The position numbers were made by a program, and so were the translations under genes. A stretch of 32,408 nt of DNA from Gammaproteobacteria bacterium (GTDB taxonomy: Bacteria > Pseudomonadota > Gammaproteobacteria > HyVt-429). The stretch spans positions 1-32,408 of the forward strand of contig JAJDOE010000044.1 in assembly GCA_022340345.1 (NCBI GenBank). The letters are read 5' to 3'. Positions 1-32,408 of the stretch are shown here, in pieces (positions within the stretch are counted from its first letter, which is position 1; each line of letters begins with the position of its first letter). The notes beneath the pieces are model-generated. The model saw only the letters and a list, made by a program, of their open reading frames with translations, was not told where the DNA came from and made no database searches.

Positions 1-395
1 AGTGGATCCAGAAGATCCATCGCGACACGGCACACCGGGGCTACAACCCCCAGGCCGTGACCGATACCATCCTGCGCCGGATGTACGACTACGTGCACTA
101 CATCGCACCGCAGTTCTCAAAAACCCACATCAATTTCCAGCGCGTGCCACTGGTGGATACCTCCAACCCGTTCATCGCCCGCGACATTCCCACCCCGGAT
201 GAGAGCATGGTAATCATCCGGTTCCGGGATCCCTCCGGAGTCGATTTCCCCTACCTGCTGCAGATGATCCACGGCAGTTTCATGTCGCGGCGCAACAATC
301 TGGTGATTCCGGGGGGCAAGATGGGACTGGCGATGGAGATCATCCTCACGCCGCTGATCCACGGCCTGGTGGACGGCAGCCGCGAGGAAAAATAG
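1..395 (+). CDS. prk: Phosphoribulokinase, C-terminal part (5' end outside window)
   Basis: Phosphoribulokinase phosphorylates ribulose 5-phosphate with ATP to give ribulose 1,5-bisphosphate, the RuBisCO substrate, in the cytoplasm. The frame is open from base 3 (W-I-Q-K-I-H-R-D) and ends at the TAG at 393-395, giving about 130 residues of a protein usually near 290. The segments RGYNPQAVTDTILRRM, VHYIAPQFSKTHINFQR, VDTSNPFIARDIPTPDES and VIPGGKMGLAMEIILTPLIH match what I recall of the class I (proteobacterial) enzyme C-terminus. The P-loop and catalytic region lie upstream of the window. Its presence argues that the organism fixes CO2 by the Calvin cycle. The gene converges on rpmG across a shared hairpin. 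The family call is firm, but whether the complete gene is intact cannot be judged here. Confidence 0.93.
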   Translation, partial: WIQKIHRDTAHRGYNPQAVTDTILRRMYDYVHYIAPQFSKTHINFQRVPLVDTSNPFIARDIPTPDESMVIIRFRDPSGVDFPYLLQMIHGSFMSRRNNLVIPGGKMGLAMEIILTPLIHGLVDGSREEK

Positions 396-482
396 CCCGG
401 TCGCCTGGGCCGCGCGTAGCGACGGTCGGCACTTTAAATTACGGCAACTACTGCCGTCACCGGGCCCATCGGCGCACCGATG

Positions 483-517
483 AAAAAAAAGCCCCGCATC
501 TGCGGGGCTTTTTTTAT
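483..517. terminator. Bidirectional rho-independent terminator between prk and rpmG
   Basis: An A run (483-490), a GC stem GCCCCGCA/TGCGGGGC around 491-508 and a T run (509-515) make a symmetrical intrinsic terminator able to act on both strands. The rpmG stop codon (514-516, TAA on the minus strand) lies inside the T/A tract. The hairpin therefore sits directly at the end of rpmG and about 90 bases after the phosphoribulokinase stop. The stretch 396-482 between them shows nothing else recognisable. Confidence 0.93.
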
Positions 518-669
518 TTGATCTTGGCTTCCTTGTACGCCACGTGCTTGCGTACTACCGGGTCGTACTTACGCACCTCCATCTTCTCCGGGTGAAGGCG
601 CTTGTTCTTGGTGATGGTGTAGTAGTGGCCGGTTCCGGCGCTGGACACGAGTTTGATTTTGTCACGCAT
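514..669 (-). CDS. rpmG: 50S ribosomal protein L33
   Basis: This 51-residue protein of the large ribosomal subunit is encoded on the minus strand from ATG at 669 to TAA at 514-516. It begins [17 protein letters not shown] and continues through [18 protein letters not shown], the normal bacterial L33 pattern. It has no Cys pairs, so it is the zinc-independent form. It follows rpmB by 13 bases in the conserved rpmB-rpmG order and should be co-transcribed from the promoter at 958-986. Transcription should end at the hairpin that overlaps its stop codon. Confidence 0.97.
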
Positions 670-682
670 GGTGCCCTATCCC

Positions 683-919
683 CTAGACCTTGTGGCCGTC
701 GGCGCGCACGTCCTTGAGGACCGCGTCGATGCCTTTCTTGTCGATAATCCGCAGTCCCTTGCGGGACACGCGCAATCGCACCCAGCGATTCTCGCTGGCC
801 ACCCAGAAGCGCCGGTAATGCAGGTTGGGCAGAAACGTGCGCCGCGTCCGGTTGTTGGCGTGGGACACATTGTTGCCGGACATGGTCCGTTTTCCCGTCA
901 CCTGGCAGATGCGTGACAT
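683..919 (-). CDS. rpmB: 50S ribosomal protein L28
   Basis: L28 is a 78-residue large-subunit ribosomal protein. The sequence starts [20 protein letters not shown] and includes [15 protein letters not shown] and the [16 protein letters not shown] segment typical of proteobacterial L28. Only one Cys (C5) is present, so it cannot form the four-Cys zinc site of the zinc-binding form. Start is ATG at 917-919, with an AAGGT-like ribosome binding site about nine bases upstream. It is first in the rpmB-rpmG pair, with a good sigma70-type promoter about 40 bases upstream. Confidence 0.98.
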
Positions 920-957
920 CGGTTGGTACCTTGAAAAATCGCCTAAGAAGGGGGCGG

Positions 958-986
958 TTTATACCGTGCGGCCGGGGCGTAATCAA
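958..986 (-). promoter_or_regulatory. Sigma70-type promoter of rpmB-rpmG
   Basis: Read on the minus strand, there is a -35 TTGATT (981-986), a 17-base spacer and a -10 TATAAA (958-963). Transcription would start near 950, giving a leader of about 30 bases to the rpmB ATG at 919. Match to consensus and spacing are good in a GC-rich background, and the position suits a ribosomal-protein promoter. Confidence 0.75.
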
Positions 987-1076
987 GCGTCGCGTAGGCG
1001 TGCCAGGCGACCGCCCCTTTCCCGAGCCCGGCGAGGGAGCTCGCGCCCAGTGGCCACGCCTGATCCCGGGCGAAAG

Positions 1077-1090
1077 CGGAGGATCCTCCG
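1077..1090. repeat. 14-base perfect palindrome downstream of radC
   Basis: CGGAGGATCCTCCG is a perfect inverted repeat with no loop, 23 bases past the radC stop codon. No T tract follows on the radC strand, so it is a poor intrinsic terminator. It could be chance in GC-rich DNA. The surrounding 987-1112 holds no gene I can support. Confidence 0.35.
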
Positions 1091-1112
1091 GGATCCTGGA
1101 ACGGGCCTCCGG

Positions 1113-1787
1113 TCACAATAATCCCCGCTCGCAGAACGAGGCCACCTCCTCCTCGCCCACCACGAAATGGTCCAGGATGCGGATATCCACCAGCGACAGC
1201 GCCTCCACCAGCCGCCGGGTCAGGGCCCGGTCCGCCTGGGACGGCTCCGCGACCCCGGAGGGATGATTGTGGGCAAGGATCAGAGCCGCCGCGCCGAGCT
1301 CCAGGGCACGGCGCACCACCTCCCGGGGATAGACCGCGGCGCCATCCAGGGTTCCGCGGAACAGCTCCTCGAAGAAAATCAGGCGATGACGGGTATCCAG
1401 GTACAGGCAGGCGAACACCTCCCGCCGGCGTGCCAGCATCCGGCCGCGCAGGAACTGGCGCACCACGGCCGGCGAGTCCAGCGCCTGGCCACCGAGCAGC
1501 GGCTCCGCCAGCACCCGCCGGCCCAGCGCCAGGGCGGCCTGCAGGCGAGAGGCCTTGGCCGGGCCCATGCCCGGCAGGGCCTCGAGCTGGCGACCCGACG
1601 CCCGAAGCAGCTCACGCAGGCTGCCGAAGCGGGTCAATAGCCGGCGGCCGAGTTGCAAGGCGTCGCCGCCGGCCCAGCCGCTGCCGAGCACCAGCGCCAG
1701 CAGCTCGCCGTCGGACAGCGCCTCCGGGCCTGCCTGGTGCAGCCGTTCCCGGGGCCGTTCTCCCACCGGCCATTGGCGAATTCCCAT
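1113..1787 (-). CDS. radC: RadC-family (JAB/MPN) protein
   Basis: The protein has 224 residues, the normal RadC length. The start is ATG at 1785-1787 (MGIRQWPVGERPRERL); a longer reading from 1877 would add 30 residues unlike the family and would cover the coaBC start. A helix-hairpin-helix-like segment LPGMGPAKASRLQAA lies at residues 71-85. The C-terminal MPN/JAMM domain carries HNHPSG at 173-178 and D186, the metal-binding pattern H-x-H...D. RadC was once thought to act in DNA repair. Its molecular role is unsettled, and related domains occur in anti-restriction and mobile-element proteins. It is divergent from coaBC with about 70 bases between start codons, the classic gammaproteobacterial arrangement. 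Confidence 0.95.
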   Translation of the reverse strand: MGIRQWPVGERPRERLHQAGPEALSDGELLALVLGSGWAGGDALQLGRRLLTRFGSLRELLRASGRQLEALPGMGPAKASRLQAALALGRRVLAEPLLGGQALDSPAVVRQFLRGRMLARRREVFACLYLDTRHRLIFFEELFRGTLDGAAVYPREVVRRALELGAAALILAHNHPSGVAEPSQADRALTRRLVEALSLVDIRILDHFVVGEEEVASFCERGLL

Positions 1788-1857
1788 GCGTGCACCCCTC
1801 CTGCCACCCGGACCATCCGTGGATGCGACGCCGACTTTCCCACAGTACACTGTGCCG

Positions 1858-3096
1858 ATGGCCCTTCTGCCCAACAAGCGCGTGCTGCTCGGCGTCAGCG
1901 GGGGAATCGCCGCCTACAAGAGCCCGGACCTGGTACGCCGCCTGCGGGAGGCCGGCGCCGAGGTGCGGGTACTCATGACCCGTGCGGCCATGGAGTTTGT
2001 CACCCCGCTCACGTTCCAGGCGGTGAGCGGCCACCCCGTGTATTCCGAGTTGCTGGACGAAAAGGCCGAGGCCGGCATGGGGCATATCGAGCTGGCCCGC
2101 TGGGCGGACCTGGTGCTGGTGGCGCCCGCCACCGCCGACACCCTGGCGCGACTGGCCCAGGGCCGGGCCGACGACCTGCTGGCGGCGGCCTGCCTGGCAC
2201 GCCGTGGCATCCTGGCGGTGGCCCCGGCCATGAACCAGGCCATGTGGGAAAACCCCGCCACCCGCGGCAACCTGCGGGCACTGGAATCCGCCGGCGTAAC
2301 CATTCTTGGCCCTGGCCATGGCTCCCAGGCCTGCGGCGACGAGGGCGCCGGACGTATGCTGGAGCCGGCGGAAATCGCGCAACGGGCGGCGGCCCTGTTC
2401 GAAACCGGTGGCCTGGCGGGCCGCCACGTGGTCATAACCGCCGGACCGACGTTTGAACCCATCGATCCGGTGCGCGGCCTCACCAACCGCAGCAGCGGCA
2501 CCATGGGATTCGCCATTGCCGAGGCTGCGGTGGAAGCCGGCGCCCGGGTGACCCTGGTATCCGGACCGGTGGCATTGGCGGCGCCGCAGCGGGTGGATTG
2601 CCTGGTGCGGGTCGAGACCGCGATGCAGATGCGCGACGCGGTGATGGCCCATATGCCGGACTGCGACGTGTTCATCGCGGTAGCGGCGGTGGCCGATTAC
2701 CGGCCGGCCCGTGCGCTGCCGCGCAAGATAAAAAAGGATGCGGAACAACTGAGCCTGGAGCTGGTGCGCAATCCGGACATCGTGGCGGAAGTCGCCGCGC
2801 TCCCGCGCCGTCCCTTTACCGTGGGATTCGCAGCGGAAACAGACCAGCTGGAACAGAACGCACAGGCGAAACTGGTGGCCAAAGGGTTGGATCTCATTTG
2901 CGCGAACCCGGTTGGACCGGATACCGGATTCGGCGATGGCGCTACCAGCCTGCTGCTGATCGACGCCCAGGGGCAGCACCCGTTGCCGCTGGATTCCAAA
3001 CCCCGGCTGGCCCGCGCGCTGGTCGACTACCTGGCCAGGCGCCTGCATGAAAAAGAAGATTCAGCTCAAGATCCTCGATCCGCGCATCGGCAGTGA
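1858..3096 (+). CDS. coaBC: Bifunctional phosphopantothenoylcysteine decarboxylase / phosphopantothenate-cysteine ligase
   Basis: This 412-residue enzyme carries out two steps of coenzyme A synthesis: it joins cysteine to 4'-phosphopantothenate (CTP-dependent CoaB) and decarboxylates the product (FMN-dependent CoaC). The N-terminal CoaC half shows the flavoprotein start [12 protein letters not shown], catalytic H76 in [11 protein letters not shown], the PAMNQAMW motif (123-130) and C159 in [13 protein letters not shown]. The CoaB half begins near residue 190 with [15 protein letters not shown] and NRSSGTMG, and has the basic KIKKD motif at 290-294. The start ATG 1858 gives the usual N-terminus; the frame is open further upstream, but that part is antisense to radC. 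Its 3' end overlaps dut by 50 bases. Confidence 0.97.
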
Positions 3097-3505
3097 ATTT
3101 CCGCTGCCTGCCTACGCTACCGACGGCTCCGCCGGGCTGGACCTGCGCGCCTGCCTGGAAGAGCACCTGCACCTGGCGCCCGGCGAGAGCCAGCTGATTC
3201 CCACCGGTATCGCCCTGCACATCGCGGACCCTTCGCTGGCGGCGGTCCTGTTGCCACGCTCGGGCCTCGGTCACAAACACGGCATCGTGCTTGGCAACCT
3301 GGTGGGGCTGATCGATTCCGATTACCAGGGACAGGTGTTCGTTTCCTGCTGGAACCGCGGCGCCCACGAATTCACCATCGAGCCCGGCGACCGGATAGCA
3401 CAGATGGTGCTGGTTCCGGTGGTGCAGGCGGACTTTGAGGTGGTGGCGGACTTCGATTCCAGCGACCGTGGGGCTGGCGGTTTCGGCCATACCGGGCGTC
3501 GGTAA
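3047..3505 (+). CDS. dut: dUTP diphosphatase (dUTPase)
   Basis: The product hydrolyses dUTP to dUMP and pyrophosphate, keeping uracil out of DNA and feeding thymidylate synthesis. It is 152 residues, the standard length of the trimeric enzyme. All five motifs are visible: [10 protein letters not shown] (I), [10 protein letters not shown] (II), [10 protein letters not shown] with the following strand (III), PGDRIAQMV (IV) and the C-terminal [11 protein letters not shown] arm (V). The start ATG at 3047 lies inside the end of coaBC (50-base overlap, different frame), which suggests translational coupling. Moving to a later start would remove the first beta strand. Confidence 0.97.
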
Positions 3506-3579
3506 TTCCCGTCCTGTAATCGGCCCGGCGCGCGGCCCCACAACCGACTGCAGTAGATTGCGGGTTCGGCCTCCGGCGG

Positions 3580-4458
3580 GTGAACGGCCCGATGCACCTC
3601 TCCCTAAAACAGTCCCAGATCCGGCAGCTCCTGCTGGGAACGCTGCTGCTCAGCGGCCTGGGGCTGGCCTTTGCCTGGTCCACCGGGTGGAATCCCCGGG
3701 TCCTGGCGGCGGCTGGCGCTACCGTCGGCCTGTGGCTGGTTCACGGCCTGTGGCAGCGCCGGAGGCTGGCACAGGCCCTGAAACGAGATCTGCGCCAACT
3801 CAAGCGCCTGGTCCGGGACATTCGCCGCGACCTGGAGCCTGGCCCGGTGAACCTGCGGTTGGCGGAATTTACCCCCTTGCTGCAATCCCTGACCCGCTCA
3901 GTGAATCGCATTGCCCGCGAGCGCCGCAAATTGCGCGACCTGGGGCTGCGCGACCACCTGTCCCGGCTACCCAACCGTCGCGCCCTGGAGGACCGGCTCG
4001 CGTCCAGCCTGAGCCAGGCCCGCCGGGGCCTGCCCGGTGCCCTGCTGCTGATCGACATTGACCGTTTCAAGGAGGTCAACGACCGCTATGGTCACGAAGC
4101 GGGCGACCGACTGATCCGCGCCTTTGCCCGGGCGCTGCGCCAGTGCGTGCGCGAGACCGATTTCGTCGCCCGCCTCGGGGGTGACGAATTTGCGATCCTG
4201 TTCAGCTTTACCGCTACCGGACAGGCGCAGGCCCTCGCCCAGCGCCTGCGCCTGGCGATGCCCAAGCGCCTGCAGATCGGGCCGGACATCCATCACCGCC
4301 TGCGTTGGACCGGCGGACTGACCGAACTCACCGCAAAAACCGACGCAGGCTCGGCGCTGCGGGAAGCGGACGCCGCGCTGCTGCAGGCCAAGCAGGCCGG
4401 GCGTAACTGCACCCACGTGGCGGAGGAACCGGTTCCGCGTGCCGTGGCGCGCGCCTGA
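3580..4458 (+). CDS. Membrane-anchored diguanylate cyclase (GGDEF protein)
   Basis: Of 292 residues, the first 60 hold two likely transmembrane helices (about 16-33 and 41-58). A basic, probably coiled segment (60-85) and a linker lead to a C-terminal GGDEF domain (about 120-280). The active-site motif is intact, LGGDEF at 199-204, and DIDRFKEVND (159-168) supplies the metal/substrate region. RETD at 191-194 lies five residues before GGDEF, matching the RxxD inhibitory site for product feedback. It should therefore make cyclic di-GMP from two GTP. No known sensor domain is visible; any periplasmic loop is only a few residues. GTG at 3580 is taken as start, with ATG at 3592 as the alternative. 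It sits between dut and algC, where many relatives have no gene. Confidence 0.9.
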   Translation: MNGPMHLSLKQSQIRQLLLGTLLLSGLGLAFAWSTGWNPRVLAAAGATVGLWLVHGLWQRRRLAQALKRDLRQLKRLVRDIRRDLEPGPVNLRLAEFTPLLQSLTRSVNRIARERRKLRDLGLRDHLSRLPNRRALEDRLASSLSQARRGLPGALLLIDIDRFKEVNDRYGHEAGDRLIRAFARALRQCVRETDFVARLGGDEFAILFSFTATGQAQALAQRLRLAMPKRLQIGPDIHHRLRWTGGLTELTAKTDAGSALREADAALLQAKQAGRNCTHVAEEPVPRAVARA

Positions 4459-4576
4459 GGCCGGCCCCGGCAAAGCCACGCCGCGCCGGCCGGATTTCCC
4501 GGCTCCCTCGTCACGCCGGAAAAAAACCGCCGGGTTCGGGAAAGATGCCTGGTCGCGAACGCTCCGCGGGACAGGC

Positions 4577-6010
4577 ATGGCCTATACTACGACGCCCGTA
4601 GCGACCAACCCGGACCCCAGTGTGAAATCCCCCTCCGAACTACCACCGCCGGAGATCTTCAAGGCCTACGATATCCGCGGCATCGTTGATCGTAGCCTGA
4701 CCATTGCCGGCGCCGAGCTCATCGGGCGCGCCGTTGGCAGCGAGGCCCGCGACCGCGGAGTCAGCGAAATCGTCACCGCCCGCGATGGGCGCCTTTCCGG
4801 CCCGGCACTGCAGGCGGCGCTGAACAGCGGCCTGGTGGCCAGTGGTTGCCGGGTGGTGGACATCGGCATGGCGCCTACCCCGGTTCTGTATTTCGCCGCC
4901 TACCAGATGCAAAAGCCGTCCGGGGTGATGGTTACCGGCTCGCACAATCCACCGGACTACAACGGATTCAAGATGATGCTGGCCGGTGAGACCCTGGCGG
5001 GAGAGACCATCACCGCACTGCGGGAACGCATGGCGGCCGGGCGCCTGCAGGAGGGAACCGGCAGCCTTGAGACCCGTAACGTGCTCGGCGACTACCTGGA
5101 GCGGGTGCGTTCCGATATCCACCTCGCTCGCCCCCTGAAAGTGGTGGTGGACTGCGGCAACGGGGTTGCCGGGATGCTCGCCGGGGAACTGCTGCGCGCC
5201 ATCGGCGCCGAAGTGCAGGAGATGTTCTGCGATGTGGACGGCAATTTTCCCAATCACCACCCGGACCCCAGCCAGGCGGCCAATCTGGAGGACCTGCGTG
5301 CCGCGCTGGCGGCGGGCAACCACGACCTGGGTCTGGCCTTCGACGGAGACGGCGACCGGCTGGGGGTCATGGCGCCGGACGGCACCATTATCTGGCCGGA
5401 CCGGCAACTGATCCTGTTTGCCCGTGACGTGCTGAGCCGCAATCCGGGGGCCGAGATTCTCTACGACGTAAAATGTTCCCGCACCGTGCCCGAGGCGGTG
5501 GAGGCGGCCGGCGGCCGCGCCACCATGTGCAAGACCGGTCATTCCTTCATCAAGGCCAAACTCCAGGAGACCGGGGCGGCGCTGGCCGGAGAGATGAGCG
5601 GGCACATCTTTTTTAGCGAACGCTGGTACGGTTTCGATGATGGTCTGTATGCCGCGGCACGGCTGCTGGAACTGCTGGCCAGCGATTCCCGCACCCCGCA
5701 GCAGGTCTTCGCCTCCCTGCCGGACACGGTCAATACGCCGGAACTGCAGATCCGCATGACGGAGGGCGAGAACCACGCCTTGATCCCGGAGCTGGTGGCG
5801 CGGGCGGATTTCCCCGGGGCACGCACCAGCACCCTGGACGGCCTGCGGGTGGATTTCGCGGACGGCTTCGGTCTCATTCGCGCCTCCAACACCACTCCCG
5901 TCCTGGTGCTGCGTTTCGAGGGCAGCGACGCCGCCGCCCTGGCACGCATTCAGGACAAATTCCGGCGGCTGATCCTGGATACCCGCCCCGGACTGGAGCT
6001 ACCGTTTTGA
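4577..6010 (+). CDS. algC: Phosphomannomutase / phosphoglucomutase
   Basis: The product interconverts hexose 6- and 1-phosphates (mannose, glucose), supplying nucleotide sugars for LPS, exopolysaccharide and other glycans. From ATG 4577 it has 477 residues; from GTG 4622 it would have 462, closer to Pseudomonas AlgC, and the early conserved segment EIFKAYDIRG fits either. The phosphoserine loop TGSHNPPDYNGFK (S122 from ATG) is intact, as are the metal loop DGDGDR, the sugar-specificity loop GEMSGHIFF and the C-terminal phosphate-binding RASNTTPVLVLRFE. It lies downstream of dut as in Pseudomonas relatives, though argB does not follow. Link to the surface-glycan genes at 19-24 kb is metabolic inference only. 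Confidence 0.95.
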   Translation: MAYTTTPVATNPDPSVKSPSELPPPEIFKAYDIRGIVDRSLTIAGAELIGRAVGSEARDRGVSEIVTARDGRLSGPALQAALNSGLVASGCRVVDIGMAPTPVLYFAAYQMQKPSGVMVTGSHNPPDYNGFKMMLAGETLAGETITALRERMAAGRLQEGTGSLETRNVLGDYLERVRSDIHLARPLKVVVDCGNGVAGMLAGELLRAIGAEVQEMFCDVDGNFPNHHPDPSQAANLEDLRAALAAGNHDLGLAFDGDGDRLGVMAPDGTIIWPDRQLILFARDVLSRNPGAEILYDVKCSRTVPEAVEAAGGRATMCKTGHSFIKAKLQETGAALAGEMSGHIFFSERWYGFDDGLYAAARLLELLASDSRTPQQVFASLPDTVNTPELQIRMTEGENHALIPELVARADFPGARTSTLDGLRVDFADGFGLIRASNTTPVLVLRFEGSDAAALARIQDKFRRLILDTRPGLELPF

Positions 6011-6011
6011 A

Positions 6012-7736
6012 ATGACCGGCGCGCGATTATCCGGCCGACTGGGCGCGCTCAAGGACAACCTGCTGGCACTGGACGGCCTGCCGCGACAGGCGTTGCTGGG
6101 CTTCGCCTGCGGACTGCTGGCCGGCGGGGTCATCATTGCATTCCGCCTGCTGGTGGAACTGCTGCAGGTCTGGGGCCTGGGCGCCACCACCGCCGACAAC
6201 TTCAAGCACCTCAGTCCGCTGCAGCGCTTCCTGCTGCCGACCCTGGGAGGCCTTGGGCTGGGCCTGGCAATGAGCCGGCTGCCCGCCGCCACCCGCCAGG
6301 TGGGGGTGGTGCATGTAATGGAACGGCTTGCCTACCACCAGGGCATGCTGCCGCTGCGCAATGCGCTGGTGCAGTTCCTGGGCGCCGCCGCGGCACTGGT
6401 GACCGGCCAGTCCGTGGGCCGCGAAGGTCCCAGCATCCACCTCGGCGCCGCCGGCGCCAGCGCCATCGGCCAGTTCCGCGAGGTGCCCAACAACACCCAG
6501 CGGGTGCTCGTGGCCTGCGGCGTAGCCGCCGCCATCGCGGCCGGTTTCAACACGCCGCTGGCCGGGGTGATCTTCGCCATGGAAGTGGTAATGCTGGAGT
6601 ACACCCTGAGCGGTTTCGCCCCGGTGATCCTGGCGGCCGTCAGCGCCACCGCCCTGAGCCGGGTGGTGTTCGGCGCAGCCCCCGCATTTGCACTGCCGGC
6701 CCTTTCCATGGCCTCGGTGCTGGAACTTCCGTTGGTGCTGGCCGCCGGGCTTGCGCTGGGAGCGCTGGCGGCGCTGTTCATCCGCCTCTCTCACTTTGCA
6801 ACCCGCGGCGGGGCCTTGATTCCCCTGTGGTTGCGACTCACGGCGGCCGGCGCGGTCACCGGGCTGGTGGCCGGGCCGGTGCCGGAGGTCATGGGCGTGG
6901 GCTACAACGCGGTGCAGGACATGCTCGCCAACCAGGGCGGCTGGCTGCTGCTCGCGGCGCTGCTCGCCGGCAAGCTGCTGTGTACCGGGGTGGCGGTGGG
7001 TTTCGGAATTCCCGGCGGGCTGATCGCCCCGACCCTGGTGATTGGCGCCGCCGCCGGTGGCCTTGCCGGCTATGCCGCCAACGTGTTCCTGCCCGGCGAA
7101 GTAGCGCCACAGGCCTTTTATGTACTGATCGGCATGGGCGCCATGATGGCGGCGACCCTGCAGGCGCCGTTGGCGGCGCTCACCGCGCTGCTGGAACTGA
7201 CGGCCAACCCCAACATCATCCTGCCCGGAATGCTGGCCGTTATCGGCGCCGGCCTGGTGAGCAGCGAAGTGTTTCGACAGAGCTCGATCTACGTTTCCCT
7301 GCTGCGCGATCGCGGGCTGGAATACGGTGCCGATGCGGTCGGGCTTCCCCTGCGGCGGATTCATGTAGCCCGGGCCATGCGCACGGACGTGGTGGAGTCC
7401 AGCGGAATCCTGGCGGTAACACGGGCGCGGGAATTGCTGGAGGCTGAGCCTGCCTGGATCGTGATTCGCGACGAATCCGGACCCCGCACCCTGCTGGCAG
7501 CCGCCGACCTGTCCCGCGCCCTGGAGGCGGAGGACCTCGGGCCGGAGCTGGATCTCAACGAACTGCCGGGACACCGGCTGCAACTGGTTTCAATCCCCTT
7601 CCGTTCCTCGCTCTATGACGCCGCGCACGAACTGGAACGGGAGGAAGCGGAGGCCCTGGCTATCGTGCGGGGCGGAGCGCTGGCGGGGATACTCGAACCG
7701 GAGCAGTTGCAGCGGTTCTACCGCGTGCGAGGCTAG
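6012..7736 (+). CDS. ClC-family chloride channel/transporter with C-terminal CBS-like region
   Basis: This 574-residue inner-membrane protein starts one base after the algC stop, so coupling is likely. The hydrophobic ClC core spans about residues 25-430. The gating-glutamate motif GREGPSIHL is at 136-144 (E138) and the pore motif GFGIPGGLIAPTL is present later. The last 130 residues form a soluble region with two divergent CBS-like repeats, usually regulatory nucleotide-binding modules. Two key positions differ from E. coli ClcA by my hand alignment. The chloride-coordinating serine of GSGIP is replaced (QVGVV, V97), and the internal proton-path glutamate E203 is V192 in FAMEVVML. That suggests channel-like or altered transport. 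It resembles a ClC branch I recall in other Gammaproteobacteria. Its stop overlaps that of the convergent gene. Confidence 0.93.
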   Translation: MTGARLSGRLGALKDNLLALDGLPRQALLGFACGLLAGGVIIAFRLLVELLQVWGLGATTADNFKHLSPLQRFLLPTLGGLGLGLAMSRLPAATRQVGVVHVMERLAYHQGMLPLRNALVQFLGAAAALVTGQSVGREGPSIHLGAAGASAIGQFREVPNNTQRVLVACGVAAAIAAGFNTPLAGVIFAMEVVMLEYTLSGFAPVILAAVSATALSRVVFGAAPAFALPALSMASVLELPLVLAAGLALGALAALFIRLSHFATRGGALIPLWLRLTAAGAVTGLVAGPVPEVMGVGYNAVQDMLANQGGWLLLAALLAGKLLCTGVAVGFGIPGGLIAPTLVIGAAAGGLAGYAANVFLPGEVAPQAFYVLIGMGAMMAATLQAPLAALTALLELTANPNIILPGMLAVIGAGLVSSEVFRQSSIYVSLLRDRGLEYGADAVGLPLRRIHVARAMRTDVVESSGILAVTRARELLEAEPAWIVIRDESGPRTLLAAADLSRALEAEDLGPELDLNELPGHRLQLVSIPFRSSLYDAAHELEREEAEALAIVRGGALAGILEPEQLQRFYRVRG

Positions 7737-8068
7737 CGGGCGGAACCATCCCCCACCAGCCGCGCTTCCGGCAGGCAGGTCATGATGGCCGATGCCAGTT
7801 CCACGATCACCCCGGGACGGGCACGTACCGACACCCACAGCAGATTGAGGGGAAGGTTGAGATCGGCGAACACCACCTCCCGGCAATTGCACAACACCGC
7901 GTTGAGCAACGCCAGCTTGTTGCCGACGCCGGATTCCGGCAAGTCGCGCAGCCCCGGTAGCAGCATCATGAAATCGCTCAGGGGCGATCCGTTTTCATCA
8001 TGGGTAGGCGCGCGCTCGTGTAGCGGTGTCGCCGCGTGCACCCCGGAATGCAGACGAATCCGGCTCAT
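7733..8068 (-). CDS. Small hypothetical protein, unrecognised
   Basis: A 111-residue minus-strand frame from ATG at 8066-8068 to TAG at 7733-7735. I do not recognise the family. The N-terminus is polar (HSGVHAATPLHERAPTHDENG). The rest alternates hydrophobic stretches (FMMLLPGLRDL, ALLNAVLCNCREVVFADLNLPLNLLWVSV) with a conserved-looking GVIVELASAIMTCLPEARLVG end, like a small globular alpha/beta protein with two close Cys (CNC). No signal peptide or clear membrane helix is seen. It fills the gap between the ClC gene, with which it shares a CTAG stop overlap, and the divergent PhzF-like gene 65 bases from its start. A real gene is likely because nothing else occupies this interval and its composition is protein-like. 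Confidence 0.65.
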   Translation of the reverse strand: MSRIRLHSGVHAATPLHERAPTHDENGSPLSDFMMLLPGLRDLPESGVGNKLALLNAVLCNCREVVFADLNLPLNLLWVSVRARPGVIVELASAIMTCLPEARLVGDGSAR

Positions 8069-8133
8069 GCACGGAGCATAGGCCGCCGCCGGACGGGAAG
8101 AAAGTCACTGCCGCCGGTTATACTGGCGCCGAC

Positions 8134-8919
8134 ATGCAGATTCCCATTTACCAGGTAGACGCCTTTACGAATGTACTTTTCGAGGGCAACCCGGCGGCGG
8201 TATGCCCGCTGGACGCATGGCTGGAGGACCGCACCCTGCAGGCCATTGCCGCGGAGAACAACCTCTCGGAAACCGCTTTCCTGGTCGGCACCGCGGCGGA
8301 TTATGAAATCCGCTGGTTCACGCCACTGAACGAAGTGGAACTGTGCGGCCACGCCACCCTGGCCTCGGCCTGGGTGGTCTTTCACGCACTTAGCACCGGG
8401 CTGGACGAGATTCGCTTCGCCAGCCGGTTCAAGGGCGAGCTCATCGTGCGCCGCGATGGTCAACGGCTGGTGCTGGATTTTCCGGCACTGCCCGCGATGC
8501 CGGTGGCCGTTCCGGCGGGCCTGGCCCGACTGTGCGCCGGCGCCCGCGAAATCCTGGCCTCGGACGACTACCTGGCGGTTTACGACCACGCGGACGCGGT
8601 GCGCGACTTCGTTCCGGAGGAGGCCGCGCTGCGGGAAATGGGCCGGCGCGGGCTGATCGTCACCGCTCCGGGTGACGAGGTGGATTTCGTGTCCCGCTTC
8701 TTCGCCCCGGCGGTGGGCGTAAAGGAGGATCCGGTGACCGGATCCGCCCACTGCATCCTGGCGCCATACTGGGGTGAGAAACTCGGCAAGCAGGAACTGC
8801 ACGCGCGCCAGATATCGGCCCGTGGCGGCGAACTGTGGTGTCGCCTGCATGGCGAACGGGTGCATATTGGCGGTCATGTACAGCCCTACATGGAAGGCGT
8901 GCTGAGCGTGCCGGACTAA
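8134..8919 (+). CDS. PhzF-family isomerase/epimerase-like protein
   Basis: The 261-residue product has the two-lobed diaminopimelate-epimerase-like fold of PhzF/YddE proteins. Visible family marks are the start IPIYQVDAFTN, EGNPAAVC at 17-24, NLSETAFL with the likely catalytic E47, CGHATLASA at 71-79, and the second-lobe KEDPVTGSAH (197-206). PhzF isomerises a phenazine precursor. Most family members are single genes of unknown substrate, and no phenazine gene is nearby, so the substrate is open. ATG 8134 is preferred because it gives the typical N-terminus; an upstream in-frame ATG at 8026 would overlap the divergent gene and add unrelated residues. Confidence 0.92.
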   Translation: MQIPIYQVDAFTNVLFEGNPAAVCPLDAWLEDRTLQAIAAENNLSETAFLVGTAADYEIRWFTPLNEVELCGHATLASAWVVFHALSTGLDEIRFASRFKGELIVRRDGQRLVLDFPALPAMPVAVPAGLARLCAGAREILASDDYLAVYDHADAVRDFVPEEAALREMGRRGLIVTAPGDEVDFVSRFFAPAVGVKEDPVTGSAHCILAPYWGEKLGKQELHARQISARGGELWCRLHGERVHIGGHVQPYMEGVLSVPD

Positions 8920-8932
8920 GGGTCGGGTCGGG

Positions 8933-9367
8933 CTAACACTGTTCCCAGGGCAACTCTTCGAAGCGCCAGCCGGCCACGGTGCTGCGCCGGTGATGGTCGT
9001 CCAGCGGACCCTCGAAACCGTCGGCGATGTTGTAGATCTCCTTCAGGCCGGCATCCGCCAGCAGCTGGCCAGCCTCCAGGGAACGCCGGCCACTGCGGCA
9101 GATCAGCAGGATGGGGGCACAGCCCTGGCCCGGTTCACAGATCGCGCCACCGAGCATCAGCTCGCGAACCTGGCGAACAAAGTTCGGGTTGGGCGTGAAG
9201 TCCGGTTCGTCCAGCCAGGAGATGTGGATTGCACCCACCGGGTGCCCCACCATCAGGAACTCCATGGTAGAACGCACGTCCACCAGTACCGCGGTGGGAT
9301 CGTTTTCCAGCATTTGCCGGGCCTGGCGGGGACTGATGGTGGTGACCGTGGCGGCGGCTTCGCTCAT
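8933..9367 (-). CDS. Rhodanese-like sulfurtransferase domain protein
   Basis: This is a single-domain rhodanese of 144 residues. VLVDVRSTMEFLMVGHPVGAIHI (28-49) is the conserved first half. The active-site loop CRSGRRS begins at C90, the residue that would carry the persulfide, and is followed by AGQLLADAGLKEIYNIADGFEG, the typical rhodanese end. No signal peptide is visible, so it is probably cytoplasmic. A role in sulfur transfer or sulfur oxidation is plausible for an autotrophic sulfur bacterium but is inference. It converges on the PhzF-like gene (13 bases between stops) and diverges from aceE across the regulatory region at 9368-9653. Confidence 0.93.
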   Translation of the reverse strand: MSEAAATVTTISPRQARQMLENDPTAVLVDVRSTMEFLMVGHPVGAIHISWLDEPDFTPNPNFVRQVRELMLGGAICEPGQGCAPILLICRSGRRSLEAGQLLADAGLKEIYNIADGFEGPLDDHHRRSTVAGWRFEELPWEQC

Positions 9368-9425
9368 GGCTTTCGCTTCCGGGAAGGGTGGCGTCCGGGC
9401 GATTGATCATAAGGTGTTTTGATTG

Positions 9426-9438
9426 ATGATAAAATCAT
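9426..9438. promoter_or_regulatory. Inverted repeat, candidate operator between rhodanese and aceE
   Basis: ATGAT-AAA-ATCAT is a perfect 5-base inverted repeat in an unusually AT-rich island (about 9405-9510) within GC-rich DNA. Several TTGAT/TGATT elements recur nearby. The position, about 40 bases upstream of the aceE -35 and about 60 bases upstream of the rhodanese start, suits an activator or repressor site serving either gene. The remainder of 9368-9653 holds the aceE promoter and a leader; no gene is seen in it. Confidence 0.35.
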
Positions 9439-9479
9439 GATTATGAGTTGATTCTACTTCAGCGCCGGACCTTAACTGA

Positions 9480-9508
9480 TTGATTAGTAAGGGAAACATT
9501 GGTATCAT
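9480..9508 (+). promoter_or_regulatory. Sigma70-type promoter of the pyruvate dehydrogenase operon
   Basis: -35 TTGATT (9480-9485), exactly 17 bases, then -10 TATCAT (9503-9508). The start would be near 9515, leaving a leader of about 140 bases before the aceE ATG. A half-match to the PdhR operator, ATTGGT, overlaps the spacer/-10 (9498-9503), but its mirror half is absent. Confidence 0.65.
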
Positions 9509-9653
9509 CCGGCGTCCGGTCAGGCGCTGCGCTGACAACCCCGCTAGCTGGCGGTACGCGAAGCGCAAGCAGACAGTGAGACAATAACCCGTCCGGTCCC
9601 GCGGCGCGCCGCGCACCGGGTCGTTGCGGTACCCCGCATCCCAGGAGAACAGC

Positions 9654-12329
9654 ATGCAGCAGGTGGCAGAAATTTTACAGGACATCGACGCCATCGAGAC
9701 CCAGGAATGGCTCGATGCCCTCGACGCCGTCATCGAGCGGGAGGGTCCGGAACGCGCCCACTACCTGCTCGAGAAGCTCATCGACAAGGCGCGCCGCTCG
9801 GGAGCCTACCTGCCCTACAACCTGACTACCGCGTACCTGAACACCATCCCCGCGGCGCGGGAGGATCGCAGCCCCGGAGACGCAGCGATCGAATGGCGTA
9901 TCCGCTCGCTGATTCGCTGGAACGCCATGGCCATGGTGGTGCGCGCCAACCGCGCCAGCAATTCGGAACTCGGCGGCCACATTGCCAGCTTCGCTTCCTC
10001 CGCGACCCTGTATGACGTTGGCTTCAACCACTTCTGGCACGCGCCATCGGAGCAACACGGCGGCGACCTGATCTACATGCAGGGCCATTCGGCACCGGGT
10101 ATCTATGCCCGCGCGTTCCTGGAAGGACGCATTTCCGAACAGCAGATGGACAAATTCCGCCAGGAAACCGGTGGCGACGGTCTCAGTTCCTATCCGCATC
10201 CGTGGCTGATGCCGGACTTCTGGCAGTTCCCCACGGTCTCCATGGGGCTGGGCCCGATCATGGCCATCTACCAGGCGCGCTTCATGCGCTACCTGCACAA
10301 CCGCGAACTGCTGGACACCGATGGACGCAAGGTGTGGTGTTTTTGCGGTGATGGTGAGATGGACGAGCCGGAATCCATGGGCGCCATATCCATGGCGGGC
10401 CGTGAGAAGCTCGACAACCTCGTATTCGTCATCAACTGCAACCTGCAGCGCCTCGATGGCCCGGTGCGCGGGAACGGCAAGATCATCCAGGAACTGGAAG
10501 GCGCGTTCCGTGGCGCCGGCTGGAACGTCATCAAGGTGATCTGGGGCTCCTACTGGGATCCGCTGCTGATGCGTGACACCAAGGGCCTGCTGCGCCAGCG
10601 CATGGAGGAAGCGGTGGATGGCGAATACCAGGCCTTCAAGGCCAAGGGCGGGGCCTATACGCGGGAGTATTTCTTCGGCAAGTACCCGGAACTCAAGGCC
10701 ATGGTCTCCAACATGTCGGACGAGGACATCTGGCGCCTGAACCGCGGCGGCCACGATCCCCATAAGATCTTCGCCGCCTACGCGGCGGCCGTGAGCCATA
10801 CTGGCCAGCCGACCGTGATTCTCGCCAAGACGGTGAAGGGCTACGGCATGGGCGAGGCGGGAGAAGGCCAGAACATCACCCACCAGCAGAAGAAAATGGG
10901 CCACGTGGCCCTCGAGCAATTCCGTGACCGCTTCAAGATCCCGGTCAGCGACAAGCAACTGGATGCCGCGGAATACTACCGCCCGGCGGATGACAGCCCG
11001 GAGATGCAATACATGAAGGAGCGCCGGGAGGCACTGGGTGGTGCCCTGCCCAGCCGGCGCGCCACGGCGGAGCCCTTGGAGATTCCGCCGCTGGAAACCT
11101 TCAAGACCCAGCTGGAGGCCAGCGGCGAGCGTGAGTTTTCCACCACCATGGCCTTCGTGCGCATTCTGACGCAACTCACCCGCGACAAGAATGTCGGAAA
11201 GCTGGTGGTGCCCATTGTCCCCGACGAGTCGCGCACCTTTGGCATGGAGGGGCTGTTCCGCCAACTGGGCATCTATTCCCCCAAGGGACAGCTGTACAAG
11301 CCGGAGGACGCCGACCAGCTGATGTACTACCGGGAGGACACGCGCGGCCAGGTATTGCAGGAAGGCATCTGCGAGGCGGGCGCCATGTGCTCTTTCATCG
11401 CCGCGGGAACCGCCTACAGCAACCATGCGGCGCGCACCATTCCCTTCTATATCTTCTACTCCATGTTCGGTTTCCAGCGAATCGGCGACCTGGCCTGGGC
11501 CGCCGGTGACATGCGTACCCGGGGTTTCCTGATCGGCGGCACCGCCGGGCGCACCACCCTCTCCGGCGAGGGCCTGCAGCACCAGGATGGCCACAGCCAC
11601 CTGCTGTCGGCGACGGTCCCCAACTGCGTGAGTTATGACCCGACCTTTGCCTACGAGCTCGCGGTCATCGTGCAGGACGGTCTGCGGCGCATGTATGCCG
11701 AGAACGAAAACGTCTACTACTACATCACGGTGATGAACGAAAACTACCCGCATCCGGCCATGCCCAAGGGCGCCGAGCAGGGCATCGTGCGCGGCCTGTA
11801 CCTGTTCCGGAAGGGCGGCAAGAAAAAGGATGCGCCCCGGGTACAGCTGCTGGGATCCGGCACCATCTTCCGCGAGGTCATCGCCGCCGCGGAACTGCTC
11901 AAGAAAGATTTTGGCGTGGAAGCGGACCTGTGGAGCGCAACCAGTTTCACGCAACTGCGTCGCGAGGGCCTGTCCTGCGAGCGCTGGAACCGGCTGCATC
12001 CGGAGGCGCCACCGCGGCGCTGCTATGTGAGCGAATGCTTCACCGGCCACGATGGCCCGGTAGTCGCCGCGACGGACTACATGACTTCCTTCGCGGACCA
12101 GATCCGCGCCTGGGTTCCGCGCCGCTACGTCACCCTGGGTACCGACGGATTTGGCCGCTCGGACCTGCGCACGCGGCTGCGTTCCCATTTCGAAGTGGAC
12201 CGCTACCACGTCGTAATCGCCGCCCTCAAGGCGCTGGCGGACGAGGAAAAAATTCCCGTCGAGCAGGTCGGCGAGGCGATCAGGAAATACAGCGTGGATT
12301 CGGAGCGCCCGGATCCGGCGGGCGCCTGA
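9654..12329 (+). CDS. aceE: Pyruvate dehydrogenase E1 component, homodimeric type
   Basis: E1 uses thiamine diphosphate to decarboxylate pyruvate and acetylate the lipoyl group of E2, feeding acetyl-CoA to the citric acid cycle and lipid synthesis. At 891 residues it matches the single-chain gammaproteobacterial E1 (E. coli 887). Features include IETQEWLDALDAV near the start, the thiamine/Mg motif CFCGDGEMDEPES with downstream NCNLQRLDGPVRGNGK, RGGHDPHKI, and the C-terminal transketolase-like domain (SECFTGHDGPVVA, GTDGFGRSD). ATG 9654 is chosen over an in-frame ATG at 9624 because AGGAG at 9642-9646 is well spaced before it. aceF begins two bases after the stop. Confidence 0.98.
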   Translation: MQQVAEILQDIDAIETQEWLDALDAVIEREGPERAHYLLEKLIDKARRSGAYLPYNLTTAYLNTIPAAREDRSPGDAAIEWRIRSLIRWNAMAMVVRANRASNSELGGHIASFASSATLYDVGFNHFWHAPSEQHGGDLIYMQGHSAPGIYARAFLEGRISEQQMDKFRQETGGDGLSSYPHPWLMPDFWQFPTVSMGLGPIMAIYQARFMRYLHNRELLDTDGRKVWCFCGDGEMDEPESMGAISMAGREKLDNLVFVINCNLQRLDGPVRGNGKIIQELEGAFRGAGWNVIKVIWGSYWDPLLMRDTKGLLRQRMEEAVDGEYQAFKAKGGAYTREYFFGKYPELKAMVSNMSDEDIWRLNRGGHDPHKIFAAYAAAVSHTGQPTVILAKTVKGYGMGEAGEGQNITHQQKKMGHVALEQFRDRFKIPVSDKQLDAAEYYRPADDSPEMQYMKERREALGGALPSRRATAEPLEIPPLETFKTQLEASGEREFSTTMAFVRILTQLTRDKNVGKLVVPIVPDESRTFGMEGLFRQLGIYSPKGQLYKPEDADQLMYYREDTRGQVLQEGICEAGAMCSFIAAGTAYSNHAARTIPFYIFYSMFGFQRIGDLAWAAGDMRTRGFLIGGTAGRTTLSGEGLQHQDGHSHLLSATVPNCVSYDPTFAYELAVIVQDGLRRMYAENENVYYYITVMNENYPHPAMPKGAEQGIVRGLYLFRKGGKKKDAPRVQLLGSGTIFREVIAAAELLKKDFGVEADLWSATSFTQLRREGLSCERWNRLHPEAPPRRCYVSECFTGHDGPVVAATDYMTSFADQIRAWVPRRYVTLGTDGFGRSDLRTRLRSHFEVDRYHVVIAALKALADEEKIPVEQVGEAIRKYSVDSERPDPAGA

Positions 12330-12331
12330 GC

Positions 12332-13672
12332 ATGGGAGCCGCAACGGAAATCCGGGTCCCGGACATCGGCGATTTTGCCGAGGTGGACGTTATCGAGGTA
12401 CTGGTGAAAAGCGGCGACCGGGTCAACCCGGAAGACCCGCTGGTCACCCTGGAAAGCGACAAGGCCACCATGGATGTGCCCTCGCCATCCGGTGGCATTG
12501 TGCTGGAAGTGCTGGTGGCCAGTGGCGACAAGGTCAGGGAAGGCACCCCGATCCTGATGCTGGACGGCCAGGCCAGCGCGGAGGAAGCCCCCCCGGCCGG
12601 GAACTCCGAGCCGGAACCGGCTCCAGCCGGCGTGGTGGCCGCACCGGAAGCCGAAGAACGGGGCGAAGTTGCGCCGGCGGCCCGAACCGAGGACCGGAGC
12701 GACGACGAACCCCAGCACCCGGCACCACCGCCCACACTGCCACCACCGGCGGAGAAGGCCGGGATGGCCAAGCCCCATGCCAGTCCGTCGGTGCGCCGTT
12801 TTGCCCGCGAGCTGGGGGTGGACCTGACCAGCGTGCGCGGCTCGGGCGCCAAGGGCCGTATCCTGCGCGACGACGTGCAAGCATTCGTCAAGCGCCAACT
12901 TTCCCGTCCGTCGTCCGCAGGCGCCCCCGGCGAACTCGGCCTGCCGGTCCTGCCGGAAGTGGATTTCACCAAATTCGGCGAGATCGAATACCAGCCGCTC
13001 AACAAGATCAAGCGCCTGACGGCCGCCAGCATGCACCGCAGCTGGCTGAACGTGCCCCATGTTACCCAGCACGACGAAGCGGACATCACCGACCTGGAGG
13101 ACTTCCGCCAGTCCCTGAAGGCGGAGGCCGCCCAGAGCGGCGTCCGGGTGACGCTGCTGGCTTTCATCCTGAAGGCCAGCGCCCGGACCCTGCGCGCCTT
13201 TCCGGAGGTCAACGCCTCGCTGGAACGGGGCGGCGAAAACCTGATCCTGAAAAAGTACGTGCACATCGGTGTCGCGGTGGACACCCCCGAGGGACTGGTG
13301 GTACCCGTAATCCGCGACGTGGATCGCAAGGATATCAACGCCCTGGCGGCGGAACTGGGTGAGCTGAGCGAGAAGGCGCGCAACCGCAAGCTGGGGCCGG
13401 CCGACCTGCAAGGCGCCAGCTTTACGATCTCCAGCCTCGGCGGCATCAGCGGTACCGCTTTCACGCCGATCGTCAACGCACCCGAGGTGGCGATCCTCGG
13501 CGTGAGCCGCTCGAAACTGCAGCCGCAGTGGAACGGCAGCGAGTTCGTTCCGCGCCTGATGCTGCCGCTGTCCTTCTCCTACGATCACCGCGTCATCGAC
13601 GGCGCCCAGGCGGCGCGCTTTACCGGGCACCTGTGTCAGTTGCTCGCGGACCTGCGCCGCGTGCTGTTGTAA
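12332..13672 (+). CDS. aceF: Dihydrolipoamide acetyltransferase, pyruvate dehydrogenase E2
   Basis: E2 transfers the acetyl group from lipoamide to CoA and forms the core of the complex. The 446-residue protein has one N-terminal lipoyl domain (1-80) with the attachment lysine K44 in ESDKATMDV. A long Pro/Ala/Glu linker is followed by a peripheral-subunit-binding domain (SPSVRRFARELGVDL...GAKGRILRDDV, about 145-182) and the catalytic domain. The active-site SYDHRVIDG gives H419 and D423. E. coli E2 has three lipoyl domains, so this is a short single-lipoyl form. ATG 12332 follows the aceE stop by two bases. lpdA follows after 11 bases. Confidence 0.97.
   Translation: MGAATEIRVPDIGDFAEVDVIEVLVKSGDRVNPEDPLVTLESDKATMDVPSPSGGIVLEVLVASGDKVREGTPILMLDGQASAEEAPPAGNSEPEPAPAGVVAAPEAEERGEVAPAARTEDRSDDEPQHPAPPPTLPPPAEKAGMAKPHASPSVRRFARELGVDLTSVRGSGAKGRILRDDVQAFVKRQLSRPSSAGAPGELGLPVLPEVDFTKFGEIEYQPLNKIKRLTAASMHRSWLNVPHVTQHDEADITDLEDFRQSLKAEAAQSGVRVTLLAFILKASARTLRAFPEVNASLERGGENLILKKYVHIGVAVDTPEGLVVPVIRDVDRKDINALAAELGELSEKARNRKLGPADLQGASFTISSLGGISGTAFTPIVNAPEVAILGVSRSKLQPQWNGSEFVPRLMLPLSFSYDHRVIDGAQAARFTGHLCQLLADLRRVLL
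12347..12487 (+). repeat. Lipoyl-domain coding repeat, copy in aceF (second copy 13699-13839 in lpdA)
   Basis: Residues 6-52 of AceF and of LpdA align without gaps and are identical at 38 of 47 positions, counted by hand. The DNA is also similar (for example, both contain a CCGGACATCGGCGA stretch). The two copies lie about 1.35 kb apart in direct orientation, as expected from duplication of a lipoyl domain within the operon, and could support recombination between them. Confidence 0.8.
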
Positions 13673-13683
13673 CGAAGATAGCC

Positions 13684-15426
13684 ATGGCAAACGAAATCGA
13701 GATCCGCGTGCCGGACATCGGCGACTTCAGCGATGTGGAAGTCATCGAAGTACTGGTCAAGGTCGGTGACCTGGTGCGACGGGAAGACCCGCTGATCACC
13801 CTGGAGAGTGACAAGGCCACCATTGACGTGCCCTCCCCGGGCGAAGGCCGGGTGCATATCATCCACGCGGCCAAAGGCGACCGGGTCTCGGAGGGCTCCC
13901 CCATCGTCAGCCTGACTCCGGTAGCGCCGGCCCGGTCGGACAGCAGTGAGGCGCCGGCCCAATCGGACCGCAGTGAAGCGCCGGCACCGGCCACCGACAA
14001 GATCATCGCCGAGCATGGCAACAGCGACCGCCTGCACGCCCAGGTGCTGGTCCTAGGCGCGGGGCCCGGGGGTTACACCGCCGCCTTTCGCGCCGCCGAC
14101 CTGGGGCGCACGACGATCCTGGTGGAGCGGTACCCGAGCCTGGGCGGGGTCTGCCTGAACGTGGGCTGCATTCCGTCCAAGGCCCTGTTGCACGCCGCCG
14201 CGGTGATCTCCGAGGCCCGCGAAATGGGGGAACGCGGAGTTCGCTTTGGCGAACCGCAACTGGATCTGGTCGCCCTGGCGAAGTGGAAGGACACGGTAGT
14301 GAACCGCCTGACCAGTGGCCTCGCCGGGCTGGCGCGCCAGCGCAAAGTGCGGGTCATTGAGGGCACCGGCCGATTTGCGGGGCCCCATGAACTGGAAGTA
14401 CAGGGTGCGGACGGCGTCACCCGGGTGCACTTCGACCACGCTATTATCGCCGCCGGTTCCGAGGCCACCGGCCTTCCGGGGGCAGCCGAAGACGAGCGCA
14501 TTATGAGCTCCACCGGCGCGCTGCAATTGACAGATGTACCGGGGCGCCTGCTGATCATTGGCGGTGGAATTATCGGCCTGGAGATGGCCACCGTGTACAG
14601 CGAACTGGGCAGCCAGGTGACCGTGGTGGAGCTGGGCCCGCAACTGCTGCCCGGCGTAGACAAGGACCTGGTGCGGCCGCTGGAGAAACGACTGCGGACG
14701 AAGCTGGAAGCCATTCGCCTCAATACCGCGGTGGAAAAACTCCAGGTGGATGGCGACCAGGTGCGTGCGCGTTTCAGCAGCGAACCGAACAAGGACATCT
14801 TCGACCGGGTACTGGTAGCCATCGGCCGTCGCCCCAATGGCGATCGCATCAACGCGGAGGCGGCCGGTGTGCAGGTGGACGAACGCGGCTTTATTCAGGT
14901 CGATGCGCAGCAACGCACCAACATACCGCACATTTTCGCCATCGGGGATCTCACCGGCCAACCCATGCTGGCGCACAAGGCCACTCATGAAGGCAAGGTG
15001 GCGGCAGAGGTGGCGGCCGGCGAGAAAAGCGGCTTCGAGGCCCGCGTCATTCCCTCGGTGGCCTACACCGATCCCGAGGTGGCCTGGGTCGGCGTTACCG
15101 AGGCCCAGGCCAACGCCGACGGTCTGGACTACGGCAAGGGCACCTTCCCGTGGGCCGCCAGCGGCCGGGCGCTGGGACTTGGCCGGGAAGACGGGCTGAC
15201 CAAGCTGCTGTTTGATAAAAGCACCGGGCGGGTCATCGGAGCGGGCATCGTCGGACCACGCGCCGGTGATCTGATTGCGGAAGCCGCGCTGGCCATTGAG
15301 ACCGGCTGCGACGCCAGCGACATCAGCCTGACCGTGCATCCCCATCCGACCTTGTCCGAAACCGTCGCATTCGCGGCGGAATCCTTCGAGGGAACCATTA
15401 CCGACCTGTACATGCCCCGCCGGTAG
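13684..15426 (+). CDS. lpdA: Dihydrolipoamide dehydrogenase (E3) with N-terminal lipoyl domain
   Basis: E3 reoxidises dihydrolipoamide using FAD and NAD+. The 580-residue protein is longer than plain E3 (about 475) because residues 1-80 form a lipoyl domain with K44 in ESDKATIDV. A linker with two near-repeats, DSSEAPAQSD and DRSEAPAP, follows. The E3 body starts near 118: FAD motif VLGAGPGGYTAAF, redox disulfide GGVCLNVGCIPSK (C157 and C162), NAD motif IIGGGIIGLEMA, and the C-terminal HPHPTLSE with the catalytic His-Glu pair. Such lipoyl-E3 fusions are known in some proteobacterial pyruvate dehydrogenases. It ends the pdh trio, but the next gene begins only 16 bases later. Confidence 0.97.
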   Translation: MANEIEIRVPDIGDFSDVEVIEVLVKVGDLVRREDPLITLESDKATIDVPSPGEGRVHIIHAAKGDRVSEGSPIVSLTPVAPARSDSSEAPAQSDRSEAPAPATDKIIAEHGNSDRLHAQVLVLGAGPGGYTAAFRAADLGRTTILVERYPSLGGVCLNVGCIPSKALLHAAAVISEAREMGERGVRFGEPQLDLVALAKWKDTVVNRLTSGLAGLARQRKVRVIEGTGRFAGPHELEVQGADGVTRVHFDHAIIAAGSEATGLPGAAEDERIMSSTGALQLTDVPGRLLIIGGGIIGLEMATVYSELGSQVTVVELGPQLLPGVDKDLVRPLEKRLRTKLEAIRLNTAVEKLQVDGDQVRARFSSEPNKDIFDRVLVAIGRRPNGDRINAEAAGVQVDERGFIQVDAQQRTNIPHIFAIGDLTGQPMLAHKATHEGKVAAEVAAGEKSGFEARVIPSVAYTDPEVAWVGVTEAQANADGLDYGKGTFPWAASGRALGLGREDGLTKLLFDKSTGRVIGAGIVGPRAGDLIAEAALAIETGCDASDISLTVHPHPTLSETVAFAAESFEGTITDLYMPRR

Positions 15427-15442
15427 CGGGCAAAATTGAAGC

Positions 15443-15949
15443 ATGCGTAGGGGAAAAATCCGGCGGCGGCTGCCCGTCACCGGTATGGCGATTGCCTTGC
15501 TGCTGTCCGCCTGCTCGGAACCGGTGACAGAGATCCAGATCAGCGGACACGACTACCGCTGGCGGATGCCCACCCGGACCGGCGATGTCAGCCTGTACCG
15601 CCAGACTGGCAGCGAACAGGCGGAACTGTGGCTGCCGGCCAACCGGCGCATCCGGCTGGTGCTGAACAGCGATGATTTTATTTACCGGTTCGAAATTCCC
15701 GCCCTGGGCGTGCGCGAGATGGCGGTTCCCGGTGTTCCCATGATGGCGGAGCTGCACACCCCCGACGCGGGACGGTACGAACTCACAGGAGACGGCATGG
15801 AACTCAAAGGCGATCAGATGTGTGGCTTCCGTCACCAAAGTCTCAAGGGCCGGGTGCGCATTGCGGCACCGGCCGAATACCGGGCCTGGCTGGAGGCGCA
15901 GGGCCGGCTCACGGCCGGGACCGGGTCCGCTACCGGGCGGGGTAGCTGA
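15443..15949 (+). CDS. Lipoprotein with degenerate cytochrome oxidase subunit II-like cupredoxin domain
   Basis: A 168-residue exported lipoprotein: a basic n-region (MRRGKIRRR), a hydrophobic stretch and lipobox LLSAC with C24. Residues 30-145 resemble the cupredoxin domain of cytochrome c oxidase subunit II (FIYRFEIPALGVREMAVPGVP; CGFRHQSLKG). The CuA ligand set is broken. By alignment to H...C-x3-C-x3-H-x2-M, the first His is Y81, the first Cys is G123 and the Met is L134. Only C127 and H131 remain, so it cannot hold a normal dinuclear CuA centre; a mononuclear or metal-free role is possible. It lies 16 bases after lpdA and one base before the FG-GAP gene, suggesting co-transcription. Function is unknown. 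Confidence 0.8.
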   Translation: MRRGKIRRRLPVTGMAIALLLSACSEPVTEIQISGHDYRWRMPTRTGDVSLYRQTGSEQAELWLPANRRIRLVLNSDDFIYRFEIPALGVREMAVPGVPMMAELHTPDAGRYELTGDGMELKGDQMCGFRHQSLKGRVRIAAPAEYRAWLEAQGRLTAGTGSATGRGS

Positions 15950-15950
15950 T

Positions 15951-17840
15951 ATGCCGGCACGCCTGCGTACCCGCCTGTGGCTGGCATGCCTCCTGGTTGC
16001 CGGTCCCGCGATGGCGGCCGAGCGCCTGCCCTTTCCGGCGGACGTCCTCAATCCTCCCTGGGTGGAGGGCCGGCAGCTGGAACAGACCCTGGATGCCGAT
16101 TCCCTGGCCGTCGCCCACGACCTGCAGTTTCGCGATCAACAGCCACAAAGTGGAATCAACTTCCGCCACCAGGTGGTGGAGGATGCGGGCCGGGCCTATA
16201 AGGCGGTGCATTACGATCACGGCAATGCCGTGGTCGCCGCGGATGTGGACGGTGACGGCCTCCCCGACCTGTACTTTGCTACCCAGCTGGGTGGCAATGC
16301 CCTGTACCGTAACCTCGGCAATGGCCGCTTCGAGGACATCACGGCACGCGCCGGCGTGGCGGTAGCGGATCGTGTTTCGGTAGCCGCGGCATTCGCCGAC
16401 ACCGACAACGACGGCGACCCGGACCTGTTTGTCACCACCGTCAACCAGGGCAACCTGTTGTTCCGCAACGATGGTGACGGGAAATTCACAAACATCAGCG
16501 GCCCGGCGGGCCTGGACCATCGCGGCCACGCCTCCGGCGCGATTTTCCTGGATTACGATCGCGACGGCCTGCTGGACCTGTTCGTCACCCACGTTGGGGT
16601 ATACACCACCGACAAGATCGGACCCGGGGGATACCGGATCGGCCTGAGCGATGGTTTTTCCGGCCAGTTGCATCCGGACCGCTTCGAGACCAGCCGGCTC
16701 TACCACAACCTCGGCGGCAACCGCTTCGCCGACGTTACCCGGTCGGCGGGCATCGAGGACAACAGCTGGAGCGGCGACGCCCACGCCGCCGACCTCAACG
16801 GCGACGGCTGGCCGGATATCTATCTGCTCAACATGCAGGGCCACGACCAGTATTTCGAGAACCAGGCGGGCAAAGGTTTCAAGCGGCGCAGCCGGGAGCT
16901 CTTCCCGGTAACCCCGTGGGGCTCAATGGGCATCCGCATTGCCGATTTTGACAATGACGGCGACCCGGACATTTTCGTAACCGACATGCACACGGACATG
17001 GTGGAAGAACTCCCGCCCGCGCGGGAAAAGGAACGGATGCCCCACAACTACCCGCAGGCCTTCCTCGCTACCGATGGCCGCCACATGCTGGGCAACGCAT
17101 TTTTTCGTAACGCCGGCAACGGAACCTTCCGCGATATCTCGGCGGAAAACGGCGCCGAGACCTTCTGGCCCTGGGGTCTTTCCTCCGGGGATCTGAATGC
17201 GGATGGCTTCGAGGATGTCTTCATAACGGGCAGCATGAACTACCCGTTTCGCTACGGCGTCAACTCGCTGTTGCTCAACGACGCCGGTAAGCGATTCGTG
17301 GATGCCGAGTACCTGCTCGGGGTGGAACCACGACGGGACGGAAAGACCGCAACCCCGTGGTTCGAACTCGATTGCTCCGGCCCAGACCGGACCCATGAAT
17401 TGTGCAAAAACCGTGCCGGAGCCGTTGAGGTGTGGGGCGCCCTTGGCAGCCGGTCCTCGGTGATCCTGGACCTGGACGGAGATGGCGACCTGGATATCGT
17501 CACCAACGAGTTCGGCAGTGTGCCGCAGGTGCTGGTGAGCGATCTGGCGCAACGCCGGCCGCGGCTCAATTACCTGGCGGTACGGCTGGAAGGGAAAAAA
17601 TCCAATCGCGATGGACTCGGAGCGCGCGTGCAGCTGGAGACCGACCGGGGCCGCTACGTTCGCTTTGCCGATGGCAAGAGCGGCTACCTGGGTTTCAGTT
17701 CGATGCCGCTGTACTTCGGGCTGGCGGCGGATGAAAAAGCCGTTCGCCTGGAGATCACCTGGCCGTCCGGTGTCCGCCAGTCGCTGGATGCCCCCATCGA
17801 TACCCGAAAGACCCACCGAATCGTTGAAGCGGGCGGCTAA
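15951..17840 (+). CDS. Exported FG-GAP/VCBS repeat protein with ASPIC/UnbV C-terminus (CRTAC1-like)
   Basis: This 629-residue protein begins with a Sec signal peptide (MPARLRTRLWLACLLVAGPAMA, cleavage likely after residue 22), so it is periplasmic or exported. The body is a beta-propeller of FG-GAP/VCBS repeats with at least seven calcium-type loops: DVDGDGLPD, DTDNDGDPD, DYDRDGLLD, DLNGDGWPD, DFDNDGDPD, DLNADGFED and DLDGDGDLD. The end (GLGARVQLETDRGRYVR, FGLAADEKAVRLEITWPSGVRQSLD) is an ASPIC/UnbV domain as in CRTAC1-type proteins. Such proteins are usually thought to bind ligands or partners; I see no catalytic motif. ATG 15951 is preferred as it yields the signal peptide. The TPR gene overlaps its 3' end. 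Confidence 0.9.
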   Translation: MPARLRTRLWLACLLVAGPAMAAERLPFPADVLNPPWVEGRQLEQTLDADSLAVAHDLQFRDQQPQSGINFRHQVVEDAGRAYKAVHYDHGNAVVAADVDGDGLPDLYFATQLGGNALYRNLGNGRFEDITARAGVAVADRVSVAAAFADTDNDGDPDLFVTTVNQGNLLFRNDGDGKFTNISGPAGLDHRGHASGAIFLDYDRDGLLDLFVTHVGVYTTDKIGPGGYRIGLSDGFSGQLHPDRFETSRLYHNLGGNRFADVTRSAGIEDNSWSGDAHAADLNGDGWPDIYLLNMQGHDQYFENQAGKGFKRRSRELFPVTPWGSMGIRIADFDNDGDPDIFVTDMHTDMVEELPPAREKERMPHNYPQAFLATDGRHMLGNAFFRNAGNGTFRDISAENGAETFWPWGLSSGDLNADGFEDVFITGSMNYPFRYGVNSLLLNDAGKRFVDAEYLLGVEPRRDGKTATPWFELDCSGPDRTHELCKNRAGAVEVWGALGSRSSVILDLDGDGDLDIVTNEFGSVPQVLVSDLAQRRPRLNYLAVRLEGKKSNRDGLGARVQLETDRGRYVRFADGKSGYLGFSSMPLYFGLAADEKAVRLEITWPSGVRQSLDAPIDTRKTHRIVEAGG

Positions 17841-19383
17841 TCCGCACCGCTGGCCGGCCCTGCTGCTGGCGCTGTTTCTGGCACCGGCCGCCGTCGCCGG
17901 GGAACTGCGCAGTCCGGAGCACCCCGACCCGGCGGCGTTCGACCCCGCCATGCGCGCCGCGGTGGCCGAAGCCCGCGGGCAACTGCAGGACGCGGCCGGG
18001 TGGGCGCGGCTCGGCAGTCTGTATCTGCTGGTGCATGCCAACGCGGCCGCTGCGGATGCCCTGCACAACGCCGCCACCCTGGAGCCACGGGAATTTCGCT
18101 GGCCCTACCTGGAAGGTATTGCACTGCACCGCGCGGGACAGGCGGCCGCCGCCCGCCATGCCTGGCAGTCGGCCCTGACGCGCGACCCGAACTATGCACC
18201 GCTGCGCTTGCGGCTGGCGCGCAGCGCGCTGGAGGCGGGACACACCGACGCGGCGCAGGATTTCCTGGCCGACGCCCGGGCGACCGCTACCGGGCAGGAA
18301 CTGGCCGGCGAAATTGCCCTGGCACGGGGCCAGGTCAAGGAGGCGGTAACGGCGTTCACCCGGGCGCTGGAGCTGGCACCCCAGGCGAACTGGCTGCACG
18401 TTCGCCTCGCGGTCGCCTACGGAAAGGCCGGAGACAAGCAAAAAGCCCGCGAGCACCTGAAGGCACGCGGAACCCGGCGCCCGGAGATCAGCGACCCGGT
18501 GTTGGAGGCGGTGAGCGCGGCGCGACCGCGTGACGTGGCCAGCTTCCTGGAGGAGGCCCATGCCGCGTTGTCCAGGAACCACCGTTACAGCGCCCTGCTC
18601 GCCTTTCAGGCCGCAGTCCGCATGGATCCCCGCTCCGTACCGGCGTTACTGGGAATCGCCGGCCTGAGCCTTGGCGCGGGACGAAAGGCGGAGGCGCTGG
18701 GGTATCTCCAGCGCGCGCTCGAGATCGAACCGGGTTCCGCGGAGGCCCATTTCTATGCCGGCCTGATCCAGGAAAGCAACGGCGCGGCAGCCAGGGCGGA
18801 GTCCCACTATGTCCGCGCGCTGCCGCGGGAATCGGCCCGCTACCGGCTGGCGCGCCTGCTGCTGCGCCTGGGTCGCGCCGCCGAGGCCCTGCCGCACCTG
18901 GAGGTGCTGACGGCCGAAAAAAGCGCCACCGCCGTTCGCTTCTACTGGCTTGGACTGGCGCATTTGGCGATGGGGAATTGCGCAGGCGCCGCCGCCGCTC
19001 TCGACGCCGCCCACGCCCGGGACGCGAACAGCGGCGAAGTGATCGCGGCACGGGTGCGTGTGCATTCCAGTTGCGCGCCACTGGACGGGCCGGCGCGCGC
19101 CCGCCTGCTTGCGCAGGCACAGCGTCTCTACCAGGCGCGTCCGGACGCCGGCGATGCGGAAACCCTGGCAATGGCGCTGGCGGCCGCGGGCGAGTTCGAC
19201 AAGGCGCTCCGCTACCAACAGCAGGCGCTGGCCGCCACGGCGCCGGAAGCGCCCCAGCGGCCTTTCCTGGCGGCCAACCTGGCGCGCTATGCCCGGGGCG
19301 AGACCGCGATTGCCCCCTACGAAAAGGATTCTCTGCGCCTGCGCCCACCCGCGGACCAGTACTCGTCGCCGCCGGCGCCCTGA
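17788..19383 (+). CDS. Exported tetratricopeptide-repeat protein
   Basis: From ATG 17788 the protein has 531 residues with a hydrophobic export signal (WPALLLALFLAPAAVAG, about residues 22-38) after a basic KRAANPHR stretch. A TTG at 17824 would give a shorter n-region and is an alternative start. The rest is a long array of degenerate TPR helices, for example GWARLGSLYLLVHANAAAADA, AVTAFTRALELAPQANWLHV, EALGYLQRALEIEPGSAEAHF and EALPHLEVL, implying a protein-binding scaffold in the periplasm. It overlaps the FG-GAP gene by 53 bases in another frame, so the two are probably translated together. No enzyme motif is visible. The 69 bases to the convergent methyltransferase contain no convincing terminator. 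Confidence 0.85.
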   Translation: MPPSIPERPTESLKRAANPHRWPALLLALFLAPAAVAGELRSPEHPDPAAFDPAMRAAVAEARGQLQDAAGWARLGSLYLLVHANAAAADALHNAATLEPREFRWPYLEGIALHRAGQAAAARHAWQSALTRDPNYAPLRLRLARSALEAGHTDAAQDFLADARATATGQELAGEIALARGQVKEAVTAFTRALELAPQANWLHVRLAVAYGKAGDKQKAREHLKARGTRRPEISDPVLEAVSAARPRDVASFLEEAHAALSRNHRYSALLAFQAAVRMDPRSVPALLGIAGLSLGAGRKAEALGYLQRALEIEPGSAEAHFYAGLIQESNGAAARAESHYVRALPRESARYRLARLLLRLGRAAEALPHLEVLTAEKSATAVRFYWLGLAHLAMGNCAGAAAALDAAHARDANSGEVIAARVRVHSSCAPLDGPARARLLAQAQRLYQARPDAGDAETLAMALAAAGEFDKALRYQQQALAATAPEAPQRPFLAANLARYARGETAIAPYEKDSLRLRPPADQYSSPPAP

Positions 19384-19452
19384 CGCTGAATCTGGATCTG
19401 GGCCTGGGCCAAACCCGAAGACCGGGTGGCGGAGCGCGGCCGCGCCGCGATC

Positions 19453-20556
19453 CTATTTCCGCCCCGGCTCTTCTCCATCGACGGCCGGCCGATAGAAGCC
19501 CGGATCCTTAACGCCCCAGAATCCTACCCGCCATTCGCACACTCCCTGAACGGCAATTTCCTGTTCGCGCAGCACCGGGAAAATTTCGTGTTCGCTCCAG
19601 GTGTCATCCCAGGTATTGATCCAGGAATCGTAGTTGTTGATGTAACGGTAGGACCGGTCCGGGTGCTTCGAGGTGCCAATGAAGAAATTCAGAACCTGTC
19701 CCAGCACCGGCGTACGGTTGATGGCATACCAGGGACGCGAAGAAACCAGCCGGATAAACCCCAGCCGGACCCGGTGCGGTACAAGCCGCAGTATTTTCTT
19801 GCCCAGCCAGAAAAACTTCAGGTGCAACACCTCCGCCATGCTGCGGGTCCAGCTCGCGACCCTGCGTCCCTTTTCCTTGACCTCCGACGCAACCACGGTG
19901 GAAGCATAAACCCAGATATTCAGCTGACCACCGGCTTTCAATACCCCGCAGGCATTGCGGATGGCCTGCAGGGTATTCCCGGTGTGCATCAGCACTCCGA
20001 GTGAGAAAACGTAGTCAAAGGTATTCGGCGGGAACGGCAGCGCAAACACGCTCCCCTGCACAAACAGAATTTTTCCACGCAATTCCGGGAAGCGCTCCAG
20101 AACCAGGCCACGGAAGATATCGACACCGCGGGTCAGGTCCATGGAGACCACCTTGCGCGGTCCGTATTCCTGCGCCAGTCGCACACTGTATTGCCCGATC
20201 CCACAGCCGATATCCAGCACCACACGATTCGTGGCGTGACGGAACGCTGCCCCTCCATAGGCATTGCGGTCAAACAGGTCGTTGATGGCATGGGCCGGAT
20301 CGGATTTGTCCATGATCCAGTAGTTCAGTGCCTCTCCCGCGTCGATCTGTGTCCACTTGTAATCCCAGGTGGGGTTGTAATCGGAGTCCGCGAATCGTGG
20401 TATACCATTGCGAATCGGATACCGCTGCCCGGTTGCAGCACTACGCAATTCGCCTTCGAGGATTTCAGAATCCGCATCCTGTTGGTCGATGGAAGAAATC
20501 TCCAGGGGCTCCCCCGTCGCGGGGCAGCAAAGCAGATTCAGATCCGACTTATACAT
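19453..20556 (-). CDS. SAM-dependent methyltransferase with Trm112-like N-terminus
   Basis: This 367-residue protein starts with a Trm112/zinc-ribbon-like segment (LLCCPATGEP near residue 8 and QRYPIRNGIPRF near 45). A class I Rossmann methyltransferase domain follows: motif I VVLDIGCGIGQYS (112-124), acidic MDLTRGVD, and FDYVFSLGVLMHTGN as motif IV. The last 130 residues (FWLGKKILRLVPHRVRLG, YRYINNYDSWINTWDD) look like an accessory cap. Such fusions often act on small metabolites or sugars; the substrate is unknown. It sits beside and diverges from a flippase-sulfotransferase-glycosyltransferase set, so a glycan or lipid substrate is plausible. ATG 20556 gives the conserved start, though no good ribosome binding site is seen. 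Parts of the gene look less GC-rich than its neighbours. Confidence 0.85.
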   Translation of the reverse strand: MYKSDLNLLCCPATGEPLEISSIDQQDADSEILEGELRSAATGQRYPIRNGIPRFADSDYNPTWDYKWTQIDAGEALNYWIMDKSDPAHAINDLFDRNAYGGAAFRHATNRVVLDIGCGIGQYSVRLAQEYGPRKVVSMDLTRGVDIFRGLVLERFPELRGKILFVQGSVFALPFPPNTFDYVFSLGVLMHTGNTLQAIRNACGVLKAGGQLNIWVYASTVVASEVKEKGRRVASWTRSMAEVLHLKFFWLGKKILRLVPHRVRLGFIRLVSSRPWYAINRTPVLGQVLNFFIGTSKHPDRSYRYINNYDSWINTWDDTWSEHEIFPVLREQEIAVQGVCEWRVGFWGVKDPGFYRPAVDGEEPGRK

Positions 20557-20624
20557 ATGAAAACCCGGCAAACAGCAGTGGGAGCGGCAAGCGGCGGAAC
20601 CCGGTTGGCAAATCCGGCTCAGCG

Positions 20625-21932
20625 ATGAAACCCGACACCTCGATAAGCCCACTGGCCCTGGCGAAGACGCTCCGCCAGGGCGCGGCCGCCGGCATGCTCG
20701 CCCGCCTCGCCGCCGCAGGCCTTGCCCTGTTGGTGCAAATCGTGCTCGCACGGGTACTGGGCGTACCCGCATACGGGCAATATGTATTCATCATCGCGTG
20801 GGTAATGATACTAGCAAAACTCGCGACACTCGGATTCGACACCTCTCTGGTGCGCTTCGCGGCCGCCTATTCCGAAACCGACGATTTTGCCGCTCTCAAG
20901 GGCCTCTGGCGCTGGAGCAACCTGCTGGTGACCGGTACCGCCGCGAGCGTGCTCGCGGCGCTCGCCATCCTGGTTGCCGGCAATGCCACGCTTTCCTTTT
21001 CCCCGGCGGAATACGCCGGGCTGGCGCTCATCCCGCTGCTGGCGCTGACCGCCCTGCGACAGGCCCTGATGCAGTCTCAGCAACGGGTGGTGCGGGCGCT
21101 GCTACCGGACAGCTTCCTGCGCCCGCTGCTGCTGCTGGCGGCCATCGCGGTCTGGGTATGGGTTCTCGGGTACCGACCGGACCTGAGCGATGTGCTGAGC
21201 GTACAGGTTGCCGCCGCAGCCGCCTCGCTGGTGCTGGGATCGCTGATGGTGGTGAACATGACGCGCCGGCGGCTGGCTTCCCGCGAAGCCGAGTATCGCG
21301 GTCGGGAATGGCTGCGGACTTCGATCCCCCTGCTGGTCACCAGTTCGCTGGTGCTGATCCAGAACCAGACCGACGTGCTGATGCTGGGCCTGTTGGCGGA
21401 CCGGGCGCATTCGGGTATCTACGCGGTTTCCGCGCGCCTGTCGGAGACCGTCACCTATGGCATTGTGGCCGTGAACGCGATCTTCGCGCCGCTGTGCGCG
21501 GGGCTGTATGCCCGTGGCGAACGCGAGGACCTGCAGCAGCTCATGCGCCGTGCGGCGCGGACCGGTTTCCTGCTGGCCGCGGTAATCAGCCTGTTGCTGT
21601 TGGCGCTGGCAAAACCCGTGCTCGGGCTTTTCGGCCCGGTGTTCGTCACCGGCTTCGCGGTGCTGGGGATCCTGCTTCTTGGCCAGCTTTTCAGCGCCGG
21701 GGCAGGTTCCGTTGGCATGATCATGGCGATGACCCGCCACCAGGTAACGCTGGCGTGGTTGTCGTCCGGAAGCCTGGTGCTGAATATCCTCCTCAACGCT
21801 TTGCTGATTCCGCTCTGGGATATGACGGGCGCTGCGATCGCTACCACCGTCAGCACCATAGCCTGGAACCTCGGCGGTACCATTTTTCTCGCCCGCCGGG
21901 AGCGTCTGCACTCATCGGTACTTCCATCATGA
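20625..21932 (+). CDS. Polysaccharide flippase (Wzx/MATE-like, MVF superfamily)
   Basis: The 435-residue integral membrane protein has about 12 hydrophobic helices. It opens with the typical flippase pattern ALAKTLRQGAAAGMLARLAAAG, VQIVLARVLGVPAYGQYVF and LATLGFDTSLVRFAAAY. LVLIQNQTDVLMLGLLADRAHSGIYAVSARLSE is the usual repeat-two signature. Family members move lipid-linked saccharides across the inner membrane. Start is ATG 20625; upstream in-frame codons (to 20328) are antisense to the methyltransferase. The 68 bases between the divergent starts contain no clear promoter. The sulfotransferase begins inside its stop codon (ATGA). Confidence 0.92.
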   Translation: MKPDTSISPLALAKTLRQGAAAGMLARLAAAGLALLVQIVLARVLGVPAYGQYVFIIAWVMILAKLATLGFDTSLVRFAAAYSETDDFAALKGLWRWSNLLVTGTAASVLAALAILVAGNATLSFSPAEYAGLALIPLLALTALRQALMQSQQRVVRALLPDSFLRPLLLLAAIAVWVWVLGYRPDLSDVLSVQVAAAAASLVLGSLMVVNMTRRRLASREAEYRGREWLRTSIPLLVTSSLVLIQNQTDVLMLGLLADRAHSGIYAVSARLSETVTYGIVAVNAIFAPLCAGLYARGEREDLQQLMRRAARTGFLLAAVISLLLLALAKPVLGLFGPVFVTGFAVLGILLLGQLFSAGAGSVGMIMAMTRHQVTLAWLSSGSLVLNILLNALLIPLWDMTGAAIATTVSTIAWNLGGTIFLARRERLHSSVLPS

Positions 21933-22855
21933 TCCGGCGGCCCGGATTTTTCGTGATCGGTGCACCCAAGTGCGGCACCACCGCCCTGTGCCACTATCTG
22001 GAACAACACCCGCAGGTCTGTTTTTCCCACGGCAAGGAGCCCAGCTACTTCTGTACCGACCTTCCGGCGTTGCGCCTTTCCACGACCGAACCGGAATACC
22101 TGGCAAAGGAATTCGCCCACTGCGGTTCCCATCACTCGATAGCCGGAGAAGGATCGGTGCTGTACCTGTTTTCGCGGGAGGCGGTGCCGAACATCAACCG
22201 CTTCGATGCGGATTCCCGATTCCTTGTCATGTTGCGCAATCCGGTCGACGCGGTGTACTCCTACCACGCGCAACAGGTGTACAACCTGGACGAGGACGTG
22301 GCGGATTTCGAAACTGCCTGGAATCTGCAGGAGCAGCGCCGCCAGGGCGCACGGCTGCCTGCCACCTGCCGCGACCGGCAGCTTCTGATGTACCGGGACA
22401 TCACCCGCTTCGGCGAGCAGGTCCAGCGCCTGTTCGAACAGGTGCCCCGGCGCCGGGTGCACGTGATCCTCTACGAGGATTTCGCCCGCGATACGGAGAC
22501 CTGTTACGCCCGGGTGCTGGAGTTTCTTTCGCTGCCCAGGAAATTTCCGGCGAGCTTCCCGGTGATCAACCCCAACAAGCGAGTCCGCAGCCGGGTGCTG
22601 GCACGGATTGCCACCCGCCCCCCTCGCTGGGCGCAGGGCCTGGCCCGCCAGGTCCAGCGCCTGACCGGCCGGCACCGGCTGGGGGTGTCCCAGGCCCTTG
22701 CCAGCCTGGTCGATCGTTTCAATCGCGTGGAGGCACCACGCCAGCCCATGCCGCAGGCGCTGCGGGCACGCCTGGTCGATGAATTTCGCGATGACATTGG
22801 CCTGCTGCAGGACCTGCTGGAGCGGGACCTGAACCACTGGCTGGACCCGGAATGA
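21929..22855 (+). CDS. PAPS-dependent sulfotransferase
   Basis: The 308-residue soluble enzyme would move a sulfate group from 3'-phosphoadenosine 5'-phosphosulfate to an acceptor. The 5'-phosphosulfate loop IGAPKCGTTALCHYL starts at residue 10. The 3'-phosphate motif FLVMLRNPVDAVYSYH has R103 and S111 in the conserved positions, and HVILYEDFARDT is the typical following strand. The C-terminal 100 residues are basic with RVRSRVLARI. The pattern is that of the carbohydrate (heparan/GlcNAc-type) sulfotransferase family, so a sugar acceptor is inferred. The start overlaps the flippase stop and the end overlaps the glycosyltransferase start (both ATGA), indicating a coupled set. Confidence 0.92.
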   Translation: MIRRPGFFVIGAPKCGTTALCHYLEQHPQVCFSHGKEPSYFCTDLPALRLSTTEPEYLAKEFAHCGSHHSIAGEGSVLYLFSREAVPNINRFDADSRFLVMLRNPVDAVYSYHAQQVYNLDEDVADFETAWNLQEQRRQGARLPATCRDRQLLMYRDITRFGEQVQRLFEQVPRRRVHVILYEDFARDTETCYARVLEFLSLPRKFPASFPVINPNKRVRSRVLARIATRPPRWAQGLARQVQRLTGRHRLGVSQALASLVDRFNRVEAPRQPMPQALRARLVDEFRDDIGLLQDLLERDLNHWLDPE

Positions 22856-24021
22856 AGATCCTGGTCATCAGCAACCTGCCGCCCTGGGCACCCGGCGGCG
22901 CCGAAACCCAGGCCTTGAAACTCTCCCGGGAGTGGAAGCGCATGGGACACGAGGTGGTGGTCGCCGGGCAACTGCTCCCGGACCGCACCATGGAGGTCGA
23001 TGGCGCCACCATCGAGCTGCGGCATATCCCTTTCATCAACTGGAGCCGCCCACTACGGGCGCTAAGCTACGTGGCGGGTCTGGGATGGTTTATCCTGCGG
23101 CACCACCGCCAGTTCGACATCGTCTACTGCCGTTTCGTGCGCGAGGCCGCGGTGGTCCTCAGCCTGCTCAAGCACTACCTGGGTCTGCGATTTCGCCTGG
23201 TGGCGTGCAGCGCCTGCGCCCTGCACACCGGTTGCGCCCAGTTCCTGCTGGATCTTCCACTGTCCGGAAAGATCATTGCGGCGCTGGACTCCGCTGCGGA
23301 TGCGATCAACAACATTTCCGCCAAAACCGGGGAAGAGCTGGCGGCAATAGGCCTGGACGACAGCAAGTTCACCTACATCGGTAACGGCACCGAGCTGCCG
23401 CCGGAGGTGCGGCGTTTTGACAGCGGCGCGCCACTGCGGCTGGTTTGTGTGTCGCGCCTTGCCTTCAACAAGGGGCACCGTACCCTGCTGGACGCCCTGG
23501 CGGAATTGCAACGGGGCGGCACTGCCATCGACATGACCCTGATCGGCGATGGCCCGGAACGCGCAGCACTGCAAGCCCGAACGGCGGAACTGGGCCTGGA
23601 AGACGTGGTGCATTTCCGCGGGTTTGTCGACAACCGCGAATTGTTTCCGGCCTTGCTCGAATACGACGTGTTTGTGCTTCCGTCGGACAGCGAGGGCTTT
23701 GCGACGGTGGTGATCGAGGCGATGGCCTGCGGCCTGCCGGTGGTGGTGACCCGTTCCGGCGGGCCCGAATATTTTGTCGATGACCAGGTGGGCCGCACCT
23801 GCCGGACAAGGAATTCCGCGGATTTGGCACAGGCCATCCGCGCGGTGTTGCAACTGCCGCCGGGCGAACTCGCTCGCCTCGGGCGCAACGGCCGCCAGCG
23901 GGTGCGTGAGCACTTTGAGATTAGCCGGGTGGCGGAGCGCTATATCGCGCTGTTCGAGGGCATCCTGGGGGGCGAGCGGATCGGCGAACAACCGGTGGTG
24001 TTCGACGACCGTCGCGGTTAG
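22852..24021 (+). CDS. GT4-family glycosyltransferase
   Basis: This 389-residue GT-B fold enzyme opens with MKILVISNLPPWAPGGAETQ, the glycine-rich GT4 start. It carries the donor-binding half LVCVSRLAFNKGHRTLLDA (about 197-215), IGDGPERAAL, and the signature LPSDSEGFATVVIEAMACG with the E-x7-E pair E281 and E289. It should be a retaining transferase using a nucleotide sugar; donor and acceptor are not readable. The start overlaps the sulfotransferase stop by four bases. The gene ends the flippase-sulfotransferase-transferase set. The 175 bases to the convergent methyltransferase hold nothing I can support. Confidence 0.94.
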   Translation: MKILVISNLPPWAPGGAETQALKLSREWKRMGHEVVVAGQLLPDRTMEVDGATIELRHIPFINWSRPLRALSYVAGLGWFILRHHRQFDIVYCRFVREAAVVLSLLKHYLGLRFRLVACSACALHTGCAQFLLDLPLSGKIIAALDSAADAINNISAKTGEELAAIGLDDSKFTYIGNGTELPPEVRRFDSGAPLRLVCVSRLAFNKGHRTLLDALAELQRGGTAIDMTLIGDGPERAALQARTAELGLEDVVHFRGFVDNRELFPALLEYDVFVLPSDSEGFATVVIEAMACGLPVVVTRSGGPEYFVDDQVGRTCRTRNSADLAQAIRAVLQLPPGELARLGRNGRQRVREHFEISRVAERYIALFEGILGGERIGEQPVVFDDRRG

Positions 24022-24196
24022 CGGTCCGGCGGCAGGCCAGCGCATCCTCCTCCCCGCAGCGACCCAGGGGACCGCCAGCAGCAGCGCCCCGCTGACGATC
24101 ATGGCGCCGGCACGGCGCACCACCGGTGCTACCGTGATCGAACCCGAGTTGACCGCGGAACACTCCCTTGCATACCGGCACTCCTCCCGGACAAGC

Positions 24197-24778
24197 CTAA
24201 CGGCGGATCAGGAACTGGCTGTCCAGGACCTCCAGCCGCTCTGACAGCCCGCTCTCGCGAAGGAAGTCCGCCACGGCCCGCCGCACCGGAAACCCATCCG
24301 CCTCTCCCCAGTGGTAATCGTCGCCCGCGATGATGCCGCCAGGCCGGACCCGGGCCAGGCATTGGCGCAGGTCCTCAAGCACGAATTCGTAGTAGTGGTT
24401 CCCGTCGATGTATACCCAGTCGAAGAATCCATCCGGAAACTCCCGCAGGGCATCTTCGGATTTTCCCCGGTGCAGCACCACTTCCGGGAAGGCGTGAAAC
24501 CGGTCGCGCACGCCTTCACAAATACGATCCATGTCCGCCTGGTTCCCCGCCACGGCGCCTCCGTACATGCGTTCGGGAAACTCGCCCTGGAACTCCCAGG
24601 GGTCGATCAGGTGCAACTCCCTGGGCGCGGTGTGGCGTCGAATCAGATCGCTGAAGTCTCCCTTCCACACGCCGATTTCCGCACACACGGCTTGTTTCGG
24701 CATGCGTGCCAGCAGTTCGAGGCGCGGATCGCGCCGCGCGCCAAGGAACCGCAGCGCTCGCCGCAGGATTTCTATCAA
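24197..24778 (-). CDS. Small class I SAM methyltransferase
   Basis: The 193-residue protein has the Methyltransf_24-like core: motif I AVCAEIGVWKGDFSDLI (30-46), acidic LHLIDPWEF, the motif IV region FFDWVYIDGNHYYEFV (about 118-133), and PGGIIAGDDYHW. In this family the DGNH/DDY residues often bind a metal and act on small hydroxylated or sugar substrates, but the substrate here is unknown. It starts 12 bases after the parC stop on the same strand, so it may be read through from the par genes. It also faces the glycosyltransferase gene, so a role in surface-glycan modification is equally possible. Confidence 0.88.
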   Translation of the reverse strand: MIEILRRALRFLGARRDPRLELLARMPKQAVCAEIGVWKGDFSDLIRRHTAPRELHLIDPWEFQGEFPERMYGGAVAGNQADMDRICEGVRDRFHAFPEVVLHRGKSEDALREFPDGFFDWVYIDGNHYYEFVLEDLRQCLARVRPGGIIAGDDYHWGEADGFPVRRAVADFLRESGLSERLEVLDSQFLIRR

Positions 24779-24790
24779 TGTCTCACAGAC

Positions 24791-27085
24791 CTAGCGAGAA
24801 ACCCGCTCCAGCCGATCCACCATGCGGAACCCGCGCGGCAATTTCAGGCCACGATTTTCTCGCGAGCCCAGGAAGTGATCGATGTCCGCCGGCCGGAGGT
24901 TGAGATAGCGCTTTCCGGCGTGTACCCGGATGCGGTCCCCTTCGAGAAAAGTCACCACCCCGGCCACCAGTTCCTCCCGCTTGTTCAGCCTGTTGCCGGG
25001 AATGTTCACCAGCTTGATACCCTTGCCCCGGGGCAGCAACGGCAACTCGCTGGCGGCATACACCACCATATTGCCGGCGGTGGTCGCCACCGCCACCCAG
25101 GTGTCATCGAGATCACCCACCGGCTGGGGCGGCAACACCCCGGCCTGCGCCGGGACCCGCAGCGCTGACTTGCCCTTCTTGTTGCGGGTTGCCAGTTCCC
25201 CCAGGGTGCTGATGAATCCATAGCCGGCATCGCTGCATAGCAGGCAGCGGGTGGTCTCCTCACCAAGCATGACCCCGGCGAAAGACGCCCCGGTGGGTGG
25301 GTGCAACAGGCTGCTCAACGGTTCCCCCTGGCTACGCGCGGAGGCCAGGTTGTGAGCGGGCAGGCTGTAGCTTCGCCCGGTGGAATCCATCACCACCAGC
25401 AACTGGTTGGTGCGTCCACGCGCCGAATCCAGGTAGCCATCACCGGACTTGAAGGACAGCGATGTCGGGTCGATCTCGTGTCCTTTGGCGCCACGAATCC
25501 ACCCGCGGCGGGACAGCACCACCGTCACGGGTTCGGCGGGCACCATGGCGGTCTGGTCCAGCGCACGCGCCGCTTCGCGTTCCCGCAGCGGTGACCGGCG
25601 CGGGTCACCAAAATCTGCCTCTACCTGCTCCAGTTCCTTGCGCATCACGGTTTTCATGCGCGCCTTGGACTTCAGGGTCGTCTGCAACCACTGGCGCTCG
25701 GTGGCCAGATCCTCCTGTTCCGCGCGAATCCGGATTTCCTCGAGGCGCGCCAGCTGGCGCAGCCGGATTTCCAGGATTGCGCTGGCCTGGATTTCACTCA
25801 GGCGAAACCGCTTCATGAGGCGCTTTTTTGGCTCATCCGATTCGCGGATGATGCGGATCACCTCGTCAATATTGAGAAACGCCACCAACAGCCCGTCGAG
25901 CACGTGCAGTCGCTGCGACACCCTTTCCAGCCGATCCGCAAGACGGCGCTTGAGGGTTTCGGCGCGGAAGCGCAGCCATTCCAGCAACAGGCTGCGCAAG
26001 TCGAACAGCCGCGGGCGCCCATCCAGCCCGATGGCGTTCATGTTCACCCGGTAGCTGCGCTCCAGGTCGGTAGTGGCAAACAGGTGTGCCATCAGTTCGT
26101 CCGCGTTCACCCGGTTGGAGCGCGGCACAATTACCAGCCGGGTCGGGCTCTCGTGGTCGGACTCGTCCCGCAGGTCCTCCACCAGTGGCAGTTTCTTGGC
26201 CAGCATCTGGGCAGCGATTTGCTCCAGGATCCGCGAACCCGACACCTGGTGTGGCAAGGCGGTGACAATAATGTCGCTTCCCTCTCGTTCCCATGCGGCA
26301 CGCATACGCAAGGAGCCACCGCCGCTCGCGTAGATGGCCCGGATTTCCTCCGCGGGGGTAATGATCTCCGCGTCGGTCGGAAAATCCGGCGCCTGAATAT
26401 GGCGAAGGATGTCCTTGAGCGTCGCACGCGGGTGGCGCAGCAATTCCATGCAGGCCGCCACCACTTCGCGCAGGTTGTGGGGAGGAATATCGGTAGCCAT
26501 GCCAACAGCGATTCCGGATGCGCCGTTGAGCAGAATGTTGGGCAACTGGGCGGGAAGCAGTTTCGGCTCCTGCAGTGTGCCATCGAAATTCGGAGCCCAA
26601 TCCACCGTGCCGTGCTCCAGTTCCGCCAGCAGGGTTTGCGCATAGCGTGTGAGGCGGGACTCCGTGTAGCGCATGGCTGCGAATGACTTGGGATCGTCCG
26701 CCGAGCCCCAGTTCCCCTGGCCGTCCACCAACGGATACCGGTAGCTGAAGGATTGGGCCATTAGCACCATGGCCTCGTAACAGGCGCTGTCCCCGTGCGG
26801 GTGAAACTTGCCGATCACGTCACCTACCGTGCGCGCGGACTTTTTGAACTTGGCCGCTGCGCTCAATCCCAGTTCCGACATCGCGTAGATGATTCGCCGC
26901 TGCACGGGTTTGAGTCCGTCCCCGACGTGCGGCAACGCGCGGTCCAGGATGACGTACATGGAATAATCCAGGTAGGCGCGCTCCGAGAAGGCCGCCACCG
27001 GGACGGTTTCCAGGCGCGCCGCCGAAGCGGCCGGTGCCGGCTTGCGCCGTTTCTTTGCGGGCATGGTTTTCTTGCGCGGACTCAT
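24791..27085 (-). CDS. parC: DNA topoisomerase IV subunit A
   Basis: ParC is the DNA-cutting subunit of topoisomerase IV, which separates linked daughter chromosomes. The 764-residue protein carries a basic N-terminal extension of about 20 residues ([16 protein letters not shown]), then the family start [15 protein letters not shown]. The catalytic tyrosine is Y140 ([11 protein letters not shown]). The quinolone-determining region [15 protein letters not shown] keeps S100 and E104 (E. coli S80, E84), so this looks quinolone-sensitive at these sites. The C-terminal domain is the short ParC type. ATG 27085 is used, with ATG 27064 as a possible start. It follows parE by 21 bases. Confidence 0.97.
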
Positions 27086-27106
27086 GGAAGGCGGCTACCC
27101 GGCCAC

Positions 27107-28996
27107 TCAGTTCAGCCGCGCCTGGTCACCCATCTTGCTGAGCCAGCTCTTGCGATCCGCGGAGCGCTTGCGCGCCAGCAGCAGGTCCATGGTAGGCATG
27201 GTCCGGTCGCCGCTGCGGATGGACAACTGCACCAGGCGCCGGGTTTCCGGAAGCATGGCGGTCTCCCGCAACTGCATGGGGTTCATTTCGCCAAGACCTT
27301 TGAAACGCTGCACGTTCACCTTGCCGCCCAGTTTCTCGGATGCAATACGTTTCAGCACCTGCCCGCGTTCCCGGTCATCCAGGGCATAAAACACGTGCTT
27401 GCCCACGTCGATGCGAAACAGCGGCGGCATCGCCACGTGGACCCGGCCCGCTTCCACCAGCGGACGAAAATGGCGCACGAACAATGCGCACAGCAGGGTC
27501 GCGATGTGCGCTCCGTCCGAATCGGCGTCGGCGAGAATGCATACCTTGCCATAGCGCAGCCCCTCGAGATCCGACGACCCCGGGTCCACACCCAGGGCCA
27601 CGGCGATATCGTGAACTTCCTGTGAGGCCAGCACTTCGCCGGAATCCACTTCCCACGTATTCAGAATTTTCCCCCGCAGGGGCATGATGGCCTGGAATTC
27701 CCGGTCACGGGCCTGCTTGGCGGAGCCACCGGCAGAATCTCCCTCCACCAGGAACAACTCGGTGCGGTCCAGGTCCTGGCTGCTGCAGTCTGACAACTTG
27801 CCCGGCAGCGCCGGACCGCTGGCAATCTTCTTGCGCTGCACCCGCTTGCCCGCTTTCAGCCGCCGCTGCGCATTCTCGATCGCCATGTGCGCAATGGCCT
27901 CAGCCTCCGCGGTATGCTGATTCAGCCACAGGCTGAAGTTATCCTTGGCTACCCCGGAAACGAACAACGAGGTCTCGCGGGACGACAAGCGATCCTTGGT
28001 CTGTCCGGTGAACTGGGGATCCTTCAGGCGCACCGAAAGAATGAAGTGGCAACGTTGCCAGACATCATCGGGACTGATTTTCAGCCCGCGGGGCAGCAGG
28101 TTCTGAAATTCGCAGAACTCGCGAATGGCATCCGTGAGCCCGGATCGTAAACCGGTTACGTGGGTGCCGCCTTGTGGGGTTGGCACCAGGTTGACGTAAC
28201 TCTCCGCCAGGGGCTCGGCATCATCCGGACTCCAGGCCACTGCCCAGTCCACTTCCTCATCGTCACCCCGGAAGCGACCAATGAACGGCTCGGCCGGTAC
28301 CAGTTCCAGGCCACCGATCTCGTCCAGCAGGTAGTCCTTGAGGCCGTCCTCGTAGTTCCAGGTTTCGTTGTCCTTGGGGTCCTGCTCGTTACGGAAGGTG
28401 ACCGTGAGCCCCGGACACAATACGGCCTTGGCACGCAGCACATGGCGTAATCGCGACACGTTGAACTTCACGGTGTCGAAGTACTGTGGGTCCGGCAGGA
28501 AGCTGATGCGGGTTCCGGTGTTGCGCTGGCCCACCTTGCCGACAACCTGCAACTCGCTGCTCTTGGCGCCACCCTCGAATCGCATCAGGTACTCCTTGCC
28601 ATCGCGCCGCACCCGCACCTGCAACAGGCTGGAAAGGGCGTTTACCACCGAAACACCAACCCCGTGCAAGCCACCGGAGAAACGGTAGTTTTTTTGGGAA
28701 AATTTGCCACCGGCATGCAGGCGCGTGAGGATCACCTCGACCGCGCTGACACCTTCCTTGTGTTTGTCCACCGGCATGCCCCGCCCATCGTCGCCAACGG
28801 ACATCGAACCATTTTCGTGCAGCACCACCTCGATATTGCGGGCGAATCCCGCGATCGCCTCGTCCACCGAGTTGTCGATGACTTCCTGGGCGAGGTGGTT
28901 GGGGCGTTCGGTCTGGGTGTACATGCCCGGACGCTTGCGCACGGGCTCCAGCCCCGTCAGTACCTCGATCGATGACGCGTCGTAGGCGCTGCTCAT
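27107..28996 (-). CDS. parE: DNA topoisomerase IV subunit B
   Basis: ParE supplies ATP-driven strand passage to ParC. At 629 residues it matches gammaproteobacterial ParE and lacks the insert that lengthens GyrB in this group. The GHKL ATPase domain shows VIDNSVDEA (E38, N42), DDGRGMP and FSGGLHGVGVSVVNALS. The transducer domain is followed by the TOPRIM core with LVEGDSAGGSAKQARDR, PLRGKILN and DADSDGAHI, and by QRFKGLGEMNP at the end. Start ATG 28996 lies ten bases after the CNP1-like gene. parE and parC are adjacent as in many bacteria. Confidence 0.97.
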   Translation of the reverse strand: MSSAYDASSIEVLTGLEPVRKRPGMYTQTERPNHLAQEVIDNSVDEAIAGFARNIEVVLHENGSMSVGDDGRGMPVDKHKEGVSAVEVILTRLHAGGKFSQKNYRFSGGLHGVGVSVVNALSSLLQVRVRRDGKEYLMRFEGGAKSSELQVVGKVGQRNTGTRISFLPDPQYFDTVKFNVSRLRHVLRAKAVLCPGLTVTFRNEQDPKDNETWNYEDGLKDYLLDEIGGLELVPAEPFIGRFRGDDEEVDWAVAWSPDDAEPLAESYVNLVPTPQGGTHVTGLRSGLTDAIREFCEFQNLLPRGLKISPDDVWQRCHFILSVRLKDPQFTGQTKDRLSSRETSLFVSGVAKDNFSLWLNQHTAEAEAIAHMAIENAQRRLKAGKRVQRKKIASGPALPGKLSDCSSQDLDRTELFLVEGDSAGGSAKQARDREFQAIMPLRGKILNTWEVDSGEVLASQEVHDIAVALGVDPGSSDLEGLRYGKVCILADADSDGAHIATLLCALFVRHFRPLVEAGRVHVAMPPLFRIDVGKHVFYALDDRERGQVLKRIASEKLGGKVNVQRFKGLGEMNPMQLRETAMLPETRRLVQLSIRSGDRTMPTMDLLLARKRSADRKSWLSKMGDQARLN

Positions 28997-29006
28997 GGCC
29001 GGTGGC

Positions 29007-29576
29007 TTAGTAGTTGCTGTCGAAACCGGTGCTGCGACGAAGGCTGGCGCGAATCTCGCGCTCGCCGCGCGGCACCGAGCCCGGCGGGCAGAAAAACGTG
29101 TTCAGCAGTTCCTGGCGGGCGGCATTGTGGGTAATGGAAGGTATCGTCTTCCAGGCGGAATCCGGCAAGCGGCGCCATGTACCGTCCCCGGCGCCAATTG
29201 CATAGGTGCGGTATCGATTCGCGTCGCAACGAAATCCCTCGTAAAACACGTTCAAAGCGCCACTGACGGATTCCAGCGCGTAACTGAGGCGCACGACCTT
29301 GTCCTCGCCAATATGCACCGAGTTCAGGTCCACTCGCAGCGACACCGTCCAGCCGCCAGCCCCCAAATCCACCGGCTTGAGATCGTCGACGGCGGGATAG
29401 GCGGGCAGTCGGAAACTGCCCTCCTGCCAGGGTTCATTCTCCCCGGGACGGGGCTGGTACCGGAACCAGTCGTCGGGCCCGGGATCCAGCTGGGCCCCGC
29501 AGGGCGAGGACAGCAGAAGCGCCAGCAACAAGGCCGGGGCGCGACCAGCAATACGGGATACAGGCATGCGCGGCAT
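29007..29576 (-). CDS. CNP1-like family exported protein
   Basis: A 189-residue protein with a signal peptide (ALLLALLLSSPCGAQ, cleavage likely after residue 28), therefore periplasmic. The mature part, with SVHIGEDKVVRLSYALES, VFYEGFRCDANRYRTYAIG and W-R-R-L-P, fits what I remember of the CNP1-like family (named after a cryptic neisserial protein), whose function is unknown. Two Cys remain in the mature part (C111 and one near residue 162) and could form a disulfide. A TATAAT sequence (29575-29580 on the minus strand) overlaps the first ATG. If it were a promoter, translation would start at the fourth codon, ATG 29567. No proper -35 accompanies it. It precedes parE by ten bases. Confidence 0.75.
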   Translation of the reverse strand: MPRMPVSRIAGRAPALLLALLLSSPCGAQLDPGPDDWFRYQPRPGENEPWQEGSFRLPAYPAVDDLKPVDLGAGGWTVSLRVDLNSVHIGEDKVVRLSYALESVSGALNVFYEGFRCDANRYRTYAIGAGDGTWRRLPDSAWKTIPSITHNAARQELLNTFFCPPGSVPRGEREIRASLRRSTGFDSNY

Positions 29577-29619
29577 TATAGCCCGTCAACGGGCCGCTGC
29601 CCCGCCGCCGGTCGCCGGT

Positions 29620-30210
29620 TCAGTCCAGATCGGATGCCAGGGCGTCACGCACCGCGGCGGGCAGCGGATCCCGCGCATGGCGATAGGCGGGGTGGTCGAT
29701 GCCCACCGACAACGCGGCTCCGTCCCGCAAGGCGGTAATCGCCGGCGCCGGAAGTTCAAAGCGCAGAAAGTGCACGGAAGAAGTCTTGGTCTCGGTTTCG
29801 CGCTCCAGGTCCTCGTCCGCCACCGCGAACACCGGCGCCATATCCGCTACCCGTGCCCAGACCCGGTCCTCAATTCCCAGCATGTTCTCCAGCGCCACGC
29901 GACGTTCCTCGACTTCCGCGAACTCGATCATGAAGGTCGCCTTGAGGTTGCTGCCGTCCGGGACCAGCGGGTTGTAGGCGTCCAGCTCTTCCTGGATACC
30001 GTCGGCTTCAAAGATACGCTCCGCGCGCAACATCTCCTGGACCTGGTACTGCATGGTCAGGCGGTCCTCGAAATGCAGCGTGGCGTTGGGCCCCACCGGC
30101 AGTACCCGGAGCTTCTTGTGCTCCATGATCTTCCTCCGGAAGGCGTCCCGTCCGGCGGCATATTCCTCCAGACCCATCAGGTCGTTACGCGTCAACTTGT
30201 CCACATTCAT
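29620..30210 (-). CDS. DUF3501 family protein
   Basis: A soluble protein of 196 residues of unknown function. It begins MNVDKLTRNDLMGLEEYAAG and contains RRKIMEHKKLRVLPVGPNATLHFED, LTMQYQVQEMLRAERIF and ELDAYNPLVPDGSNLKAT, the pattern I know as DUF3501. No metal motif, signal peptide or membrane helix is visible. ATG 30210 is supported by GAGGAA just upstream and by the conserved start. It follows the iron-sulfur protein by 14 bases and, with the rubrerythrin beyond, forms a trio I recall seeing together in other Proteobacteria. A role in oxidative or iron stress rests on that context alone. Confidence 0.85.
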   Translation of the reverse strand: MNVDKLTRNDLMGLEEYAAGRDAFRRKIMEHKKLRVLPVGPNATLHFEDRLTMQYQVQEMLRAERIFEADGIQEELDAYNPLVPDGSNLKATFMIEFAEVEERRVALENMLGIEDRVWARVADMAPVFAVADEDLERETETKTSSVHFLRFELPAPAITALRDGAALSVGIDHPAYRHARDPLPAAVRDALASDLD

Positions 30211-30224
30211 TTCCTCAAAAAAGT

Positions 30225-31559
30225 TCAGATTCCGTAGGCGCGGCGCAGCAGGGTCACCGGATGCAGCGGTTCGCTGCCATCGTCCAGGATGCTGGCAATG
30301 TGCCGTCCCGCCATCGGGCAATCGCTGGTGTAATAACGGACCTGCGCCTGCTCCACCCGGCGCGCCACCGGGCGACCGATCTTGACGGCGGCATCACGGG
30401 TCTCCTTCTTCACCGCGTAGGTCCCATCGTGGCCGGAACAGCGCTCGATGGTCTCCACCTCGGTGTCCGGCACCAGTTCCAGCACGTCCCGGGTACGGGG
30501 TCCGATATTCTGTACCCGCTGGTGACAGGCGGCCTGCCAGGCGACCTTGCCGAGCGGGTTCCGGAACTCGGTATTCAGCCGGCCGCCTTTGTGACGCAGA
30601 TACAGGTACTCAAAGGGGTCGAACATCGCCTCTCGAATGCGTTGCACCCCGGTATCGTCCGGGTACATGAGCGGCAATTCCTGCTTGAACATCAACACGC
30701 AGCTGGGGACCGGCGCCACGATGTCGTAACCGGCTTCGACCAGCGGCAGCAGGCTTGCGATGTTCGCCTGCTGCGCCCGATCCACCGCCTCCAGGTCGCC
30801 CAGCTCCAGCTTGGGCATGCCGCAGCATCGTTCGCGATCCGCCAGCCGCACCTCGATCCCGTTGTGCTCGTAGATCGCCACCAGGTCACGGACGATCTCC
30901 GGCTCGTTGTAGTTCCCGTAGCAGGTGGTAAACAGGACCACCTTGCCAGTGGTGCCTTCCACCACTCCGGTGGACGCGGGGCTGGCATGCCCCTTCAGTT
31001 GCTTGCGCGCGGTGTCGCTGTGGTAACGCGGGACCGGTGCGTCGGCATGCACTCCCAGGGAGGCTTCCAGTAGCTTGCGCGCGCCCCGGTTCCGGTTCAG
31101 GCTGTTCACGGTATTGACCACAATCGGGATGCCTACGGATTTTCCCACCGCGTCGGTGCTGGTCAGAATCCGGTCACGCATCTTCGCCCGGCCCTTGCGG
31201 AAACCCTGGGCCTTGGCGCGCAGCATCAGGTGCGGAAAGTCCACATTCCATTCGTGGGGCGGAACGTAGGGACACTTGGTGAGATAACACAGGTCACACA
31301 GGAAACATTCGTCCACCACCTTCCAGTAGTCTTTCCTGGCAACGCCGTCCACTTCCATGGTGTCGGATTCGTCGACCAGGTCGAACAGCGTGGGAAAGGA
31401 CTGGCACAGGCTCACGCAACGCCGGCAGCCGTGGCAGATATCAAAGACCCGCTCCATTTCGCTGAACAACGCGCCTTCGTCATAGAAATCCGGGTTGCGC
31501 CAGTCGATGGGATGGCGTGTGGGAGCTTCGAGGCTTCCCTCTCGTGGCCTTGTGTCCAT
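30225..31559 (-). CDS. Iron-sulfur oxidoreductase-like protein with two [4Fe-4S] motifs and CCG domains (HdrD/GlpC type)
   Basis: The 444-residue soluble protein has two ferredoxin clusters: C42, C45, C48, C52 and C85, C88, C91, C96. Two CCG-type domains follow. The first is complete, with C213 and RCCGMPK at 245-247. The second has C345, C414 and C-S-G at 374-376, where Ser replaces one Cys, so its cluster would be altered or absent. The architecture resembles heterodisulfide reductase HdrD, GlpC and LutA-like subunits, which pass electrons to partner enzymes. No membrane helix or flavin domain is present. It lies between rubrerythrin and DUF3501, so it may deliver electrons in a peroxide-reducing pathway; that is inference. 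Confidence 0.88.
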   Translation of the reverse strand: MDTRPREGSLEAPTRHPIDWRNPDFYDEGALFSEMERVFDICHGCRRCVSLCQSFPTLFDLVDESDTMEVDGVARKDYWKVVDECFLCDLCYLTKCPYVPPHEWNVDFPHLMLRAKAQGFRKGRAKMRDRILTSTDAVGKSVGIPIVVNTVNSLNRNRGARKLLEASLGVHADAPVPRYHSDTARKQLKGHASPASTGVVEGTTGKVVLFTTCYGNYNEPEIVRDLVAIYEHNGIEVRLADRERCCGMPKLELGDLEAVDRAQQANIASLLPLVEAGYDIVAPVPSCVLMFKQELPLMYPDDTGVQRIREAMFDPFEYLYLRHKGGRLNTEFRNPLGKVAWQAACHQRVQNIGPRTRDVLELVPDTEVETIERCSGHDGTYAVKKETRDAAVKIGRPVARRVEQAQVRYYTSDCPMAGRHIASILDDGSEPLHPVTLLRRAYGI

Positions 31560-31594
31560 GGTTGCGTGCCCGCTGTCCGCTGGTTTCAGGAAAA

Positions 31595-31620
31595 GAAACC
31601 GGGGCGCGAGGCCCCGGCTT
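31595..31620 (-). terminator. Intrinsic terminator/attenuator after rubrerythrin
   Basis: On the minus strand a seven-pair GC stem (CCGGGGC with GCCCCGG, 31599-31617, five-base loop) is followed by TTTCTTTTCC. It lies 25 bases past the rubrerythrin stop and 35 bases before the iron-sulfur gene. Partial termination here would make rubrerythrin transcripts more abundant than those of the downstream genes. Confidence 0.75.
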
Positions 31621-31643
31621 CCGTTTACTAGGCCCGGACGGTA

Positions 31644-32063
31644 CTAGCCGTCCAGGTTGTCCAGGGCCTTCTGGAAACGATTGGCGTGGGAACGCTCGGC
31701 CTTGGCCAGGGTCCCAAACCAGTCGGAGATTTCGTCGAAACCCTCGTCGCGGGCGGCTTTGGCCATGCCCGGGTACATATCGGTGTACTCGTGGGTCTCA
31801 CCGGCGATCGACGCCTTCAGGTTGTCGCTGGTGCCGCCAATCGGCAGCCCTGTGGCCGGGTCACCGACCGCTTCCAGGTACTCCAGATGCCCATGGGCAT
31901 GCCCGGTCTCACCTTCCGCAGTGGAACGAAATACCGCGGCTACGTCGTTATAGCCCTCCACATCCGCCTTGGAGGCGAAGTAGAGATACCGGCGGTTGGC
32001 CTGGGATTCGCCGGAAAACGCGTCTTTGAGGTTCTGCTCGGTTTTGCTACCTTTGAGGTCCAT
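31644..32063 (-). CDS. Rubrerythrin (short form, no rubredoxin domain)
   Basis: The 139-residue protein is a ferritin-like four-helix diiron protein, probably reducing hydrogen peroxide in the cytoplasm. Ligand candidates are E19 ([10 protein letters not shown]), E52 and H55 (GETGHAHGH), E89 and E92 ([12 protein letters not shown]), and E123 and H126 ([10 protein letters not shown]). The C-terminal rubredoxin domain of classic rubrerythrins is absent, so another electron donor is needed; the adjacent iron-sulfur protein is a candidate. ATG 32063 is preferred to GTG 32072 because GGAG lies eight bases before the ATG but runs into the GTG. The promoter at 32127-32156 overlaps inverted repeats, suggesting tight control. 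Confidence 0.95.
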
Positions 32064-32100
32064 TATTTTCACTCCGTCACTAGACTAGAAAACTGTGGTG

Positions 32101-32134
32101 AATCACGATTCCCGTGATTTAGACAGATTCTAAA
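32101..32134. promoter_or_regulatory. Two adjoining inverted repeats: candidate operators of the rubrerythrin promoter
   Basis: Repeat A (32101-32119) is AATCACG, five bases, CGTGATT: seven perfect pairs. Repeat B (32118-32134) is TTTAGA, five bases, TCTAAA: six perfect pairs. They overlap by two bases. B covers the -10 and A the expected transcription start of rubrerythrin. The core of B, TTAGACAGATTCTAA, resembles the TTAGAATNATTCTAA form of the PerR/Fur-type box, with one half exact. This suggests a peroxide- or iron-sensing repressor; the protein is not in the window. Confidence 0.6.
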
Positions 32135-32156
32135 TTGATCGGGGGCGGGCTGTCAA
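32127..32156 (-). promoter_or_regulatory. Promoter of rubrerythrin gene cluster
   Basis: Read on the minus strand, there is a perfect -35 TTGACA (32151-32156), an 18-base spacer and -10 TAGAAT (32127-32132). The expected start is near 32120, giving a leader of about 55 bases. It is the best -35 match I noticed in the window, consistent with a strong promoter held down by a repressor at the overlapping inverted repeats. Confidence 0.75.
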
Positions 32157-32192
32157 GCCGCTTCCCGGTGGCCCGTTGACCGGAATCAAGCC

Positions 32193-32408
32193 TTGCCCAA
32201 GAAAGCCGACACCGAACGCGATTTCGAGACGCTGCTGCGCGAGCTGGAGCAGATCGTGGAACGCATGGAACGCGGTGAAATCAGCCTGGAACAGTCCCTG
32301 GAAGACTTCGAGCGCGGCATGACCCTGGCCCGCGCCTGCCAGGGCCAGCTCAAGGACGCGGAACAGCGGGTGGAAAAAGTCCTCCGGCGGAATAACGAAC
32401 TGCAAGGC
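32193..32408 (+). CDS. xseB: Exodeoxyribonuclease VII small subunit, 3' end outside window
   Basis: Seventy-two codons are open to the window edge. The sequence after the start, PKKADTERDFETLLRELEQ, then ERMERGEISLEQSLEDFERG and CQGQLKDAEQRVEKV, is the characteristic helical XseB protein (about 75-85 residues), the small partner of XseA in degrading single-stranded DNA. No ATG or GTG lies upstream in frame, so TTG 32193-32195 is the probable start, preceded by GGAA about nine bases upstream. It is divergent from rubrerythrin. In relatives ispA and dxs often follow, but that lies outside the window. Confidence 0.93.
   Translation, partial: MPKKADTERDFETLLRELEQIVERMERGEISLEQSLEDFERGMTLARACQGQLKDAEQRVEKVLRRNNELQG

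Follow-up and report, generated by a model that had tools for sequence, protein, structure and literature searches.

The CLC gene and its neighbourhood

The window (the whole stretch of 32,408 nucleotides that was analysed) carries a CLC-family anion transporter gene whose start codon lies one base past the stop of an upstream phosphomannomutase/phosphoglucomutase-like gene (Table 1). The encoded protein matched the Voltage_CLC family (PF00654; E = 2.5e-79, 267.4 bits against a cut-off of 24.8) and was the single match to this family in the source genome, which is 94% complete and consists of 183 contigs. The top NCBIfam model was the ClcB-like PRK01862 with 252.6 bits, below its cut-off of 482, and the score against the ClcA model PRK05277 (162.8) was likewise below the cut-off of 350. 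A preliminary description of this gene had suggested a structural alignment with ClcA, and in such an alignment the folds agree: an AlphaFold2 model computed from 48 family sequences (mean pLDDT 88.3) has the CLC fold and superimposed on CLC-ec1 (1ots_B) with a Z score of 50.3 and an rmsd of 2.5 over 407 residues. When the sequence was scored with HMMER against solved chains, a bacterial ClcA-type chain reached 115.2 bits compared to at most 48.1 bits for the animal CLC-1 and CLC-2 chains, and the fluoride transporter CLC-F (6d0j) was close in fold (Z 46.8) with a sequence score of just 35.2 bits. The nearest solved structures, as judged by sequence, are of the bacterial ClcA type, which speaks of kinship and not of function.

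No conserved functional neighbour was found among the tested genes of the window, of which only the GGDEF gene was matched in the 80 loci of relatives, by GGDEF-domain proteins of 29-33% identity at 8 of them. The other tested genes (CoaBC, Dut, PhzF, rhodanese and AceE) were, like the GGDEF gene, ordinary. Also present in the window are two further pyruvate dehydrogenase-type genes, genes for FG-GAP and TPR proteins, and methyltransferase, sulfotransferase, glycosyltransferase and subunit A and B type topoisomerase genes. Of 274 sampled gammaproteobacterial genomes 84 had a match to the CLC protein at E <= 1e-50, a count that includes the genome of the window itself. Homologues of erpA or partial hemL, the neighbours of clcA in E. 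coli, were present in the fetched flanks of 34 of the 80 loci (24 of 43 among those of at least 13 kb), suggesting that the window family often occupies the chromosomal place of clcA. Examples of loci near such homologues are L007, L022, L027, L044 and L058; ClcA itself belongs to another CLC group. The window copy sits elsewhere, after the mutase gene, and a mutase was also found upstream in two of three family relatives (L115-L117), the locus of the third beginning near a contig end. The 111-codon reading frame that faces the CLC gene has counterparts of 58-60% identity adjoining the CLC gene in all three of these relatives.

Table 1. Features of the CLC locus, with the occupancy of mechanistic sites among 79 close relatives. 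Residue numbers are those of the window protein; equivalents are given in ClcA numbering.
Feature	Position	Strand	Basis or occupancy
Phosphomannomutase/phosphoglucomutase-like gene and CLC gene	4439-7736		
CLC-family anion transporter gene, 574 aa, ATG start	6012..7736	+	ORF, Pfam
V97, place of Ser107 (Ser_cen)	6300..6302	+	V 46/79, rest L, M, T, I, C or A
M103, place of E113	6318..6320	+	M 58/79, E 0/79
Q121, place of buried Lys131	6372..6374	+	Q 79/79; ungapped to Glu_ex
E138, gating glutamate (Glu_ex, E148)	6423..6425	+	E 79/79
E191, equivalent of E202	6582..6584	+	E 79/79; 110/110 in the phylum sample
V192, place of internal glutamate E203 (Glu_in)	6585..6587	+	V 79/79
E196, four positions after V192 and beyond helix H, candidate carboxylate in place of Glu_in	6597..6599	+	E 78, D 1 of 79
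I338, place of Phe357 (Phe_cen)	7023..7025	+	I 77, V 2 of 79
Y427, equivalent of Tyr445	7290..7292	+	F 67, Y 12 of 79; larger alignment
C-terminal tail, residues 440-574, CBS pair by predicted fold	7329..7733	+	AlphaFold2 and fold comparison
111-codon reading frame facing the CLC gene	7733-8068	-	no Pfam match at E <= 0.001

Residues at the mechanistic sites and the C-terminal tail

Reference residues were taken from E. coli ClcA and ClcB (NC_000913) and aligned with MAFFT, in a three-sequence and in a larger alignment. The close relatives comprised the 80 loci found with the window protein, 79 of them distinct; from the alignment rows three duplicates and one weak match were dropped (L004, L120, L121 and L127 have no kept row), and window copies and E. 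coli regions were set aside. The window protein aligned to ClcA without gaps from F190 to just beyond E203, around F357, and over the 17 residues that separate the Lys131 site from the gating glutamate. The motif QVGVV overlay GSGIP with no internal gap in both alignments, and the register at E203 was confirmed by HMMER against solved ClcA chains. These alignments bear out three readings of the preliminary description, namely that the gating glutamate is kept (E138, aligned to E148), that the internal glutamate E203 is replaced by V192, and that the Ser107 region reads QVGVV, with V97 at the place of the serine.

The two marks of the CLC superfamily, the gating glutamate in GREGP and the equivalent of E202, are both present as E138 and E191. 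R147 corresponds to R137, and the sites of R147 and F190 (Phe_ex) were invariant in all 79 relatives. The invariance of V192, E138 and E191 among these relatives indicates more than chance. ClcA shares with the window CLC the fold, Glu_ex, R147, F190, E202 and Tyr445, whereas its S107, E113, K131, E203 and F357 are all replaced; it has no CBS tail, and the identity is 28.7% over 397 residues. In ClcA, E113 is the hydrogen-bond partner of Glu_in, as stated in an excerpt of PMC7253180. E. coli ClcB (b1592; 30.8% identity over 412 residues) also has a valine at the Glu_in site and no GSGIP motif and keeps Glu_ex, E202 and Tyr445. It differs from the window CLC in keeping Lys131 and Phe357, and its 418 residues leave no room for a CBS tail.

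Two replacements that the preliminary description did not mention, of Lys131 and of Phe_cen, make the set of missing residues sharper, more testable and more interesting. Lys131 is called universally conserved in a 2026 paper (PMC12873427, in the part available); against this, the window CLC has a glutamine at the site, and if the alignment is right the printed claim stands corrected. The site was occupied by K in 56 sequences of the phylum sample described below (n = 110) and otherwise by E (15), Q (12), V (11), S (8), R (2), I (2), H (2), A (1) and L (1); since half of these clear CLCs do without the lysine, it was not taken to define a CLC. Residues were also read in 24 newly fetched loci, the strongest matches of a class-wide search, and all 24 carried Q, V and I at the sites of Lys131, E203 and F357 together with E148 and E202. 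At their Ser107 site V was found in 16, T in 4, L in 2, F in 1 and Ser in 1.

The preliminary description had also noted a CBS-like tail, which the predicted fold upholds as a CBS pair. The window protein itself had no Pfam CBS match, and Pfam CBS domains were present in 21 of 48 scanned family members (E <= 0.1). Folded alone from 45 tails, the tail reached a pLDDT of 88.4, and in VIA (Foldseek was also run) this model matched the CBS pairs of ClC-3, ClC-5 and ClC-7 with Z scores of 11.8-12.5 and an rmsd of about 4.0-4.5. The 50 VIA matches listed had Z scores of 11.3-13.3 and included many named CBS domains and CLC tails. The agreement of the model with these pairs points to a CBS pair by fold. 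The second repeat of the window protein departs from the 45 family tails at three conserved positions, with E562 where 34 have T, P563 where 37 have R and Q567 where 38 have E. These departures make control by nucleotides a less safe prediction than the fold, although such control of the window protein by its modelled tail is possible.

Occurrence in Pseudomonadota

A non-random sample of 110 CLCs from Pseudomonadota was assembled from the 30 best-scoring matches and 80 sequences hand-picked across families from the list of matches in 150 genomes. At the E203 site this sample had V in 66, E in 25, L in 14, I in 3, T in 1 and A in 1, and at the Glu_ex site E in 104, Y in 5 and Q in 1. All 25 members with Glu_in also carried Ser107, Lys131 and Phe357. 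A tree was built from 123 of 202 sequences, including 20 of the 79 close relatives and 90 of the 110 sampled CLCs, by a short search without mixture model and with SH-aLRT as the only support. On this tree the Glu_in state changed at least twice, and the window CLC fell within a clade of 40 rows (SH-aLRT 100) that had V at the E203 site throughout. ClcB lay outside this clade; its own placement, like that of L187, is unsure because both raised a long-branch warning.

The preliminary description had taken the protein for an odd bacterial member and had proposed to place it on a tree. Neither the residue counts nor the tree agree with oddity, as V is the commonest state at the E203 site in the sample, is fixed in the close relatives and across the 40-row clade, and occurs in ClcB. 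An isolated or chance oddity was therefore rejected: Glu_in is missing from all 79 relatives and from 85 of the 110 sampled CLCs. The two peculiarities first noted thus reduce for the most part to a single one, that the protein is a member of the second large group of bacterial CLCs in the sample. The window CLC belongs to a large proteobacterial group, the sampled members of which are without the internal glutamate, and within it to a mostly gammaproteobacterial family that is also without Ser_cen, Lys131 and Phe_cen.

Five of the 110 sampled CLCs (L158, L177, L180, L182 and L199) have a tyrosine in place of the gating glutamate (GRYGP or GQYGP), and these also carry a histidine before the E202 equivalent. 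L187 has the motifs GGNNLV, GREGT and GGEVTP, which we take to be marks of fluoride-type CLCs.

Proposed transport mechanism

The window CLC is probably a Glu_ex-dependent, proton-coupled anion transporter, perhaps slow or loosely coupled, with a CBS tail; its transport, coupling and anion we infer from other CLCs. Chloride, or a similar anion, would be moved by a Glu_ex-dependent cycle coupled to protons, and the protons would come in by way of E191, the invariant counterpart of E202, along water wires and not via a Glu_in carboxylate. Turnover would probably be slower, or coupling looser, than in ClcA. The invariance of Glu_ex, R147, E202 and F190 in all 79 relatives points to selection on the proton-linked gate and on the E202 portal. 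Phillips et al. reportedly found in 2012 that Citrobacter koseri CLC-ck2 is an antiporter despite a nonpolar residue at Glu_in and a changed selectivity signature. CLC-ck2 is also cited, for proton pumping without a titratable Glu_in, in an excerpt of PMC7253180, together with several homologues that likewise lack a titratable Glu_in and pump H+. According to the same excerpt, CLC-ec1 still pumps H+ when it carries E203A or a double mutation; coupling is degraded in these mutants, somewhat so in E203A, and is worst in E203Q, at about 75 Cl- per H+. That some homologues with a residue at the E203 site that cannot dissociate are antiporters is mentioned in passages of PMC3519907, where E202, which guides protons in, is described as arguably the most strictly conserved CLC residue; an E202 equivalent is also present in animal CLC channels, which have V at the E203 site. 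In E. coli, acid survival of the clcA clcB double deletion was lower than that of the single deletions, indicating a role for a V-type CLC, coupling aside (PMC10394335, in part). A search of open-licence literature, which also covered bacterial CLCs in which Glu_in or Lys131 is missing, found no measured activity of any clade member and no survey of the window clade.

The loss of Lys131 and Phe_cen bears on rate and coupling. Replacement of K131 by A or M slowed CLC-ec1 about 20-fold while the coupling stayed at about 3:1, according to an excerpt of PMC12873427. Phe_cen and Phe_ex are highly conserved across the family, alanine at either impairs exchange, and in exchangers with alanine at Phe_cen both rate and stoichiometry were impaired (PMC7274781, in the passages available). 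The window family keeps Phe_ex in 79 of 79 relatives and is without Phe_cen. We know of no tested precedent for the joint loss of Phe_cen and Lys131, and coupling could thus be fully lost.

A bolder form of the proton-coupled reading, which we put forward tentatively, is that the window family is a naturally reduced CLC in which anion/proton exchange runs with Glu_ex as the sole titratable residue of the core, and does so without Glu_in, Lys131, Phe_cen and Ser_cen. If so, these four residues, among them the one described as universally conserved, would tune the coupling and not carry it out, and another cytosolic polar cluster (H101, E104, R105, H109 and E196) may feed protons in. Ideas on how CLCs couple 2 Cl- to 1 H+ still draw for the most part on mutants of a single E. 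coli protein, and a widespread family in which four supposedly mechanistic residues are replaced jointly, with Glu_ex and E202 fixed, offers a natural and direct test of what coupling needs.

A less probable reading, which overlaps with the other explanations, is that the changes mainly retune the choice of anion through V at Ser_cen and Q at Lys131, with nitrate, for example, preferred. A main role of Ser_cen in anion choice is the consensus described in passages of PMC9726985, and weak Cl- binding of Lys131 mutants is reported in part of PMC12873427. Against this, bCLC-k and hCLC-1, with proline at Ser_cen, had nearly unchanged selectivity; backbone amides matter, and Ser_cen does not play the same part in all CLCs (PMC9726985, same passages). 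No anion-specific gene was seen among the 14 largest neighbour clusters, which were named by eye. An altered anion selectivity of the window CLC, as suggested in the preliminary description, is possible.

A passive, Glu_ex-gated anion channel, as proposed in the preliminary description, is unlikely. The animal CLC-1/2/K channels share with the window CLC the valine at the Glu_in site (V292 of CLC-1, as given in an excerpt of PMC6019066) and the CBS pair, and the changes at Ser_cen and Lys131 also fit a channel. CLCs without the internal glutamate have been treated as channels from alignment only (PMC6909576), and the CLC-0/1/2 channels and the transporters seem indistinguishable by sequence (PMC6019066, excerpt). 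A passive channel does not, however, follow from the loss of Glu_in, as E203A and the homologues with a neutral Glu_in pump H+ (PMC7253180 and PMC3519907, in the parts cited above). The valine, moreover, is the commonest state among the sampled Pseudomonadota and is found in ClcB, and the kinship of the window CLC is with the bacterial chains. Proton pumping with a neutral Glu_in and the conserved E202 portal led us to prefer coupled transport over a channel.

The least likely of the alternatives, which overlaps with proton-coupled transport, is that the proton carboxylate has been displaced, so that E196 would act as the cytosolic proton acceptor; four helix D residues, H101, E104, R105 and H109, may assist it. 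In favour of a possible REPLACEMENTS, the E196 site was acidic in all 79 relatives and, within the phylum sample, in 56 of 85 CLCs without Glu_in, compared to 2 of 25 with it. In helix D of the window family H101 was conserved in 77%, E104 was acidic in 89%, R105 was kept in 95% and H109 was histidine in 90%. These four residues are rare or absent in the classical group: E104 and H109 had no counterpart in the 25 CLCs with Glu_in, and R105 had none in the 56 with Lys131. E104 and H109 are common to 53% and 33%, respectively, of the other CLCs without Glu_in. The association of an acidic E196 site with the loss of Glu_in was, however, inherited and not repeated, there being 2 independent pairs on the tree with the same direction in 0.0 on average. 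An acid at E196 was absent from 32 of 98 tree rows without Glu_in, including ClcB, L126, L183, L184 and L189. In the AlphaFold2 model E196 lies beyond the end of helix H (182-194), and it falls near ClcA R209 or Q207; the E117-R209 pair caps the polar pathway, and mutations there affect H+ transport little (PMC3519907, in the passages available). E196 as a repeated replacement of Glu_in was thus rejected, the strong raw association reflecting shared descent in tree-corrected contrasts.

A cation was also looked for in place of Lys131. The Ser107 column held R or K in 28 of the 54 phylum-sample CLCs without Lys131 compared to 0 of the 56 that have it, which looks like a shift of the cation from one site to the other; after correction for the tree 4 pairs were left, agreeing in 1.3 on average, which is too few for significance. 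For the window family a cation moved to the Ser107 column was rejected, as the site there holds V97 and no cation. The only new conserved cations of this family were R72, R105 and, in the tail, R449, by the criterion of a cation in 85% or more of the close relatives and in no more than 15% of the CLCs with Lys131. In the phylum sample (n = 110) all 15 CLCs with Glu at the Lys131 site carried Arg or Lys at the Ser107 site, so that the charge pair around the central anion site is swapped; these CLCs are at L131-L133, L136, L140, L141, L145, L146, L156, L159, L202, L203 and L205-L207.

Follow-up and report, generated by a model that had tools for sequence, protein, structure and literature searches.

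Proteins of the CRTAC1/UnbV family (also ASPIC1; PF07593 together with FG-GAP repeats) are common in bacteria and have almost no assigned function there, and our literature search on the family found no bacterial function for it. A fixed gene partner is a handle on these proteins. The other family that concerns us is subunit II of cytochrome c oxidase (COX2, CoxB; PF00116 and TIGR02866), and the consensus pattern of CuA ligands that we used for it is His; Cys-x-Glu-x-Cys-x3-His-x2-Met. In the quinol oxidases, the subunits CyoA and QoxA have the COX2 fold without a working CuA centre and play a structural role, and the subunit of E. coli is a lipoprotein. This precedent indicates that a COX2 domain can persist structurally without CuA. 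Furthermore, in the Acidobacteriota, plasmids of Acidisarcina and Granulicella carry CRTAC1 genes side by side with TPR genes. In addition, a 2025 paper described CRTAC1-family (FG-GAP) genes beside hydrazine-synthase-like genes (PMC12758564).

Three genes for exported proteins behind lpdA

In the window (the whole stretch of 32,408 nucleotides that was analysed), three genes for exported proteins follow the pyruvate dehydrogenase (pdh) genes. The features are as follows.

13690..15426, plus strand: lpdA, upstream neighbour and end of the aceE-aceF-lpdA set; lipoyl domain and dihydrolipoamide dehydrogenase by Pfam
15443..15949, plus strand: lipoprotein gene, 168 aa, lipobox LSAC, Cys24-Ser25; soluble COX2 CuA-type cupredoxin domain with a degenerate CuA site
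15951..17840, plus strand: propeller gene, 629 aa, exported CRTAC1-type protein; FG-GAP repeats and a C-terminal UnbV/ASPIC domain
17824 (TTG)..19383, plus strand: TPR gene, 519 aa, exported protein; alternative start ATG 17788

For lpdA, our searches used 13690 as the start; in the list of open frames it starts at 13528. Coding in all three frames of the trio agrees with the GC content by codon position. As the initial annotation had described, the three genes follow lpdA consecutively on the same strand, with gaps of 16 bases (lpdA stop at 15426 to ATG 15443) and 1 base (lipoprotein stop at 15949 to ATG 15951). The 53-base overlap given there for the propeller and TPR genes holds only with ATG 17788. 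The overlap is 17 bases with TTG 17824, which is most likely the true start, because translation from it begins with a clean signal peptide (MKRAANPHRWPALLLALFLAPAAVAG) and because the overlap then falls within the 1-23-base range of five paralogous junctions in the same genome. The export signals claimed for the three proteins were all found when their sequences were read: the lipobox before Cys24 in the lipoprotein, and ordinary signal peptides in the propeller and TPR proteins.

Our scan of the trio unit on the plus strand, including the gap behind lpdA, found no promoter-like sites. No terminator-like site lies between lpdA and the trio, and the weak ones inside the TPR coding region are at chance level. 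Rfam gave no match anywhere in the window. With a gap of 16 bases and no terminator-like site in it, read-through from lpdA into the trio is likely in the source organism. Elsewhere in the window, parC and parE (Gram-negative type) adjoin at 24791-28996; both are on the minus strand and 21 bases apart.

We tentatively prefer to read the trio as a complex of exported proteins from translationally coupled genes; a COX2 domain without CuA would serve in it as a membrane-anchored adaptor and not as an electron carrier. The CRTAC1-type propeller and the TPR protein would form its core, a translationally coupled pair that has been multiplied in this lineage. The lipoprotein would be a COX2 CuA domain that was freed from cytochrome oxidase and, having lost the site for electron transfer, was put to new use as an adaptor with a lipid anchor. 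Its task would be to tether the propeller to the membrane, and since a Ser follows the lipidated Cys, this is probably the outer membrane; the TPR protein would be a scaffold for partners. The translational coupling, the physical complex, the outer-membrane location and the adaptor role are what we infer from the gene order, domains and export signals.

The lipoprotein and its CuA ligand positions

The lipoprotein matched the Pfam COX2 model above its cut-off (1.1e-5), and the CoxB model TIGR02866 at 9e-15, which is below the full-length cut-off of that model. Sequence searches of the PDB matched only COX2 chains and no mononuclear copper protein. A structure model of moderate quality (mean pLDDT 74, built on 20 sequences) was best matched in Foldseek by the periplasmic domains of CoxB (4txv and 4w9z, TM about 0.6), and CyoA was also among the matches. 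The description of this protein as a cupredoxin-like lipoprotein agrees with its lipobox, and its fold can be specified as the COX2 CuA domain; a generic cupredoxin is ruled out, since the best-scoring models are those of COX2. Identity with subunit II of quinol oxidases was also rejected (QOXA, 15.3 bits versus a cut-off of 240.95; CyoA, 12.3 versus 266.2).

In an alignment with 18 ordinary COX2 proteins, the CuA ligand positions of the lipoprotein are Tyr81, Gly123, Gln125, Cys127, His131 and Leu134 in place of His, Cys, Glu, Cys, His and Met. Only two of the six ligands, Cys127 and His131, are kept, and both sit in the motif GDQMCGFxH. At the four replaced positions, nearly all of the ordinary proteins have His, Cys, Glu and Met. 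An ortholog was found in G008, a genome of 62% completeness from a different family. At 37% overall identity, it has the same four replacements (Tyr, Gly, Gln and Leu) and the same GDQMCGFxH, and the loss of ligands is thus seen in two lipoprotein sequences, one from the window genome and one from G008. A working CuA centre is ruled out by these positions. By its sequence, the lipoprotein is a COX2 CuA domain that has lost the CuA centre and retained two of the ligand residues. A scan of the genome contigs with the lipoprotein also gave 18 loci that were rejected, as their loop is of the C-x-[E/Q]-x-C-G-x-x-H-x-x-M type for CuA and not GDQMCGFxH.

The lipoprotein has only a lipoprotein signal and no transmembrane helices, and its neighbours are lpdA and the UnbV gene, not coxA. 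On another contig (C114), meanwhile, the window genome retains an ordinary COX2/CoxB with full CuA ligands and with coxA next to it, which means that the oxidase subunit is a protein other than the lipoprotein.

The main rival to the adaptor reading is a working mononuclear metal site, for copper or another metal, on Cys127 and His131, in which Met126 or a residue located elsewhere may also take part. The lipoprotein would then be a metal store, a chaperone or a one-electron carrier for the propeller and TPR proteins. Of the CuA ligands, only Cys127 and His131 are kept, and they lie within a motif that is invariant despite the low identity of the two orthologs. In addition, Cys127 is the sole Cys apart from that of the lipid anchor, so that an intramolecular structural disulfide is unlikely. 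A purely structural role leaves the retention of both residues unexplained, and this is a point against the adaptor reading. However, the four positions lost include that of the His on the other strand, now Tyr81, the alignment of the two orthologs has no substitute His conserved elsewhere, and the PDB searches gave COX2 chains only. We consider such a metal site somewhat unlikely on this evidence.

The propeller, its partners and their distribution

The propeller belongs to the CRTAC1/UnbV-ASPIC family. It has a signal peptide and matched FG-GAP_3 in six stretches (1.3e-48; 163.9 bits versus a cut-off of 26.9) and, at its C-terminus, UnbV_ASPIC (4e-12; 46.2 bits versus 23.4). With seven calcium-loop motifs of the DxDxDG type, these matches bear out the earlier description of a calcium-loop FG-GAP/UnbV propeller. 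Murine CRTAC1 (9etn) is the only solved structure matched by its sequence (2.5e-17) and also its best fold match (Foldseek, 1.4e-23).

Among 369 genomes of the class, the propeller (E ≤ 1e-60) and the GDQMCGFxH variant of COX2 were each found only in the window genome and G008; for the variant, the G008 match had an E value of 2e-115 and the next best 3e-14. In G008, the two genes adjoin and keep the order of the window, with a 4-base ATGA overlap, and the propellers are 64% identical. The other neighbour of this pair is a divergent UnbV gene. The contig (C132) stops inside the propeller gene, before the position of the TPR gene, and no second complete trio was found among the 369 genomes; the drafts compared are incomplete. 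Furthermore, one relative was found in the phylum (398 genomes), in genome G622. It is 53% identical over the C-terminal part of the propeller and differs in the N-terminal part, and its contig, which ends inside the propeller gene, has no COX2-like gene. The 398 phylum genomes and the 78-genome class of G622 gave nothing beyond this partial relative. The three propellers share features such as WPWGLSxGDxNADGxxDxF, SMNYPFRY and LGVEPRRDG. A plasmid search with the propeller found only CRTAC1 proteins of about 30% identity.

The TPR protein matched Pfam TPR families, and its gene lies downstream of the propeller gene on the same strand. In the window genome, six of the nine UnbV genes, including that of the trio, are directly followed by a gene of this TPR family, and the gene ends overlap by 1, 4, 4, 17, 23 and 23 bases; the TPR HMM was run on contigs fetched mainly for their UnbV genes, which leaves TPR genes elsewhere in the genome uncounted. 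By a simple count, the chance of six such junctions in nine is about 3e-9 at 50 TPR genes in 2700, far beyond chance, but the copies are paralogs, and the figure exaggerates their independence. In the class sample, no genome but the window genome and G008 gave a TPR match at E ≤ 1e-45. In G008, the match is a full-length TPR gene; 2 bases separate it from another UnbV gene upstream, and two further TPR genes come after it. The best TPR relative in G008 (33%) is a paralog adjoining another UnbV gene, not that of the pair. The co-occurrence of UnbV/ASPIC and TPR proteins that the initial annotation had stated is thus borne out by six junctions in the window genome and one in G008. The neighbourhood search that it had proposed gave a divided result: the lipoprotein-propeller pair is conserved in order in G008 and the propeller-TPR pair recurs, but the complete trio was seen in one genome only.

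These results could also mean that there are two functional pairs, propeller with TPR protein and lipoprotein with propeller, and no three-protein complex, and that the cluster reflects co-transcription with a housekeeping operon. The complete trio was seen in one genome only, the link to pdh is not conserved, and no COX2-like gene stands beside the other UnbV-TPR couplets of the window genome. On the other hand, both junctions of the trio have a 1-base gap or an overlap, and no internal promoter- or terminator-like site was found beyond the chance-level matches in the TPR gene. We regard two separate pairs as quite unlikely. Literature searches on the combination of the three families found nothing relevant.

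The attachment of the trio to the pdh genes was not supported. No pdh genes lie on the G008 contig that carries the lipoprotein-propeller pair, where the divergent UnbV gene is nearest. In seven genomes, the LpdA relatives found besides the query itself were no more than about 42% identical; relatives at about 40% identity mean that the nearest genomes give no syntenic comparison for pdh. The place of the trio behind these genes looks incidental from such sequence comparisons. A role of the trio as an accessory to pyruvate or respiratory metabolism would fit the 16 bases to lpdA with no terminator-like site between, and the COX2-derived domain. However, the trio proteins are exported and the pdh proteins cytoplasmic, the G008 pair lacks pdh, the COX2 domain lacks CuA, and oxidase genes proper are present at another place in the genome. 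Such a role is highly improbable.

Several further observations concern the surroundings of UnbV genes. One contig of the window genome (G000), C57 (22 kb; L059, L112), holds four UnbV-TPR couplets, and also a TPR-sulfotransferase, a TPR protein with a 2OG-Fe(II) oxygenase domain and a prolyl oligopeptidase. In both G000 and G008, a gene for a large membrane-anchored protein (N-terminus around YVPAVGPKLRKLLYVVFALF) lies directly upstream of one for a membrane-anchored UnbV protein.

G000:C62, L101 11133-15838: large protein and UnbV protein
G008:C140, L097 5438-7887: same arrangement
G008:C124, L100 2982-5228: same arrangement

Meanwhile, the two genomes with the lipoprotein-propeller pair are rich in Sulfotransferase_3 genes (about 18 matches in G000 and 10 in G008), against 1-2 matches in three family relatives. 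Several of these genes also contain TPRs, and four are found no more than about 5 kb from a UnbV gene (binomial about 0.006, counted post hoc).

Window, 20798-22855: Sulfotransferase_3 gene near UnbV
G000:C57, L059 13730-15853: same
G008:C74, L086 3-1274: same
G008:C1, L098 2261-3790: same

On G008:C1, the UnbV gene is followed by a gene for a lipoprotein that resembles, by eye only, an enzyme of the alkaline-phosphatase/sulfatase type. Protein sulfation is possibly linked to these exported proteins.

Comparison with described systems

Taken broadly, the trio may represent a new exported complex, in which a CuA domain freed from cytochrome oxidase and stripped to one Cys and one His would be lipid-anchored and would partner a CRTAC1-type propeller and a TPR scaffold, either as an adaptor or as a mononuclear metal protein of a new type; we offer this as a possibility, with some reserve. 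One copy of a propeller-TPR couplet multiplied in the lineage would then carry a re-purposed oxidase domain. If this is true, a CuA domain has left the respiratory oxidase and changed its role, and the function of bacterial CRTAC1 relatives becomes testable.

The propeller shares with CRTAC1/ASPIC1 the domain order, the calcium-loop propeller, export, sequence and fold. However, it has conserved motifs of its own with its relatives in G008 and G622, and it is linked to a COX2-derived lipoprotein. The lipoprotein shares with CoxB/COX2 the fold, the sequence and the LP, D, P and CG..H framework, but it differs in the four replaced CuA positions, the lipid anchor, and the lack of transmembrane helices and of a coxA neighbour. 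With CyoA/QoxA, it shares a COX2 fold without a working CuA centre. However, those subunits have transmembrane helices and lie in oxidase operons, whereas the lipoprotein keeps the Cys and His of the CuA loop and scores far below their cut-offs. The loci of Acidisarcina and Granulicella likewise place a CRTAC1-family gene beside TPR genes, but there the TPR gene is upstream, the propellers are about 27-29% identical to ours, and the annotated neighbours include no COX2-like gene. Finally, the trio resembles the loci beside hydrazine-synthase-like genes (PMC12758564) in that a CRTAC1 gene is associated with genes for exported redox proteins.
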